From Massilia violaceinigra (GTDB taxonomy: Bacteria > Pseudomonadota > Gammaproteobacteria > Burkholderiales > Burkholderiaceae_D), in assembly GCF_002752675.1 (NCBI RefSeq), contig NZ_CP024608.1:4712001-4776000 (forward strand): a DNA stretch of 64,000 nt, in the 5' to 3' direction. The notes below the pieces were generated by a model. The model was not told where the DNA came from and did not search any database. It was given only the letters and a program-made list of their open reading frames with translations. A program made the position numbers and the translations under genes. This document shows, one piece after another, positions 1 to 64,000 of the stretch (positions within the stretch are counted from its first letter, which is position 1; each line of letters begins with the position of its first letter).

Positions 1-2
1 TG

Positions 3-1622
3 ACGGCGTCGGACCAGGTGTGGCATGTGGGCGATTTCGATTTCGACCAGCCGCTGGTGCTTGACGGCGAGCGCCTGTACCTGCGCCGCTACTGGCGCGA
101 CGAAACCCTGGTCGCGCACACGATCCGCGCGCGCGCCGGGCTGGTGCGCGAGGTCGATGCGCCGTCGGTGCGGATCTGGCTCGACATCCTGTTCGCCTCG
201 GAGCGCCGCACCAAGGGACCGGACTGGCAAAAGCTGGCCTGCGCGATCGCGCTGCGCGGCTCGATTGCGATCATCACCGGTGGCCCGGGGACCGGAAAGA
301 CCTACACGGTGGCGCGCCTGCTTGCACTGCTGTTCGCGGTGGCGCCGGACGCGGGACGGCAGCGCATCGCGCTGGCCGCGCCGACCGGCAAGGCGGCGGC
401 GCGCCTGAAGCAATCGATCGACAAGGCGCTGACCGAACTGGCCGACAAGGTCGGCACCACGCTGCCGCTGCGCGACCTGACGGCGCGCATGGGAGCGGCG
501 CGCACATTGCATAGTTTGCTGGGCGCGCGTCCAGACACCCGCACCTTTGCCCATAACAAGGGCAATCCGCTCGACATCGACGTGCTCATTGTCGATGAAG
601 CGTCGATGGTGCACCTGGAGATGATGGCCTCCCTGCTCGATGCGCTGCCGGTGGGCGCGACCCTGATCCTGCTGGGCGACAAGGACCAGCTGGCGTCGGT
701 GGAGGCGGGGGCGGTGCTCGGTGATCTGTGCCGCGATGCGCAGGCGGGCGGGTATTCGGCGGCCACGATGGCGTATGCGCTGGCGGCCAGCGGCGAGACC
801 ATTCCCGCTGAATATGGCGGCGCCGGCGGAGCGCTGGCGCAGCAGACCGTGATGCTGCGCAGCAGCCGCCGTTTCAGTGGCCCGATCGGACAACTGGCGC
901 TGGCGGTGAACGCCGGGGACGTCGCCCGCGCCGAGGAAGTGCTGCGCGCTGGCGACGGCACGGTGCGCTGGATCGAGCATGGGCACCAGCAGCATGTGGT
1001 GCAGCTGGCGTTCGACGGCTACGCGCCGTATCTGTCGCTGTTGGGCGAGGGCGATGGCGGGCAGGCGCACGAAACCTGGGTGCGCGCGGTGCTGCATCGC
1101 TTCGAGGCGTTTCGCGTGCTGTGCGCGGTGCGCGAGGGCGAGTGGGGCGTGGGCGGCTTGAATGACGCGATCGAGCAGCGGCTTGACGGGGCGGGCCTGA
1201 TCCGGCGCCGCGGCGAGTGGTATGTGGGGCGGCCGGTGATGATCACCCGAAACGACTACGGCACGGGCGTATTCAATGGCGATATCGGCTTGACCTTGGG
1301 CGATCCGGCCCGTCCGGGGTCATTGCGCGTGTATTTTCTGGAGGGCGACAAGGTGCGCAGCGTGCTGGCCACGCGTTTGCGGCATGTGGAGACGGCATTT
1401 GCGATGACGGTGCACAAATCGCAGGGATCGGAGTTTGCCCACACGGTGCTGGTGCTGCCGCGCGAACGCGGGGCGATGATCGCGCGCGAGCTGATTTATA
1501 CGGGCATTACGCGGGCCAGCGCGCAGTTCACGCTGGTGTCGCCGCTGGCGGCGATCCTGGGCGAATCGATTGCGCAGCGCACCCAGAGGGCGAGCGGATT
1601 GCGGGAGATGATTTCGGGGTGA
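3..1622 (+). CDS. recD: RecD, exodeoxyribonuclease V alpha subunit (5' truncated by window edge)
   Basis: Helicase subunit of RecBCD, the 5'-3' motor that processes double-strand breaks. The reading frame is open to the left edge of the window, so the true start lies outside; about 539 residues are visible against roughly 600 or more in the family. Seen: a Walker A motif GGPGTGKT near nt 279-302, a Walker B motif VDEAS near nt 592, and the C-terminal superfamily 1 motif MTVHKSQGSEF near nt 1400, which is typical of RecD. The short stretch before the Walker A box (PLVLDGERLYL) fits the end of the RecD N-terminal domain. recB and recC are expected upstream, outside the window. The gene ends at a strong hairpin shared with the convergent pbpG. 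Confidence 0.93.
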   Translation, partial: TASDQVWHVGDFDFDQPLVLDGERLYLRRYWRDETLVAHTIRARAGLVREVDAPSVRIWLDILFASERRTKGPDWQKLACAIALRGSIAIITGGPGTGKTYTVARLLALLFAVAPDAGRQRIALAAPTGKAAARLKQSIDKALTELADKVGTTLPLRDLTARMGAARTLHSLLGARPDTRTFAHNKGNPLDIDVLIVDEASMVHLEMMASLLDALPVGATLILLGDKDQLASVEAGAVLGDLCRDAQAGGYSAATMAYALAASGETIPAEYGGAGGALAQQTVMLRSSRRFSGPIGQLALAVNAGDVARAEEVLRAGDGTVRWIEHGHQQHVVQLAFDGYAPYLSLLGEGDGGQAHETWVRAVLHRFEAFRVLCAVREGEWGVGGLNDAIEQRLDGAGLIRRRGEWYVGRPVMITRNDYGTGVFNGDIGLTLGDPARPGSLRVYFLEGDKVRSVLATRLRHVETAFAMTVHKSQGSEFAHTVLVLPRERGAMIARELIYTGITRASAQFTLVSPLAAILGESIAQRTQRASGLREMISG

Positions 1623-1630
1623 GGCAAACT

Positions 1631-1657
1631 GTCGCTTCCGCCAGTGGCGGAAGCGAC
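1631..1657. terminator. Bidirectional hairpin terminator between recD and pbpG
   Basis: Perfect inverted repeat with 13-base arms (GTCGCTTCCGCCA and its complement) around a single central base, lying 9 bases after the recD stop and 13 bases before the end of the convergent gene. No strong T-run follows on either strand, so efficiency is uncertain. Confidence 0.7.
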
Positions 1658-1669
1658 GGGGCCGCATTG

Positions 1670-2683
1670 TTACGCGCGGCGGTGGCGGTGGATGACCGGT
1701 TTGTTCTGCTTTAACTTCACGCGGCTGTGCAGCCCCGCTTTGACCACCGGACCACGGGCGACGGTGACGATCACCGGCTGGTTACGTCCACGGCTACGCA
1801 AGCTGGCCTTGATCACCGGCGCGCGCGCCGCCGACGCCATGATCACCGGACGCGCGCGCTGGCGGGTCGGTGCACGGGCGATCACAGGCGCTTCATCGCC
1901 GGCAATGAAGCGGCGGATGCTGAGCGCATCCACGATCCGGGTCGAACTGGCTTTGGCGTTGAGCAGCACCAGGGTTGCATTCTTGCCAGCCGATTTGATC
2001 TTCATGATCAGGCAACGGCCCGCTTCTTCCGTATACCCGGTCTTCGAGAGGCCGATTTCCCAGCCCTTGGCGCCGACCAGGCGGTTGGTGTTGCGGTACT
2101 CGACCTCGCGGCCGCTGATATTGATCGTTTCGCGCGACTCGGTCGTCATGCGCGCAATTTCCGGATAAGCCGACGCTGCCTTGGCCATCTTGACCAGGTC
2201 CAGGGCGGTCGACTTGTTGTTGGGCGACAGGCCGGTCGGCTCTTCGATCACGGTCTGGGTCATGCCCAGCGCCGCCACCTTGGCGCGCACGGCCGACTTG
2301 AACGCGACCACGCCGCCCGGATAGGTGCGGCCCAGGGACGCCGCGGCGCGGTTGTCGGAGCTCATCAACGCCAGCGAGAGCACATCGCCGCGGCTGATCA
2401 CCGCGCCCACCGGCACGCGCGAGGTGCTGTGCTTGAGGATGTCGACGTCGCGCTGGTCGATGGCGATCAGTTCGTTCATGTCTTGCTTGGCATCGAGCAC
2501 GACCATGGCGGTCATCAGCTTGGTCAGCGATGCGATCGAGACGACCTGGTTGGCGTTCTTTTCGAGGAGGATCTTGCCGGTGTCGTCCTCGATCACCAGC
2601 ACTGAATGCGATCCGAACGGCACGGCAACAGCGGCCGCGGCGGACAGCGACATCAATAGGGTGACAAGCAATTTCTTGATCAT
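1670..2683 (-). CDS. pbpG: D-alanyl-D-alanine endopeptidase (PBP7 family) with cationic C-terminal tail
   Basis: Periplasmic peptidoglycan-cutting serine enzyme of the S11 (PBP5/7) family. Residues 1-21 look like a Sec signal peptide. The three catalytic motifs are present and in order: SLTK at 52-55, SDN at 109-111 and KTG at 214-216. The catalytic domain ends near residue 265. The last 70 or so residues are unusual: rich in Arg and Lys, with the short phrase PV[IV] recurring after basic residues (for example ARAPVI, RGPVV, NKPVI). The tail may bind anionic cell-wall polymers; that is inference. The gene is monocistronic and converges on recD. The start is the ATG that gives the signal peptide at the very N-terminus. 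Confidence 0.88.
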   Translation of the reverse strand: MIKKLLVTLLMSLSAAAAVAVPFGSHSVLVIEDDTGKILLEKNANQVVSIASLTKLMTAMVVLDAKQDMNELIAIDQRDVDILKHSTSRVPVGAVISRGDVLSLALMSSDNRAAASLGRTYPGGVVAFKSAVRAKVAALGMTQTVIEEPTGLSPNNKSTALDLVKMAKAASAYPEIARMTTESRETINISGREVEYRNTNRLVGAKGWEIGLSKTGYTEEAGRCLIMKIKSAGKNATLVLLNAKASSTRIVDALSIRRFIAGDEAPVIARAPTRQRARPVIMASAARAPVIKASLRSRGRNQPVIVTVARGPVVKAGLHSRVKLKQNKPVIHRHRRA

Positions 2684-2981
2684 GTGGTTGGTCTTTGCAG
2701 TAGGGCTGGGTCAATGGCGGCGCGGGGAGCGCGGCAGCTGCTGATGTGGTAATTCTATACGGCAACTACTTAATAAGGGGCACGATAGCATCAAAGGCGC
2801 GGCTATGTCTAGCGTGCGCGAAGCAAAACGAGCTCAAGCGCAATAAACACCTTAATAAAGTCACGTAAGTACCTGAATTATTTCAGGAAAGCAAAGTTTC
2901 TCGTATGCTACGCGGGTGGCGGAAATGCTATTGGGCGATGCCGTGGGGGTAGGAAAAGGAAGGAGGGCGACGGGCGGAATG
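2684..2981. other. Intergenic region with a 16-base dyad
   Basis: No gene seen. The stretch is more AT-rich than its neighbours and must hold the pbpG promoter. At 2872-2887 there is a perfect dyad CCTGAA-TTAT-TTCAGG, which could be an operator or a small hairpin; no regulator is linked to it by sequence. Confidence 0.35.
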
Positions 2982-3010
2982 GCCGCTTGCGCGCCGGTGG
3001 CGCAAGCGGC
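2982..3010 (-). terminator. Hairpin terminator after sbp
   Basis: Inverted repeat with 11-base arms (GCCGCTTGCGC and its complement) and a 7-base loop, 9 bases beyond the sbp stop on the minus strand. The minus strand beyond it is pyrimidine-rich rather than a clean T-run. Confidence 0.65.
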
Positions 3011-3019
3011 GGGGAAGGC

Positions 3020-4036
3020 TTATTTGACCTGGTAGATTTTGTCGAATTCACCACCGTCGTCGAAGTGTTTTTTCTGCGCCTGTTTCCAGCCGCCGAAGAC
3101 CTCGTCGACCGTGAACAGCGCGATCGGCTTGTAGTTGGCGGCAAACTTCTTGGCCACCGCTTCCGAGCGCGGGCGCAGGAAGTGCTTGGCGCCGATGGTC
3201 TGGCCGACCTCGGAGTACAGGAAGTTCAGGTAGGCGGTGGCCTGCTTGCGCACGCCGCGCTTGTCGACCACCTTGTCGACGACCGCCACCGGCGACTCGG
3301 CGAGGATCGATACGGCCGGGTAGACGACCTCGAAATTGTCGCCGAATTCTGTGCGCACCATCTGCACTTCGCTCTCGAAGGTCACCAGGACGTCGCCGAT
3401 GTCGCGCTGGGTGAAGGTGGTGGTGGCCGCGCGGCCGCCGCCGTCGAGCACCGGCACGTTCTTGAAGATGCGCGTGACCAGGTCGCGCGCCTGGACTTCA
3501 GTGCCGCCTTTCTTGATCACGGAGCCCCACGCGGCCAGGTAGGTGTAACGGCCATTGCCGGCAGTTTTCGGGTTGGGGATGACCACCTTGGTGCCGGGCT
3601 TGGCCAGGTCGTCCCAGGTCTTGATCTGTTTAGGATTGCCTTTGCGCACCAGAAAAATCATCGTGGAATAGAAGGGCGCCGCATTGTGGGGAAACTTCTT
3701 GGCCCAGTCGGCCGCCACCACGCCGCGGTCGGCCAGCATGTCGATATCGTTGGCCTGGTTCATGGTCACCACCGACGCCTCCAGACCGTCCGCGACCGAG
3801 CGTGCCTGCTTGCTGGAACCGCCGTGCGACTGGTTGATGGTGACGGTTTCGCCCGTGGTTTTCTTCCATTCTGCAATAAATGCCGGATTGATTTCCTTGT
3901 ACAGCTCGCGCGCCACGTCGTACGAGACGTTGAGCAGCTGCACATCGGCGGCGCTGGCGCTGAGCGGCAGGATGGCCATGCCGGCGGCCAGGGAAAGAAT
4001 CGCCCGACGGGTACGCATATTGCATGTTGTTTTCAT
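3020..4036 (-). CDS. sbp: Sulfate/thiosulfate ABC transporter periplasmic binding protein
   Basis: Solute-binding protein delivering sulfate or thiosulfate to a CysTWA-type ABC importer. 338 residues, the normal family length, with a signal peptide ending at the Ala-rich stretch near residue 29. Family signatures are visible: LLNVSYDVARELYKEINPAF at the mature N-terminus, INQSHGGSSKQARSV and TMNQANDID in the first lobe, and VVIPNPKTAGNGRYTYLAAW mid-protein. No cysT, cysW or cysA lies beside it, so the importer must be encoded elsewhere. A second Met six codons in (of MKTTCNM) is an alternative start. Presumably regulated by sulfur supply; no CysB site was identified. Confidence 0.9.
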   Translation of the reverse strand: MKTTCNMRTRRAILSLAAGMAILPLSASAADVQLLNVSYDVARELYKEINPAFIAEWKKTTGETVTINQSHGGSSKQARSVADGLEASVVTMNQANDIDMLADRGVVAADWAKKFPHNAAPFYSTMIFLVRKGNPKQIKTWDDLAKPGTKVVIPNPKTAGNGRYTYLAAWGSVIKKGGTEVQARDLVTRIFKNVPVLDGGGRAATTTFTQRDIGDVLVTFESEVQMVRTEFGDNFEVVYPAVSILAESPVAVVDKVVDKRGVRKQATAYLNFLYSEVGQTIGAKHFLRPRSEAVAKKFAANYKPIALFTVDEVFGGWKQAQKKHFDDGGEFDKIYQVK

Positions 4037-4317
4037 GGTGTTCTCTTGGGCTTTCTATTGTAGTAACTGAGACGCATGGTCTAAAATCCGCAGCCAAAAC
4101 GGAAGGATTGTTTTGTCATATGCTTAGATGGGGCGTGCTGGTAGTGTCGCATAAGCTTCCTTGATTTTCTTCGTTGGCACGGGCTGCCGGGCGGCGTAGG
4201 CTGGTCGGGTTGGGCAAATTCGCAACAGGCGTGTGCACCTGTTCTTGGTATAGTTGCGTTGCACTTGGACTGCGGCAACACCTTTTACTCTTTTGTTATT
4301 GGTTATCGTGATTACAC

Positions 4318-4845
4318 ATGGGTATTGAGATTCGCATTGCTGTGCCAGAAGACGCGTTCGCCGCGTGTGACGTCTTGCGCCGCTCGATTACCGAGTGCTG
4401 CGTGGCCGATCACCAGCACAATCCGGACGCGCTCACGGCGTGGCTGGGCAACAAGACACCGCAGAATGTGGCGAGCTGGTTCGTCTCGCCCGCCAACCAT
4501 GCCCTGGTGGCGGAGCGCGACGGCGCCGTGGTGGGCGTGGCCTTGTTGACCCAGGCCGGCAAGTTGTCGCTGTGCTATGTGTTGCCCGAAGCGCTGTACA
4601 GCGGCGTCGGCAAGGCTCTCCTGCAGGGCGTGGAAGCGCAGGCGCGCGCATGGGGCGTGAGCGTGTTGCGCCTGAATAGCACTATCACCGCCAGCAAGTT
4701 TTATGAACGTAACGGCTACATCCTCGCGGGCAAGGAAAAGAGCTGCTACGGGCTGGAGTGCGACTTTTTCTGGAAGAAATTGAACGCCTGCGAGACGACG
4801 GATCCCAGTCCGCGCAAGCGTTTTTGCAACTGTACCGGGCAATAA
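4318..4845 (+). CDS. GNAT-family N-acetyltransferase
   Basis: Acetyl-CoA-dependent acyltransferase of unknown substrate. 175 residues with one GNAT fold: an N-terminal strand-helix unit (IRIAVPEDAFAACDVLRRSI), the acetyl-CoA-binding segment LYSGVGKALLQGVEAQA near 98-114, and the closing strand with KFYERNGYI near 127-135. The last 20 residues are low in conservation and may be extra. The gene stands alone between sbp (opposite strand) and the YcbK-like gene. Starting at this ATG puts the first GNAT strand at residue 4, so the start is plausible. Confidence 0.82.
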   Translation: MGIEIRIAVPEDAFAACDVLRRSITECCVADHQHNPDALTAWLGNKTPQNVASWFVSPANHALVAERDGAVVGVALLTQAGKLSLCYVLPEALYSGVGKALLQGVEAQARAWGVSVLRLNSTITASKFYERNGYILAGKEKSCYGLECDFFWKKLNACETTDPSPRKRFCNCTGQ

Positions 4846-4849
4846 TGCG

Positions 4850-4868
4850 CGTGCGCCCTGTGCGCACG
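4850..4868 (+). terminator. Possible short hairpin after the GNAT gene
   Basis: 7-base arms CGTGCGC/GCGCACG with a 5-base loop, 4 bases after the GNAT stop. No T-run follows, so this is weak. Confidence 0.3.
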
Positions 4869-4913
4869 GCAAGCTTGCGCTATAGTGTGCGCCTTGTTTA
4901 CTGAGTATTCGTC

Positions 4914-5642
4914 ATGGCCACGCGCAGAGATTTTCTACATCAAGGCTTATGCCTGTCCACCATGGGCATTATTTCGGTTCCGCTGATCGGTTGCGGCAGT
5001 GCGAGCGCGGCGCCGGCGGACAAGGCCAAGCGGCCGGTCCAGGTCACCAAAGCAGGCAAGCCGGCGCCGGTAGCCCGTGCGGCGGCCCCATCCGCGCCGG
5101 TCCCGGAAACCGAACTGGCGCCCCCACCTGATATTTTCGATGCGCAAGCGCTGGACCTGGATTTCTGGCTCAAGCCGCGCGTGTTGACGCTGACGCGTCC
5201 GCAAAGCGGGGAAAAAGCCAAGGTGCTGTACTGGAAGGATGGCCAGGTCATCGATTCGGCCTATCAGGAACTGTGCCACTTGATGCGTGACGTCAACGGC
5301 AAGGAAACGGCGCCGATCGATCCCAAGCTGTTCGAAACGCTGTGGGGCACGCAGGCCTTCATCGCCCGCTACGGTATCGAGGAACCGCTGGAAATCCTGT
5401 CGGGCTTTCGGACGTCCAAATCGAACGATAAACTCAGGGAAGCGGGCGTGCCGGCGGCGCGCCAGTCGCTGCATATCGAAGGCAAGGCGGCCGATATCCG
5501 GATCGCCAATTTGAATGCCGATGTGCTCGGCGGGCTGGTGCGCAGCTTCCGCCAGGGCGGGGTAGGGTATTACTATCGTTCGGGACCGCGCGGCGGCTGG
5601 ATTCATGCCGATACCGGGCTCAAGCGGACCTGGAAAGGCTGA
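4914..5642 (+). CDS. YcbK-like M15 (DUF882) peptidase, Tat-exported
   Basis: Predicted zinc-dependent D-Ala-D-Ala-type peptidase acting on cell-wall peptides. The N-terminus carries a twin-arginine motif (TRRDFLHQG, residues 3-11) and then LIGC at 24-27, which also fits a lipobox, so the protein may be a Tat-exported lipoprotein. An Ala/Pro-rich linker follows to about residue 75. The M15 domain has SGFRTSKSN, SLHIEGKAADI (His and Asp zinc ligands) and GWIHADTG (third ligand). The family is common in Gram-negatives but its physiological substrate is poorly known. The start is fixed by the Tat motif. Confidence 0.85.
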   Translation: MATRRDFLHQGLCLSTMGIISVPLIGCGSASAAPADKAKRPVQVTKAGKPAPVARAAAPSAPVPETELAPPPDIFDAQALDLDFWLKPRVLTLTRPQSGEKAKVLYWKDGQVIDSAYQELCHLMRDVNGKETAPIDPKLFETLWGTQAFIARYGIEEPLEILSGFRTSKSNDKLREAGVPAARQSLHIEGKAADIRIANLNADVLGGLVRSFRQGGVGYYYRSGPRGGWIHADTGLKRTWKG

Positions 5643-5737
5643 TCGCCGCACGGTATGTCCACGCGCTCGCGTTGATGCCGCTGCCCGGCGTGCGGGTGCA
5701 TGAGGAATTGCGAGTGAGGGGGCGCGCGTCGGCTCAC

Positions 5738-6232
5738 TTACTCACGGTAATAGTCCTTCATGACCTCATGACTCCAGGCTGGCTGCCTTATTTCCCCGAT
5801 CGGCCCGAATTCCGCCAAGTACGGTTTGATATCGAGCACCGGGCTCCCATCCACAGCGTCGAGCCCGCGTACGCGCAATGTACGACCATCGACGGACAAT
5901 AGCTGACAACGAGCCAAGCCAATCAGGTTCGGGCGCGCCTTGGCGCGTTGCGCCAGTATCCCGACGTTTGGCCAGTCGGCGCGCCCGCGCGGATGGCGGG
6001 CGCCTCTTTCTATTTCTTCCAGCGGAACGCGGTGAAGGTGATATATCACTTCGATGTGGCTGAATGTATCCAACCCCAGAAGCGCCTCATGCAACAGTTC
6101 GGGGGAGTCGATCGTAATAACGGATTCGACCGACCCCCAATTGTCGTCGCTTAAATCGTCTCGCTGCGACGAGACCACGCCGATGGGAACCATGGTGATT
6201 GGGTGAGCAGACACTGAATACCTCCTCGTCAT
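5738..6232 (-). CDS. TsaA/TrmO-family protein (probable tRNA t6A37 N6-methyltransferase)
   Basis: The TsaA-like domain covers almost the whole 164-residue protein. Seen: PIGVVSSQRDD at the start, DTFSHIEVIYHLHRV in the middle, and the family's closing block RPNLIGLARCQLLSV followed by LDAVDGSPVLDIKPYL. E. coli TrmO methylates N6-threonylcarbamoyladenosine at position 37 of a threonine tRNA using SAM; it is longer (about 235 residues) because of a C-terminal domain that is missing here. Short stand-alone versions are known, so the reaction is likely but not certain. The gene is monocistronic and borders a lower-GC patch. Confidence 0.75.
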   Translation of the reverse strand: MTRRYSVSAHPITMVPIGVVSSQRDDLSDDNWGSVESVITIDSPELLHEALLGLDTFSHIEVIYHLHRVPLEEIERGARHPRGRADWPNVGILAQRAKARPNLIGLARCQLLSVDGRTLRVRGLDAVDGSPVLDIKPYLAEFGPIGEIRQPAWSHEVMKDYYRE

Positions 6233-6726
6233 CCAGGCGGATAACTTGAATAAACACCGTTAACGTTCCGCAGCCGAGCGCCGCAGCAAGGGGCGACCGC
6301 ATTGGGGCCGATGCTTCGCATTCTCTCGCGGAAGTGGCTGTGACGACAAATTATATTTTCTTATTCATACGTACTCCACTTGGATCGTTATGCCCTAATC
6401 ATTACTTTGTCTGGCACGAATTTCTATCCTATTAAAACGAACTAAGTGGTATCTGGTCCGGATCAAAATAATCGCGCGAATTTTTACGATCGTACGATAT
6501 CGGCGACGCCTGATATGCCAGGTGATGGCATTTTGGTTGCAAATCCTGTCGCAATTTCGTACTTTTTGAAGCGGAAAGCCTCAGCGCCTGGCGCGGATGG
6601 CTGGTCAGCAATTTGACCAAGCCACCGCAGCGGGCTGTAGCGCTATGCATGAAATGGTGATGTCAAAGTGCGTGATGGCGTTTGGCACTTCAAACAACGT
6701 CCACTCGGCATGGGGAGTGCAAGCTT
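6233..6726. other. Lower-GC stretch without a recognised gene
   Basis: Visibly richer in A and T than the flanking genes, especially around 6340-6570. Only short open frames occur, none with a ribosome binding site plus a protein-like composition. It must carry the promoter of the TrmO-like gene on its left side. Confidence 0.4.
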
Positions 6727-7077
6727 TCAGCAAGGTACCCACCGCCGAAATTTACCGGGGTAACCGTAGATTTTCCAACTTATCGAGCCGCTGGTACCGT
6801 AGGGTACTCGTATGCATGGGCTATCTTTGCCACGCTGGATATCCACACGAATATGATCCGGTCCGGAGCCGCCGGAGCAATTGTAGTACGTACCGCTCCA
6901 GTAAAAAGACAGTGTGAAGGGAGTCCTGTGATATATGGAGGCCGTGCCCCCGTCGTTTCGCTTGCTGCACACATTCGGTTCTGCAGAAACATTTGGCGAT
7001 AATAATGCGAGCATGGCAGCGCTTATCACAGGGATCAGAACAGCACAATAAAGACAGGACGTGAATGTCGGTCTCAT
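6727..7077 (-). CDS. Small secreted four-cysteine protein, unknown function
   Basis: 116 residues that I do not recognise. Residues 1-32 form a clear signal peptide (hydrophobic core VISAAMLALL, cleavage after NVSA). The mature part is about 84 residues, rich in Ser, Gly, Tyr and Trp, with four cysteines (NVC, YNC, SPC and the terminal VPC), suggesting two disulfides and a small beta-rich fold. A good ribosome binding site, GGAAG, lies 7-8 bases before the ATG, which supports a real gene. It sits alone in a lower-GC patch next to a tRNA-like remnant, so it may be acquired. Confidence 0.6.
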   Translation of the reverse strand: MRPTFTSCLYCAVLIPVISAAMLALLSPNVSAEPNVCSKRNDGGTASIYHRTPFTLSFYWSGTYYNCSGGSGPDHIRVDIQRGKDSPCIRVPYGTSGSISWKIYGYPGKFRRWVPC

Positions 7078-7414
7078 GATTTTCTTCCGGAAAGGTTAAG
7101 CCGCGTCTGAAGGACGCGAAATTTCATGCTACGCGCGTAGATACCGAGGCAATTGACTGTCCTCACGATGAAAATACAGGCAATGACAAGGATCGGCGGA
7201 CCGGGGCCAACAACCACAGAGGGATTTGACTGGCTGATTTGAGCTGGGTGGAGAGGAGGCGAAAGGGCCGTGTAGTCCGGCAACTGATAACAGCTGGAAG
7301 GGCAGGGCAACGGAACGTCGAGCGCTTCGAGGCGTTTGTAATGCTGGCGGCGCCGCCATCATTTCCAACTCGTCATGTGACCACGTTGAAAAGTTCCAGC
7401 GAGCTCGAATGCAG
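7078..7414. other. Non-coding stretch beside the tRNA-like element
   Basis: No convincing gene. The right end runs into the tRNA-like sequence. Composition is less GC-rich than the chromosomal genes on either side. Confidence 0.35.
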
Positions 7415-7499
7415 TGCGTGGTCCAGGAATCGAACCTGGTTATCAGTCATTCGGTCTGAGACACTCCTGACTGGGCTTTACCAAATAAGCGAACCCCGC
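7415..7499 (-). pseudogene. tRNA-like remnant with an enlarged anticodon loop
   Basis: Reading the minus strand, the sequence folds as a tRNA cloverleaf: acceptor arms GCGGGGT and ACCACGC (6 of 7 pairs, one G-A mismatch), D-arm GCTT/AAGC with a TTGG-containing loop, a 4-base variable loop, and a textbook T-arm CCAGG-TTCGATT-CCTGG. The anticodon stem CAGTC/GACTG is intact, but its loop is 20 bases instead of 7, so no anticodon can be assigned. No CCA end is encoded. The parse uses all 85 bases. Best explained as a decayed or interrupted tRNA gene; a functional odd tRNA cannot be excluded. Confidence 0.5.
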
Positions 7500-7562
7500 A
7501 TCTACATCTTACTGAAAAAATTCTAAATTGCAATAATTATTTTCAACGACCAATGACTGGAC

Positions 7563-7772
7563 CTAGTCGTACACGTATGGCTTGACCCGCAACTCGTTCT
7601 CGCGCTGCTTGTCAAGCTCATCGAGATCGACGCGGTGATCCCACCAGATGTTCCAGCCGCGCCGTCGGTCCTCTTCCACCTCCGGATGCCGCGCCAGAAA
7701 ACCATGCATGAATTCTTCGAATTCGGACACATACCCGCCGCCCGGCCGGTGATCTTTCCCGGTATGCTTCAT
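7563..7772 (-). CDS. DUF3460-family small protein
   Basis: Small soluble protein of unknown function from a family typical of betaproteobacteria. The core reads YVSEFEEFMHGFLARHPEVE, then a WWDHRVDLDE segment and a C-terminal KPYVY, all of which fit DUF3460. I place the start at the second of two adjacent ATG codons because GGGAGG lies just upstream at good spacing; the open frame extends 18 codons further but that part does not look like protein. This gives 69 residues. Monocistronic, divergent from the next gene. Confidence 0.72.
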   Translation of the reverse strand: MKHTGKDHRPGGGYVSEFEEFMHGFLARHPEVEEDRRRGWNIWWDHRVDLDELDKQRENELRVKPYVYD

Positions 7773-7886
7773 CATCCATCCTCCCGTTAACGCTACTATG
7801 ACCACCTGCGCGCGCACTGGTTCCATGTACGCGCGGCCGAAAATACCGTACGATACGCGCCGTTAAACGCTCACTCTCAGGACGCA

Positions 7887-8309
7887 ATGAACTCAGAACC
7901 ACCCGAGCCAGCGCCGGCGCCGCGCTTTCGCCCGCGCCCCTGGACCGCACTCGAAACCCCGCAAGACGTCGAACTGTGGATCGACGAGCACAATCAAAGC
8001 CTGACCGAACACATCGCCCCGCACGAAACCGGCTACGGCGTCTGCTTCACCCTGGCCGAGGGCGGCAATATCTATATGCAGACCAGCGCCGACGCCGTCA
8101 TTCTCGACGTCGACGACGATGCCGCCTGGATCGCGCCCCTGATCATGGCCGCCACCGGCGTCGAGGCGCCGCAGGGCCAATTGTGGGTGCTGCCGGACGA
8201 TAAACTGGTGCAGCTCATCATTGGACTGTCGACCCTGGTCGCCAGCACGACCCTGGTGGTCGGCCACAATTTTGGCGGACGCCACCGTAAGGCCAGCTAT
8301 TCGCGCTAA
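7887..8309 (+). CDS. Hypothetical protein, 140 residues
   Basis: Not recognised. An N-terminal Pro-rich stretch (residues 4-18) precedes an acidic, probably globular domain with DVDDDAAW near residue 75 and a hydrophobic segment LVQLIIGLSTLVASTTLVV near 106-124 that could be one membrane helix or a buried helix. The C-terminus is basic. AGGA five bases before the ATG supports the start. It is 33 bases upstream of an ABC binding-protein gene in the same direction and may be co-transcribed, but nothing in it suggests a transport role. Confidence 0.65.
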   Translation: MNSEPPEPAPAPRFRPRPWTALETPQDVELWIDEHNQSLTEHIAPHETGYGVCFTLAEGGNIYMQTSADAVILDVDDDAAWIAPLIMAATGVEAPQGQLWVLPDDKLVQLIIGLSTLVASTTLVVGHNFGGRHRKASYSR

Positions 8310-8342
8310 ACTGCATTTCTTTTCCATAATATTGCCGCCTTC

Positions 8343-9155
8343 ATGCCTATTCATTTCCGTCGCCGCAGCCTGACCCTGACCTTGACCTTTGGATTGATCG
8401 GCGCCGCCCTGGCCATGCCGGCCGCCGCCGCCGACCTGCTCACCGGCGCCAAGGCGCGCGGCACGCTGAAAATCGCCATGGAAGGCACCTATCCGCCGTT
8501 CAATTTCAAGGACTTGAAAACCAACCAGCTGGCCGGCTACGACGTCGACGTCGCCACCTTGCTGACGGCGCGCCTGGGCCTGAAGCCCGAGTTCATCACC
8601 ACCGAGTGGAGCGCGATCCTGGCCGGCCTGGCCGCCGGCAAGTTCGATGTGGCGGTCAGCCAGGTGGGCATCAATCCCAAGCGCGAGCAAACTTTCGATT
8701 TTTCCGAGCCGTACACCTATTCGAACCCGCAACTGATCGTGCGCAAGAACGAGAAGGCGACCTACGCCTCCCTGGCCGATCTCAAGGGCAAGAAACTGGG
8801 CGTGGGGCAGGGCAGCGTCTATGAGCAGCAAGCCAAGGCCGTGCCCGGCATCGAGGTGCGCAGCTATCCGGCCGCGCCGGAAACCTTGCAGGACCTGGCG
8901 TTCGGCCGCATCGACGCCGCCCTCAACGACAGCCTGATGGTCGCTTACCTGCTCAAACATTCCAAGCTCCCGATCCAGGCCGGCGCGCGCGTCGGCAACG
9001 TCGAGCGCATGGGCATTCCTGTCCGCAAGGGCAATCCTCTGCTCAAGGCCGCGCTGAACCGCGCACTGGCCGAGGCCCAGGCCGACGGCAGCCTCGCGAA
9101 ACTCTCGCTCAAGTGGTTCGGCAGCGACGTCAGCCGCCCGGCCGCGCAGCCCTGA
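8343..9155 (+). CDS. Polar amino-acid (cystine-like) ABC transporter binding protein
   Basis: Periplasmic binding protein of SBP family 3. Residues 1-29 are a signal peptide ending AAAA. The mature part starts with GTLKIAMEGTYPPFNFKD, the family hallmark, followed by GYDVDVATLLTARLGLKPEF and FDVAVSQVGINPKREQTFDF. About 270 residues, normal length. Spacing in these motifs resembles cystine/polar amino-acid binders (FliY/TcyA type), but the ligand cannot be fixed from sequence. The permease gene follows by 15 bases; no ATPase gene is adjacent. Confidence 0.88.
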   Translation: MPIHFRRRSLTLTLTFGLIGAALAMPAAAADLLTGAKARGTLKIAMEGTYPPFNFKDLKTNQLAGYDVDVATLLTARLGLKPEFITTEWSAILAGLAAGKFDVAVSQVGINPKREQTFDFSEPYTYSNPQLIVRKNEKATYASLADLKGKKLGVGQGSVYEQQAKAVPGIEVRSYPAAPETLQDLAFGRIDAALNDSLMVAYLLKHSKLPIQAGARVGNVERMGIPVRKGNPLLKAALNRALAEAQADGSLAKLSLKWFGSDVSRPAAQP

Positions 9156-9170
9156 TCGGGGCCGGTGTTG

Positions 9171-9836
9171 ATGGATTGGGCCGCGCTGGCCGAGCTCTTG
9201 CGCGACGCCGCGCCCTCGATGCTCAAGGGCACCGGCTACACGGTGATCTTTGCGCTGGCCTCGATGGTTGGCGGGCTGGCGCTGGGCTTTCCCACGGCGC
9301 TGATGCGCCTGTCGCGCTGGAAGCTGGTGCGCGCGCCGGCCGAACTGTATGTGAGCGCAATGCGCGGCACGCCCCTGCTGGTGCAGTTGTACGTGATCTA
9401 TTACTGGCTGCCCAGCATCGGCATCGACTTCCCGCCGGTGGTGGCCGGCGTGCTGGCGCTCTCGCTCAATGCCGGCGCCTTCCTGTCGGAGAGCCTGCGC
9501 GGCGCCGTGCTCGGCGTGAGCCAGGGCCAGTGGCGCGCCAGCTTCAGCCTGGGCCTGGGCTACTGGGCCACCCTGTACCACGTGGTGCTGCCGCAAGCGC
9601 TGCGCGTGGCCGTGCCGTCGATGAGCAATACCCTTATCAGCCTGATCAAGGATACCTCGCTGGTCTCGGTCGTCACCATTAGCGAGCTCATGCTAGCGAC
9701 CAAGGAAGCGGTCGCCGGCAGCGCCAATCCCTTGCCGCTGTATATGACCGCGGCCCTGATTTACTGGTGCCTGAGCCTGCTGTTCGAGGCGCTGCAGCGC
9801 TATCTCGAACGGCGCCTGAACCGCGCGCACCGCTAG
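9171..9836 (+). CDS. Amino-acid ABC transporter permease (HisM/GlnP family)
   Basis: Inner-membrane permease partnering the upstream binding protein. About 221 residues with roughly five hydrophobic segments. The start of the family domain, LLRDAAPSMLKGTGYTVIFA, is followed by a typical polar-amino-acid signature MRGTPLLVQLYVIYYWLP and by the cytoplasmic EAA-like loop ending HVVLPQALRVAVPS. I prefer the ATG at this position to a GTG six bases earlier because of spacing from a GGGG element. The operon lacks an ATP-binding subunit; one encoded elsewhere is needed. Confidence 0.88.
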   Translation: MDWAALAELLRDAAPSMLKGTGYTVIFALASMVGGLALGFPTALMRLSRWKLVRAPAELYVSAMRGTPLLVQLYVIYYWLPSIGIDFPPVVAGVLALSLNAGAFLSESLRGAVLGVSQGQWRASFSLGLGYWATLYHVVLPQALRVAVPSMSNTLISLIKDTSLVSVVTISELMLATKEAVAGSANPLPLYMTAALIYWCLSLLFEALQRYLERRLNRAHR

Positions 9837-10003
9837 GATCGTCCGCCGCCTTCGCCTTCGACTCCGCGAATCTGCGGCGCGATCGGTGGTGGCGCTCGAC
9901 ATGGCGCCCACGCCCATGCTAGTCTAGTCCACAGTGCTTCCACGATCCGTTTTGCCGGTGCGTGGCAGGTGTCCGCTGGCGTGTGCAATGTGTGCGAGGT
10001 GAG

Positions 10004-12241
10004 ATGGACAACGATCACGATCCGGCAACGCAGGGGGGCTCCGCGCAGGCGCGTGCCCGCCGCGCCGACCGCGCCTTGCCCGGCAGCGCCTTCGCCTACG
10101 ACCCCGGCGAGCCCGCAGCCTTGCCCGTCCTGGCGCGCGGCGCGCCGCAGGCGCCTCCCACCGATAGCAGCGGCGTCACCATCGAACGCCTGCGCCACGA
10201 AGAAGACCTGGCGCGCTCGGGCGACCTGTATCTGCTCGCTCCCGTCGGCTACTGCCTGCTGGCCTTCGACACCACCGTGCTGAAGGTGAACCTGGTTGGG
10301 GCCACCATGCTGGGCGTGGCGCGCGCCAATCCAGGACTGCACCATTTCCGCGCCTTCGTGGTTCCCGCCTTCCTGCCCGATTTCGACGGCTTTTTCGCCC
10401 GCGCCCTCAACAGCCACACCGGCGAAACCTGCCGCGTGCGGCTGCGAACGCCGAACGACGGCGGCGTCGACGTCACCTTGCACGGCAGCGCCGACGGCAG
10501 CGGCCAGGCCTGCCGCCTGATTGTCGAGCGCGCCGAAGGCAGGCTGGCGGCGCTCGAACGCAGCGAGGAGCGCTTGCGCCGCATCGTCCACTGCGCCGGC
10601 GAAGGCATCTGGGAAATCGACGCCGCCGCCCATACCACCTTCGTCAACCCGCGCATGGCGCACATCCTCGGCTACAGCATCGAAGACATGCTGGCCCGCC
10701 CGCTGATCTCGTTCATGGATGACGAGGGCATCGCCATGCTCGAACACTGCATCGCCGAGCACACCCCGGGCCTGCCCGCCCCGCGCGAATACCGCTTCAT
10801 CGGCAAGGATGGCAGGGTGGTCTGGACTTCCATGTCGACCAGCCCCATCCTCGACGCCGACGGCGCCTGCCTCGGCGCGCTGGCGCTGGTGACCGACATC
10901 ACCGTGCAAAAGCAGTCAACCGAGCTGATCTGGCACCAGGCCAACTACGACACGCTTACCGGGCTGCCCAACCGCCATATGTTCATGGACCGCCTGCGCC
11001 ACGAGACACGCAAGGCCGACCGCGGCGCCGATTTCCTGGCGCTGCTGTTCATCGACCTCGACCACTTCAAGGAGGTCAACGACCGCCTCGGCCATGCACG
11101 CGGCGACCTGGTGCTGGTCGAAGCGAGCCGCCGCATCGCCAACTGCGTGCGCTCGAGCGACACCCTGGCGCGCCAGGGCGGCGACGAGTTCACGGTCATC
11201 CTGTCGGGGCTCGACCATATCGGCAGCGTCGAGCGCATTGCCCACGCCATGATCGCGGCGCTGGCCCTGCCGTTCGAGTTGGGCGGCGAGAAAGCTTTTG
11301 TGTCGGCCAGCATCGGCATTGCCCTGTACCCGCCGGACGCGCGCGATATCGACCAGCTGGTCGAGCGCGCCGACCGCGCCATGTACGCCGCCAAGAACGC
11401 GGGCGGCCACCAGTTCAGCTATTTCACGCCCGGCCTGCAGCACGCCGCCCAGGCGCGCCAGAGCATTGCCGACGACTTGCGCGCGGCCATTGCGCTGCGC
11501 CAGTTCGAAATCGTCTACCAGCCCATCGTGTCGCTGCAGACGGGCGCCGTGCACAAGGCCGAGGCGCTGCTGCGCTGGCGCCATCCGACCCGCGGGCTGC
11601 TGGGACCGGCCGAATTCATTCCGTTCGCCGAGTCGAACGGGCTCATTGTCGAGATCGGTGACTGGGTGTTTCGCGAAGTGGCGCAGCAGGTGCAGCGCTG
11701 GCAGCACAGCCTCGATCCATCGTTCCAGATCAGTGTCAACAAGTCGCCGGTCCAGTTCCGGCGCGATGCCGATCTGTACCTGAGCTGGCTGGACTACCTG
11801 AACGAGCTGGGCCTGCCGGCGCACAGCATCGTCATCGAAATTACCGAGGGGGTGCTGTTCGAAGGGGCGAACCAGGTCATCGAACGCCTGCGCCAGTTCC
11901 GCGCGATGGGGCTGCAGGTGGCGCTGGACGACTTCGGCACGGGCTATTCCTCGCTGTCGCACCTCAAGCGCTTCGACATCGATTACGTGAAGATCGACCA
12001 ATCCTTCGTGGCCACCCTGGAAAACGATGTGGGCGACCTGGCGCTGTGCGAAGCCATCATTGTCATGGCGCACAAGCTGGGGCTGAAAGTGGTGGCGGAA
12101 GGGGTGGAGACCAAGGTGCAGCGCGCGCTGCTGGTCGATGCCGGGTGCGATTTTGCGCAGGGCTATGTGTTTGCGCGGCCGATGCCGGCGGAGGAATTTG
12201 AAACGATGGCCGCTGCGGGGATACCGCGTTTGCCGCATTGA
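10004..12241 (+). CDS. PAS-GGDEF-EAL cyclic-di-GMP protein
   Basis: Bifunctional-looking c-di-GMP enzyme. About 745 residues: an N-terminal region to about 180 with a possible degenerate PAS, a PAS/PAC domain around 190-300 (IVHCAGEGIWEID, then YRFIGKDGRVVW), a GGDEF domain with an intact GGDEF signature at 392-396, and an EAL domain with EALLRW from 520, IEITEG, DDFGTGYSSL and KIDQSFV. All main catalytic motifs are present, so both cyclase and phosphodiesterase activity are possible. No membrane helices, hence cytosolic. The start at 10004 follows GAGGTGAG; an in-frame ATG 42 bases earlier is less likely. Confidence 0.9.
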   Translation: MDNDHDPATQGGSAQARARRADRALPGSAFAYDPGEPAALPVLARGAPQAPPTDSSGVTIERLRHEEDLARSGDLYLLAPVGYCLLAFDTTVLKVNLVGATMLGVARANPGLHHFRAFVVPAFLPDFDGFFARALNSHTGETCRVRLRTPNDGGVDVTLHGSADGSGQACRLIVERAEGRLAALERSEERLRRIVHCAGEGIWEIDAAAHTTFVNPRMAHILGYSIEDMLARPLISFMDDEGIAMLEHCIAEHTPGLPAPREYRFIGKDGRVVWTSMSTSPILDADGACLGALALVTDITVQKQSTELIWHQANYDTLTGLPNRHMFMDRLRHETRKADRGADFLALLFIDLDHFKEVNDRLGHARGDLVLVEASRRIANCVRSSDTLARQGGDEFTVILSGLDHIGSVERIAHAMIAALALPFELGGEKAFVSASIGIALYPPDARDIDQLVERADRAMYAAKNAGGHQFSYFTPGLQHAAQARQSIADDLRAAIALRQFEIVYQPIVSLQTGAVHKAEALLRWRHPTRGLLGPAEFIPFAESNGLIVEIGDWVFREVAQQVQRWQHSLDPSFQISVNKSPVQFRRDADLYLSWLDYLNELGLPAHSIVIEITEGVLFEGANQVIERLRQFRAMGLQVALDDFGTGYSSLSHLKRFDIDYVKIDQSFVATLENDVGDLALCEAIIVMAHKLGLKVVAEGVETKVQRALLVDAGCDFAQGYVFARPMPAEEFETMAAAGIPRLPH

Positions 12242-12247
12242 AGGCAG

Positions 12248-12280
12248 TCCGTCGTTCCCGGCAGTGCCAGGAACGACGGA
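12248..12280. terminator. Bidirectional hairpin terminator
   Basis: Arms TCCGTCGTTCC and its complement, with a further GGCA/TGCC pairing inside, between the convergent c-di-GMP gene and the ETF-QO gene. Confidence 0.7.
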
Positions 12281-12300
12281 GCTGATGCAGTCGCCCGGGC

Positions 12301-13977
12301 TTACATCCCCGGGTAATTCGGCCCGCCGCCGCCTTCCGGCGTCACCCACACGATATTCTGGGTCGGGTCCTTGATATCGCAGGTCTTGCAGTGCACGCAG
12401 TTCTGCGCATTGATCTGCAGGCGGTCCTTGCCTTCGTCGGTTTTCACGTACTCGTACACGCCCGCCGGGCAGTAGCGCGACTCCGGACCGGCATACTGCG
12501 CCAGATTCACCGACACCGGAATGCTGTCATTCTTGAGCGTCAGGTGAATCGGCTGGTCTTCGGCATGGTTGGTGTTCGAAATGAACACCGACGAGAGCCG
12601 GTCGAAGGTCAGCTTGCCATCCGGCTTCGGATAGGCGATCGGCGCATAGTTTGCCGCCGGTTTCAGGCATTCATGGTCGCCGTAATCGCGGTGCAGAGTC
12701 CATGGCGCCTTGCCACGCAAAATCAGCTGGTCGATGCCGGTCATGATCGAGCCCAGGTACAGGCCTTTCGACAGCCACGGCTTGACGTTGCGCGCCACGT
12801 GCAATTCCTCGTGCAGCCAGGATTGCTCGAACGCGGTCGGGAAGGTCGACAGCTCGTCGTGCTGGCGCTGCTCGCCCAGCGCCGCGAAGGCCGATTCGGC
12901 CGCCAGCATGCCGGTCTTGATCGCCGCATGGCTGCCCTTGATGCGGCTCATGTTCAGGAAACCCGCTTCGCAGCCGATCAGCGCGCCGCCCGGGAACACC
13001 AGCTTCGGCAAGGCTTGCAGGCCGCCGGCCGTGATCGCGCGCGCGCCGTACGAAATGCGTTTGCCGCCTTCGAAGAAGGTGCGGATTTCCGGGTGCGTCT
13101 TGTAGCGCTGGAATTCTTCATACGGCGACAGATACGGATTCTCGTACGACAGGCCGATCACATAGCCGACCATGACCTGGTTGTTTTCCATGTGGTACAG
13201 GAAAGAACCGCCATAGGTATCCGACTTGAGCGGCCAGCCGGTGGTGTGGATGACCAGGCCCGGCTTGTGCTTGGCGGGATCGATTTCCCACAATTCCTTG
13301 ATGCCGATGCTGTACGACTGCGGGTCCTTGCCCTTGTTCAGGTCGTACTTGACCATCAGCTGCTTGCCGAGGTGACCGCGCGAACCTTCGGCGAACAAGG
13401 TGTACTTGGCATGGAGTTCCATGCCGAGCTGAAAGGCCGATGTCGGCTTGCCGTGGCGGTCCACGCCCATATTGCCGGTCGCTACGCCCTTGACCGAGCC
13501 ATTCTCGTTGTACAGAATTTCCGCGGCAGCGAAGCCCGGGAAGATTTCCACGCCGAGCGCTTCGGCCTGCTGGCCCATCCAGCGCACCACATTGCCCAGC
13601 GAAATCACGTAATTGCCGTGGTTTTCAAAGCAGGCCGGGGTCATGAAGCCGGGCGCCTGGTAGGCCTTGTTTTCGGTCAGGAACAGGATGCGGTCTTCGG
13701 TCACGGCCGTATTGAGCGGTGCGCCGAGTTCCTTCCAGTTCGGAATCAGTTCAGTCAGTGCGCGCGGGTCCATCACGGCACCGGACAGGATATGTGCGCC
13801 AATTTCGCCGCCTTTTTCCAGCACGCAAACGGACACTTCCTGGCCCTTTTCGGCCGCCATTTGTTTCAGGCGGATGGCGGCGGACAGGCCGGCAGGGCCC
13901 CCGCCGACGACGACAACGTCGTACTCCATTGCTTCGCGCGGACCGTATTGTTCGAGGATGTTGATAGGCTCTGTCAT
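12301..13977 (-). CDS. Electron transfer flavoprotein-ubiquinone oxidoreductase
   Basis: Membrane-associated enzyme passing electrons from reduced ETF (from acyl-CoA and other dehydrogenases) to ubiquinone. 558 residues, the usual length. The N-terminal FAD-binding motif is VVVGGGPAGLSAAIRL; the C-terminus carries the 4Fe-4S ligands as YCPAGVYEY near 503 and CVHCKTC at 527-533 followed by DPTQNIVW. The product is close to mitochondrial ETFDH-type enzymes. Monocistronic; transcribed away from the SDR gene. etfAB are not in this window. Confidence 0.93.
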   Translation of the reverse strand: MTEPINILEQYGPREAMEYDVVVVGGGPAGLSAAIRLKQMAAEKGQEVSVCVLEKGGEIGAHILSGAVMDPRALTELIPNWKELGAPLNTAVTEDRILFLTENKAYQAPGFMTPACFENHGNYVISLGNVVRWMGQQAEALGVEIFPGFAAAEILYNENGSVKGVATGNMGVDRHGKPTSAFQLGMELHAKYTLFAEGSRGHLGKQLMVKYDLNKGKDPQSYSIGIKELWEIDPAKHKPGLVIHTTGWPLKSDTYGGSFLYHMENNQVMVGYVIGLSYENPYLSPYEEFQRYKTHPEIRTFFEGGKRISYGARAITAGGLQALPKLVFPGGALIGCEAGFLNMSRIKGSHAAIKTGMLAAESAFAALGEQRQHDELSTFPTAFEQSWLHEELHVARNVKPWLSKGLYLGSIMTGIDQLILRGKAPWTLHRDYGDHECLKPAANYAPIAYPKPDGKLTFDRLSSVFISNTNHAEDQPIHLTLKNDSIPVSVNLAQYAGPESRYCPAGVYEYVKTDEGKDRLQINAQNCVHCKTCDIKDPTQNIVWVTPEGGGGPNYPGM

Positions 13978-14139
13978 GGTCTCATCATGGGATAGAAAAA
14001 TTTAAGCACGAGTGTGCGGCTTTTTGTCGAGGATTGCAACTTTGGCGCCATTTTACGGACAATATTAGACGCTGCCATCTAATACTGGCAATTTGTGACA
14101 TCATTATGCTTTCGCAAGACCACCGCACAGGAGCCGATC

Positions 14140-14916
14140 GTGGGTATTGAAGTAAATTTCGAAGGAAAAATCGCACTGATCACCGGCGCATCGAGCGGCC
14201 TGGGCGCGCGCTTCGCCAAGGCCCTCGCTGGCGCAGGTGCCCAGGTCGTGCTGGCTTCGCGCCGCACCGACCGCCTCAAGGAGCTGCGTGCCGAAATCGA
14301 AGCCGACGGCGGCGCCGCGCACGTGGTCTCGCTCGACGTGACCGATCTGGCGAGCATCAAGTCGGCCATTGCGCACGCCGAAACCGAAGCCGGCCCGATC
14401 GACATCCTGGTTAACAACTCGGGTGTCTCGACCACCCAGCGCCTGATCGACGTGACGCCGGAAGATTACTCCTATGTTATGGACACCAATTTGCGCGGCG
14501 CCTTTTTCGTGGCCCAGCAAGCGGCCAAGCGCATGATCCAGCGCGCCAAGGGCGACCCGAAAAAACAGCATCGTATTATCAACATTGCCTCCGTGGCCGG
14601 CCTGCGCGTACTGCCGCAAATTGGCGTGTATTGCATGAGCAAGGCTGGTGTGGTGCAAATGACCAAGGCAATGGCGGTGGAGTGGGGTAAATATGGCATT
14701 AACGTCAACGCGATTTGTCCTGGTTATATATCCACTGAAATCAACGAAGAATATTTCGCCACCGAACAAGGCCAGAAACTGATCGACATGCTTCCGCGCA
14801 AGCGCCCGGGCAAGCCGGAAGACCTGGACGGCTTGCTGCTCTTGCTGGCGGCCGAGGAAAGCCACTTCATCAACGGTGCGATCATCACCGCCGATGATGG
14901 TATGACAGCGCAGTAA
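14140..14916 (+). CDS. SDR-family oxidoreductase
   Basis: NAD(P)-dependent short-chain dehydrogenase of unknown substrate, about 258 residues. Seen: cofactor motif TGASSGLG, NNSG, the catalytic serine block INIASVAG, and YCMSK as the YxxxK pair. The open frame extends 15 codons upstream to an ATG, but a GTG at 14140 sits 6 bases after CAGGAG and gives the normal N-terminus, so GTG is taken as start. Close in style to 3-oxoacyl-ACP reductase-like SDRs. It is followed by a terminator and is not part of the aryl polyene operon. Confidence 0.85.
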   Translation: MGIEVNFEGKIALITGASSGLGARFAKALAGAGAQVVLASRRTDRLKELRAEIEADGGAAHVVSLDVTDLASIKSAIAHAETEAGPIDILVNNSGVSTTQRLIDVTPEDYSYVMDTNLRGAFFVAQQAAKRMIQRAKGDPKKQHRIINIASVAGLRVLPQIGVYCMSKAGVVQMTKAMAVEWGKYGINVNAICPGYISTEINEEYFATEQGQKLIDMLPRKRPGKPEDLDGLLLLLAAEESHFINGAIITADDGMTAQ

Positions 14917-14992
14917 AGTAAAAGTTCGTCGCGGCGCAACGCCGCGCACGTGGATCGCTTGTCCAGCCTGGGCCCTGCCTCCATAAACAAAC

Positions 14993-15029
14993 AAATGCAA
15001 AACCGGGAACAAAGCCCGGGTTTGCATTT
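14993..15029 (+). terminator. Hairpin terminator after the SDR gene
   Basis: 15-base arms, AAATGCAAAACCGGG against CCCGGGTTTGCATTT, with one mismatch and a 7-base loop, about 75 bases after the SDR stop. T-rich bases are inside the 3' arm. Confidence 0.7.
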
Positions 15030-15330
15030 AAAGCCAGATTTCCGGTATTATTCGCGCCTCTCCGTTTGTTCCCAACTCGCAGTCCTGCAGTTTCGCGCTA
15101 TCGGCGCACCAGCCGGCATCGCGTTTATTGCTCCCCAATCCCCTCTAATGCGCCTCTTCTGTTGTTTATCAGATATTTATTTGCATAAAATCCCGTAACA
15201 GTGGGACAATTCGGACCTTCTGTTGCTTGCTGCTACTTTAGTTTCTCGAATGGAAGTATTCCTCTAGGAGCCAGCATTACCGGCAGTTTATAATTTAGGC
15301 TGTACGTACCTTAGAGAAATAAGTAACAAA
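15030..15330. other. Upstream region of the aryl polyene operon
   Basis: About 300 bases, AT-richer than the genes, with no open frame of note. It should hold the single main promoter of the long operon that starts at 15331. I could not pick a -10/-35 pair or operator with confidence. Confidence 0.45.
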
Positions 15331-16065
15331 ATGCGAGTAGACGGCCTCAAGTTTTCCATTGCTGCGCATTCTGCGTGGGCGCCTGGACTGGCAACGGCCG
15401 AGGCCTGGGCCGGATGGGCACAGGCGCCGGTCAGAATCGGTGAAGGTCCCGATCCGGCCGTGTCCGCGATGCCTGCCATGCTGCGCCGGCGCGCCGGCTT
15501 CCTCGGCAAGATGGCGCTCGAGGTGGCCTACCGCTGCCTGGACGGCCGCACCGATATTGCGGCGGTTTTCTGCTCGCGTCATGGCGAAGTGTCGCGCGCG
15601 GTGGACCTGCTGGGCGAGCTGTCGCAGGGCGAGCCGATGTCACCGACCGGCTTCGGCCTGGCCGTGCATAACGCCAGCGCCGGCCTGTTCTCGATCGCAC
15701 GCACCGACCGCGCCAATCACATGGCCCTGTCGGCCGGCGCGGCGACCGTCGAACATGGCGTGGTCGAAGCCTGCGGCCTGCTGGCCGACGGCGCGCCCAT
15801 GGTCCTGCTGGTGGTGTACGACTGCGCACTGCCGGCGGCCCTCGCGCATTTCGAGGATTGCGACGAGCAGCCGCACGCGTGGGCATGGCTGATGACCGCG
15901 CCGGGCGCCCACGCCATCGGCCTTGCCTGCGACGCCGCCGACGGCACGGCGCCGGCGTCGACCCAGCCCGGTGGCCTGGATGTGCTGCACTTCCAGTTGA
16001 GCGGTGCCGCGAGCCTGGTGCGCCAGGCGGGCGGGCAGCGCTGGACCTGGACGCGCGATGTTTGA
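15331..16065 (+). CDS. Aryl polyene beta-ketoacyl synthase chain-length factor (ApeC-like)
   Basis: First gene of the aryl polyene (APE) operon. The 244 residues match the short ketoacyl-synthase-like family used as chain-length factor in APE type II synthases. The region that would hold the nucleophile reads GLAVHNASAGLFSIA, with no cysteine, so it should not condense by itself; it is expected to pair with the KS encoded at 27900 or 30286. MLRRRAGFLGKMALEVAYRC and FCSRHGE are further family features. Its stop overlaps the next start by 8 bases. Confidence 0.85.
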   Translation: MRVDGLKFSIAAHSAWAPGLATAEAWAGWAQAPVRIGEGPDPAVSAMPAMLRRRAGFLGKMALEVAYRCLDGRTDIAAVFCSRHGEVSRAVDLLGELSQGEPMSPTGFGLAVHNASAGLFSIARTDRANHMALSAGAATVEHGVVEACGLLADGAPMVLLVVYDCALPAALAHFEDCDEQPHAWAWLMTAPGAHAIGLACDAADGTAPASTQPGGLDVLHFQLSGAASLVRQAGGQRWTWTRDV

Positions 16066-16831
16066 CCGGATCGGCCGCTACTGGCGCGTACTCGCCACCG
16101 GCATCAGTTTTCTCGCCTTCGGTATCGGCGGCCTGCTGCTGCGCATCGCGGTCTTTCCGCTGCTGCAGGTGGTGGTATGGGAGCGCGCCGCGCGCGTCAC
16201 CGCGGCACGCGCCATCCTGCGCCTGACGTTTCGCGGGTTTGTGGGCCTGATGCGCGGCCTGGGTGTGCTGCGCTATGAATTCATCGGGCTCGAAAAGCTC
16301 GAACGGGGTGGCCTGCTGATTCTCGCGAACCACCCATCGCTGATCGATACCGTGTTCCTGATGGCGTTCGTCAAGCGCGCCGACTGCATCGTCAAGAGTC
16401 ACCTGTGGAACAACCCGTTCACCCGTGGTCCGGTGCGCGCCGCCGGCTACATCAGCAACGACAGCGGCGAGCAGCTGGTCGAGGCGTGCATCGCCTCCCT
16501 GCGTGCCGGGAACAACCTGATTATCTTCCCGGAAGGGACGCGCACCCCGGCCGGCGGCGCGATCAGCCTAAAACGCGGCGCCGCCAACATCGCCGTGCGC
16601 GGCGCGCGCGCCGTGACCCCGGTGCTGATCGACTGCCAGCCGCCGACGCTCGGCAAGGGCGACAAGTGGTGGCGCGTGCCGGAGCGCTTTGTGCAGTTCC
16701 GGCTTGAAGTGAAAGACGATATCGAGGTCGGCACCTTTCTTGGCGCCGGCGTGAGCGAAGTAATGGCGGTGCGTCATCTGACGGACCACCTGCAACAATT
16801 TTTTACTGGAGAGTACCAAGGCCATGCTTGA
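16058..16831 (+). CDS. 1-acylglycerol-3-phosphate-type acyltransferase of the APE operon (ApeD-like)
   Basis: Membrane-bound PlsC-family acyltransferase, probably acylating the lipid carrier of the polyene. About 257 residues. After an N-terminal hydrophobic segment (GISFLAFGIGGLLLRIAVFP) the catalytic block NHPSLID (HX4D) and the substrate block FPEGTRT are intact. The start at 16058 overlaps the previous stop (ATGTTTGA); an open frame reaches further upstream but inside the preceding gene. Overlap with the ACP gene downstream is again 8 bases, indicating translational coupling. Confidence 0.88.
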   Translation: MFDRIGRYWRVLATGISFLAFGIGGLLLRIAVFPLLQVVVWERAARVTAARAILRLTFRGFVGLMRGLGVLRYEFIGLEKLERGGLLILANHPSLIDTVFLMAFVKRADCIVKSHLWNNPFTRGPVRAAGYISNDSGEQLVEACIASLRAGNNLIIFPEGTRTPAGGAISLKRGAANIAVRGARAVTPVLIDCQPPTLGKGDKWWRVPERFVQFRLEVKDDIEVGTFLGAGVSEVMAVRHLTDHLQQFFTGEYQGHA

Positions 16832-17078
16832 AACAGAAGTCAAACAACTGATCATCGACGTCCTGCAACTGGAAGATATTAGCGTCGACGATATCGATAG
16901 CGCCGCGCCGCTGTTCGTCGAAGGCCTCGGCCTGGACTCGATCGATGCGCTGGAACTGGGCGTCGCGCTGCAGAAGCGTTACGGCATTTCGCTGTCGGCC
17001 GATTCGGAAGACACCCGCAGCCATTTCGCGTCGGTGCGCGCGCTGGCGGCCCTGATTGAAACCCACCGCAAAAAGTAA
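16824..17078 (+). CDS. Acyl carrier protein 1 of the APE operon
   Basis: 84-residue ACP carrying the growing or starter acyl chain. The phosphopantetheine site is GLDSIDALEL with Ser39. The sequence is acidic, as expected. It corresponds to the first of the paired ACPs (ApeE-like) found in APE clusters. Starts within the end of the acyltransferase gene. Confidence 0.9.
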   Translation: MLETEVKQLIIDVLQLEDISVDDIDSAAPLFVEGLGLDSIDALELGVALQKRYGISLSADSEDTRSHFASVRALAALIETHRKK

Positions 17079-17087
17079 GGAGTTTGT

Positions 17088-17360
17088 ATGGTAGACGTAA
17101 ACAATATGAGCCGTGACGAGCTGTATGCGTGGGTTGTCGATCTGCTGGCCGACATGTTCGAGCTCGATAAATCCTCGCTGACGGCCGACTCGAACCTGTA
17201 CGCCGATCTCGATATCGACAGCATCGACGCGGTCGACCTGGCGGTCAAGCTCAAGCAGCTGACCGGCAAGCGCCTGCAGCCGGAAGTGTTCAAGACCATC
17301 CGCACCATCGGCGACGTGGTCAACGCGCTTGACGATCTGGTCGAGGAGCAGGCGTTATAA
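17088..17360 (+). CDS. Acyl carrier protein 2 of the APE operon
   Basis: 90-residue ACP; the prosthetic-group site is LDIDSIDAVDL with Ser45. Acidic. AAGGAG lies before the ATG at good spacing. Together with the preceding ACP this is the double-ACP arrangement (ApeE/ApeF) of aryl polyene synthases. How labour is divided between the two cannot be read from the sequence. Confidence 0.9.
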   Translation: MVDVNNMSRDELYAWVVDLLADMFELDKSSLTADSNLYADLDIDSIDAVDLAVKLKQLTGKRLQPEVFKTIRTIGDVVNALDDLVEEQAL

Positions 17361-17362
17361 GC

Positions 17363-17923
17363 ATGCGCCTGTTGACAGGGCTGCTGGCCGCGATGTCGGT
17401 CGTGCTCACCCTGTGTTATCCGCTGGCCGTCTGGTACGGGCAGGGGAGGGTGGAGCCGCGCTGGCTGGCGCTGCTGCTGGTGCTGGCCGCCCTGGCGCGC
17501 CTGCCTGCCATGAAGGTCAGCCTGGCTGCACGCTGGTCGGTTGCCGGCGCCCTGGCGCTGGCCGCCGTCACGGTGATGGGTAATGCCATGCTGCCCTTGA
17601 AACTGTACCCGGTGCTGGTCAATGCCGCCCTGTTGGGAGCATTTGCCTACACACTTACCACGCCGGTGTCGATGGTCGAACGCTTCGCGCGCATGCGCGA
17701 GCCGGACCTGCCGCCCGCGGCGGTGGCGTACACGCGCACGGTGACCAAGGTATGGTGCGTGTTTTTCGTGGTGAACGGCGCCATTGCGCTGGGCACCGCG
17801 CTGTGGGCCACGCAAGAGGTCTGGTCGTTGTACAACGGCGTTATTGCGTACGGTCTGATGGGCGTACTGTTCGCCGCTGAATTTTTGGTACGTCTGCGCT
17901 TTAAGCGATTGCATCATGGTTGA
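17363..17923 (+). CDS. APE operon integral membrane protein (COG4648-like, ApeG-like)
   Basis: 186 residues with about six hydrophobic segments, starting LLTGLLAAMSVVLTLCYPLAV and ending in a basic tail (RLRFKRLHHG). The central piece FAYTLTTPVSMVERFARMREPDLPP is characteristic of the membrane protein found between the ACPs and the ligase in APE clusters. Function unknown; it may help move the ACP- or lipid-bound product at the membrane. Overlaps the next gene by 8 bases. Confidence 0.8.
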   Translation: MRLLTGLLAAMSVVLTLCYPLAVWYGQGRVEPRWLALLLVLAALARLPAMKVSLAARWSVAGALALAAVTVMGNAMLPLKLYPVLVNAALLGAFAYTLTTPVSMVERFARMREPDLPPAAVAYTRTVTKVWCVFFVVNGAIALGTALWATQEVWSLYNGVIAYGLMGVLFAAEFLVRLRFKRLHHG

Positions 17924-19649
17924 TCTGTTTTCTGTTCTCGGTTCACGCGATGGCGCCGCCATCGCCGGCTGGCGTGAGGTGGCTGGCGTCCGCGCGCCCG
18001 TCACCATCGGCGCGCTGCGCGAGCGCGTGGGAGCGTGGCGCGCGCTGGCCCTGCGCACCTCCGGCACCAACGCCGCCCTGTACATCGAGGACAGCCTTGA
18101 ATTCGCCGCCGCGCTGCTGGGCGCATGGCAGGCCGGTAAAACCGTGTGGCTCACCGCCGACACGCTCGACGCCAGCTGCATCGCGCTGGCGCGCTCGGTC
18201 GACTGTTTTCTGGGCGAGTTCGCGCCGCGCTGGAAAGCGCTGCGGCCGGCGCTTGACGACGCCTGCGCGCTGCCATGGAGCGGTCCCGATGGCGCTTTTC
18301 CGGCGCTGATGGTGCATACCTCCGGCAGCACCGGTGCGCCGCAGGCGATCCCGAAACAACTCTCGCAGCTCACCAGCGAAGTGGCCACGCTCGAGGCACT
18401 GTTCGGTCCCGCCATCGGCGAGGCCGACATTTTCTCGACCGTCTCGCACCAGCATATTTACGGCCTGCTGTTCAAGGTCTTGTGGCCGCTGGCCGCCGGC
18501 CGCGCGATTCACGCGGCCAGCCTGGCCTATCCCGAGCAGCTCGCGCAGATGCTCGGACAGCGCCCCTGCGTGCTGGTGGCCAGCCCGGCCCACTTGAAAC
18601 GCTTGCCGGCTCACCTGGACTGGAGCGCGGCGGCAGCCTGCCTGCGCGCGGTGTTTTCGTCCGGCGGCCCGCTTGCGCCCGACGCATCGGTGGCGGCCGC
18701 CCACCTGCTCGGCCAGATCCCGACCGAAATCTATGGCAGCTCGGAAACTGGCGGCGTGGCATGGCGCCGCCACCACGCCGGCTCGCCCGGCGCATGGGAA
18801 GCGCTGCCCGGCGTCGCCTGGCGCATCGCGCCCGACAGCGGCCGCCTCGAAGTGCAGTCGCCCCACCTGGGCGACGATGCCTGGCTGGCGCTGGAAGACC
18901 GGGTCAACCCCGCGCCGGATGGGCGTTTCCTGCTGCTCGGCCGTGGCGACCGCCTGGTCAAGATCGAAGAAAAACGCATCTCGCTCGACGCCATCGAAGC
19001 CGCTCTGGTGGCATCGGGCCTGGCCAGCGAAGCGCGCGTGATCGTCTGCCCCGAGCGGGCCGGCGAGCGCCAGGTGCTGGCCGGGTTCGTGATTCCGTCG
19101 GCCAGCGGCCGCGCGCTGCTCGACGCCGAAGGCAAGCAGGCCCTCAACGCGCTGCTGCGCGCCCACCTGGGACGCGTGGTGGAAGCGGTCGCGCTGCCGC
19201 GCCGCTGGCGCTACCTCGATCAATTGCCGCTCAACGCCCAGGGCAAGACCACGCACGCACAGCTGCTTGCGCTGCTCGGCGTGGGCGACGCCCGTCCGCG
19301 CGTGCCGCAGGTGCGCCTGCTGGAGCAGGACGCGCAGCGCACCCTGCTCGAAATGGTCGTGCCGTCGACCTTGTTCTACTTCGACGGCCACTTCACCCAA
19401 GCCGCCGTGCTGCCGGGCGTGGTGCAGGTCGACTGGGCCATCCGCTACGGCCGCCAGCACTTTGCGATGGCGCCAATGTTCCGTGCCATCCATGCGCTCA
19501 AGTTCCAGCAGGTGGTCAGGCCCGACACCCCGTTCCACCTTGAGCTCAAGTACGACAGCGCCGCCGACGGCGCCAGCGGCACCCTGCATTTCCGTTATTT
19601 CTCCGACGCCGGGCAGCACGCCGGCGGTCGCATCCTGTTTGGTACTTAA
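17916..19649 (+). CDS. Fused AMP-dependent acyl-ACP ligase and hot-dog dehydratase (ApeH-ApeI-like)
   Basis: 577 residues in two domains. Residues 1 to about 455 are an adenylate-forming ligase: HTSGSTGAPQAIPK is the phosphate-binding loop, YGSSETGG the second core motif, and LPLNAQGKTTHAQL holds the catalytic Lys. It should activate the aromatic starter acid and load it on an ACP. Residues about 470-577 are a FabZ-like hot-dog domain with FDGHFTQAAVLPGVVQ, the dehydratase His region. In the E. coli/Xenorhabdus clusters, as I remember them, these are two proteins; here they are one chain with no stop or frameshift. Starts inside the membrane-protein gene. Confidence 0.87.
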   Translation: MVDLFSVLGSRDGAAIAGWREVAGVRAPVTIGALRERVGAWRALALRTSGTNAALYIEDSLEFAAALLGAWQAGKTVWLTADTLDASCIALARSVDCFLGEFAPRWKALRPALDDACALPWSGPDGAFPALMVHTSGSTGAPQAIPKQLSQLTSEVATLEALFGPAIGEADIFSTVSHQHIYGLLFKVLWPLAAGRAIHAASLAYPEQLAQMLGQRPCVLVASPAHLKRLPAHLDWSAAAACLRAVFSSGGPLAPDASVAAAHLLGQIPTEIYGSSETGGVAWRRHHAGSPGAWEALPGVAWRIAPDSGRLEVQSPHLGDDAWLALEDRVNPAPDGRFLLLGRGDRLVKIEEKRISLDAIEAALVASGLASEARVIVCPERAGERQVLAGFVIPSASGRALLDAEGKQALNALLRAHLGRVVEAVALPRRWRYLDQLPLNAQGKTTHAQLLALLGVGDARPRVPQVRLLEQDAQRTLLEMVVPSTLFYFDGHFTQAAVLPGVVQVDWAIRYGRQHFAMAPMFRAIHALKFQQVVRPDTPFHLELKYDSAADGASGTLHFRYFSDAGQHAGGRILFGT

Positions 19650-19662
19650 CCTAAAGCGTCGT

Positions 19663-20739
19663 ATGTTAGATAAAAAATTCTCCCCTGATCGCCAGACTGC
19701 CTTTGAAGCCCGTTTTGAAGCGCAAAAAATCGCCTTCGGCCCGGTCGTATTCCAGTGCGTGCGCTACGCGTGGAAGCGCGGGATGCTGCAAACGCTGGCC
19801 GACGCCGGCGAAACGGGGCTGTCCATCGCCGATATGGCGGGCACCGGCCGCTGGACCGAATACGCGCTCAAGGTGGTGCTGGAAACCTGCCTGTCGGCCG
19901 GCGTGGTGTTCGTGCACGATGGCCGCTATGCGCTCGACAAGGCTGGCTTTTGCGTCCTTACCGACAGCATCACCCAGATCAACATCGACTTCAATCACGA
20001 TGTCTGCTACCAGGGCTTGTTCAAGCTGGACGAGTCGCTCGACGCCGAAAAGCCGATTGGCCTGAAAGCGCTGGGCGAGTGGCCCACGCTGTACCAGGGC
20101 CTGTCGGAACTGTCGGAGCCGGCCAAGACCAGCTGGTTCGCGTTCGACCACTATTATTCGGACACCTCCTTCCCCTCGATCATGCCGGACGTGTTTGCGA
20201 CCGCGCCGCGCAAGGTGATGGACGTGGGCGCCAATACGGGCAAATTCAGCTGCGCCGCGCTGGCCTATAACGCCGACGTCGAGCTGCATCTGGTCGACTT
20301 GCCGCGCCAGTTGTCGGTCGCTTCGACCACGCTCGAAACGGCCGGCGTGCGTGCGCGCGCGCAGCTGCACCCGACCGACCTGCTCGACGCCGCGCTGGCG
20401 CTGCCGGCGGGGATGGACGTGATCTGGATGAGCCAATTTTTGAGCTGCTTCTCCGAGCCGGCGATCGCCACCATCCTCCAGCGCGCCGCCGCGGCACTGG
20501 CGCCGCAGGGCCAGCTGCTGGTGATGGACACCTTCTGGGACCGCCAGCGCTACGACATCGCTTCCTACTGCCTGATCAACACCTCGCCGTACTTCACGGC
20601 CATGGCCAGCGGGAACAGCAAGATCTACGAGAGCGGCGACTACGTGCGCCTGGCTGAAGCGGCCGGCCTCAAGCTGCTCACCGCGCGCGACGGCATCGGC
20701 TACTGCCATTCGCTGCTGCGCTTCGGGCGGTCGGAGTAA
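19663..20739 (+). CDS. SAM-dependent O-methyltransferase of the APE operon
   Basis: 358 residues. An N-terminal winged-helix/dimerisation part (residues about 20-90, with TEYALKVVLETCLSAGVV) precedes a Rossmann SAM domain whose binding loop is VMDVGANTGKFSCAAL and acidic ribose-binding end LHLVDLP. The late motif VIWMSQFLSCFSE fits COMT-like O-methyltransferases. Most likely methylates a hydroxyl on the aryl head group. The ATG at 19663 is chosen because it follows the previous stop directly; the same frame is open upstream within the ligase gene but reads as shadow. Confidence 0.85.
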   Translation: MLDKKFSPDRQTAFEARFEAQKIAFGPVVFQCVRYAWKRGMLQTLADAGETGLSIADMAGTGRWTEYALKVVLETCLSAGVVFVHDGRYALDKAGFCVLTDSITQINIDFNHDVCYQGLFKLDESLDAEKPIGLKALGEWPTLYQGLSELSEPAKTSWFAFDHYYSDTSFPSIMPDVFATAPRKVMDVGANTGKFSCAALAYNADVELHLVDLPRQLSVASTTLETAGVRARAQLHPTDLLDAALALPAGMDVIWMSQFLSCFSEPAIATILQRAAAALAPQGQLLVMDTFWDRQRYDIASYCLINTSPYFTAMASGNSKIYESGDYVRLAEAAGLKLLTARDGIGYCHSLLRFGRSE

Positions 20740-20742
20740 ATC

Positions 20743-21486
20743 ATGTTCAAGCCCTGCGTGATGATCCCGGTGTACGACCACGAACACGCCATCGGCGACG
20801 TGGTCGACGCGGTGCTCGCTCACGGCCTGCCGTGCATGCTGGTGGACGACGGCAGCAAGCCGTCGTGCGCGCGCGTGCTCGACCAGCTGGCGGCGGCGCA
20901 TCCCGGCACGGTCGTGCTGGTGCGCCACGCCGTCAACCAGGGCAAGGGCGCGGCCGTGCTGACCGGTTTTCACAGCGCCGCGCAGGCGGGCTACACGCAT
21001 TTGCTGCAGGTTGACGCCGACGGTCAGCACAACACCGGCGACATTCCGCGTTTCGTGGCGCTCGCGCGCCTGCATCCGCACGCCGTCATCGCCGGCTGCC
21101 CGGTGTACGACCAATCGGTACCGAAGCTGCGCCTGTACGCGCGCTACCTGACCCACGTCTGGATCTGGATTAACACCTTGTCGTTCGCGATCCGCGATTC
21201 GATGTGCGGCTTCCGTGTCTATCCGGTGGCGCCGGTGGTGGCGCTGGCGTCGCGCTGCTCGCTGGGCAAGCGCATGAACTTCGACTCCGAAGTTCTGGTG
21301 CGCCTGTTCTGGGACGAAGTGCAGGTGGTGAACCTGCCCACGCGCGTGACTTACCCGAGCGACGGCGTGTCGCACTTCATGGCCTTTCGCGACAACGTGC
21401 TCATTTCGCGCATGCATACGGTGCTGTTCTTCGGCATGCTGATCCGCCTGCCCAAGCTGCTGGCGCGCAAATGGCGGGCCGCATGA
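20743..21486 (+). CDS. Family 2 glycosyltransferase of the APE operon
   Basis: 247 residues of a DPM1/GT2-like transferase: MIPVYDHEHAIGDVVDAVL, LVDDGS, NQGKGAAVLTGFHSA and the nucleotide-binding LQVDADGQH. A short hydrophobic, basic C-terminus may hold it at the membrane. Probably transfers a sugar to the polyene lipid. In other clusters this domain is fused to an LpxL-like acyltransferase (ApeJ-like); here the two are separate genes with an ATGA overlap. Confidence 0.88.
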   Translation: MFKPCVMIPVYDHEHAIGDVVDAVLAHGLPCMLVDDGSKPSCARVLDQLAAAHPGTVVLVRHAVNQGKGAAVLTGFHSAAQAGYTHLLQVDADGQHNTGDIPRFVALARLHPHAVIAGCPVYDQSVPKLRLYARYLTHVWIWINTLSFAIRDSMCGFRVYPVAPVVALASRCSLGKRMNFDSEVLVRLFWDEVQVVNLPTRVTYPSDGVSHFMAFRDNVLISRMHTVLFFGMLIRLPKLLARKWRAA

Positions 21487-22430
21487 CCAAGCTGCACGCC
21501 AGCCACTGGGCCGCGATCTCGGAATCGAGTTTCGTGGGCGGCATGCGCCTGCTGTTCTGGGTGTGCCGCGTGTTCGGCCGCTGGCCGTTCCGGGTGGTGC
21601 TCTATCCCGTGCTGGCCTGGTACGTGCTGACCAAGCCGGCCGCGCGCCGCGCGTCGACGAATTATCTCGACCGCGTGCGCGCCTTTGCGCCGGTGCCGGG
21701 CGGCTGGTACGGCGTGCTGCGCCACTTCGGCAGCTTTGCCGAAGCCATTCTCGACAAGATGCTGCTGTGGGGCGGCCTGTTCGACAAGAACCTGGTCAGC
21801 CACCTGGGCATGGAGCCGATGCGGCGCCTGCTGGACGAAAAGCGCGGCGCGGTGCTGGTCTGCACGCACCTGGGCAATGCCGACTTGTGCCGCGTGCTGT
21901 CGAACGACGTGCCGGGCCTGACGCTGACGGTGCTGGTGCATACGCGCCACGCCCAAGCGTTTAATAATATGCTTGCCTCGCTCGACCCACGCAGCCAGAC
22001 CAATCTGCTGCAGGTGACGGAGATGAATCCGGCCACCGCGATGATGCTGTCGGAGCGGGTAGGGCGGGGCGAGTTCGTCGTCATCGCAGGCGACCGCGTG
22101 CCGGTCTCGCCCGACCCGCGCGTGGCGCTGGCGCCGTTCCTGGGCGTCGATGCGCCTTTTCCGGTCGGGCCGTACGTACTGGCCTCGATCCTGCAATGCC
22201 CGCTCTACATGATGTTCTCGAACCGCGTCGGACGCGGCTACCAAGTGAACTTCGAACTGCTGCGCGAATCGGTGCGCCTGCCGCGCAAGGGCCGCGAAGA
22301 AGTGCTGGCCCAGGTGGCCGGCGACTTCGCGGCGCGCCTGCAGCACCACTGCATCCGTTCCCCGCTCGAGTGGTTCAACTTTTACGATTTTTGGCATTTA
22401 CCCCATCTGGACAAGAATGATGCATCCTGA
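21483..22430 (+). CDS. LpxL/HtrB-family acyltransferase of the APE operon
   Basis: About 315 residues of the lauroyl/myristoyl acyltransferase superfamily. An N-terminal hydrophobic anchor (FGRWPFRVVLYPVLAWYVLT) is followed by the catalytic THLGNADLCR (HX4D) and by VIAGDRVPV. Likely acylates the carrier lipid or sugar of the pigment. The ATG overlaps the glycosyltransferase stop (ATGA), which decides the start; a longer frame upstream is rejected. The 3' end overlaps the lyase gene by 14 bases. Confidence 0.87.
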   Translation: MTKLHASHWAAISESSFVGGMRLLFWVCRVFGRWPFRVVLYPVLAWYVLTKPAARRASTNYLDRVRAFAPVPGGWYGVLRHFGSFAEAILDKMLLWGGLFDKNLVSHLGMEPMRRLLDEKRGAVLVCTHLGNADLCRVLSNDVPGLTLTVLVHTRHAQAFNNMLASLDPRSQTNLLQVTEMNPATAMMLSERVGRGEFVVIAGDRVPVSPDPRVALAPFLGVDAPFPVGPYVLASILQCPLYMMFSNRVGRGYQVNFELLRESVRLPRKGREEVLAQVAGDFAARLQHHCIRSPLEWFNFYDFWHLPHLDKNDAS

Positions 22431-23973
22431 CCTGACCACTACCCGCCGCGCCGTCCAATTCGACCGCGAACGTCTGACGATCGAAGATATCGTCGATATC
22501 GCGCGCGGCACCGCCAGCGCCGTGCTCTCGCCCGACCCGGTGTTCCGCGCGGCGATCGCGCGCGGCGCCGACTTCCTCGACCGCCTGCTGCGCGAGGACG
22601 GGACCATTTACGGCGTCACCACCGGTTACGGCGACTCGTGCACGGTATCGATTCCGCCCGACCTGGTGGCCGAACTGCCGCATCACCTGTACACCTACCA
22701 CGGCTGCGGCCTGGGCGAGTACCTCACGCCCGCGCAAACGCGCGCGGTGATGGCCACGCGCCTGGCGTCGCTGTCCAAGGGCTTTTCGGGCGTGAGCGTC
22801 GAACTGCTGGAACAGATCGCGCGCCTGCTCGACGCCGGCCTGTTGCCGCTGATCCCGAGCGAAGGCTCGGTCGGCGCCAGCGGCGACCTGACCCCGCTGT
22901 CCTACCTGGCGGCGGTACTGTGCGGCGAGCGTGAAGTGTGGCGCGACGGCGTGCAGGTCCCGGCCGCCCAGGCCTTGAAGGAAGCCGGCATCACGCCGCT
23001 GCGCCTGCGCCCGAAAGAAGGGCTGGCGATCATGAACGGCACCGCCGTCATGACCGCGCTGGCCTGCCTGGCATACGACCGCGCCGAGTATCTGACGCGC
23101 ATGTGCACCCGCATCACCGCCATGGCCTCGTTTGCGCTGGACGGCAATGCCCATCATTTCGACGAAACCCTGTTTTCGGTCAAGCCGCACGCCGGCATGC
23201 AGGGCGTGGCCGCCTGGCTGCGCCAGGACCTGCACGTCGGCGAGGCGGAACGCAACGGCAAGCGCCTGCAGGACCGCTATTCGATCCGCTGCGCGCCGCA
23301 CGTCATCGGCGTGCTGGCCGACGCGCTGCCGTTCTTCCGCCAGTCGATCGAAAATGAACTCAACAGCGCCAACGACAATCCGATCATCGATGCCGAAGGC
23401 GAACGCGTGCTGCACGGCGGGCATTTCTACGGCGGCCATATCGCCTTTGCGATGGACGGCATGAAGAATGCGGTGGCCAACCTGGCCGACCTGCTGGACC
23501 GCCAGATGGCGCTGCTGGTCGACAGCCGCTACAACCACGGCCTGCCGGCCAACCTGTCGGGCGCGGAAGGGCCGCGCGCGGCCATCAACCACGGCCTGAA
23601 AGCCTTGCAGATCAGTTCCTCGGCGTGGACCGCGGAAGCGCTGAAACTGACCATGCCGGCCTCGGTGTTCTCGCGTTCGACCGAGTGCCACAACCAGGAC
23701 AAGGTCAGCATGGGCACCATCGCCGCGCGCGACTGCCTGCGCGTGCTGGAACTGACCGAGCAGGTTGTCGCCGCGCTCTTGATCACGGTGCGCCAGGGTG
23801 TGTGGCTGCGCCTGCGCGTCAATCCGGAAAACCCGGCGCCGCAAGCGCTGCGGGACATGATGGACAAGCTGGGCGAAGACGTGGCCCCGGTGGCAGAAGA
23901 CCGCCGCCTGGAACCCGAGCTGCGCGTGCTGATCGCGCGCCTGCGCGAGCAAGCCTGGAGCCTGTATGCGTAG
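22417..23973 (+). CDS. HAL/PAL/TAL-family aromatic ammonia-lyase of the APE operon
   Basis: 518 residues forming an MIO-dependent ammonia-lyase. The self-processing triad ASG is at 154-156 (GSVGASGDLTPLSYLA), the catalytic Tyr at 65 (IYGVTTGYG), and the conserved NDNPII and QDKVSMGTI blocks follow. It should deaminate an aromatic amino acid to give the (hydroxy)cinnamate-type starter for the polyene. The pair that sets substrate choice aligns with Y94-H95 (LYTYHGCGLG). Histidine lyases usually have S-H and classic tyrosine lyases H-L, so substrate is open. It does not sit with hut genes, so histidine catabolism is unlikely. Confidence 0.88.
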   Translation: MMHPDLTTTRRAVQFDRERLTIEDIVDIARGTASAVLSPDPVFRAAIARGADFLDRLLREDGTIYGVTTGYGDSCTVSIPPDLVAELPHHLYTYHGCGLGEYLTPAQTRAVMATRLASLSKGFSGVSVELLEQIARLLDAGLLPLIPSEGSVGASGDLTPLSYLAAVLCGEREVWRDGVQVPAAQALKEAGITPLRLRPKEGLAIMNGTAVMTALACLAYDRAEYLTRMCTRITAMASFALDGNAHHFDETLFSVKPHAGMQGVAAWLRQDLHVGEAERNGKRLQDRYSIRCAPHVIGVLADALPFFRQSIENELNSANDNPIIDAEGERVLHGGHFYGGHIAFAMDGMKNAVANLADLLDRQMALLVDSRYNHGLPANLSGAEGPRAAINHGLKALQISSSAWTAEALKLTMPASVFSRSTECHNQDKVSMGTIAARDCLRVLELTEQVVAALLITVRQGVWLRLRVNPENPAPQALRDMMDKLGEDVAPVAEDRRLEPELRVLIARLREQAWSLYA

Positions 23974-24400
23974 GGGCGCGCTGCCGAGCCGCTGGTTCGC
24001 CGAGACCGAGATGCAGGTCCAGTTCTTCGACCTGGACCCGATGCAGATCGTCTGGCACGGCAACTACGTCAAATACCTCGAAGTGGCGCGCTGTACGCTG
24101 CTCGACAAGATCGACTACAACTACGAACAGATGAAGGCGTCCGGCTTCGCCTGGCCGGTGATCGACATGAACCTGCGCTATATCGGGCCGGCCGTGTTCG
24201 GCCAGCGCCTGATCCTGCGCGCTGAAATCGTCGAATACGAAAACCGCCTGAAAATCGATTACCTGATCAGCGATGCGGCCAGCGGCAAGCGCCTGAACCG
24301 CGCCAGCACCACCCAGGTGGCCGTCGATATCGCCAGCGGCGAGATGTGTTTCATGTCGCCGCCCGTGCTGTTTGAAAAATTAGGAGTAAGCCCCGCATGA
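23966..24400 (+). CDS. Hot-dog acyl-(CoA/ACP) thioesterase of the APE operon (ApeK-like)
   Basis: 144 residues of the YbgC/4HBT family. The active-site block is QFFDLDPMQIVWHGNYVKYL, with the catalytic Asp in DLDPMQIVWH. It could release or edit misprimed acyl chains from the ACPs. Overlaps the lyase gene by 8 bases and the LolA-like gene by 4 (ATGA). Confidence 0.87.
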   Translation: MRRGALPSRWFAETEMQVQFFDLDPMQIVWHGNYVKYLEVARCTLLDKIDYNYEQMKASGFAWPVIDMNLRYIGPAVFGQRLILRAEIVEYENRLKIDYLISDAASGKRLNRASTTQVAVDIASGEMCFMSPPVLFEKLGVSPA

Positions 24401-24999
24401 AACGTTTGATCTTCGCCCTCGCCATCGGCGCCGCCTGCGCTGTTGCCGGCGCTAGCGCGCCGATCGCCAAAATCCAGGCATTGCTGGCCAAGCCGACGGT
24501 CTTGTGCGGCCGCTTCGACCAGACCAAGCACCTGGCCGGCATGAAAAAACCGCTCGCCTCGAACGGCCGCTTTTGCGTCGTGGCGGGCAAGGGCGTGTTG
24601 TGGCGTACCCTGAAACCGTTCCCGAACACCCTGCGCCTGACGCGCGACGAAATCGTCAGCTTCCAGGGCGAGCGCGTGGCGATGCGCCTCGAAGCGAAGC
24701 AGGAACCGACGGTGCGCATGATTAACAGCGTGCTGTTCTCGCTGCTGTCGGGCGACCTGGGCCAGCTCGAAACCCTGTTCGAAGTCGACGGCGGTGTCGA
24801 GGGCAGCACCTGGAACGTCGCGCTCAAGGCGCGCCAGCCGGCGCTGGCCAAGGCCATCGGCGCCATTTCGCTCGACGGCGGCGCGTACGTGAAGAATATC
24901 CAGATCGTCGAAGCGAGCGGTGACAAGACCTTCATTGTCTTCTCCGAGATCAAGACAGGCGAGGGCGCGATTACCCTTGAGGAGGCGGCGCTGCTGTGA
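24397..24999 (+). CDS. LolA-like periplasmic lipid carrier of the APE operon (ApeL-like)
   Basis: 200 residues with a signal peptide (MKRLIFALAIGAACAVAGASA). The mature part follows the LolA pattern: GRFDQTKHLAGMKKPLASNG, then GVLWRT and strands alternating to the C-terminus. Expected to ferry the finished pigment-lipid across the periplasm after the MMPL pump. Overlap with the pump gene: the pump starts at the GTG within this gene's stop region. Confidence 0.85.
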   Translation: MKRLIFALAIGAACAVAGASAPIAKIQALLAKPTVLCGRFDQTKHLAGMKKPLASNGRFCVVAGKGVLWRTLKPFPNTLRLTRDEIVSFQGERVAMRLEAKQEPTVRMINSVLFSLLSGDLGQLETLFEVDGGVEGSTWNVALKARQPALAKAIGAISLDGGAYVKNIQIVEASGDKTFIVFSEIKTGEGAITLEEAALL

Positions 25000-27359
25000 A
25001 TCCTGAAGTAAAGCGGCACAAGTGGCTGGCCTGGCTCTGGGCGCTGGTGGTATGCGCCCTGCTGGGGCATAACGCCTATCTGTGGGTGGTCCAGCGCATT
25101 GTGCCGGACACCGATATCCTGGCCTTGCTGCCGGTGCAGGAGCGCGACCGCGTTCTGCAGGAGTCGTTCACCCACATGGTCGACGCCGCGCAGCAGCGCG
25201 TGATCGTGCTGGTCGGCGCCGCCGAGTGGAATGACGCCAAGCGCGCCGCCGACGCCTACAATGCGGTGCTGGCCACCCAGCCCGGCGTGCTCGAAGCGGT
25301 CAAGCTGTCCGACGAAACCCAGGGCGACTGGCTGGCGCCATTCCAGAAGCACAGCGTGGCTTTGCTCACCGCGCAGCAGGAAGCGCAATTGCGTAGCGCG
25401 AGCCCGCAATTCTGGACCGACGCCGCCCTGGCCAAGCTGTACTCCGCATTCTCCGGTCCGAAACTGGGCGCCTTCCGCGACGATCCGTTCGGCCTGTTTT
25501 CCGGCTGGGTCCAGGAACGCGCGCAGGAAACCCCGGTGCGTCCGCGCGACGACAAGCTGTTCGTGGCCGACGGCGAGCGCCAGTACGTGCTCATGCCGCT
25601 GACCATGCGCGCGCCGGCGTTCTCGATGACGGCCCAGCAAACCGTGGTGCCGCTGCTCGAACGGGCCAAACAGGCCGCGCTCAAGGCCGCCCCGCAGGCG
25701 AAGGTGATCACCGCCGGCGTGGTGCTGCATGCGTCCGCCGCCAGCAGCCAGGCCGAAGGCGAAATGTCCACCATCGGCCTTGGTTCGCTGGCCGGTATCG
25801 TGCTGCTGACATGGTTCACTTTCCGCTCGCTGCGGCCGATCGCGCTGGTGCTGCTGTCGATCGGGATCGGCTTTCTCGGTTCGCTGTCGGTGTGCTGGCT
25901 GCTGTTCGGCCGCATCCACCTGCTCACGCTCGTCTTCGGGGCAAGCCTGATCGGCGTGGCCCAGGATTACGGCATCTACTTCCTGTGCAACCGCCTGAGC
26001 GCCGATCCGGCCGAGGGTTCGGTGCGCCTGCTTAAACGCCTGCTGCCGGGACTGTGCCTGACGCTGCTGGCGGCGGTAATCGGCTACATGGGCCTCGGCT
26101 TCACGCCGTTCCCCGGCCTGCGCCACATGGCCGTGTTCTCCGCCGTCGGACTGGTGTTCGCCTGGCTGACGGTCGTTTGCTGGTTCCCGCTGCTCGTTTC
26201 CGGCGGCACTTTGACAACCGGTGCACTGGCCCACCGCTACGGCGCCACGCTGGCGCACTGGCCGCAAGCGCGCCTGAATGCCCGCACGCTCGTCATTGCC
26301 GCCTTGTTCGTGGCGGTGGCCGGTTTCGGCTGGTCGCGCCTGGGCGTCAACGATGACATCCGCTCGCTGCAAAACCCGCCCAAGCATCTGATCGACGACC
26401 AGATCAAATTGAGCAAGCTGCTCGATGCCCCGACGCCCGTCCAGTATTTCCTGGTGCGCGGCGCCAGCGCCGAAATCGTGCTGCAGCGTGAAGAAGAACT
26501 CAAGCGCCGTCTCGACCCGCTGATCGCCGCCAAACGCATCGGCGGCTACCAGGCCATGTCGAACTGGGTACCGTCGGTGCGCACCCAGCTCGAACGGCGC
26601 GCCCTGATCGACAGCAAGCTGCTGGCGCCGGGCGGCCCGCTCGATGCGGTGGCCAAGGCGATTGAAGAAGACAGTGCCTGGAGCGCCGCCACGCGCGCGC
26701 ACCTGATGGCGCCGCGCGCGCCGCTCACGCCTGCGGAATTCCTGAAAACCCCGCCGAGCGAGCCTTGGCGCCACCTGTGGCTGGGCGACATCGACGGCGT
26801 TCACGCGAGTATCGTCGCGCTGCGCGGCATGAGCATGGCCGCGCTGCCGGAGCTGCGCCGCGCAGGCGAGGGTATGGAAGGTGTGCAGTGGGTCGACAAG
26901 GTGGCCGAGATTTCATCGGTACTGGGCCGCTACCGCCAGTACATGGGCTGGGTCGTCCTGGGGGCGTACGCGGTGGTGTTCGCGCTGCTCTATCCGCGCT
27001 ACCGCGGCAACGCCTGGCGTGTGCTGGCGCCAAGCGCGGTCGCGAGCATCGCCACCCTGGCGGTGCTCGGCCTCACCGGCCAGGCGCTGCAACTGTTCCA
27101 CGTGCTGGCACTGATGCTGCTCCTCGGCGTCGTGGTCGACTACGGCATCTTCATGCAGGAGCACCCGGGCCGGCGCAATACCACGCCATGGCTGGCGGTC
27201 GGCCTGTCGGCGGCCAATACCCTGCTCGCTTTCGGCTTGCTTGGCCTGAGCCGCACCCCCGCACTGCAGGCGTTCGGGCTGACGATGCTGATCGGGACCA
27301 CGCTGGCGTGGCTGCTGGTCCCTTATTTTGCGAATACCAAGGAAAATGAACATGCGTGA
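24996..27359 (+). CDS. MMPL/RND-family exporter of the APE operon (ApeM-like)
   Basis: 787-residue inner-membrane transporter. One N-terminal membrane helix, a periplasmic domain to about 250, five membrane helices, then a second half of the same pattern starting near residue 425 (LVIAALFVAVAGFGWSRLGV). Acidic/polar intramembrane positions such as GVAQDYGIYF and VVDYGIFMQE are the proton-relay style of this family. Start is GTG, overlapping the preceding stop. Presumably lifts the lipid-linked polyene out of the inner membrane. Confidence 0.9.
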   Translation: MNPEVKRHKWLAWLWALVVCALLGHNAYLWVVQRIVPDTDILALLPVQERDRVLQESFTHMVDAAQQRVIVLVGAAEWNDAKRAADAYNAVLATQPGVLEAVKLSDETQGDWLAPFQKHSVALLTAQQEAQLRSASPQFWTDAALAKLYSAFSGPKLGAFRDDPFGLFSGWVQERAQETPVRPRDDKLFVADGERQYVLMPLTMRAPAFSMTAQQTVVPLLERAKQAALKAAPQAKVITAGVVLHASAASSQAEGEMSTIGLGSLAGIVLLTWFTFRSLRPIALVLLSIGIGFLGSLSVCWLLFGRIHLLTLVFGASLIGVAQDYGIYFLCNRLSADPAEGSVRLLKRLLPGLCLTLLAAVIGYMGLGFTPFPGLRHMAVFSAVGLVFAWLTVVCWFPLLVSGGTLTTGALAHRYGATLAHWPQARLNARTLVIAALFVAVAGFGWSRLGVNDDIRSLQNPPKHLIDDQIKLSKLLDAPTPVQYFLVRGASAEIVLQREEELKRRLDPLIAAKRIGGYQAMSNWVPSVRTQLERRALIDSKLLAPGGPLDAVAKAIEEDSAWSAATRAHLMAPRAPLTPAEFLKTPPSEPWRHLWLGDIDGVHASIVALRGMSMAALPELRRAGEGMEGVQWVDKVAEISSVLGRYRQYMGWVVLGAYAVVFALLYPRYRGNAWRVLAPSAVASIATLAVLGLTGQALQLFHVLALMLLLGVVVDYGIFMQEHPGRRNTTPWLAVGLSAANTLLAFGLLGLSRTPALQAFGLTMLIGTTLAWLLVPYFANTKENEHA

Positions 27360-27900
27360 TTCCCGCCTCCACCTGGCTGCGCCGCTGCTGGCTGCCGTGC
27401 TGCTGGGCGCCTGCAGCACGCCGCCGGCGCCCATCGCGCGGCTCGGCATCAAGCTGGCGCCGCAAGCGCTGGAGTCGACCATCAGCGTGCAGCAGCACCT
27501 CAAGGTCGAACGCAAGGGCCGCATCGACGAACTCGATGCCGCGGTCGAAGTCGACCCGCAGCAGGTGCAGATGGTCGGCCTGGCTTTCGGCCAGCGCGTC
27601 CTGAGCCTGAGCTATGATGGCAAGGAACTGACGTCGTGGCGCCACATGATGCTGCCCAAGCAGGTGCGCGCCGAGGACGTGCTCGAAGACATGCAGCTCA
27701 CCTTGTGGCCGGCCGAGGCGATTGCGCGCAGCCTGCCGCAGGGCTGGCGCATCGAAGACGCCGGCCTGCGCCGCACCCTGACCCTCGATGGCGCGGTGGT
27801 GGCCACGATTACCTACACGCAGATGCCGCGCTGGACTGGCACTGTGATCCTCGACAACCTGCGTTATGATTACCGCCTGACCATCGAGTCGGCGCCCTGA
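27352..27900 (+). CDS. DUF3261 lipoprotein of the APE operon (ApeN-like)
   Basis: About 182 residues; signal peptide with lipobox LLGAC, so lipid-anchored, probably in the outer membrane. The family is found in APE clusters next to the MMPL pump and is thought to act as the outer-membrane acceptor, like LolB; this is inference. Starts are possible at 27346 and 27352; the second has better spacing from AAGGA and overlaps the pump gene by 8 bases. Confidence 0.8.
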   Translation: MRDSRLHLAAPLLAAVLLGACSTPPAPIARLGIKLAPQALESTISVQQHLKVERKGRIDELDAAVEVDPQQVQMVGLAFGQRVLSLSYDGKELTSWRHMMLPKQVRAEDVLEDMQLTLWPAEAIARSLPQGWRIEDAGLRRTLTLDGAVVATITYTQMPRWTGTVILDNLRYDYRLTIESAP

Positions 27901-29084
27901 TGATGAAGCTGTATTTAAACAAATGCGGGATCGTCTGCGCGCTGGGCGACTCGCACGAACAAGTCAAACGCGCCCTGTTCGCCGGCGAGAGCGGCATCGC
28001 GCCGACCGACGCCTGGTCGCCCGGCCGCGTGCTGCCCCTTGGGCGGGTGCTTACCGCGCTGCCCGACGGCGGCGTGCTCCCGCTCGGCCAGCGCAGCCGC
28101 AACAACCAGCTAGCCCTGGCCGCGCTGGCGCAGATTCGCGCCGCGGTCGACGCGGCCGTGCTGCGCTACGGGTCGAACCGGATCGGCATCGTGATCGGCA
28201 CCAGCACCTCGGGCATCGCCGAAACCGAAGCGGCCCTGCAGGCACATTTCACGGGTGGGGCGCTGCCGGCCGAATTCCATTATGCGCAGCAGGAGATGGG
28301 TTCGCCCGCCGCCATGCTGGCCCATGAATTGAAAGTCACCGGCCCGGCCTATGCCCATTCGAGCGCCTGCGCATCCGGCGCCAAGGCCCTGGCCAGCGCC
28401 GCGCGCCTGATTCGCATGGGCCTGTGCGACGCCGTCGTTACCGGCGGCGTGGACACCCTGTGCGGGTTTACGGTTGCGGGTTTTTCGGCACTCGAATCGG
28501 TCAGCGCGGCGCGCTGCAATCCATTGAGCGCCAATCGCGAGGGTATCAACATCGGCGAGGGTGCGGCGCTGTTCCTGATGACGCGCGAGCCGGCTGCCGT
28601 CGCCCTGTGCGGCTGGGGCGAGGCGTCCGACGGGCACCACATGTCGGCGCCCGATCCGGCCGGCAGCGGCGCGCGCCTGGCGATTACCGAAGCGCTCGCG
28701 CGCGCCGGTATTGACGCGGCGCAGATAGACTATATCAACCTGCACGGCACGGCGACCATCCAGAACGATGCGATGGAGTCGCGCGTGGTGCATGACCTGT
28801 TCGGTCCAGCGGTGCCGGTCAGCTCGACCAAGGGCTTTACCGGCCATGCGCTGGGCGCGGCGGCGGCGCTGGAGGCGGCGTTGATCTGGCTGGCCATGCA
28901 GGACGATAATCCGGAAGGGCTGCTGCCCCCGCACCTGTGGGATGGCGTGCCCGATCCGGCGCTGCCGGCGCTGAACGTGGCCGCGCCGGGTGCGCGCCTC
29001 GGGCGTCCGCTCGACTGGGCGTTGAGTAACTCGTTTGCGTTCGGCGGCTCGAACGCCACCCTGGTGTTGGGACGGACCCGATGA
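27900..29084 (+). CDS. Beta-ketoacyl-ACP synthase of the APE operon (ApeO-like)
   Basis: 394-residue FabF-like condensing enzyme with a complete triad: Cys157 in SSACASGA, His282 in NLHGTAT and His316 in GFTGHALGA. Its place directly before the dehydratase, reductase and second KS matches the O-P-Q-R order of known ape clusters (naming from memory). It should form the active heterodimer with the chain-length factor at the start of the operon. Start overlaps the previous stop by one base; a second ATG follows immediately. Confidence 0.9.
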   Translation: MMKLYLNKCGIVCALGDSHEQVKRALFAGESGIAPTDAWSPGRVLPLGRVLTALPDGGVLPLGQRSRNNQLALAALAQIRAAVDAAVLRYGSNRIGIVIGTSTSGIAETEAALQAHFTGGALPAEFHYAQQEMGSPAAMLAHELKVTGPAYAHSSACASGAKALASAARLIRMGLCDAVVTGGVDTLCGFTVAGFSALESVSAARCNPLSANREGINIGEGAALFLMTREPAAVALCGWGEASDGHHMSAPDPAGSGARLAITEALARAGIDAAQIDYINLHGTATIQNDAMESRVVHDLFGPAVPVSSTKGFTGHALGAAAALEAALIWLAMQDDNPEGLLPPHLWDGVPDPALPALNVAAPGARLGRPLDWALSNSFAFGGSNATLVLGRTR

Positions 29085-29545
29085 ACAGTGACAGCTACCC
29101 CGATATCCGCGCGCTGGTCCCGCACGAAGGCGAGATGGTGTTTCTCGACCGTGTGCTCACGGCCGGCACCAGCACCCTGTGCGCGGAAGTGACGATCGGC
29201 CAGCGCAGCGTGTTTTTCGATGGCGCCGGCGTCGGTTCCTGGGTCGGCATCGAGTACATGGCGCAGGCAATCGCCGCCCACGCCGGTTTTCTGGCGCGCC
29301 TGCGCGGCGACGCGGTGCGCGTGGGCTTTCTGCTCGGTGCGCGGCGCTACCAGACCAGCGTGCCCCTGTTCGCGCTGGGCAGCGTGCTGCATGTGCACGT
29401 GCAGCACGTTCTGCAGGGCGAGAATGGCCTGGGCGCGTTCGACTGCCGCATCGACGATGGCGCCAGCGGGGCCAATCTGGCCAATGCCACCATCACGGTC
29501 TTCCAGCCCGATAACGTTAACGAATTTTTGCAGCGGAGTTTTTAA
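29081..29545 (+). CDS. Hot-dog 3-hydroxyacyl-ACP dehydratase of the APE operon (ApeP-like)
   Basis: 154 residues of the FabA/FabZ-like group specific to APE clusters. Seen: LVPHEGEMVFLDRVL at the N-terminus and WVGIEYMAQAIAAHAGF, the helix that carries the second catalytic carboxylate. Likely works as a heterodimer with the dehydratase domain fused to the ligase. ATGA overlap with the upstream KS gene. Confidence 0.85.
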   Translation: MNSDSYPDIRALVPHEGEMVFLDRVLTAGTSTLCAEVTIGQRSVFFDGAGVGSWVGIEYMAQAIAAHAGFLARLRGDAVRVGFLLGARRYQTSVPLFALGSVLHVHVQHVLQGENGLGAFDCRIDDGASGANLANATITVFQPDNVNEFLQRSF

Positions 29546-30289
29546 ATGAGTAGCCAGAGCAGTATCAACGAGACAGTATTGGTGACGGGTTCGTCGCGCG
29601 GCATCGGCAAGGCGGTTGCGCTGCGCCTGGCGCGCGACGGCTACGATATCGTCGTTCATTGCCGTAGCCAGCGTGCCGAGGCCGACGCGGTCGCCCACGA
29701 AATCGAGGCGATGGGCCGCCGCGCGCGCGTGCTGCAGTTCGACATCGGCGAGCGCGATGTCGCGGCCGCGGCCCTGCTGGCCGACATCGAGCAGCATGGC
29801 TGCTATTACGGCGTGGTGTGCAACGCCGGCGTGGCGCGCGACAATGCGTTTCCGGCCATGAGCGGCGAGGACTGGGATATCGTCCTCAAGACCAATCTCG
29901 ATGGTTTTTATAACGTGCTCAATCCCCTCGTGATGCCGATGGTCCAGCGCCGCAAGGCCGGACGCATCGTCACCATGGCCTCGGTGTCGGGCCTGGCGGG
30001 CAACCGCGGGCAGGTCAACTACAGCGCCGCCAAGGCCGGCATCATCGGCGCCACCAAGGCGCTGGCGATCGAACTGGCCAAACGCGCCATCACCGTCAAT
30101 TGCGTCGCGCCGGGTCTGATCGAAACCGACATGATCAGCGACGTGCCGATGGAAGAAGCGCTCAAGATGATTCCGGCCAAGCGGATCGGCAAACCCGAGG
30201 AGGTGGCCGCCGCGGTCAGCTTCCTGATCGGCGCCGATGCCTCGTACATCACGCGCCAGGTTATTTCTGTCAACGGAGGCATGGTATGA
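29546..30289 (+). CDS. 3-oxoacyl-ACP reductase (FabG-like, ApeQ-like)
   Basis: 247-residue SDR ketoreductase. NADPH motif TGSSRGIG, NAG, catalytic ASVSG and YSAAK, and the C-terminal ISVNGGM of FabG proteins. It reduces the beta-keto group in each elongation cycle of the polyene; with the dehydratases, and no enoyl reductase in the operon, this leaves the conjugated double bonds. ATG directly follows the previous stop. Confidence 0.9.
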   Translation: MSSQSSINETVLVTGSSRGIGKAVALRLARDGYDIVVHCRSQRAEADAVAHEIEAMGRRARVLQFDIGERDVAAAALLADIEQHGCYYGVVCNAGVARDNAFPAMSGEDWDIVLKTNLDGFYNVLNPLVMPMVQRRKAGRIVTMASVSGLAGNRGQVNYSAAKAGIIGATKALAIELAKRAITVNCVAPGLIETDMISDVPMEEALKMIPAKRIGKPEEVAAAVSFLIGADASYITRQVISVNGGMV

Positions 30290-31515
30290 AGCACCGCGTC
30301 GTCGTCACCGGCATGGCCGGCATCAGCCCCCTGGGCAACGACTGGGCCGCGATTCGCACGCGCCTGGGCGAGTACCGCAACGCCATCGTGCCGATGCAGG
30401 ACTGGGCCGACTATGAAGGCCTGAACACCAAATTGGGCGCCCCGGCCGCGCCCTTCGAGCTGGGCGAGCGCTTTCACCGCAAGGCCATCCGCAGCATGGG
30501 ACGGGTGGCGCTGATGGCCACGCGCGCCAGCGAAATGGCGCTGGCCCATGCCGGCCTGCTGGAGCATCCGCTGCTCAAAAGCGGGCGCATGGGCGTGTCC
30601 TTCGGTTCGTCCGCCGGCACGCCGAGCGCCATCGGCGACTTTGGCCGCATGATGGAAGAGCGCAGCACGCGCGGCATCAACGCCACCACCTACATCAAGA
30701 TGATGGCGCACACCGCGCCGGTGAACATCGGCGTGTTCTTCGGCCTGACCGGGCGCGTGATCACGACGTCGTCGGCCTGCACCTCGGGCAGCCAGGGCAT
30801 CGGCTACGCGTACGAAGCGATCCGCAACGGCCAGCAGACCGCCATGGTCGCCGGCGGCGCCGAGGAGCTGTGCGCGACCGAGGCGGCGGTGTTCGACACC
30901 CTGTTCGCCACCAGCACGCGCAACGACACGCCGGCCATCACGCCACGTCCGTTCGACAGCGCGCGTGACGGCCTGGTGATCGGGGAGGGTGCCGGTTGCC
31001 TGATCCTCGAAGAGCTCGAGCACGCGATTGCGCGCGGCGCCACCATCCACGCCGAGCTGGTGGGCTTCGGCACCAACAGCGACGGCTGCCACGTCACGCA
31101 GCCCAACGCGGCGACGATGAAGATTGCGATGGAGCTGGCCCTGGCCGACGCCGAGCTGGCGCCCGACGCCATCGGCTATGTGAATGCGCACGGCACCGCC
31201 ACCGAGCAGGGCGACATCGCCGAAACGCAGGCCACGGCCGCGATGTTCGGCGCGCGCGTGCCGATCAGTTCACTGAAAAGCTATATGGGCCACACCCTGG
31301 GCGCGTGCGGCGCGCTGGAAGCGTGGATCAGCATCGAAATGATGCGCGAAGGCTGGTTCGCGCCGACCATCAACCTGGAACAGGTCGACCCGCGCTGCGC
31401 GCCGCTCGACTACATCCACACCGAGGGCCGGCGTATCGATACCGACTACATCATGACCAACAATTTTGCGTTCGGCGGCATTAACACGTCGCTGATTTTT
31501 AAGAAGTATGGCTAA
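30286..31515 (+). CDS. Second beta-ketoacyl-ACP synthase of the APE operon (ApeR-like)
   Basis: 409-residue FabF-like KS with Cys165 in TSSACTSG, His302 in NAHGTAT and His336 in YMGHTLGA. Probably acts as a homodimer on early elongation steps while the other KS pairs with the chain-length factor, as reported for APE synthases (from memory). The ATG at 30286 overlaps the reductase stop by 4 bases and gives the normal KS N-terminus MKHRVVVTGMAG. Confidence 0.9.
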   Translation: MKHRVVVTGMAGISPLGNDWAAIRTRLGEYRNAIVPMQDWADYEGLNTKLGAPAAPFELGERFHRKAIRSMGRVALMATRASEMALAHAGLLEHPLLKSGRMGVSFGSSAGTPSAIGDFGRMMEERSTRGINATTYIKMMAHTAPVNIGVFFGLTGRVITTSSACTSGSQGIGYAYEAIRNGQQTAMVAGGAEELCATEAAVFDTLFATSTRNDTPAITPRPFDSARDGLVIGEGAGCLILEELEHAIARGATIHAELVGFGTNSDGCHVTQPNAATMKIAMELALADAELAPDAIGYVNAHGTATEQGDIAETQATAAMFGARVPISSLKSYMGHTLGACGALEAWISIEMMREGWFAPTINLEQVDPRCAPLDYIHTEGRRIDTDYIMTNNFAFGGINTSLIFKKYG

Positions 31516-31533
31516 ACCTGGAGATATACACGA

Positions 31534-31986
31534 ATGAAAAAAATCCTCTCGACGATGGCAGTTCTGGCAGTTATCGGTAGCGCAGTTCCGGCCCACGCGG
31601 CCGACAAGAAATTGGTGTTGCCGTTCGCCGGCGCACTGGCGGACAACGGCGCCAAAGAACGCCTGGGCGACTCGATCGCTTTCTATTATGGTGCGCAGAA
31701 GACGCCGAAGGTACTGGAAAAGCGCGGCTCCGACCAGACCAGCCAGAAGACCAACGCTTTCAGCAAGACCGACACGGCAGTGTGCCATTGGGCCTTCCTG
31801 TCGGCCATGCTGGCATTGCAGAAGCGTGCCCAGGAAGTCGGCGCGAACGCGGTCATCAATATCACCAGCAACTACAAGAACGTCACGTATTCGAGCGAGA
31901 CCGACTTTGAATGCCACGTCGGTAATATCGTTGGCGGCGTCGCCCTGAAAGGCGACTTCGTGCGCCTGGCCGACGGCAAGAAGTAA
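31534..31986 (+). CDS. Small periplasmic protein closing the APE operon, unknown function
   Basis: 150 residues with a clear signal peptide (MKKILSTMAVLAVIGSAVPAHA). The mature protein contains LPFAGALADN, two cysteines (VCHWAF and FECHVG) and GANAVINITSNYKNV. Relatives at the end of APE clusters are often mislabelled excinuclease ATPase subunit in annotations; no nucleotide-binding motif is present here. The GANAVI phrase resembles YbjQ/DUF74-like proteins. A role in pigment placement is likely by context only. A good terminator follows. Confidence 0.75.
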   Translation: MKKILSTMAVLAVIGSAVPAHAADKKLVLPFAGALADNGAKERLGDSIAFYYGAQKTPKVLEKRGSDQTSQKTNAFSKTDTAVCHWAFLSAMLALQKRAQEVGANAVINITSNYKNVTYSSETDFECHVGNIVGGVALKGDFVRLADGKK

Positions 31987-32000
31987 GCCGTCAAGCCCTC

Positions 32001-32032
32001 AAGCGCGGCCCGATCGCGGCCGCGCTTTTCTT
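32001..32032 (+). terminator. Rho-independent terminator of the APE operon
   Basis: Arms AAGCGCGGCC and GGCCGCGCTT with a 7-base loop, followed by TTCTTC. It lies 14 bases after the last APE gene and touches the end of the convergent lipoprotein gene. Confidence 0.8.
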
Positions 32033-32466
32033 CACGATCCGGCCAGGCGCGGGAACAGCTGGTCGACCAGCTCCGTGATTTTCTTCTCTGCGCCGATGAA
32101 TTTGCCCATGTTGCCCCCGCCCCTGGAGGCATCGTAGGTCGCCTTGCCGGCCGGCTTGGCGTTCTTGTAGACCACGATGTCGGCGTACGCCATGTACATG
32201 GCAAGGTCCCAGCGCCAGGTCGCGGTATAGGTCGAGGTGACCGGGCACTCCACCAGCGACGTCCCCGAAGCCAGCTTCTTCACTTCATATCCCTTGTTGG
32301 TCAACGCGCGCTCGTAGGCGTCGAAGAAGGTCGCCCTGACGGCGGGATTGTCGACGATGCACACCACTTTGCTGTCGAAACGCTCGACCGGCTTGACGTT
32401 TTGGTGAATCGCGCAGCCGGAAAGAGCGAACAGCGCGACGGAGATGCAGGCCAGTCTGGAGATCAT
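32032..32466 (-). CDS. Sbal_3080-type lipoprotein, unknown function
   Basis: About 144 residues. The signal peptide ends in the lipobox LSGC, so it is lipid-anchored. The C-terminal part YKNAKPAGKATYDASRGGGN and GAEKKITELVDQLFP is typical of a family of small proteobacterial lipoproteins annotated after Sbal_3080. I place the start at 32466 because it puts the signal peptide at the N-terminus; the frame is open 16 codons upstream. Convergent with the APE operon, so not part of it. Confidence 0.75.
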   Translation of the reverse strand: MISRLACISVALFALSGCAIHQNVKPVERFDSKVVCIVDNPAVRATFFDAYERALTNKGYEVKKLASGTSLVECPVTSTYTATWRWDLAMYMAYADIVVYKNAKPAGKATYDASRGGGNMGKFIGAEKKITELVDQLFPRLAGS

Positions 32467-32615
32467 ATGATTTCTTTGCGGAAATTTTGGAGAGTCTGAA
32501 CTATACCATTGCATTTCAGGGTAAACACATTAATTGCATTGACCGCTTTCCAAGTGGCGTTCGTGCAACGCCGCCCACGGGGCGTCCTGCGCGCAATCCA
32601 TGTAGACCGAAAAGT

Positions 32616-33176
32616 TCAGCGGCTGACCCCGACCAGCTTGTGCACCAGCTCGGACGAGGTCGACGCCGAAAATTTGCGCATCAGTTTGGCTCTATGCATT
32701 TCCACCGTGCGCGGACTGAGGTCGGTTTCGCGCGCGATCACTTTGCTGGTCTTGCCTTCGACCAGCAGGGCCGCGATCTCGCGCTCGCGCGGCGTCAGTT
32801 CGGCCGTGACCGGCCGCTTTTCGCTGACATCCTCGAACGTCCACACGCCCGCGCCGAGCGGCTCGCGCGCATCGAGGGCGCGCCCGCTCACGTGGCACCA
32901 GAACAGTTCGCCCCCGGCGCGGCGCATGATGCGCTCGTCGGAATAGACGCCGCGCGCGTTCATCACCGGAATGATGCGGTCGCCCGTACGCAGGAATTCA
33001 TCCATGGTCGGATACAGCACCTGGAAGGACTTGCCATCGAGTTCGCCGTGGCCGTAGCCGAACATCGAACTGAGCGCATCGTTGCAGGCCTGGATCACGC
33101 GGTCGACCGAAATGCACATGCCGACCGGCGCGTGGCGGAAAATCGTTTCGTAATCGATGGCGTATGATGCGGTCAT
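32616..33176 (-). CDS. PAS-LuxR transcriptional regulator
   Basis: 186 residues: a PAS sensor domain (about 5-115, with FRHAPVGMCISV and FGYGHGELDGKSFQ) and a C-terminal LuxR helix-turn-helix (LTPREREIAALLVEGKTSKV, then SPRTVEMHRAKLMRKF). No receiver domain, so it likely senses a small ligand or redox state in the cytosol. Divergent from scoAB with 154 bases between starts, making it the natural candidate regulator of those genes. Confidence 0.87.
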   Translation of the reverse strand: MTASYAIDYETIFRHAPVGMCISVDRVIQACNDALSSMFGYGHGELDGKSFQVLYPTMDEFLRTGDRIIPVMNARGVYSDERIMRRAGGELFWCHVSGRALDAREPLGAGVWTFEDVSEKRPVTAELTPREREIAALLVEGKTSKVIARETDLSPRTVEMHRAKLMRKFSASTSSELVHKLVGVSR

Positions 33177-33330
33177 TGGATGCTGTGCAGTGATTCGGAA
33201 GCGGTGGAAAACATCGGAAACAACCGGTAGTTCTACGGTATTGTGCTTTTGGCCCGCGTATTTTATGCTGAGAATCCACTGTGCAGTGCAGTATGGACGA
33301 ATTTAGCTTAACTATAAAAAGGGACAGGGA

Positions 33331-34029
33331 ATGAACAAAGTTTATCCTGACGCGGCATCGGCGCTGGCCGGCATCGTGAGCGATGGCCAGACCATCGCAG
33401 TCGGCGGTTTCGGCCTGTGCGGCATACCGGAAGCGCTGATCCTGGCCTTGCGCAAGTCGGCTGTCACCAACCTGACGGTGATCTCCAACAATGCCGGCGT
33501 GGACGACTTCGGCCTCGGCCAGCTGCTCACCACGCGCCAGATCAAGAAAATGATTTCGTCCTACGTGGGTGAAAACAAGGAGTTCGCGCGCCAGTACCTG
33601 GCCGGCGAACTCGAACTCGAATTCACGCCGCAGGGCACGCTGGCCGAGAAGCTGCGCGCCGGCGGCTCGGGCATCCCCGCCTTCTTCACCAAGACCGGCG
33701 TGGGCACCATCGTGGCCGAGGGTAAGGAAGTGCGCGAGTTTGACGGAGAACAATACGTGATGGAGCGCAGTCTGGTAGCGGACGTGTCGCTGGTCAAAGC
33801 CTACATGGCCGACCGCGCCGGCAACCTGGTGTACCGCAAGACCGCGCGCAACTTCAACCCGAACGTGGCGATGGCCGGCAAGATCACCATCGTCGAAGTC
33901 GAGAAACTGGTGGAAGTGGGCGAGATCGAACCCGACCAGGTGCATACGCCGAGCATTTTCGTGCACCGCATCGTCGTCAACGCCACGCCGGAAAAGCGCA
34001 TCGAACAGCGCACCGTGCGCACCAACTAA
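33331..34029 (+). CDS. scoA: Succinyl-CoA:3-ketoacid CoA-transferase subunit A
   Basis: Alpha subunit of the CoA-transferase that turns acetoacetate into acetoacetyl-CoA using succinyl-CoA. 232 residues with the CoA-transferase family I glycine loop [13 protein letters not shown] and [21 protein letters not shown] before the ATG. Operon with scoB 17 bases downstream. Together with the 3-hydroxybutyrate dehydrogenase at 41.8 kb it forms a ketone-body/PHB-degradation route. Confidence 0.93.
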
Positions 34030-34046
34030 GACCACAGGAGAAGAAG

Positions 34047-34697
34047 ATGGCATGGACTCGTGATGAAATGGCCGCGCGCGCGGCAAAAGAATTGCAGGAT
34101 GGTTTTTACGTGAACCTGGGCATCGGTTTGCCGACCCTGGTGGCGAACTACGTTCCGGCCGACATGGAAGTGTTCCTGCAGTCGGAAAACGGCTTGCTCG
34201 GCATCGGTCCGTTTCCGACCGAGGATGAAGTCGACGCCGACCTGATCAACGCCGGCAAGCAGACCGTGACGGCGCTGCCGGGCGCAGCCTACTTCAGCTC
34301 GGCCGATTCCTTCGGCATGATCCGTGGCGGCAAGATCAACCTGGCGATTCTTGGGGCGATGCAAGTATCGGCCCAGGGCGACCTGGCCAACTGGATGATT
34401 CCAGGCAAAATGGTCAAGGGCATGGGCGGCGCGATGGACCTGGTGGCCGGCGTCAAGCGCGTGGTGGTGGTGATGGAACACGTCGCCACGGCCAAGGATG
34501 GCTCGACCTCGCACAAGATCTTGCCCAAGTGTGATCTGCCGCTGACGGGCGTGGGCGTGGTCGACCTGATCATTACCGACCTCGGCGTGATCGAGGTCAC
34601 CGCGGCCGGCCTGAAGCTGGTTGAACTGGCACCGGGCGTGAACAAGGAACTAGTGGTGGCCGCGACAGGCGCCGAACTGGACGTCAGCGGGCTCTAG
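34047..34697 (+). CDS. scoB: Succinyl-CoA:3-ketoacid CoA-transferase subunit B
   Basis: Beta subunit with the catalytic glutamate in the motif SENGLLGIG near residue 48. 216 residues, normal length; [15 protein letters not shown] and [18 protein letters not shown] are typical. CAGGAGAAGA precedes the ATG. Functions as a complex with ScoA in the cytosol. Confidence 0.93.
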
Positions 34698-35005
34698 CAT
34701 ATCGCGCCCGCGCGGCGCAAGTCTCGTCAGACGAAACAGCACCGGGTCGAACACCGGCGCGGCGCAGCGGATCGCGGGGCCCGGTCGATGAGCTGGTTCG
34801 CTCGGTGGCCAAGTGTGCCGGGCTGAATGGTACCGGCATCATCAATGACCGCGTGGGCGACGACGGCCTGCTGGAAATCCGCACCGCCGGCGCGCGCAGG
34901 ATGAGGCGAGCTGCGTGGTGGACGGCATGCCCACGGATGCGGTCAAGCGCGGCGCCGTGCAGCACACGGTGGCGCTGGACGCAATCGCGCGCTCGATCAC
35001 GCGAT
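34698..35005. other. Intergenic region with protein-like but unassigned sequence
   Basis: 308 bases between scoB and the convergent M56 gene, GC-rich like a coding sequence. Open frames exist on both strands, but none has a ribosome binding site or a recognisable family. It may be a decayed gene fragment. No clear terminator hairpin was found. Confidence 0.3.
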
Positions 35006-36283
35006 TTAGTCGTCGCCGCCTTTGAGCATCCACACATACTTCATGTTCATCCAGGCCGCCACCGGCTTGCCGTTCTCCGTGCCAGGCTTGAACTGGCACT
35101 TCATGATCCCGGCGCGCGCCGCTTCGTCGAGCAGCGCATGTCCGCTCGAGGCGGCGATGCGCGAGGCGGTGACACGTCCGGTATCGCCGACCTTGAAGGC
35201 GAGTGTGACTGTGCCGGTGTGTTCGGCCTTGAACGACGCTGCCGGCCAGACTGGCTTGGCGCAGCTGGCAAAGTCGACGACTGGCGCAACCTTGGCCAGC
35301 GCGGGCGTCACGGCCGCCCGGTCGTTGGCGGCGTGTGCGTAAAGGCTGAAGCAGGCGGCAGCCAGTCCCAGTGCCGGCAAGGATGCTTTCCAGTCGAGCG
35401 CCTGGCGGCCGGGCTTGACCAGCCGCCGCACGCGCGTCACCAGCTCACCGCCATTGGCCGCGATTGCCAGGTGGTGCGAGGAAAACTGCAAGCGCTCCAG
35501 CTCCGACAAGGCGTGCGCCAGCCGGCGCGGTTCGCCCAGATGGCGTGCCGCCAGGTCGTCGGCGATCTGTTCGCGTTCGGTGCGGATGCGGCCCGAAATC
35601 CACCACACGGCGGGGTGATAGAAGAGCAGGATCTCGACCACATTCTGGCCCAGGTTGACCAGGTAGTCGAAGCGCCGCACGTGCGCCATTTCGTGCGCCA
35701 GCAGCGCTTCGAGCAGCTCGGGCGGCATGCCGGTCATCAGCGAGGCCGGCACCAGCACCACGGGACGCAGCCAGCCGATCGTCAGCGGGCTGTCCAGGTT
35801 CTCGACAACGCGCACGCGCACGGCACGTGTGATGCCGAAGGCGCTTGCCATGCGCCCGGCGCGCGCCTGCCATTCGGCGCCGGCCAGCGGTGCCTGGCTG
35901 GCGTGGCGTATCCATGCCAGTCCGGCCGCCATGCGCAGCGCCAGCAGTGCCGCGCACACCGACCAGAAGCCGACGATCCACAGCAACTGCTCCTGCAGCC
36001 AGCCGGCGAGGCTGGCGTCATCGGCGCGCGCGCCGGCCATCATCTGGTCGGCAAAGCGCAGGTGCGCCGCGCTGGCGTTTGCGTCCTGCAGGCGCAGCGT
36101 CAATTCGGCGGCGGGCCACAGCACGCAGGCCAGCAGCGCCACGCAGGCCACGTTGTAGCGGTATTCGGGCCGGGTGTTGCGCATCAGGGCCAGTACGGCG
36201 GCGCTGGTGCAGCCGATCAGCAAGCCTTGCCAGGTGAAGTGGAGCAGGGTCCAGCCGATGCTGTCGATGAGGGACGCCGTCAT
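35006..36283 (-). CDS. BlaR1-like M56 membrane metalloprotease with C-terminal TonB-like domain
   Basis: About 425 residues. N-terminal hydrophobic helices, then an M56 peptidase domain with the zinc motif HEMAH at 197-201 and a downstream EREQIADD. Another hydrophobic segment (LPALGLAAACFSLYAHA, near 320) leads to a periplasmic C-terminal TonB-like domain (SCAKPVWPA ... SSGHALLDEAAR ... CQF) in place of the penicillin-binding sensor of BlaR1. By analogy, a periplasmic signal should trigger cleavage that inactivates the adjacent BlaI-family repressor. The start overlaps blaI by 4 bases (ATGA); the frame is open upstream but only inside blaI. Confidence 0.88.
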   Translation of the reverse strand: MTASLIDSIGWTLLHFTWQGLLIGCTSAAVLALMRNTRPEYRYNVACVALLACVLWPAAELTLRLQDANASAAHLRFADQMMAGARADDASLAGWLQEQLLWIVGFWSVCAALLALRMAAGLAWIRHASQAPLAGAEWQARAGRMASAFGITRAVRVRVVENLDSPLTIGWLRPVVLVPASLMTGMPPELLEALLAHEMAHVRRFDYLVNLGQNVVEILLFYHPAVWWISGRIRTEREQIADDLAARHLGEPRRLAHALSELERLQFSSHHLAIAANGGELVTRVRRLVKPGRQALDWKASLPALGLAAACFSLYAHAANDRAAVTPALAKVAPVVDFASCAKPVWPAASFKAEHTGTVTLAFKVGDTGRVTASRIAASSGHALLDEAARAGIMKCQFKPGTENGKPVAAWMNMKYVWMLKGGDD

Positions 36284-36663
36284 TTGTCTTCTTCCTTGAG
36301 CATGTTTTCGATCTCTTCGCGCTCTTTTTTGCTGATGCCGCTGCGCAGGGCCGCCATGACCAGCGCCTTGGCCGAGCCGGAGAAGGCTTTCTGGATCAGG
36401 TCCTTGAGCAGGTTCGTTTGCAGCGAATCCTGGGCTTGCGCGGGCGCATAGACGTGCGAGCGTTCGCTTTCGTCGCGGATCAGCAAACCCTTGGTATGCA
36501 TGATCTGCATCAGGCGCAGCACCGTCGCATAGGTCACGTCGGGGCGCTCCATCAGGATCGCCTGGTGCACTTGCTTGGCGGTCGCCGCGCCGAGTGGCCA
36601 CAGGGTTTGCAGCAGATCGAGTTCGGCCGCTGTCGGCTTGGGCGGGGCAGGGAGTTTGGACAT
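36280..36663 (-). CDS. BlaI/MecI-family transcriptional repressor
   Basis: 127-residue winged-helix repressor: ELDLLQTLWPLGAATAKQVH is the recognition region and VTYATVLRLMQIMHTKGLL the wing. The C-terminal dimerisation helix ends KKEREEIENMLKEE. First gene of the blaI-M56 operon, coupled by ATGA. Palindromes TAGACT-N4-TGTCTA and TAGACA-N4-TGTCTA lie 43 and 119 bases upstream of its start, so autoregulation is likely. Confidence 0.9.
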   Translation of the reverse strand: MSKLPAPPKPTAAELDLLQTLWPLGAATAKQVHQAILMERPDVTYATVLRLMQIMHTKGLLIRDESERSHVYAPAQAQDSLQTNLLKDLIQKAFSGSAKALVMAALRSGISKKEREEIENMLKEEDK

Positions 36664-36705
36664 GGTGCGCCGTTTGTGTAAGGGTAGATGCTAGGTTAGC
36701 GCATC

Positions 36706-36721
36706 TAGACTTTCGTGTCTA
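36706..36721. promoter_or_regulatory. BlaI-type operator O1
   Basis: TAGACT-TTCG-TGTCTA, one mismatch from the perfect palindrome seen three more times in the locus. Placed 43 bases upstream of the blaI start, a position suited to repress the blaI-M56 operon. Confidence 0.7.
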
Positions 36722-36781
36722 ACGAAAAAACCCGGAGCTTTAAGGAATAGGGGGCGCCCAGTTGCGCATGTGGGATAAAAA

Positions 36782-36797
36782 TAGACATCATTGTCTA
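36782..36797. promoter_or_regulatory. BlaI-type operator O2
   Basis: Perfect palindrome TAGACA-TCAT-TGTCTA; with flanking bases the symmetry extends to AAAATAGACA/TGTCTATTTT (36778-36801). It ends 13 bases before the ATG of the frameshifted small membrane gene on the plus strand. Confidence 0.75.
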
Positions 36798-36810
36798 TTT
36801 TAGGGGCGTC

Positions 36811-37079
36811 ATGGATATCTGGATGGCTGGATCATCGCCATCGCCGGCCTGACCTATGGGCTGGCGATTCTCGTCACGCGAGGTACTTTTGCGGGATGGA
36901 CCGGCGGCTGCGGCGATTTCGGCATGCGCTGCGTGAGTCAGGGCGTGATCGTGCTGGGCGTCGGATGCCTGGCGGGCGCGATACTCGCGGGGAGCCTGGC
37001 CGCTGTGATTACAGCTTCCACACGTAATCGATGCCGGCCCAGCTTTCGACCGGCTTGCCCTTGGCGCTGGCGGCGGTGA
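36811..37079 (+). pseudogene. Small membrane protein with an apparent single-base frameshift
   Basis: An ATG at 36811 sits 5 bases after GGGG and directly behind operator O2, but its frame stops after 15 codons. One base over, the frame continues as a convincing membrane protein: GWIIAIAGLTYGLAILVTR, a Gly/Cys-rich loop (WTGGCGDFGMRC), then a second helix VIVLGVGCLAGAILAGSLAA. Adding one G to the GG run near 36821 would join them. Either a recent frameshift mutation or an assembly error. Without repair only a weak CTG start (36819) is available. The 3' end overlaps the convergent TonB-domain gene. Confidence 0.4.
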
Positions 37080-37404
37080 ACTTGCACAGTTTGATCGCAT
37101 TCCGGGCGGCGTCGTCGAGCGCGACGTGGCCGCTCGATTTTTTCACCTTGCTGTCGACAACATCTCCGCTGGCGCCGATCAGGTAAGCCAGTTTCACCGT
37201 GCCGGCATGTTTGGCGGCGCGCGCCTCGGCCGGGTAGACCGGTTTGGTGCAGGAAGTCAGGTCGGCGACGGCGTGGGCTTTCTCGCCCTTGGCCGGCGTG
37301 GCGTGCGCAGCGCCGGCAACGCAGCCGGCGGCGAGGGCAAACAGGGCCAGGCAGCGTGTCAGGCGGGCCGAAATGACCGGGGTCGAAGTTGGGGATGGGG
37401 TCAT
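37009..37404 (-). CDS. Secreted TonB C-terminal-domain protein of the BlaI locus
   Basis: About 131 residues: a signal peptide (LALFALAAGCVAGAAHA) followed by a single TonB-like domain (SCTKPVYPAEARAAKHAGTV ... SSGHVALDDAAR ... CKF ... YVWKL). By hand alignment about 30 of 60 residues match the C-terminal domain of the neighbouring M56 protein, including both cysteines. There is no N-terminal anchor or Pro-rich spacer, so it is not a classical TonB. The start at 37404 is chosen from AAGGAG six bases upstream. Operator O3 lies 67 bases upstream. Confidence 0.8.
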   Translation of the reverse strand: MTPSPTSTPVISARLTRCLALFALAAGCVAGAAHATPAKGEKAHAVADLTSCTKPVYPAEARAAKHAGTVKLAYLIGASGDVVDSKVKKSSGHVALDDAARNAIKLCKFTAASAKGKPVESWAGIDYVWKL

Positions 37405-37471
37405 GCAATCTCCTTGGTTGGCGTCGTGCGCCATGGTTTGGGCGGGTGCCTGATTTATAGATTAATCTGTC

Positions 37472-37487
37472 TAGACAGAGTTGTCTA
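37472..37487. promoter_or_regulatory. BlaI-type operator O3
   Basis: Perfect palindrome TAGACA-GAGT-TGTCTA in the divergent region between the secreted TonB-domain gene and the SIMPL gene, nearer to the former's promoter side. Confidence 0.75.
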
Positions 37488-37524
37488 TAACTTTTTTCGC
37501 CCTGTTTTAAATGCATAATTGTTG

Positions 37525-37549
37525 TAGACAGTACTGTCTACATTGTCTA
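37525..37549. promoter_or_regulatory. BlaI-type operator O4 plus an extra half-site
   Basis: Perfect palindrome TAGACA-GTAC-TGTCTA at 37525-37540, followed by another TGTCTA half at 37544-37549. The palindrome ends 49 bases before the SIMPL-protein start. Confidence 0.75.
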
Positions 37550-37589
37550 TTCTGGCGTTTTCAACATCAGATTAACGTCCGGAGAAACC

Positions 37590-38306
37590 ATGCTCAAAAC
37601 GATTGCCGCCGTTGGCGCACTGACCTTGCTGCCCGTGGCCGCGCAGGCTGCCGGCTTGCCCGACTATCCATTCATCCATGTCAGCGGCATGGGTACCACG
37701 ACTGCGATGCCCGACCTGGGGCAGATCGATTTCGAGATCAGCGCCTTCGACGCCGACCCTGCCGTGGCTGTGGGTGTGGTGCAGACGCGCGCCACCGAAA
37801 TCCGCGCGGCGATGGAGCAGGCGGGCGTGCCGCTGGAGGATGTGGAGGTGCGCGATGTGCGCAAGGACTTCCGCAAGCCGGACCCGAATGCGGCGCCAGG
37901 ACCGGTGCAGTACGATATCCGCGCCGGGGTGCGCATCAACGTGCGCGACCTGACCAAATGGCGCGGCGCTGCGGCGCCGTTGCTGAACATGCCGAACCTG
38001 GACGGCTTCATGACGGTGTTCGATACCACCCAGCGCGAAAAGATCGAGATGGAACTGGCTACCGATGCGATCAAGATCGCGCGGCGCAAGGCGGAGGGGA
38101 TTGCGGTGGGGCTGGGACGCAAGCTGGGGCCCGCGAGTGCGGTCAGTACGGGAGATCTGAAGAACCTGACGCGGGCGATGGGGCTGGCCCCGAACGAGAC
38201 GAATTACCGCTCGTCGCCGCAGACCGGCATGGACAAGGCCGATGTGCTGACCGTGATGGCGCTCAAGTTCGCGCAGCCGGTCGATGTGATTTATCGCTTC
38301 AAATAA
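37590..38306 (+). CDS. SIMPL-domain (DUF541) periplasmic protein
   Basis: 238 residues with a signal peptide ending AAQAAG. The mature protein has the SIMPL pattern: FIHVSGMGTTTAMPDLGQID at the start, alternating strands, DAIKIARRKAEGIAVGLGRK near 165-185 and a final strand ALKFAQPVDVIYRFK. Family members are envelope proteins linked to stress resistance (E. coli YggE) but their action is poorly known. CCGGAG precedes the ATG. Operator O4 just upstream puts it under the local BlaI-family repressor. Confidence 0.85.
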   Translation: MLKTIAAVGALTLLPVAAQAAGLPDYPFIHVSGMGTTTAMPDLGQIDFEISAFDADPAVAVGVVQTRATEIRAAMEQAGVPLEDVEVRDVRKDFRKPDPNAAPGPVQYDIRAGVRINVRDLTKWRGAAAPLLNMPNLDGFMTVFDTTQREKIEMELATDAIKIARRKAEGIAVGLGRKLGPASAVSTGDLKNLTRAMGLAPNETNYRSSPQTGMDKADVLTVMALKFAQPVDVIYRFK

Positions 38307-38312
38307 GCAAAA

Positions 38313-38343
38313 TTCCCGCAGGGGTCGTGAGCCACCGCGGGAA
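38313..38343. terminator. Hairpin terminator between SIMPL gene and dctA
   Basis: Arms TTCCCGC and GCGGGAA with a 17-base loop in which GGGTCG...CCACC could pair partly; lies between two convergent genes. Confidence 0.55.
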
Positions 38344-38364
38344 GGGGGGTGAAGTCAGTGACGG

Positions 38365-39666
38365 TCAGGCGGCTTTGCGGACCGGGTACATTTCGCGATC
38401 ATCGTCGATGTGGGTTGGATTGGCCAGTTCGCTCTTGAGGCGGTCGTGATCGAGTTCTTTTTCCCAGTGCGATACCACCACCGTCGCTACGCCGTTGCCG
38501 ACGAAGTTGGTCAGTGCGCGGCACTCGCTCATGAAACGGTCGATGCCCAGGATGAGGGCCATGCCGGCCACCGGTACCGACGGCACCACGGCCAGGGTGG
38601 CCGCCAAGGTAATGAAGCCCGCGCCGGTGATGCCCGACGCGCCCTTGGAGGTCAGCATCGCCACGCCCAGGATCGTCAACTGCTGGCTGAAGGTCAGGTC
38701 GGTATTGGTGGCCTGCGCCACGAACAGGGCCGCCATCGTCATGTAGATGTTGGTGCCGTCCAGGTTGAACGAGTAACCGGTCGGCACCACCAGGCCCACG
38801 ACCGATTTCGAGCAGCCGAGTTTTTCAAGCTTGCGCATCAGGGCGGGCAGGGCGCTTTCCGAGGAGCTGGTACCGAGCACGATCAGCAGTTCTTCCTTGA
38901 TGTACGAGATGAAGCGGAAGATCGAAAAACCGGTCATGCGGGCGATCAGGCCAAGCACGACGAACACGAACACGGCGCAGGTCAGGTAGAAGGAACCCAT
39001 CAGCTTGGCCAGTGGCAGCAGCGAGGCCAGGCCGAATTTACCGATGGTGAAGGCCATCGCGCCAAAGGCGCCGATCGGTGCGACTTTCATCACGATGCCG
39101 ACCACGCCGAAGATCACATGCGACATGTCGTCGATCAGCTTGGTGATTGGACGGCCACGCTCGCCCAGCATCGACAGCGCGAAGCCGAACAGGATCGCGA
39201 ACAGCAGCACTTGCAGGATGTCGCCCTTGGCGAAGGCATCGACCACGGTGTTCGGGATGATGTTCATCACGAAGTCGATGGTGCTCTGGGATTTGGCCTT
39301 GGAGGTGTATTCGGCAATCGCCTTGGTGTCAAGCGTGGCGGGATCGGCATTGAAGCCGTCGCCCGGGCGCACCACGTTGGCGACCACCAGGCCGATGGCC
39401 AGCGCGAAGGTCGACACCACTTCAAAGTACAGCAGCGCCTTGCCGCCGACGCGGCCAATCTTTTTCATGTCCTGCATGCCGGCGATACCAGCGACCACGG
39501 TACAGAAAATGACGGGGGCGATGATCATCTTGATCAGCTTGATGAAGCCGTCGCCCAGCGGTTTCATGTCGACCCCGAGTTTTGGGTAGAACACGCCGAG
39601 CAGGACGCCGCACACGATGGCGAACAGAACCTGCACATACAGGATCTGGTAGAAGGGCTTTTTCAT
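38365..39666 (-). CDS. dctA: C4-dicarboxylate/proton symporter DctA
   Basis: Inner-membrane uptake of succinate, fumarate and malate (DAACS family). 433 residues, exactly typical. Signature stretches: [18 protein letters not shown], the Ser-rich re-entrant loop [38 protein letters not shown] and [20 protein letters not shown]. The frame is open 37 codons upstream, but the ATG at 39666 has GGAG eight bases before it and starts the conserved [12 protein letters not shown]. No dctBD sensor-regulator pair is adjacent. Confidence 0.93.
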
Positions 39667-39835
39667 GACGGTGTCTCCGTTCGATATTGGAATGAATGTA
39701 TCTTTATCCAAATCGGGAACCTCATCTATTGTGGATATCCGCAGTGCGTGATTTTCCAGCGCGACTGTGATCGGCATGGCGGCAGGACAATGATTGATTG
39801 AAAGGTTGCATCTTTGTTAGCATGCTTGTTTTCGT

Positions 39836-40666
39836 ATGAAGAAAGCGATTATGTTGATACGGGCATCGTTAGCAGCCTGCCTGATGTGGGCCAACCTGGT
39901 GCTGGCCTCGGCGCCGCCAGGCGGGGTGGATGGGCCGTTCGCCCTGATCGATGCGGGCAAGCACCGCGAGGCACTGGTGCTGCTCGAAAAGGCCAGGGAA
40001 ACCGCACCCACGCCCGAGGTGTTGTGGGGCATCGGCCTGGCTGCATTCGAACTGGGCGAGTACGAGAAGTCGCTCGACGCGCGCCTGGCGTTTGCGCGAG
40101 TCAATAGCGACTGGCGCGGCATGGTGAAACTGGTGCAGACCTACCAGGCGCTGGGCCGGCTGGAGGAGCGCGACAAGCAACGGACCGCGCTGGTGGACTT
40201 GTGGACGAGCGGCGCCAACCCCGAACTGAGCAGGGAAGAGTCGTACCGGCGCGAGCAGTTTCGCCATGAAGGCAGGAATATTTCCGCGTTCGAGCATTAC
40301 CGGCCCGCCGGCACCCATCGGGTGGTGTATGCCTTCGAGGTGGCTGCGGACGGCGACAAGCCCGGCTACCGCATCAGCCTGGGCAGCTATGACACGACCA
40401 ATACGATCGCCCAGGAGTTAGGCGACGTACCGAAGGGGAAGAGGATGTATCATCTCGACCAGTATGGCGCGGGCTATCACGAGACGCTCGGCTTTTATAT
40501 CGGCCAGCCGTCGTACGACGTCGTGCGTGCGGCCGTGCTGGCCAAGGTGTCGGGCACGAGCAAGCCGATGTCGCGCTCCACGTACAAGGAAAACAATGCA
40601 AAGAGCCCTATTCATCTGCAGCCAAAACCGGCTGCGCAGCCCGACGGCGGAGCAGGTCTTCGCTAG
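39836..40666 (+). CDS. Exported protein with TPR-like N-terminal part
   Basis: 276 residues; signal peptide (MLIRASLAACLMWANLVLASA). Residues about 33-115 have helix-pair character (ALIDAGKHREALVLLEKARE, GIGLAAFELGEYEKSLDARL), suggesting one or two TPR repeats. The C-terminal half (HEGRNISAFEHYRPAGTHRV onward) is a beta-rich domain not recognised. The gene overlaps the phosphatase gene by 71 bases. Confidence 0.68.
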   Translation: MKKAIMLIRASLAACLMWANLVLASAPPGGVDGPFALIDAGKHREALVLLEKARETAPTPEVLWGIGLAAFELGEYEKSLDARLAFARVNSDWRGMVKLVQTYQALGRLEERDKQRTALVDLWTSGANPELSREESYRREQFRHEGRNISAFEHYRPAGTHRVVYAFEVAADGDKPGYRISLGSYDTTNTIAQELGDVPKGKRMYHLDQYGAGYHETLGFYIGQPSYDVVRAAVLAKVSGTSKPMSRSTYKENNAKSPIHLQPKPAAQPDGGAGLR

Positions 40667-40919
40667 CTGGCCCGGGGTCGAGACCGACTCGGCCGGCCTG
40701 GGCGGCGACGCCTCGGTGCCGCTGTCGCCCGAGCAGATTGCCTGGGCCACCATCGTGTTCGTCATGGAAAAGGCGCACCGGCGGCGCCTCGGCGAGCGCT
40801 TTCGCGCCCATCTGAACGGCAAGAAGGTCATCTGCCTCGATATTCCCGACAATTACGCCTACATGCAGCCGGAACTGGTCAGCATTCTGGAAGCGAAGGC
40901 CGGGAAATTTCTGCGTTAA
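40596..40919 (+). CDS. Low-molecular-weight protein tyrosine phosphatase-like protein
   Basis: 107 residues. The N-terminus MQRALFICSQNRLRSPTAEQ holds the CX5R-S phosphatase loop (Cys8 to Arg14). The usual Asp-Pro acid of LMW-PTPs is not obvious: CLDIPDNYAYMQPEL supplies DIPD, as in a compact family of low molecular weight phosphatase homologues. Predicted cytosolic; substrate unknown. The ATG at 40596 follows AAGGA. It lies wholly out of frame inside the last 71 bases of the preceding gene. Confidence 0.82.
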   Translation: MQRALFICSQNRLRSPTAEQVFASWPGVETDSAGLGGDASVPLSPEQIAWATIVFVMEKAHRRRLGERFRAHLNGKKVICLDIPDNYAYMQPELVSILEAKAGKFLR

Positions 40920-41008
40920 ACGGCGCGCCGCGTATAATTGCAGTACGGAAACTTGACCATCCTCAGGACGGACGCAACGCTTGCGTCGTCCATCCCACCT
41001 CCCCACCA

Positions 41009-41152
41009 ATGAAAAATTTGCTTTTGCGCGGCGCCGCCTGCGCACTGTTTGTGCCCGACAGCGCCGACCTCAAGCGGTGGGACGCGATGATCCAGGACCT
41101 TGAGCGCACGATGCGCAATATTGCCACCATGGCCAGCATTCCGGCGTCTTAA
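41009..41152 (+). CDS. Possible 47-residue small protein
   Basis: An ATG-to-TAA frame encoding a protein with a short hydrophobic start (NLLLRGAACALFV) and an amphipathic helix (DLKRWDAMIQDLERTMRN). A TATAAT box is seen at 40933-40938, about 70 bases upstream, but no ribosome binding site. Composition looks protein-like; could equally be the tail of a lost gene. Confidence 0.3.
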   Translation: MKNLLLRGAACALFVPDSADLKRWDAMIQDLERTMRNIATMASIPAS

Positions 41153-41225
41153 TTGTTCATGTGACCACGCCGCAAGCGGTATAGTCATGCTTTCGACCTT
41201 GAGTCGGTCACCTCGGGAACCCGCC

Positions 41226-41723
41226 ATGAGAACAATCCGTCATTTACTGCTGGCTTTCGCGATCGCACCAGCCCTGCTGCACGCAGCGCCCAAACCGTCG
41301 CCCAAGCCGGTGGCATCGTTCTTTCCCCAGCTTGAACTGGGCCGCTTCCTCGCCGATAACTTCGACCTGGCCTCGGTACGCAGCTCGCTCGGCTCGCGCC
41401 GCACGCCGGAACTGCGCACCTTTACCGATTTCGGCATGGTGCCCACCCGCAGCGGCGACGACGTGGTCGCCTTCGATGGCGAACGCTGGTTCTACCAGCT
41501 GCGCGTGGTGCGCCGCGCCGATATCAATAACGACGGCATCGAAGACCTGGAAGTGTGCTTCACCGACCGCGCCAAGGGCGCCTCGGTCGATACCTCCCAA
41601 AGCTTGCTGATCAGCCGCTTTTCCGACGAAACCTACGCGGTCGCTCTGCACTACGCGTCGGACGCCTGCGGCCCGGCCGCCAAAAACACCGGCGCGCGCG
41701 CACGCACCATCGAGGTCAAGTAA
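41226..41723 (+). CDS. Exported hypothetical protein with a calcium-loop-like motif
   Basis: 165 residues; signal peptide (HLLLAFAIAPALLHA). The mature part contains ADINNDGIEDLEVCF, which matches the DxNxDGxxD loop of FG-GAP and EF-hand-like calcium sites, and two cysteines. Not otherwise recognised. The ATG at 41226 gives the signal peptide directly; the open frame extends upstream without protein character. Confidence 0.65.
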   Translation: MRTIRHLLLAFAIAPALLHAAPKPSPKPVASFFPQLELGRFLADNFDLASVRSSLGSRRTPELRTFTDFGMVPTRSGDDVVAFDGERWFYQLRVVRRADINNDGIEDLEVCFTDRAKGASVDTSQSLLISRFSDETYAVALHYASDACGPAAKNTGARARTIEVK

Positions 41724-41732
41724 GCTGCCGCG

Positions 41733-41748
41733 CCGATGCTGGCATCGG
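41733..41748. terminator. Short hairpin between convergent genes
   Basis: CCGATG-CTGG-CATCGG in the 35-base gap between the exported protein gene and the 3-hydroxybutyrate dehydrogenase gene. Confidence 0.45.
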
Positions 41749-41758
41749 ACTGCGCGCC

Positions 41759-51146: not shown

Positions 51147-52400
51147 TTACTTGTGCTTGAGCGCCCAGTTGCCTGGCGCGGCGGCGCCGGCCAATGGACC
51201 GCTCATGTCGAACAGCGCTGCCTGGCCGACGTTGGTTTCGGTGGCACCGCCAGCCACGCTCATGGCCAGTTTTACCACGCCTGCCTTGTCGACGCTACCG
51301 GTCACTGAGGTAGTGCGGGTGGCCGCCTTGCATGCGCCGGTAATCAAGCCCGTGAACGTGATGTTGACGTCGCAGGTGCCGTAGTAGGCGCCGAAGCTGC
51401 CCGTCCATGGGCCGGCGAAGCGGATCGGATCGAGGAATTCGCGCTTGGTCGCCGCTTGCGAGAAGCTGACCAGTTCGCTGACGCTGGAATAGCTCATGCC
51501 GCCGGTACCTTTGGAGTCGGTCGACGTGTTGCAGGCAATGATCAGGCCGGTGACTGTGTCGCGCCAGCAGGTTTTTTCGACCCAATAGTTTGCCGAGGCG
51601 CCGATGGTGCGCAGGTCGAAGTTGGTTTCGCTCGAAACGATTTTGAGGGCGGTGAACGTGCCCGCAGGAACGGTCTTGCTTTCGATGGCAACGACCTTGC
51701 CCTTGCTGGTGAGCGCGCGCGAGGATTCTTCCTTGGAGCAAGGAATCGACATCGTGCTGGCGTACTCGAAGGTGGCGCCGACGGTCGCGCTAGGCGGGGC
51801 TTGCAGGGCAGCCGGCGCATAGGTGACGCTGCAGCCGTAGCCGGACGAGTTGGTGGACAGCATGCCGCCCTGCTTGTCGAAGACTTCGATCGTTTGCGCG
51901 CCTTTTTCCTGGCTCACCGAATCGGCGTTTTCCCAGCTGCCATTGGCATCGACCTTGGTGATGCGCTGGGTAACCGACACTTTCCAGCCCATCGTCACGT
52001 CCGTATAGGTGGCGAAGTCGCCGACCGTGCGCGCGGGGAGGGTGTACGGGCCGGTTGACGGCGTGGGGGGGACGGTCGGTTCGGTGACCGGTGGCGTGAC
52101 CGGTGGCGTGACAGGTACCGGTGGCAAGACGGTTACTGGTGGTACCGTTGGCCATCCCGGGGACGTCACTGGCGTGCCCGGAGTCGGCTCGGTCGGGGTT
52201 GGCGGCACGACTGGAACTGGCGGATTTGGCTCGGCCGGCGTGGACGGCGCGGGCGGAACCACCGGTGGCGGCGTGACAGGTACGGCGGGTGCAACCGGGA
52301 TGGCCGGTGTCGGGGCCGGTGTCGTATCGCTGCCGCCGCCGCATGCAGTCAGGGCCGTCGCCGAAATCAGTCCAAGTAAACGCATCCGCATCGCTGTCAT
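51147..52400 (-). CDS. Lipoprotein with Pro/Thr-rich linker
   Basis: 417 residues. Signal peptide with lipobox LTAC (about 17-20) followed by GGGS. Residues about 27-118 are a low-complexity Pro/Val/Thr linker with repeats of VTPP and PVTPPV. The rest is a beta-rich domain with six or so cysteines (GYGCSV, IPCSKEE, KTCWRD, IACNTS, GTCDVN, GACKA). Probably an outer-membrane lipoprotein holding a surface or periplasmic domain at a distance. No family recognised. The Met at residue 4 or 6 may be the actual start. Confidence 0.72.
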   Translation of the reverse strand: MTAMRMRLLGLISATALTACGGGSDTTPAPTPAIPVAPAVPVTPPPVVPPAPSTPAEPNPPVPVVPPTPTEPTPGTPVTSPGWPTVPPVTVLPPVPVTPPVTPPVTEPTVPPTPSTGPYTLPARTVGDFATYTDVTMGWKVSVTQRITKVDANGSWENADSVSQEKGAQTIEVFDKQGGMLSTNSSGYGCSVTYAPAALQAPPSATVGATFEYASTMSIPCSKEESSRALTSKGKVVAIESKTVPAGTFTALKIVSSETNFDLRTIGASANYWVEKTCWRDTVTGLIIACNTSTDSKGTGGMSYSSVSELVSFSQAATKREFLDPIRFAGPWTGSFGAYYGTCDVNITFTGLITGACKAATRTTSVTGSVDKAGVVKLAMSVAGGATETNVGQAALFDMSGPLAGAAAPGNWALKHK

Positions 52401-52660
52401 TCCTTTTCAGTAAAGTGTAAGGTGCTACATATGTATATCCATACAACTATAAAAGTTAATATTGAATAAACAGCACCGAAGGGCGCGATTATACACGTGG
52501 CATAGCGTCGAAATTATCAGAGATTTAATTTTGTTGGAAAAAGACTACTGGTGGTTTCGGTGACGTAAACATTAAATCGGCTGCACCAAGGGAAGACCGC
52601 AGCGGATAAACTGCTGTCCGGGTTTTCGCCTTTCACCGAATTAACAATTTACGGACGAGT

Positions 52661-53086
52661 ATGTATATCAGCGAATTAGGTCGGCGCACCAATGCCACTC
52701 CAAAAGCGATCCGGCTGTATGAATCACTGGGATTACTGGGCGAGGTCGGCCGCAAGGGAACGTACCGTATTTACTCGGAACAGAATGTGTATCAGGTTCA
52801 ATTGATCCGCCAGGTGCAGGCGCTGGGATTCCGGCTGGCCGACATGGGGCCGCTGCTGCTGTCCGGCGAGGGCGCACCGGATTGGGGCCGGCTGGTGGCG
52901 CTGCTGGAGGCGCGCCGCGTGGCATTGCGCGTCGAGGTGGCGCGCTTGCACCAGCTCGACAGTAAACTTGGCGAGGTGTGTGCCGAGATCCGCGTCTGCC
53001 TGGATGGGCCGGTGCCGCCCATGCTGGCCGATTGCATCGACAAGCCGCTTGACTCTGCCCCGAGGGACAAGCTGCATACTTCCTGA
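52661..53086 (+). CDS. MerR-family transcriptional regulator
   Basis: 141 residues: MerR winged helix (MYISELGRRTNATPKAIRLY, ESLGLL, then GTYRIYSEQNV) and a C-terminal coiled coil. Cysteines near the C-terminus (EVCAEIRVCLDG, ADCIDK) could bind a metal or sense redox; there is no clear CueR/SoxR pattern. Starts ACGGACGAGT before the ATG. It drives an operon with the quinone oxidoreductase gene 21 bases downstream. Confidence 0.87.
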   Translation: MYISELGRRTNATPKAIRLYESLGLLGEVGRKGTYRIYSEQNVYQVQLIRQVQALGFRLADMGPLLLSGEGAPDWGRLVALLEARRVALRVEVARLHQLDSKLGEVCAEIRVCLDGPVPPMLADCIDKPLDSAPRDKLHTS

Positions 53087-53100
53087 AACTTTTTTCAGGA
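53081..53100 (+). promoter_or_regulatory. Hairpin covering the Shine-Dalgarno of the oxidoreductase gene
   Basis: TCCTGAA (53081-53087) pairs perfectly with TTCAGGA (53094-53100). The left arm contains the merR stop codon (TGA 53084-53086); the right arm contains the AGGA of the CAGGAG that serves the ATG at 53108. A ribosome ending merR would open the hairpin, so this could couple translation of the two genes. Confidence 0.5.
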
Positions 53101-53107
53101 GAATACG

Positions 53108-53701
53108 ATGGGTAATAAAACAGGATCGCGACGCGTGTTGGTCATTGCGGCGCATTCGTCGCAACAGACCTTCGGCAGCGCGCTGGCGGCGGCCTATGCG
53201 GCGGCGGCGACGGCTGCGGGTCATGAGGCGCGGCTGCTGGAACTGGACCGGCTGGCATTCGATCCGATCCTGCACCACGGTTACAAGGTGGTCCAGGAAC
53301 TGGAACCTGACCTGAAAACTGCGCAGGAGCTCATTACGTGGGCCGATCACCTGGTCTTCGCGTATCCCGTCTGGTGGGGCAGCATTCCCGCGCTGCTCAA
53401 AGGTTTTCTCGACCGGATCATGTTGCCCGGCTTCGCTTTTAAATACCGCAAGGGCAAGGCCTTTCCGGACAAGCTGCTGGCGGGGCGCAGCGCGCATTTG
53501 CTGGTGACGATGGATACGCCGCCGTGGTATTTCCGGCTGGCTTATCGCGCGCCCGCCATTCATCAGATGAAAAAGACCACGCTGGAGTTTTGCGGCGTAA
53601 CGCCAGTGAAAACGCTGCTGTGCGGGCCGGTGCTCGATTCGACGCCGGAGCAGCGCAGCAAGTGGCTGGCCCAGGTCCACGACATGGCCGGGCGAATTTA
53701 A
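53108..53701 (+). CDS. NAD(P)H-dependent flavodoxin-fold oxidoreductase (MdaB/KefF type)
   Basis: 197 residues with the flavodoxin-like fold: VLVIAAHSSQQTFGSALA binds the FMN/FAD phosphate; VFAYPVWWGSIPALLKGFLDR and the PGFAFKY that follows are family hallmarks. Two-electron quinone reduction in defence against oxidative or electrophile stress is the usual role. Partner of the upstream MerR regulator. Confidence 0.88.
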   Translation: MGNKTGSRRVLVIAAHSSQQTFGSALAAAYAAAATAAGHEARLLELDRLAFDPILHHGYKVVQELEPDLKTAQELITWADHLVFAYPVWWGSIPALLKGFLDRIMLPGFAFKYRKGKAFPDKLLAGRSAHLLVTMDTPPWYFRLAYRAPAIHQMKKTTLEFCGVTPVKTLLCGPVLDSTPEQRSKWLAQVHDMAGRI

Positions 53702-54264
53702 GCGCGCGCCTTGCCCTTCTTGCCTTGTTTTTTCTGTTTTCCCTGTTTTCCGCGCGCGAAATGCAGCGCGAGGCCGGCCAGCGCGGCCGGCAGCCATATC
53801 CAGAGCAGTTCGGAGAGCATCACGACCACGCCCCGGGGGCCCAGGAAGGTTTTCAGGGACAGCGGACTGACCCGGATCACGCGAACCGGAAAGAACAGGC
53901 GCGCATCGGACACCGGCCAGGCCAGCGCCACGCCCAGCCCGCCGGTGGTGAACATGTCGAGCAAGCCGTGCGATACGGTGCACACCGTAATGAACAGGAA
54001 GGCCGCCATGCGCGAGGCGCGCAGGCGGCTCGCGCATGCCGCCGCCAGCAGTCCCAGCACGATGGCGAACGCCAGCGAATGGGACGCGCCCCGGTGGCCC
54101 AGTTCGTTCGCATACGGAATTCCCAGACGCAGGCCGATGACATCGAAGTCCGGCAGGATCGACGCCACCACGCCGGCTGCCAGCAAGCGGCGGGGGATGA
54201 TCCGGGAACCCAACGCCAGACCGATGGCGAGGGGAACGGCGGGGTGGGACAGGATGGTTGGCAT
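53698..54264 (-). CDS. YdjM-like membrane-bound metal-dependent hydrolase
   Basis: 188 residues with four or so hydrophobic segments. Conserved His/Asp pieces: LSHPAVPLAIG, ILPDFDVIGLRLG, HRGASHSLAF and VSHGLLDMFTTGG match the YdjM/DUF457 family, often SOS-linked in E. coli. No LexA box was seen here. The C-terminus is a basic Lys/Gly tail (GKQGKQKKQGKKGK). Its end overlaps the convergent oxidoreductase gene by 4 bases. Confidence 0.83.
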   Translation of the reverse strand: MPTILSHPAVPLAIGLALGSRIIPRRLLAAGVVASILPDFDVIGLRLGIPYANELGHRGASHSLAFAIVLGLLAAACASRLRASRMAAFLFITVCTVSHGLLDMFTTGGLGVALAWPVSDARLFFPVRVIRVSPLSLKTFLGPRGVVVMLSELLWIWLPAALAGLALHFARGKQGKQKKQGKKGKARA

Positions 54265-54594
54265 GGGAATCGGCGGATTGTGCGGTCGGTATTGACGGGC
54301 GATATCATAGCGTTTCGCCGCGGCTTATTGCTATCGCCGCTCATCTATATTTCACACCGGTAGAGGGTAGAACCGGCGCAAGCGAGTATGGATGCCGCGG
54401 TGAAGTCCGCTATTCATGTTTCCTTTCTGTGGGGTGTCCACTCTTAAACATCAATGGGATCAGCTAGCAATCAATAAAGTCTGCTGAGCCAGTCAGCATC
54501 GCCGCGGTGACATAATGGTTTATCGCACATGGCGGGCGAGCCAGACGAAAATGCTGACCTTGAGTTCGCAGAGTCAGGCTCGACCGCATCTTGC
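54265..54594. other. Lower-GC intergenic stretch
   Basis: 330 bases, visibly AT-richer than the genes to the left. No gene seen. It marks the left edge of an atypical patch that continues to about 57.2 kb. Confidence 0.4.
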
Positions 54595-55440
54595 CTAGAT
54601 GGTACTAAAATAGTCGGCGAGCGTAGTCGAGCCGCGGATCACTTCGCCCAACGCGGGCCATACGCCTTGCGTGGTCGCCCTAGCCATACAGGCGTAGGAC
54701 TCCGCTGCCGCCTGCGAGAATCCCGCTTTCTGGAACCATCCGTTAAGATCGGGGCCGGCGACAACACGCACCTCTACCGGCCTTCCTAAACGCTGCGCAA
54801 ACACATCTGCAACGTGTCGGGGCGAGTAGCGTTCAGGCCCTTCCACAAAGGCCAAGCTACTTCCAACGTCGCCGCGCATGAGTTTGGCGCATTCTGCCCC
54901 AATATCTTCGGGCGCCGCCATCGGGAAAACCAGGTCAACGGGAAGCACTGATTCTATGAAACCGTGGTCCTTGGCTGTCTCGATTCCAGCGCACCAGTTC
55001 GCGTAATGATAGGCTGCTCTGATGATACGACATGGAATTGGCTGGGCAGACAATCCCTGCTCAAGCTCATACAGTACGTTGAGATCCCCGCATGGAGCCC
55101 CAGGACGGGCTCCGTAGGTGGACTGTGCCACGATCAGCTCTAGTCCACTGCCTGTGACTGCCGCGAGCAAGTCCGCGACGGACTGGCGCTCAACGGCATC
55201 TGTATCTGCTGAAGGATCAGCAGGCGGGTTAAGTAGAAAGGCGCGACTGCCGCTCTTGAATACTCGGCGCAGGCCTTCGATGTCGCGTACATTGACTTCA
55301 GCGAGCAGTGCGCCACGATCGCCCCACCCGGCCGCTGTCGCTGCGTCGCGAGTCACAATAGTTACCTTCTCCCCGGCGTCGAGTAATGCCCGCGATACAG
55401 CGCCGCCGACGTGCCCGGTTCCACCAACAATAATGTTCAT
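54595..55440 (-). CDS. NmrA/YtfG-like NAD(P)-binding protein
   Basis: 281-residue atypical SDR: MNIIVGGTGHVGGAVSRALL binds the cofactor; AFLLNPPADPSADTDA and AQSTYGARPG follow the NmrA/quinone-oxidoreductase 2 pattern. The YxxxK pair of classical SDRs is absent. Redox sensor or quinone/azo-type reductase are both possible. Third-position GC is lower than in the flanking chromosome, suggesting transfer. The neighbouring WYL regulator on the same strand may control it. Confidence 0.8.
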   Translation of the reverse strand: MNIIVGGTGHVGGAVSRALLDAGEKVTIVTRDAATAAGWGDRGALLAEVNVRDIEGLRRVFKSGSRAFLLNPPADPSADTDAVERQSVADLLAAVTGSGLELIVAQSTYGARPGAPCGDLNVLYELEQGLSAQPIPCRIIRAAYHYANWCAGIETAKDHGFIESVLPVDLVFPMAAPEDIGAECAKLMRGDVGSSLAFVEGPERYSPRHVADVFAQRLGRPVEVRVVAGPDLNGWFQKAGFSQAAAESYACMARATTQGVWPALGEVIRGSTTLADYFSTI

Positions 55441-55937
55441 AAAATGGCCTCCATGTGATGATTAATTCTAACGACGATGTGCGACACGTTTTGTCAGTCA
55501 TCGACGTGGCACCTCAGGCTCTTGGACGTAGACCGGTCCCGCTTACGTCTTCATGCGCAGACCGTAGGCGGACAGGACTGAAGCTTGGAAAATGGTCTGA
55601 TGAGTGATTAAACCAGGTAGATCCAGGGGCAGTAGCGGCCATTCATGAGCGCTCCGTATGAGCTCCCCACACGATACGCCGTCCCGGATCATGTGCGCCC
55701 GCGATGACCTGAAGGCCGCGCTTGAGACAAGCTCTGCATATCTGCCTCGTGGTTCCTGGCCTGATCGTCTTTAAGCATGGCTTAGCTGACTCCTTTCGGG
55801 CGACCGTAGCCAGCAGCCAGTTGACTGCGAGCCACCGGCCCAGTGGTGGACGCCGCCGCTGCAGCTCCAGGCAAGTTGCTTGAATATGCAAACCGTGCCA
55901 GTGCGGCCGGTATGCGGAGTTACCGTGTCAGCGTATG
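55441..55937. other. Intergenic region between two acquired-looking genes
   Basis: About 500 bases with several short frames on both strands, none recognised or preceded by a ribosome binding site. Holds the promoter of the NmrA-like gene; no repeats or insertion-sequence ends seen. Confidence 0.35.
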
Positions 55938-56615
55938 TCAGTCATGGGTAATCCGATTTTCTCGCTGCCACTCGGCCAGCAGAACTCGCCGGGGCTTGGG
56001 CAGCCGCTGCTCTGTCACTGTGACGGCAACCATTCGGCTAATTCGAAAATGGCGAAAAGCGTTTCGAAGTTCGCAGTGTGCGGCCAGCATTTGGCAGTCT
56101 TGAAACATACCGACGACTATGGGCCACAATATCCTTACCGTACTATTGCCCAGCGCGTCGCGATATGTAACTTCAACTCGCAGCTCGCGCGTCATGGCGT
56201 CGTGGAGCACGTCGATGATTTGCGCGTGACCGGAATCGGGCGCGACAGTAAACGATGCGTGTCGGCTTGCCATTTCCATGGCATGGGAACTATCGACCAT
56301 TTTCCGATGAGCTGAGCGTGCTGCTTCCCGTAATGGTGTGCTGCCACGTTCTTCAATCAAACGAAGTCCAAGATGGACGGCCTCAGCCTCCAAAGCAGAG
56401 AACGGGGCTGGCCGTAGGAAGCCTTGCGGATCGAGCAAATATCCTGCTTGCGGAATAGCGCGTATTGGCAAACCTTCGGCCTGCAGCGCGACAATGTTGC
56501 GATAAACTGTTCTGACCGATACCTGTAGCTCATCGGCGAGAACCTGCGCGGGTGTCGGCATCCGGCGGCCGCGCAGCAGCTCCAGCAAGCGTAGCGTCCG
56601 ACCTATACGTGCCAT
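55938..56615 (-). CDS. YafY-type HTH-11/WYL-domain regulator
   Basis: 225 residues: an N-terminal HTH_11 (RTLRLLELLRGRRMPTPAQV, ELQVSVRTVYRNIVALQAEG) and a WYL-type ligand domain (TRELRVEVTYRDALGNSTVR, ILWPIVVGMFQDCQMLAAHC). WYL proteins respond to nucleotides or nucleic acids and often control mobile or defence genes; simple ones such as this pair with oxidoreductases. It reads away from the exonuclease III gene. Confidence 0.82.
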   Translation of the reverse strand: MARIGRTLRLLELLRGRRMPTPAQVLADELQVSVRTVYRNIVALQAEGLPIRAIPQAGYLLDPQGFLRPAPFSALEAEAVHLGLRLIEERGSTPLREAARSAHRKMVDSSHAMEMASRHASFTVAPDSGHAQIIDVLHDAMTRELRVEVTYRDALGNSTVRILWPIVVGMFQDCQMLAAHCELRNAFRHFRISRMVAVTVTEQRLPKPRRVLLAEWQRENRITHD

Positions 56616-57211
56616 TCATGTCTCCTGTATTCCCGCCCCATCGGCCTGCGCATAAGGCGCTGCGGATGGACGGTTGAATTCAACATCTGCGTTCAGTAAT
56701 CCCAGGCAACGAGCACACTAACGGTTCCAACTTTTAGAAGCCAGCAACACGGCTTGCCCGGGTGCCTCGACAGATCGGTACGGGAATTGACCCATGCTGG
56801 TCGTGCGTAAGCGATCACGCCCGCAAAGGTCATGCAAGTCCGAGCGTAGCGGATTGTCGGCAAACATTTCTCATAAATTAATGTCCATGTCGGCAGTAAG
56901 TCGTCTCAATGAAATAAGCCCTATGGCTGCCGATAATATGCGTTGCCATTCCAGTGAATCTTAAAGCAATTTGCTGTGCGATCTATTTGATACTGCCGTA
57001 TGGAATCAAGGCGATTTCGGGCAAGGTGGCAGAGGCCGGGCTGGACGGCTCAAGCAGCCGGCGTCGTTGAAGAACGCCGGCCAGGCTGGAGCTGAACATC
57101 GTGCGCATGGCGACCTGCGCGTACGCCTTGGGCCATCAAGGCTTGGCTGACACGGAGGTGCTCGCTGCGACATGGTGGCTTCCATATGAGGACGCCGCCG
57201 GCTTGCCTACC
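56616..57211. other. Non-coding stretch at the right edge of the atypical patch
   Basis: About 600 bases without a recognised gene. A hairpin GCCGGCGT-N9-ACGCCGGC lies at 57057-57081; it could be a terminator-like structure for the exonuclease gene on the minus strand, though it is 130 bases beyond its stop. AT content is high around 56860-57000. Confidence 0.35.
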
Positions 57212-58000
57212 TTATCTGATGATTTTCTTCATATCCAGTTCAATCCAGGTCGGCGCATGGTCGCTCGGCTTTACGCGTCCGCGTACGTCGCGGTCGACAT
57301 TGGCGGCAGTCAGCCCGCCGGCCAGCATGGGACTGAGCAGCAGGTGATCGATGCGCAGGCCGGCATCGCGCCCGTACGCATCGCGGAAATAATCCCAGAA
57401 GGTGAAAATGTGTTCGTCCGGATGCATGGTGCGCAGCGCGTCGGTCCAGCCCTGTGCCATCAGGCGGTGGAAGGCTTCGCGCGTTTCGGGCCGGAACAGG
57501 GCATCGGTCACCCAGCGCTCGGGCTTGTAGACATCGAGTTCGGTCGGGATGGCGTTGAAATCGCCCGCCAGCACCACCGGCGCACCGCTGGCCAGCAAGC
57601 CTTCGGCATGGGTAATCAGGCGCGCGAACCAGGCCAGCTTGTAGTCGAACTTGGGTCCGGGAGACGGATTGCCGTTGGGCAGGTACAGGCAGGCGACCAG
57701 CACACCGTCGATGGCCGCTTCCAGGTAGCGGCTTTGCTCATCGGCATCGTCGCCCGGCAAGCCGCGCCGCACTTCGACCGGCGTGGTGCCGCGCGCCAGG
57801 ATCGCTACGCCGTTCCAGCTCTTCTGGCCGATCCAGAGCGCCTGGTAGCCAGCCTCGTTGATGGCCGCGTCCGGGAACTTTTCCTGGGGCGCCTTGAGTT
57901 CCTGCAGGCAGGCGACGTCCGGCTGGGTTTCTTCCAGCCATTGCAGCAGGGCGGGAAGCCGGCTGCCGATGCCGTTGATATTGAAGGTGGCGATGCGCAT
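57212..58000 (-). CDS. xth: Exodeoxyribonuclease III
   Basis: AP endonuclease/3'-5' exonuclease of base excision repair, 262 residues. Metal and catalytic motifs: FNINGIGSRLPALLQWL, CLQELKAPQEKFP, GDFNAIPTELDVYKP, LRIDHLLLSP and SDHAPTWIEL. GGAG precedes the ATG at 58000, which starts the standard MRIATFN; the frame is open 21 codons upstream but not conserved. Monocistronic. Confidence 0.92.
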   Translation of the reverse strand: MRIATFNINGIGSRLPALLQWLEETQPDVACLQELKAPQEKFPDAAINEAGYQALWIGQKSWNGVAILARGTTPVEVRRGLPGDDADEQSRYLEAAIDGVLVACLYLPNGNPSPGPKFDYKLAWFARLITHAEGLLASGAPVVLAGDFNAIPTELDVYKPERWVTDALFRPETREAFHRLMAQGWTDALRTMHPDEHIFTFWDYFRDAYGRDAGLRIDHLLLSPMLAGGLTAANVDRDVRGRVKPSDHAPTWIELDMKKIIR

Positions 58001-58248
58001 GGGGTCTCCGCGTGAAGTATCAGTGATGCTATTTTGAACGCAGATGCGTATCGGCTGCCGCACATTAGTACCGCAAGTGCGCGTCCGTGAAGTCGCGGAA
58101 ATGACGATGGCGCAATATTAAACGAGAGTGACGCATTAACAACTTCCCCGCTAGAGATTGCTTTTAGGAATTGATAGTTTCGGATAGAATTGCTTTTCCT
58201 GGCGTACTTACGCGCGCATTCCCGAGGTACGCTGTTGTTCACTTTTCC

Positions 58249-59832
58249 ATGACCCTACGCTGGCACAGCACGCCCCTGGCGCGCACGGCCGTGGTCTGCC
58301 TGGTGGTTGGTGCAACCTGCCTGCGTCTGGACTGGCTCGCCACGCAGTCCTTCCACGCGCGCGAGCGGGCGCGGGTCGCCGAACAGGTCGCGGCGCTGCG
58401 CTCGATGCTGGAACAGCGGCTGCACCTGCACCTGGCCCCGCTTGCGGCGAGCGCGGCCGTGGTCCAGCTGAAGCCGGACCTGACGACGCTGCAATTCCAG
58501 CGACTGGGCCAGAGCCTGCTCAAGGAGGCGCAGGCGGTACGCACCCTGGCGCTGTCGCCGCATGCCGTGGTGCGCCACGTGTTTCCTCCCGAGCAAGCCC
58601 GCGAGTTGCACGTGATGCCGGGCGAGAGCGCCCTTGGCGTGGAGCAAAGCGCGCGCGACGGTACCGTGCGGCTGGCCGGGCCGATGCAGCTCAGCGATGG
58701 CGCGATCGGCATGCTGGCGCGCCGCCCGGTCTACCTGGACCCGGAGAGCCGCCTGCAGTTTTGGGGCTTTGTCAGCGCGGTGATCGATTACGAGCGCTTC
58801 ATTCTGCCCGTCCGGCCACTGCTGGCCGGGGCGGACATCGACGTCGCGCTGCGCCATGTCAGTCCGACTGGCGCGCCCGGGACCGCTTTTCACGGTGCGC
58901 CCGCCACCTTCGCTGGATCGCCGGAAACAGCGCTGATTGCCACACCCGACGGTTTCTGGGAGATCGGCGCACGTCTGCGCGGCGGCTGGGACCAGCCGCG
59001 TCCGTATTCGCTGGCGCTGCGCCTGCTGATGCTGGCCGTATTGCTGGTCGTCGGCGCGGCCACATGGCTGCTGCGCGCGCGCGGATTGCGCAACAAGATG
59101 CTGCTGCGCAAACTGGAGTCGGGCGAGGCGGCCCGGGTGCAGTGGGTGGCCGATACCTCGCACGAGTTGCGCACGCCGATTACCATCCTGGCCACCCATC
59201 TCGACGCCATGCAGGACGGCATCATCGCGCCCACACCGGCCAATCTGGCGGTGCTGTCCGACACGGTCAAGGAGATGGAAAGGCTGGTGTCCGACCTGCA
59301 CGTGCTGGCGCGCGCCGACGCGGGCGCCCAGGCGCTGCAGTGCCAGGCGGTCGATCTGGCCGAGCTGTGCGCCGAGGTGGCGGCCGCCTTCGCGCCGCGC
59401 CTGGCCAGCCATCCTCTGCGCTACAGCCTGGTCGACACCTTGCCGCCCGGCTGCGTGGCCCAGGGCGACCGCCAGCGCCTCGGCCAGGTGCTGTCCAATC
59501 TGCTTGGCAATTCGCTGCGCTACACCGATGCCGGTGGGCAATTACAGATTGGGCTGGCGCTGGACGGCCAGCAGATCGTCGTCAGCGTCGAGGATTCCGC
59601 CCCCGGCGTGCCGGATGCCGCGCTGCCGCGCCTGTTCGAGCGTTTTTACCGCGTCGACGAGTCGCGCAGCCGGGCCAGCGGCGGTTCCGGGCTGGGCCTG
59701 GCGATCTGCGACGCCATCATCGCCGGGCACGGCGGGCGCATGCAGGCCAGCCATTCGCCGCTGGGCGGCTTGCGCATCGACATCCTGCTGCCGGCCCACG
59801 CGCCGCTCGCCCACCACGGAGATTGCCCATGA
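58249..59832 (+). CDS. Sensor histidine kinase (BaeS-like output)
   Basis: 527 residues: membrane helix 1 (ARTAVVCLVVGATCL), a periplasmic CHASE-like sensor domain to about 265, membrane helix 2 (LRLLMLAVLLVVGAATWLL), then kinase core with the H-box DTSHELRTPITIL (His305), N-box NLLGNSLRYT and G-box GGSGLGLAI. No separate HAMP is obvious. ATGA overlap with the response regulator. The signal is unknown; the giant repeat-protein gene just downstream is a candidate target. Confidence 0.9.
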   Translation: MTLRWHSTPLARTAVVCLVVGATCLRLDWLATQSFHARERARVAEQVAALRSMLEQRLHLHLAPLAASAAVVQLKPDLTTLQFQRLGQSLLKEAQAVRTLALSPHAVVRHVFPPEQARELHVMPGESALGVEQSARDGTVRLAGPMQLSDGAIGMLARRPVYLDPESRLQFWGFVSAVIDYERFILPVRPLLAGADIDVALRHVSPTGAPGTAFHGAPATFAGSPETALIATPDGFWEIGARLRGGWDQPRPYSLALRLLMLAVLLVVGAATWLLRARGLRNKMLLRKLESGEAARVQWVADTSHELRTPITILATHLDAMQDGIIAPTPANLAVLSDTVKEMERLVSDLHVLARADAGAQALQCQAVDLAELCAEVAAAFAPRLASHPLRYSLVDTLPPGCVAQGDRQRLGQVLSNLLGNSLRYTDAGGQLQIGLALDGQQIVVSVEDSAPGVPDAALPRLFERFYRVDESRSRASGGSGLGLAICDAIIAGHGGRMQASHSPLGGLRIDILLPAHAPLAHHGDCP

Positions 59833-60518
59833 CATTACCCCTCGTTTTGCTGGTCGAGGATGAACCGCGGATTGCCGAGATCCAGCTTGCTTACCTGCAG
59901 CAGGCAGGCATGCGCACCCATCACTTGCTGCGCGGCGACGAGGTGGTTGACTGGGTGCGCGCCGAAGCGCCCGACCTGATCTTGCTCGACCTGATGCTGC
60001 CGGGCCTGGACGGCACCGCCGTGTGCAGCCAGCTGCGCGCCTTTACCGACGTGCCGGTGATCATGGTGACCGCGCGGGTGGAGGAAATCGACCGCCTGCT
60101 CGGCTTCGACATGGGTGCCGATGATTATCTATGCAAGCCGTTCAGCCCGCGGGAACTGGTGGCGCGCGCGCAAGTGTGCTTGCGGCGGCGCGGCAAGGCG
60201 GCGGCCGGGCCGCGCACACCCACCAGCGCGCTGTCGATCGACGAGGAGCGCCAGTGCGCCACCTGGAATGGGGCGCGGCTGGAATTGACGGCCCAGCAAT
60301 TTCGCCTGCTGAGTGTGATGGCGCGCCAGCCGGGCCGCATCTTTTCGCGCGCGCAACTGCTGGACCTCGCGTTCGAAGCCGGCAGCGAACGTTTCGACCG
60401 CGCCATCGATAGCCAGATCAAGAATCTGCGCAAAAAGCTGTCCCAGCAAGTTTCCGACCAAGAACTGATTCATTCGGTGTACGGCGTCGGCTACCGGTTT
60501 GAATGCCAGTCGGCCTGA
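59829..60518 (+). CDS. OmpR/BaeR-family response regulator
   Basis: 229 residues: receiver domain with phospho-acceptor Asp54 (LILLDLMLPGLDG), acidic pocket VEDEPR and Lys in CKPFSPRELVAR; C-terminal winged helix (LTAQQFRLLSVMARQPGRIF, RAIDSQIKNLRKKL, VYGVGYRF). Translationally coupled to the kinase. The sequence resembles BaeR, the envelope-stress regulator, but the identity of its targets is not shown here. Confidence 0.92.
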   Translation: MTLPLVLLVEDEPRIAEIQLAYLQQAGMRTHHLLRGDEVVDWVRAEAPDLILLDLMLPGLDGTAVCSQLRAFTDVPVIMVTARVEEIDRLLGFDMGADDYLCKPFSPRELVARAQVCLRRRGKAAAGPRTPTSALSIDEERQCATWNGARLELTAQQFRLLSVMARQPGRIFSRAQLLDLAFEAGSERFDRAIDSQIKNLRKKLSQQVSDQELIHSVYGVGYRFECQSA

Positions 60519-60660
60519 TTAATATTGCCCTGACACCATATCTTATTGCCCCTCCGCCACAATTGCGCCACATTTGCTCGTCAATATACAAGCTCGGCAA
60601 ACGGCGATGCGACACGACACCAAGGTCCATCCGTTGCCATTCATGTACTAGGGAGAGAAA

Positions 60661-63600
60661 ATGGGTATCGGAAAATGGGTCAAGAAAACGGTCAAGAAGG
60701 TCGGCAAGTCGTTTAACGACGTCGTCAACGACACGGTCAAGGATATCGGCGGCGGCATCGACGACATCGGCAACAGCTTCGAAGGCCTGGGCGACGTGGC
60801 GCGCGATATCGCCGAGGACATTGCGGAACTGGGCTATACGAAGAAGAATTTCGGCAACGGTAACGACAATTTCACGTCCAGCTCGGCTGGCGGCAACTTT
60901 TTGTACGGCGGCGGCGGCAACGATACCCTGCGCGTCACGGCCGGAGCCTACAACGTGCTCAAGGGCGAAGACGGCGACGATACGCTCAGCGTGCAGGTCG
61001 GCGGCTACAACAAGCTCGACGGCGGCAACGGCAACGATAATCTGTCCGTCAGCGCTGGCGCCGATAACGTCCTGATCGGTGGCGAAGGCGACGATTCCAT
61101 TTCGATCGGCGCCGGCGCGAGCGCCGAGATCGATGGCGGTGGCGGCAACGACCGCATCAACGTGGCCGCTGGCGGCGCGGTCAAGGTGACCGACTGGCAC
61201 GGCAACAATACCATCAGCTACAACGCCTTGTCGGGTTCGGTCAACACCGGCGGCGGCAACGATACCGTCACCGGCAACGGCGCCAAGAACAACATCAACA
61301 CCAATGACGGCGACGACAAGGTCGACATGACCGGCGCCAGCAACAACGTGAACGTTGGCAACGGCAGCAATACGGTCAACCTGAGCGGCGGCAGCAATGT
61401 GGTCAACGCCGGCAACGGCAACGACCGCATCACGGTCGGCGGCGGCAAGAATGTGGTCAACGCCGGCAACGGCGCGAATGTGATCAAGGCCGACGGTATC
61501 GCCAACAAGATTACGACCGGCAATGGCGCCGACAAGGTGACCGTGGGCGCCGTCTCGAACGAGATCAGTACCGGCCAGGGCGACGATGAAGTCGTCGCCA
61601 ACAGCGCCAGCAATATCATCGATAGCGGCGACGGCAACGATACGGTCAAGGTCGATGGCGCCTCGAACGTTGTTCGCACCGGCAACAACGACGACAGCGT
61701 CACCGCGAAGGGCGGCTCGAACGTGCTGGAACTGGGCAGCGGCAACAACAACGCCAACGCGGCGGGTTTGTCGAACGTGATCAAGGCGGGCGACGGGAAT
61801 GATACCGTGGTTGCCATGGGCGGCATCAATACCGTTTCAATTGGCCACGGCGACAACAATGTCACCGTGGGCGGCGGCGCCAACATCGTGACGACCGGCA
61901 ATGGCCACGACAAGATCAACGCTTACGGCGGCACCAATACCCTGAACATCGGCAACGGCAACGACAAGCTGGTGGTGCTGGGCGGTGTCAACGTGGTGGT
62001 CGCGGCCGACGGCAACGACAACATCATCGCCGGTGGTGGCGGCAACGTGATCGGCAGTGCCGGCGGCAGCAACAGCATCCTCGCGGGTGGCTTGCTGAAC
62101 GTGGTCTACACCGGTGGCGGCAGCAGCAAGATCGGCGCGCTGGGCAATACCAACGCACTGGCAAGCAATGGCGGGTCGAACCTGATGGCGGCGGTCGGCA
62201 ATACCAACGTGGTGCTGACTAACGGCGGCAATAACACCGTGCTGGCCGCTGGCATGGGCAACCTGGTGGCCAGCACCGTGGGCGGCAACACGATCGCGGC
62301 GGTCGGTGGCGCCAACGTCATCCTGACCGAAGTGGGCGGCATGCTCGATGCCGCCAGCGGCGGCCTGGGCAAGGTGCTGGCCGGCGCGGTGCCGGACAAG
62401 ACCATCTCCACGGCGATCAACAGCGCCACCGGCAAGCTGACCGGCGCCATCCAGAGCGGCAGCGGCAAGGATGTGGTGATCGCGGTCGGCGGCACCAACG
62501 TGATCTACACCGGTGCCCAGAACGATGTGGTTGCGGCTATCGGCGGCAATAACGTGGTGCTGGCCAACGGCGGCAATAATGTCACCACGGCCATCGGCGC
62601 GAACAACCTGGTGATCAATACGGCTGGCAACAACGTGGTCACCACGCTGGGCAACGCGAACGTGGTACTGACCGGCGTGGGCGAAGGCATCACGGATCTG
62701 GCCAAAAAGCTGGACAAGGCAACTGCCGGCAGCGCCACCAGCGCGATCTCCAAATTCCTCGGCAATACCCTGGCCAAGGGCGACGGCAACGATATCGTCA
62801 CCGCGATCGGCTCGGCCAACGTGGTCTACACCGGCACCGGCAACGACGTGATCACGACCTTGGGTTCGACCAACGTGGTGTGGGCAGGTGCGGGCAACGA
62901 CGTGATCACCACGGCTGGCTCGAACAACATCGTGTGGACGGACGGCGGCATCGATGTCGTCACCGCGGCCGGCAACAATAACCTGATCGTGACCGGCAAT
63001 TACGCCGAAGTGGCGGCCACCGCCGTCGGCCTGGTCGATTCGATCGCCGCCGGCGTGGCGGCTATCGATCTGGTCGGCAAGGCTGGCCTGGCCGCTGCGG
63101 CCACCAGCCAGGGCGGCACCGAAGTGGTGACCGTGATGGGCAAGAGCAATGTGGTGGTCGGCGGCAGCAGCGCGACCGTCATTACCGCACTGGGCAGCAA
63201 TAATTTGCTGGCGACCGGCGCCGGTAACGACGTCATCAGCGCGGCGGGCAGCAAGACCGGCATCGTGTCCGGTGCCGGCAACGATGTGGTGACCGCGCTC
63301 GGTTCGTACAACGTGGTCGTGGCGGGCGAGGGCAACAACGTCGTCACCACCGTCGGCAAGGGTAACCTGATCAGCGGCGGCAGCGGCAACGATGTGCTCA
63401 CCGCAATTGCGGTCGGCTCGGCCGGCAGCACCAAATTGAACCTGAACGTGGTGCTCGGCGGCGACGGCAACAATGTCATGACGGTGGTCGGCAAGGACAA
63501 TATCGCGATCAGCGGTGGCGGCAAGGATGTGCTGGTCATGGCAACGTACGGCTCGCAAAAGAAAACGACCGAAAGCGGCGAAGAGGGCTCCGATACCACG

Positions 63601-64000
63601 ACCACCAGCACCACCAAGTTCGACACCCAGGCGAACGTGGCGTGGACCGGCGGCGGCGACGATACCGCCCTGGTGTACGGCACCCACAATGTGCTCGTCA
63701 CCGACAGCGGCAACGATACCGTGATCGTGGTCAATGCCGGCAGCAAGCTCGATTACAAGAGCGAAACGACCAACGGCGCCGGCGAAGTCGTGTCGTCGAC
63801 CAAGGTCAACGTCGATACGGGCTTCAATTTCGTGCACACTGGCAGCGGTAACGACAGCTTGATCCTCGCCGGCACCACCACCGTCGGCATGGGCGGCGAA
63901 GGCAATGACCTGATCGTCACCGCTGCGCAAAACAATATCGCCATCGGCGGTGTTGGCAACGACGTCATCATCGGCCTGGCTGAAGCGACGGTGTTCAATG
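60661..64000 (+). CDS. Giant RTX-like repeat protein (3' truncated by window edge)
   Basis: Open from an ATG with AGGGAGAG just upstream to the window edge, at least 1113 residues without a stop. The first 60 residues are amphipathic helices (MGIGKWVKKTVKKVGKSFND, then acidic); no signal peptide, as in type I secreted proteins. From about residue 75 on, turns of 18 residues repeat more than 30 times: a calcium-type nonapeptide such as GNGNDRITV alternates with one such as GGGKNVVNA where Asn replaces Asp. Helical inserts interrupt the turns near 561-600, 674-707, 780-820, and Thr/Ser-rich loops near 961-985 and 1028-1050. Likely a secreted beta-roll adhesin or matrix protein; the C-terminal secretion signal is out of view. 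Confidence 0.85.
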   Translation, partial: MGIGKWVKKTVKKVGKSFNDVVNDTVKDIGGGIDDIGNSFEGLGDVARDIAEDIAELGYTKKNFGNGNDNFTSSSAGGNFLYGGGGNDTLRVTAGAYNVLKGEDGDDTLSVQVGGYNKLDGGNGNDNLSVSAGADNVLIGGEGDDSISIGAGASAEIDGGGGNDRINVAAGGAVKVTDWHGNNTISYNALSGSVNTGGGNDTVTGNGAKNNINTNDGDDKVDMTGASNNVNVGNGSNTVNLSGGSNVVNAGNGNDRITVGGGKNVVNAGNGANVIKADGIANKITTGNGADKVTVGAVSNEISTGQGDDEVVANSASNIIDSGDGNDTVKVDGASNVVRTGNNDDSVTAKGGSNVLELGSGNNNANAAGLSNVIKAGDGNDTVVAMGGINTVSIGHGDNNVTVGGGANIVTTGNGHDKINAYGGTNTLNIGNGNDKLVVLGGVNVVVAADGNDNIIAGGGGNVIGSAGGSNSILAGGLLNVVYTGGGSSKIGALGNTNALASNGGSNLMAAVGNTNVVLTNGGNNTVLAAGMGNLVASTVGGNTIAAVGGANVILTEVGGMLDAASGGLGKVLAGAVPDKTISTAINSATGKLTGAIQSGSGKDVVIAVGGTNVIYTGAQNDVVAAIGGNNVVLANGGNNVTTAIGANNLVINTAGNNVVTTLGNANVVLTGVGEGITDLAKKLDKATAGSATSAISKFLGNTLAKGDGNDIVTAIGSANVVYTGTGNDVITTLGSTNVVWAGAGNDVITTAGSNNIVWTDGGIDVVTAAGNNNLIVTGNYAEVAATAVGLVDSIAAGVAAIDLVGKAGLAAAATSQGGTEVVTVMGKSNVVVGGSSATVITALGSNNLLATGAGNDVISAAGSKTGIVSGAGNDVVTALGSYNVVVAGEGNNVVTTVGKGNLISGGSGNDVLTAIAVGSAGSTKLNLNVVLGGDGNNVMTVVGKDNIAISGGGKDVLVMATYGSQKKTTESGEEGSDTTTTSTTKFDTQANVAWTGGGDDTALVYGTHNVLVTDSGNDTVIVVNAGSKLDYKSETTNGAGEVVSSTKVNVDTGFNFVHTGSGNDSLILAGTTTVGMGGEGNDLIVTAAQNNIAIGGVGNDVIIGLAEATVFN

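Follow-up and report, generated by a model that had tools for sequence, protein, structure and literature searches.

A BlaI-M56 locus of Massilia violaceinigra with a TonB-type sensor domain and operators that overlap promoter-like boxes

In the BlaR1-BlaI and MecR1-MecI systems of Staphylococcus and Bacillus, a repressor of the Penicillinase_R family adjoins an M56 membrane protease, and dyad operators precede both the regulator and its targets. A locus with these features lies in a 64,000-nucleotide window of the Massilia violaceinigra genome (contig NZ_CP024608.1, positions 4,712,001 to 4,776,000; the window is the whole stretch that was analyzed, and coordinates count from its first letter). 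Unlike those systems, in which the sensor is penicillin binding (class D beta-lactamase-like), the protease here carries a TonB_C domain. The genes under its operator are blaI, the M56 gene, a stand-alone TonB_C gene, and a SIMPL gene, with no beta-lactamase or resistant PBP among the targets found, and the operator itself has the form TAGA-N8-TCTA, with halves that coincide with promoter boxes. We propose that the locus is an autoregulated switch, in which promoter-overlapping dyads would silence blaI-M56, the TonB_C gene, and the SIMPL gene and a sensor-triggered protease would inactivate BlaI; we put the probability of this reading at about 0.78.

BlaI_0696 of Clostridium thermocellum, the motif of which was tested by EMSA (PMC8457756), offers a second comparison. 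Its half-site (GTCTAT/GACTAT) agrees with the GTCTA half-site here, its dyads are likewise paired, and its regulon is small and includes the repressor's own operon. The accessible portion of that report, whose authors call the EMSA difference modest and used single repeats, gives a spacing of five between GTCTAT repeats (orientation unstated), compared with six between the GTCTA cores here, and mentions no TonB-type sensor like that of the M56 protein described below.

Repressor, protease, and secreted proteins

The repressor BlaI-A (127 aa; positions 36280 to 36663, minus strand) matches Pfam Penicillinase_R at 4.1e-22 (79.1 bits against a curated cut-off of 22.6), and its gene is preceded by two dyad operators (O1 and O2). 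The end of blaI is overlapped by 4 bp by the start of the M56 (BlaR1-type) gene (425 aa; 35006 to 36283, minus strand), which encodes a multi-helix membrane protein with a Peptidase_M56 match (1.2e-22; 80.9 bits against 31). The zinc motif HEMAH (HExxH; residues 197 to 201, 35681 to 35695, minus strand) includes H197, E198, and H201, all invariant in the 19 aligned M56 orthologues. A TonB_C sensor domain at residues 343 to 416 (35036 to 35257, minus strand) was supported by Pfam (7e-14), alignment, and structure matching, and both family assignments agree with the original prediction of a BlaI-type repressor and an M56 protease with a TonB-like sensor. The moderately confident AlphaFold model of the M56 protein (mean pLDDT 74.6, pTM 0.57) matched BlaR1 (8exq) and a TonB C-terminal domain (9dc4_T) in Foldseek, the BlaR1 match being loose (TM 0.43, rmsd 12.8 Å over 381 columns).

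A stand-alone TonB_C protein (131 aa; 37009 to 37404, minus strand; Pfam 1.5e-17) and a SIMPL (DUF541) protein (238 aa; 37590 to 38306, plus strand; Pfam 3.6e-19) are also encoded at the locus, with the identities originally proposed for them. Both are predicted to be periplasmic, with signal peptides judged by eye. The former has 44% identity to the M56 sensor region over 117 residues, and by alignment it is a secreted copy of the sensor domain. Its structure model matches TonB C-terminal domains; the best TonB matches to the fold seen at this locus include 9dc4 (TbpA bound) and 6i97 (FoxA bound). Unlike in the TonB energy transducer, however, the domain here either follows a protease in a fusion or stands alone, with no other TonB parts.

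Two cysteines of the M56 protein, Cys341 just before TonB_C and Cys396 inside it, are invariant in 19 of 19 orthologues, and an equivalent pair is present in all 12 soluble proteins aligned (chosen by us from 25 frames). Were these cysteines to form a disulfide, the system could sense periplasmic redox state or oxidative stress, and SIMPL would be an effector that protects the cell. In NCBIfam, the SIMPL protein matches a single model, “oxidative stress defense protein.” That match reaches 46.6 of 249 bits, far below the curated cut-off, and the cysteine pair may be purely structural; we consider redox sensing quite improbable.

Operator sites at the locus, in the genome, and in relatives

A pattern search recovered the palindrome TAGACA-N4-TGTCTA at every position originally reported, exactly at 36782 to 36797 (O2), 37472 to 37487 (O3b), and 37525 to 37540 (O4) and with one mismatch at 36706 to 36721 (O1, proximal to blaI). 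An additional copy with two mismatches lies at 37458 to 37473 (O3a) and shares 2 bp with O3b; no strand is assigned to any of the sites. These five matches with up to two mismatches compare with a mean of 0.40 and a maximum of 3 in shuffled sequences (0 of 100 shuffles reached 5). Across the 7.53-Mb genome, the exact form occurs three times, always in this locus, which fits the proposal of one operator common to blaI-M56, TonB_C, and SIMPL. At up to one mismatch there were 6 sites versus 4 for the reversed control, and at up to two mismatches there were 61 versus 135; since weak copies are outnumbered by the control, they are uninformative alone and were ignored. The one-mismatch site G000:C1:4260396, which lies where an apparently unrelated frame begins, was taken as chance. 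A second BlaI-M56 pair, which is split and has a similar operator, had been missed by the original prediction. We do not claim insulated A and B operators for the two, as the half that differs coincides with a -10-like box and the M56-B gene has a one-mismatch A site.

An operator had been predicted in front of every transcription unit, which holds for blaI-M56, TonB_C, and SIMPL, but regulation of a small membrane frame (36822 to 37079, plus strand) was not supported. From the in-frame TAG upstream of that frame as far as its residue 35 there is no ATG, GTG, or TTG, and translation from the internal ATG at 36924 would yield only 51 aa. The frame also stops short of the C terminus common to L035, L037, and L039. 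On sequence comparison it looks like a remnant, the alternative being a frameshift error in the assembly. O2 seems better read as a distal operator of blaI, because site pairs 74 to 77 bp apart lie upstream of blaI in seven relatives (L035, L036, L037, L040, L047, L048, and L049), three of which (L047, L048, and L049) have no match to the small frame. O2 as a promoter of that frame was rejected, given a frame without a start and two blaI-side operators in the three relatives that lack it. Successive strict sites, where not 14 bp apart, are spaced by 43, 53 to 57, 67 to 69, or 76 to 77 bp; because these spacings fit no single helical phase, DNA looping is not claimed.

Conservation in relatives, proposed at the outset as a check, was borne out: the same or a one-mismatch site precedes 67 of 67 blaI genes from 80 related loci. 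For 58 of them, the 260 bp upstream contain a strict TAGA-N8-TCTA dyad (control, 0 of 67); the remaining 9 have copies of the full palindrome with one mismatch. Strict sites number 149 in 52,800 bases upstream of or around blaI versus 21 in 792,754 flanking bases, where the control pattern itself occurs 11 times. Among 28 genomes, 39 exact copies were found in 18 (reversed control, 2), namely in 18 of the 20 that have this BlaI and in 0 of the 8 that lack it, although these genomes are akin to one another and the counts are not independent trials. The two BlaI genomes without an exact copy (G006 and G021) both have one-mismatch sites. An exception outside the 67-gene set, G019, has no exact or one-mismatch site directly before blaI; its two sites are ~2.4 kb away, in front of a MacB-like permease gene. 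In a class-wide sample of 369 genomes, where M. violaceinigra is the sole member of its family, the tiled pattern occurs in three: its own genome, G316, and G416.

By our placement, 37 of the 39 exact copies precede blaI, SIMPL, TonB_C, or TonB-receptor genes. The predicted targets, SIMPL and the soluble TonB-domain protein, stand for M. violaceinigra but are incomplete for its relatives, which add receptors, a penicillin-amidase family gene (one exact operator, in G013), and the MacB-like permease. Among 58 A-type loci, only 24 had a SIMPL gene in the flanks examined. Since the same operator stands before TonB-dependent receptor genes in some relatives, a receptor may join the regulon there. 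BlaI-M56 might then be a generic nutrient-uptake switch centered on such receptors, the TonB_C identity of the sensor being incidental. In the M. violaceinigra genome, two M56 genes whose sensors are M23 rather than TonB_C domains are immediately followed by receptors of one subfamily, and receptors follow M56-B-type genes in L251, L255, and L258. However, a receptor match was present in the examined flanks of only 7 of the 58 A-type loci, and no operator-adjacent gene within the window is a receptor, and we regard a receptor-centered switch as doubtful.

Operators within promoter-like boxes

In all three promoters inferred at the locus, an operator half-site appears to double as the -35 box, and a 17-bp spacer separates it from a -10-like box. 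The candidate blaI promoter (36693 to 36721, minus strand) combines TAGACA (36716 to 36721, half of O1) with TAACCT (36693 to 36698). That of the TonB_C gene (37459 to 37487, minus strand), based on a pattern match and an alignment of seven genomes, combines TAGACA (37482 to 37487) with TAATCT (37459 to 37464), the latter being the same bases as the deviant half of O3a. The putative SIMPL promoter (37525 to 37553, plus strand) has TAGACA and TATTCT. A general promoter scan reported the SIMPL promoter alone (1 found, 0.4 expected), not those of blaI and TonB_C. The original prediction does not mention an overlap of operator and promoter.

The arrangement recurs in relatives: TAGACA-N17-TANNNT, with at most one mismatch in TAGACA and with A or T among NNN, was present before 60 of the 67 blaI genes and all 12 orphan M56 genes, whereas spacers of 13 to 16 or 18 to 21 bp gave 0 to 2 matches in these sets. 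In the M. violaceinigra genome, TAGACA-N17-TANNCT, a pattern derived from the three promoters of the locus, has five matches: those three, the orphan M56-B gene, and G000:C1:5312787. SIMPL promoters of relatives often depart from the rule (17 bp in 4, 18 bp in 4, and 14 bp in 1 of 18 upstream regions); in some relatives the operator is nearer to the SIMPL start codon, and no operator was found in the last 120 bp upstream of SIMPL in L184, L195, L213, and L215. Within tiled TAGA-N8-TCTA dyads, the rule of TAGACA, 17 bp, and TATTCT is specific enough for finding such switches by pattern in the organism's own genome.

In the autoregulated switch that we favor, BlaI dimers would bind TAGA-N8-TCTA dyads containing the -35 hexamer TAGACA, and tiled dyads would also cover the -10 hexamer (TATTCT or TAATCT), so that bound BlaI would silence all three units (blaI-M56, TonB_C, and SIMPL) together. 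The M56 protein would span the inner membrane, with a cytoplasmic zinc-protease domain and the TonB-type sensor domain in the periplasm. Ligand engagement by the sensor would lead the protease to inactivate BlaI, and the regulon would open. The secreted sensor copy, made in the on state, would probably compete for that ligand and so either exert negative feedback or block the ligand.

Candidate signals and significance

A signal other than a beta-lactam, as originally proposed, is likely, because in a separate BlaI-M56 pair of the same genome the M56 protein has a domain of the transpeptidase (BlaR-like) type. The locus might still be an ordinary beta-lactam or wall-damage switch, in which a cytoplasmic muropeptide releases BlaI and TonB_C merely positions the protein near the wall. 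There is precedent in Bacillus licheniformis, where, in the text available, a peptidoglycan dipeptide is stated to destabilize BlaI-operator complexes (PMC3305447); the G013 operator stands before a penicillin-amidase family gene, and two other M56 proteins of the M. violaceinigra genome carry M23 domains. However, the M56 protein here has no transpeptidase or class D match, unlike that of the transpeptidase-type pair, and blaI, M56, TonB_C, and SIMPL include no beta-lactamase or wall enzyme by Pfam, and we judge this explanation unlikely.

As to what the sensor of the proposed switch engages, one tentative and rather unlikely possibility is that it reads the TonB boxes of outer membrane TonB-dependent receptors, with the free TonB_C protein as an induced competitor. 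A ligand-loaded receptor would then signal to the inner membrane protease and on to the cytoplasmic repressor, without sigma or anti-sigma factors, and the free protein would mask TonB boxes and damp uptake and signaling. This would resemble receptor-mediated cell-surface signaling, as outlined in the portion of PMC7593790 available, in that the periplasmic domain of an inner membrane regulator reads the receptor and proteolysis is the switch, but a repressor and M56 protease would replace the anti-sigma and ECF sigma factors that act there with a TonB-dependent transporter. Among the genes identified at operators there is no sigma/anti-sigma pair, and 10 receptors scanned (in L115, L116, L117, L206, L213, L228 [two], L251, L095, and L097) had Plug and barrel matches but no Pfam match to an N-terminal signaling domain of the Fec type. 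If the TonB-box reading is true, it would be a receptor-to-gene control route not found in the literature searched; in open-access titles and abstract beginnings, we found no description of a BlaI-M56 system with a TonB-type sensor or receptor.

The sequence-defined regulon, with its five sites and three promoters, provides a setting for testing a TonB-domain sensor. The variety of C termini among the genome's six M56 genes (TonB_C, M23, transpeptidase-type, and others) suggests that the BlaR1-BlaI architecture serves envelope sensing in general, as a module in which sensor domains can be exchanged.

Operators and genes of the locus

Pfam matches agreed with the gene set of the original prediction: a BlaI-type repressor, an M56 protein with a TonB_C domain, a SIMPL protein, and a stand-alone TonB_C protein. 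The blaI product matched Penicillinase_R (4.1e-22), and its gene overlaps by 4 bp the M56 gene, whose product matched Peptidase_M56 (1.2e-22) and TonB_C (7e-14). The stand-alone TonB_C gene (TonB_C, 1.5e-17) and the SIMPL gene (SIMPL, 3.6e-19) form a divergent pair. Signal peptides and membrane topology of the locus proteins were assigned by eye. A small membrane frame after 36782, earlier counted as a transcription unit, did not stand: no start codon was found in its first 34 codons, and it does not reach the C-terminus common to the related frames of L035, L037, and L039. This frame is probably a remnant.

A sequence check placed the palindrome TAGACA-N4-TGTCTA where it had been reported, exactly at 36782, 37472, and 37525 and with one mismatch at 36706. 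An additional fifth copy at 37458, with two mismatches, overlaps that at 37472 by two bases. At up to two mismatches, the window held 5 matches versus a shuffle mean of 0.40 (at least 5 in 0/100 shuffles). In the genome-wide scan suggested with the original prediction, the exact form was confined to the locus (3/3 copies in the 7.53-Mb genome). Single weak copies are uninformative, since 6 sites at up to one mismatch compared with 4 for the reversed control, and 61 at up to two mismatches compared with 135.

The operator TAGACA lies 17 bp from a −10-like hexamer in all three inferred window promoters (TAACCT for blaI, TAATCT for tonB_C, and TATTCT for SIMPL); among the three, a general promoter scan of the window reported the SIMPL promoter alone. 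The pattern TAGACA-N17-TANNCT, derived from these promoters themselves, had five matches in the genome, namely, the three window promoters, an orphan M56 gene (M56-B), and one other, versus controls of 0 on one strand and 1 on the other. One half-site coincides with the −10 box, which would explain its deviation.

The genome had six BlaI and six M56 matches. M56-B (G000:C1:1666324-1668249, or L068:2325-4250, at 1.67 Mb) lies 2.16 Mb from blaI-B (G000:C1:3822601-3822975, L055, at 3.82 Mb). No M56 was seen beside BlaI-B and no BlaI directly beside M56-B, the nearest BlaI, 3 kb on, having its own M56. One site at blaI-B and one at M56-B are near-identical (TAGATAATTTATTCTA and TAGATATTTTATTCTA). 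BlaI-B and M56-B were each sought in 19 genomes, excluding G006: 13 had both and the other 6 had neither; where both occurred, they were apart in 11 and adjacent in 2. We read the two as one pair, split by rearrangement. A further BlaI-M56 pair (L096:1004-4510) has an M56 with a transpeptidase-type sensor, and by eye an adjoining frame resembles a beta-lactamase-family serine hydrolase.

Conservation in relatives

Of the 60 genomes searched, 20 had a BlaI match, M. violaceinigra among them. Exact palindromes were sought in 28 of the 60, comprising these 20 and 8 of the 40 without a BlaI match, and were present in 18/20 and 0/8, respectively, with 39 copies in total versus 2 for the reversed control. 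G006 (48% complete) and G021 had one-mismatch palindromes only. Placed from their surroundings, 37 of the 39 exact sites precede a blaI, SIMPL, TonB_C, or TonB-dependent receptor gene; a divergent pair of such genes frequently flanks the site. The remaining two precede genes identified by domain match, a penicillin-amidase family gene (G013; L119:3751-6189) and a MacB-like permease gene (G019; L043:7529-9400). The permease gene lies ~2.4 kb from blaI behind two operators, one exact and one with one mismatch; no exact or one-mismatch palindrome was found directly upstream of blaI in G019.

A search based on an alignment of 19 M56 proteins yielded 387 confirmed loci, of which the best 80 were used, from Massilia, Duganella, Janthinobacterium, Rugamonas, Pseudoduganella, Undibacterium, Lysobacter, and MAGs. 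Gene order was blaI then M56 in 67 of these 80. The predicted conservation of the intergenic regions was upheld at 67/67 blaI genes, 58 with a strict TAGA-N8-TCTA site within 260 bp upstream (control, 0/67) and the other 9 with the full palindrome at one mismatch, counts that are not independent because the genomes are related to one another. Among the 13 loci of other order, M56 was preceded by a strict site in 12; the thirteenth (L233) is cut off by a contig end. Neighboring strict sites across the 80 loci were 14 bp apart in 62/86 cases, a tiling that the arrangement of half-site, 17 bp, and −10 box would explain.

In the same best 80 of 387 loci, TAGACA (up to one mismatch)-N17-TANNNT, with A or T required among NNN, lay upstream of 60/67 blaI and 12/12 orphan M56 genes, versus 0 to 2 matches with other spacers from 13 to 21. 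With the A/T condition dropped, it preceded 65/67 blaI genes and was missing at two, both from Lysobacter (L250 and L257). Lysobacter belongs to the Gammaproteobacteria, and its loci L244, L250, and L257 have similar operators before blaI-M56. Across 18 SIMPL upstream regions, the spacer was 17 bp in 4, 18 bp in 4, and 14 bp in 1; the 17-bp rule appears weak for SIMPL genes.

Sensor domain, receptors, and known systems

The TonB-like M56 sensor was borne out by the TonB_C Pfam match (7e-14) and by an AlphaFold model (mean pLDDT, 74.6; pTM, 0.57), the C-terminus of which matched TonB domains 9dc4_T (1.5 Å over 82 columns) and 6i97_D (2.0 Å over 88 columns), both from structures solved together with receptors. 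Staphylococcus aureus BlaR1 (8exq) was matched at E 1.2e-6, but with a TM of 0.43 and an rmsd of 12.8 Å. The soluble TonB_C protein (mean pLDDT, 78.3) matches the same TonB structures and shares 44% identity over 117 residues with the M56 sensor region. Two cysteines are invariant in 19/19 aligned M56 proteins and in 12/12 soluble proteins of a hand-chosen set. The 25 stand-alone TonB_C frames listed, the window's included, comprise one that is itself an M56 protein (L237) and two doubtful reads (L205 and L231). By eye, the Undibacterium amnicola M56 (L237:6001-7770) seemingly has two tandem TonB_C-like domains. In soluble form, a TonB domain can act as an inhibitor of TonB-dependent uptake.

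A bolder reading, that the sensor reads TonB boxes of outer-membrane TonB-dependent receptors, seems unlikely to us. Exact operators do lie at or just upstream of receptor gene starts in G001, G003, and G009 (the G001 match contains an internal TAG), three operators precede a TonB_C-receptor pair in L206, and L228 and L230 have the order blaI-M56-TonB_C-SIMPL-receptor. With one receptor's N-terminal part as the query (E up to 1e-5), however, matches were obtained in 10 of the best 80 of 387 loci, in 7/58 window-like (A-type) and 3/22 M56-B-like (B-type) loci, leaving 51/58 A-type loci without one; nor does a receptor stand beside the window's operators. The loci extend up to ~13 kb, with the 12 matches at positions 2,988 to 9,028; 4 matches (L228, L229, L230, and L232) were divergent receptors of only 27 to 29% identity. 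Of the six receptor matches in M. violaceinigra (E up to 1e-60), three are found less than or equal to 12 kb from an M56 gene; two of these three immediately follow M56 genes carrying M23 domains, showing receptor linkage without need of a TonB_C sensor. In this genome, two BlaI-M56 systems whose M56 has an M23 domain occupy L095:3325-7780 and L097:3281-7444, with a TonB-dependent receptor immediately behind each; by eye, the frame behind the L095 receptor, at the stretch edge, looks class D beta-lactamase-like.

Among known systems, Clostridium thermocellum BlaI_0696 is described as having a target motif with inverted GTCTAT repeats (PMC8457756), BlaR1 and MecR1 as having class D beta-lactamase-like sensors and acting by proteolysis (PMC7593790), and Bacillus licheniformis BlaI as being acted on by a peptidoglycan dipeptide (PMC3305447). 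We expect the window system to operate as BlaR1-BlaI does. It departs from the beta-lactam system in two features that define the latter, the sensor and the targets, and because these differ, we class it as a variant of the BlaI-M56 type.
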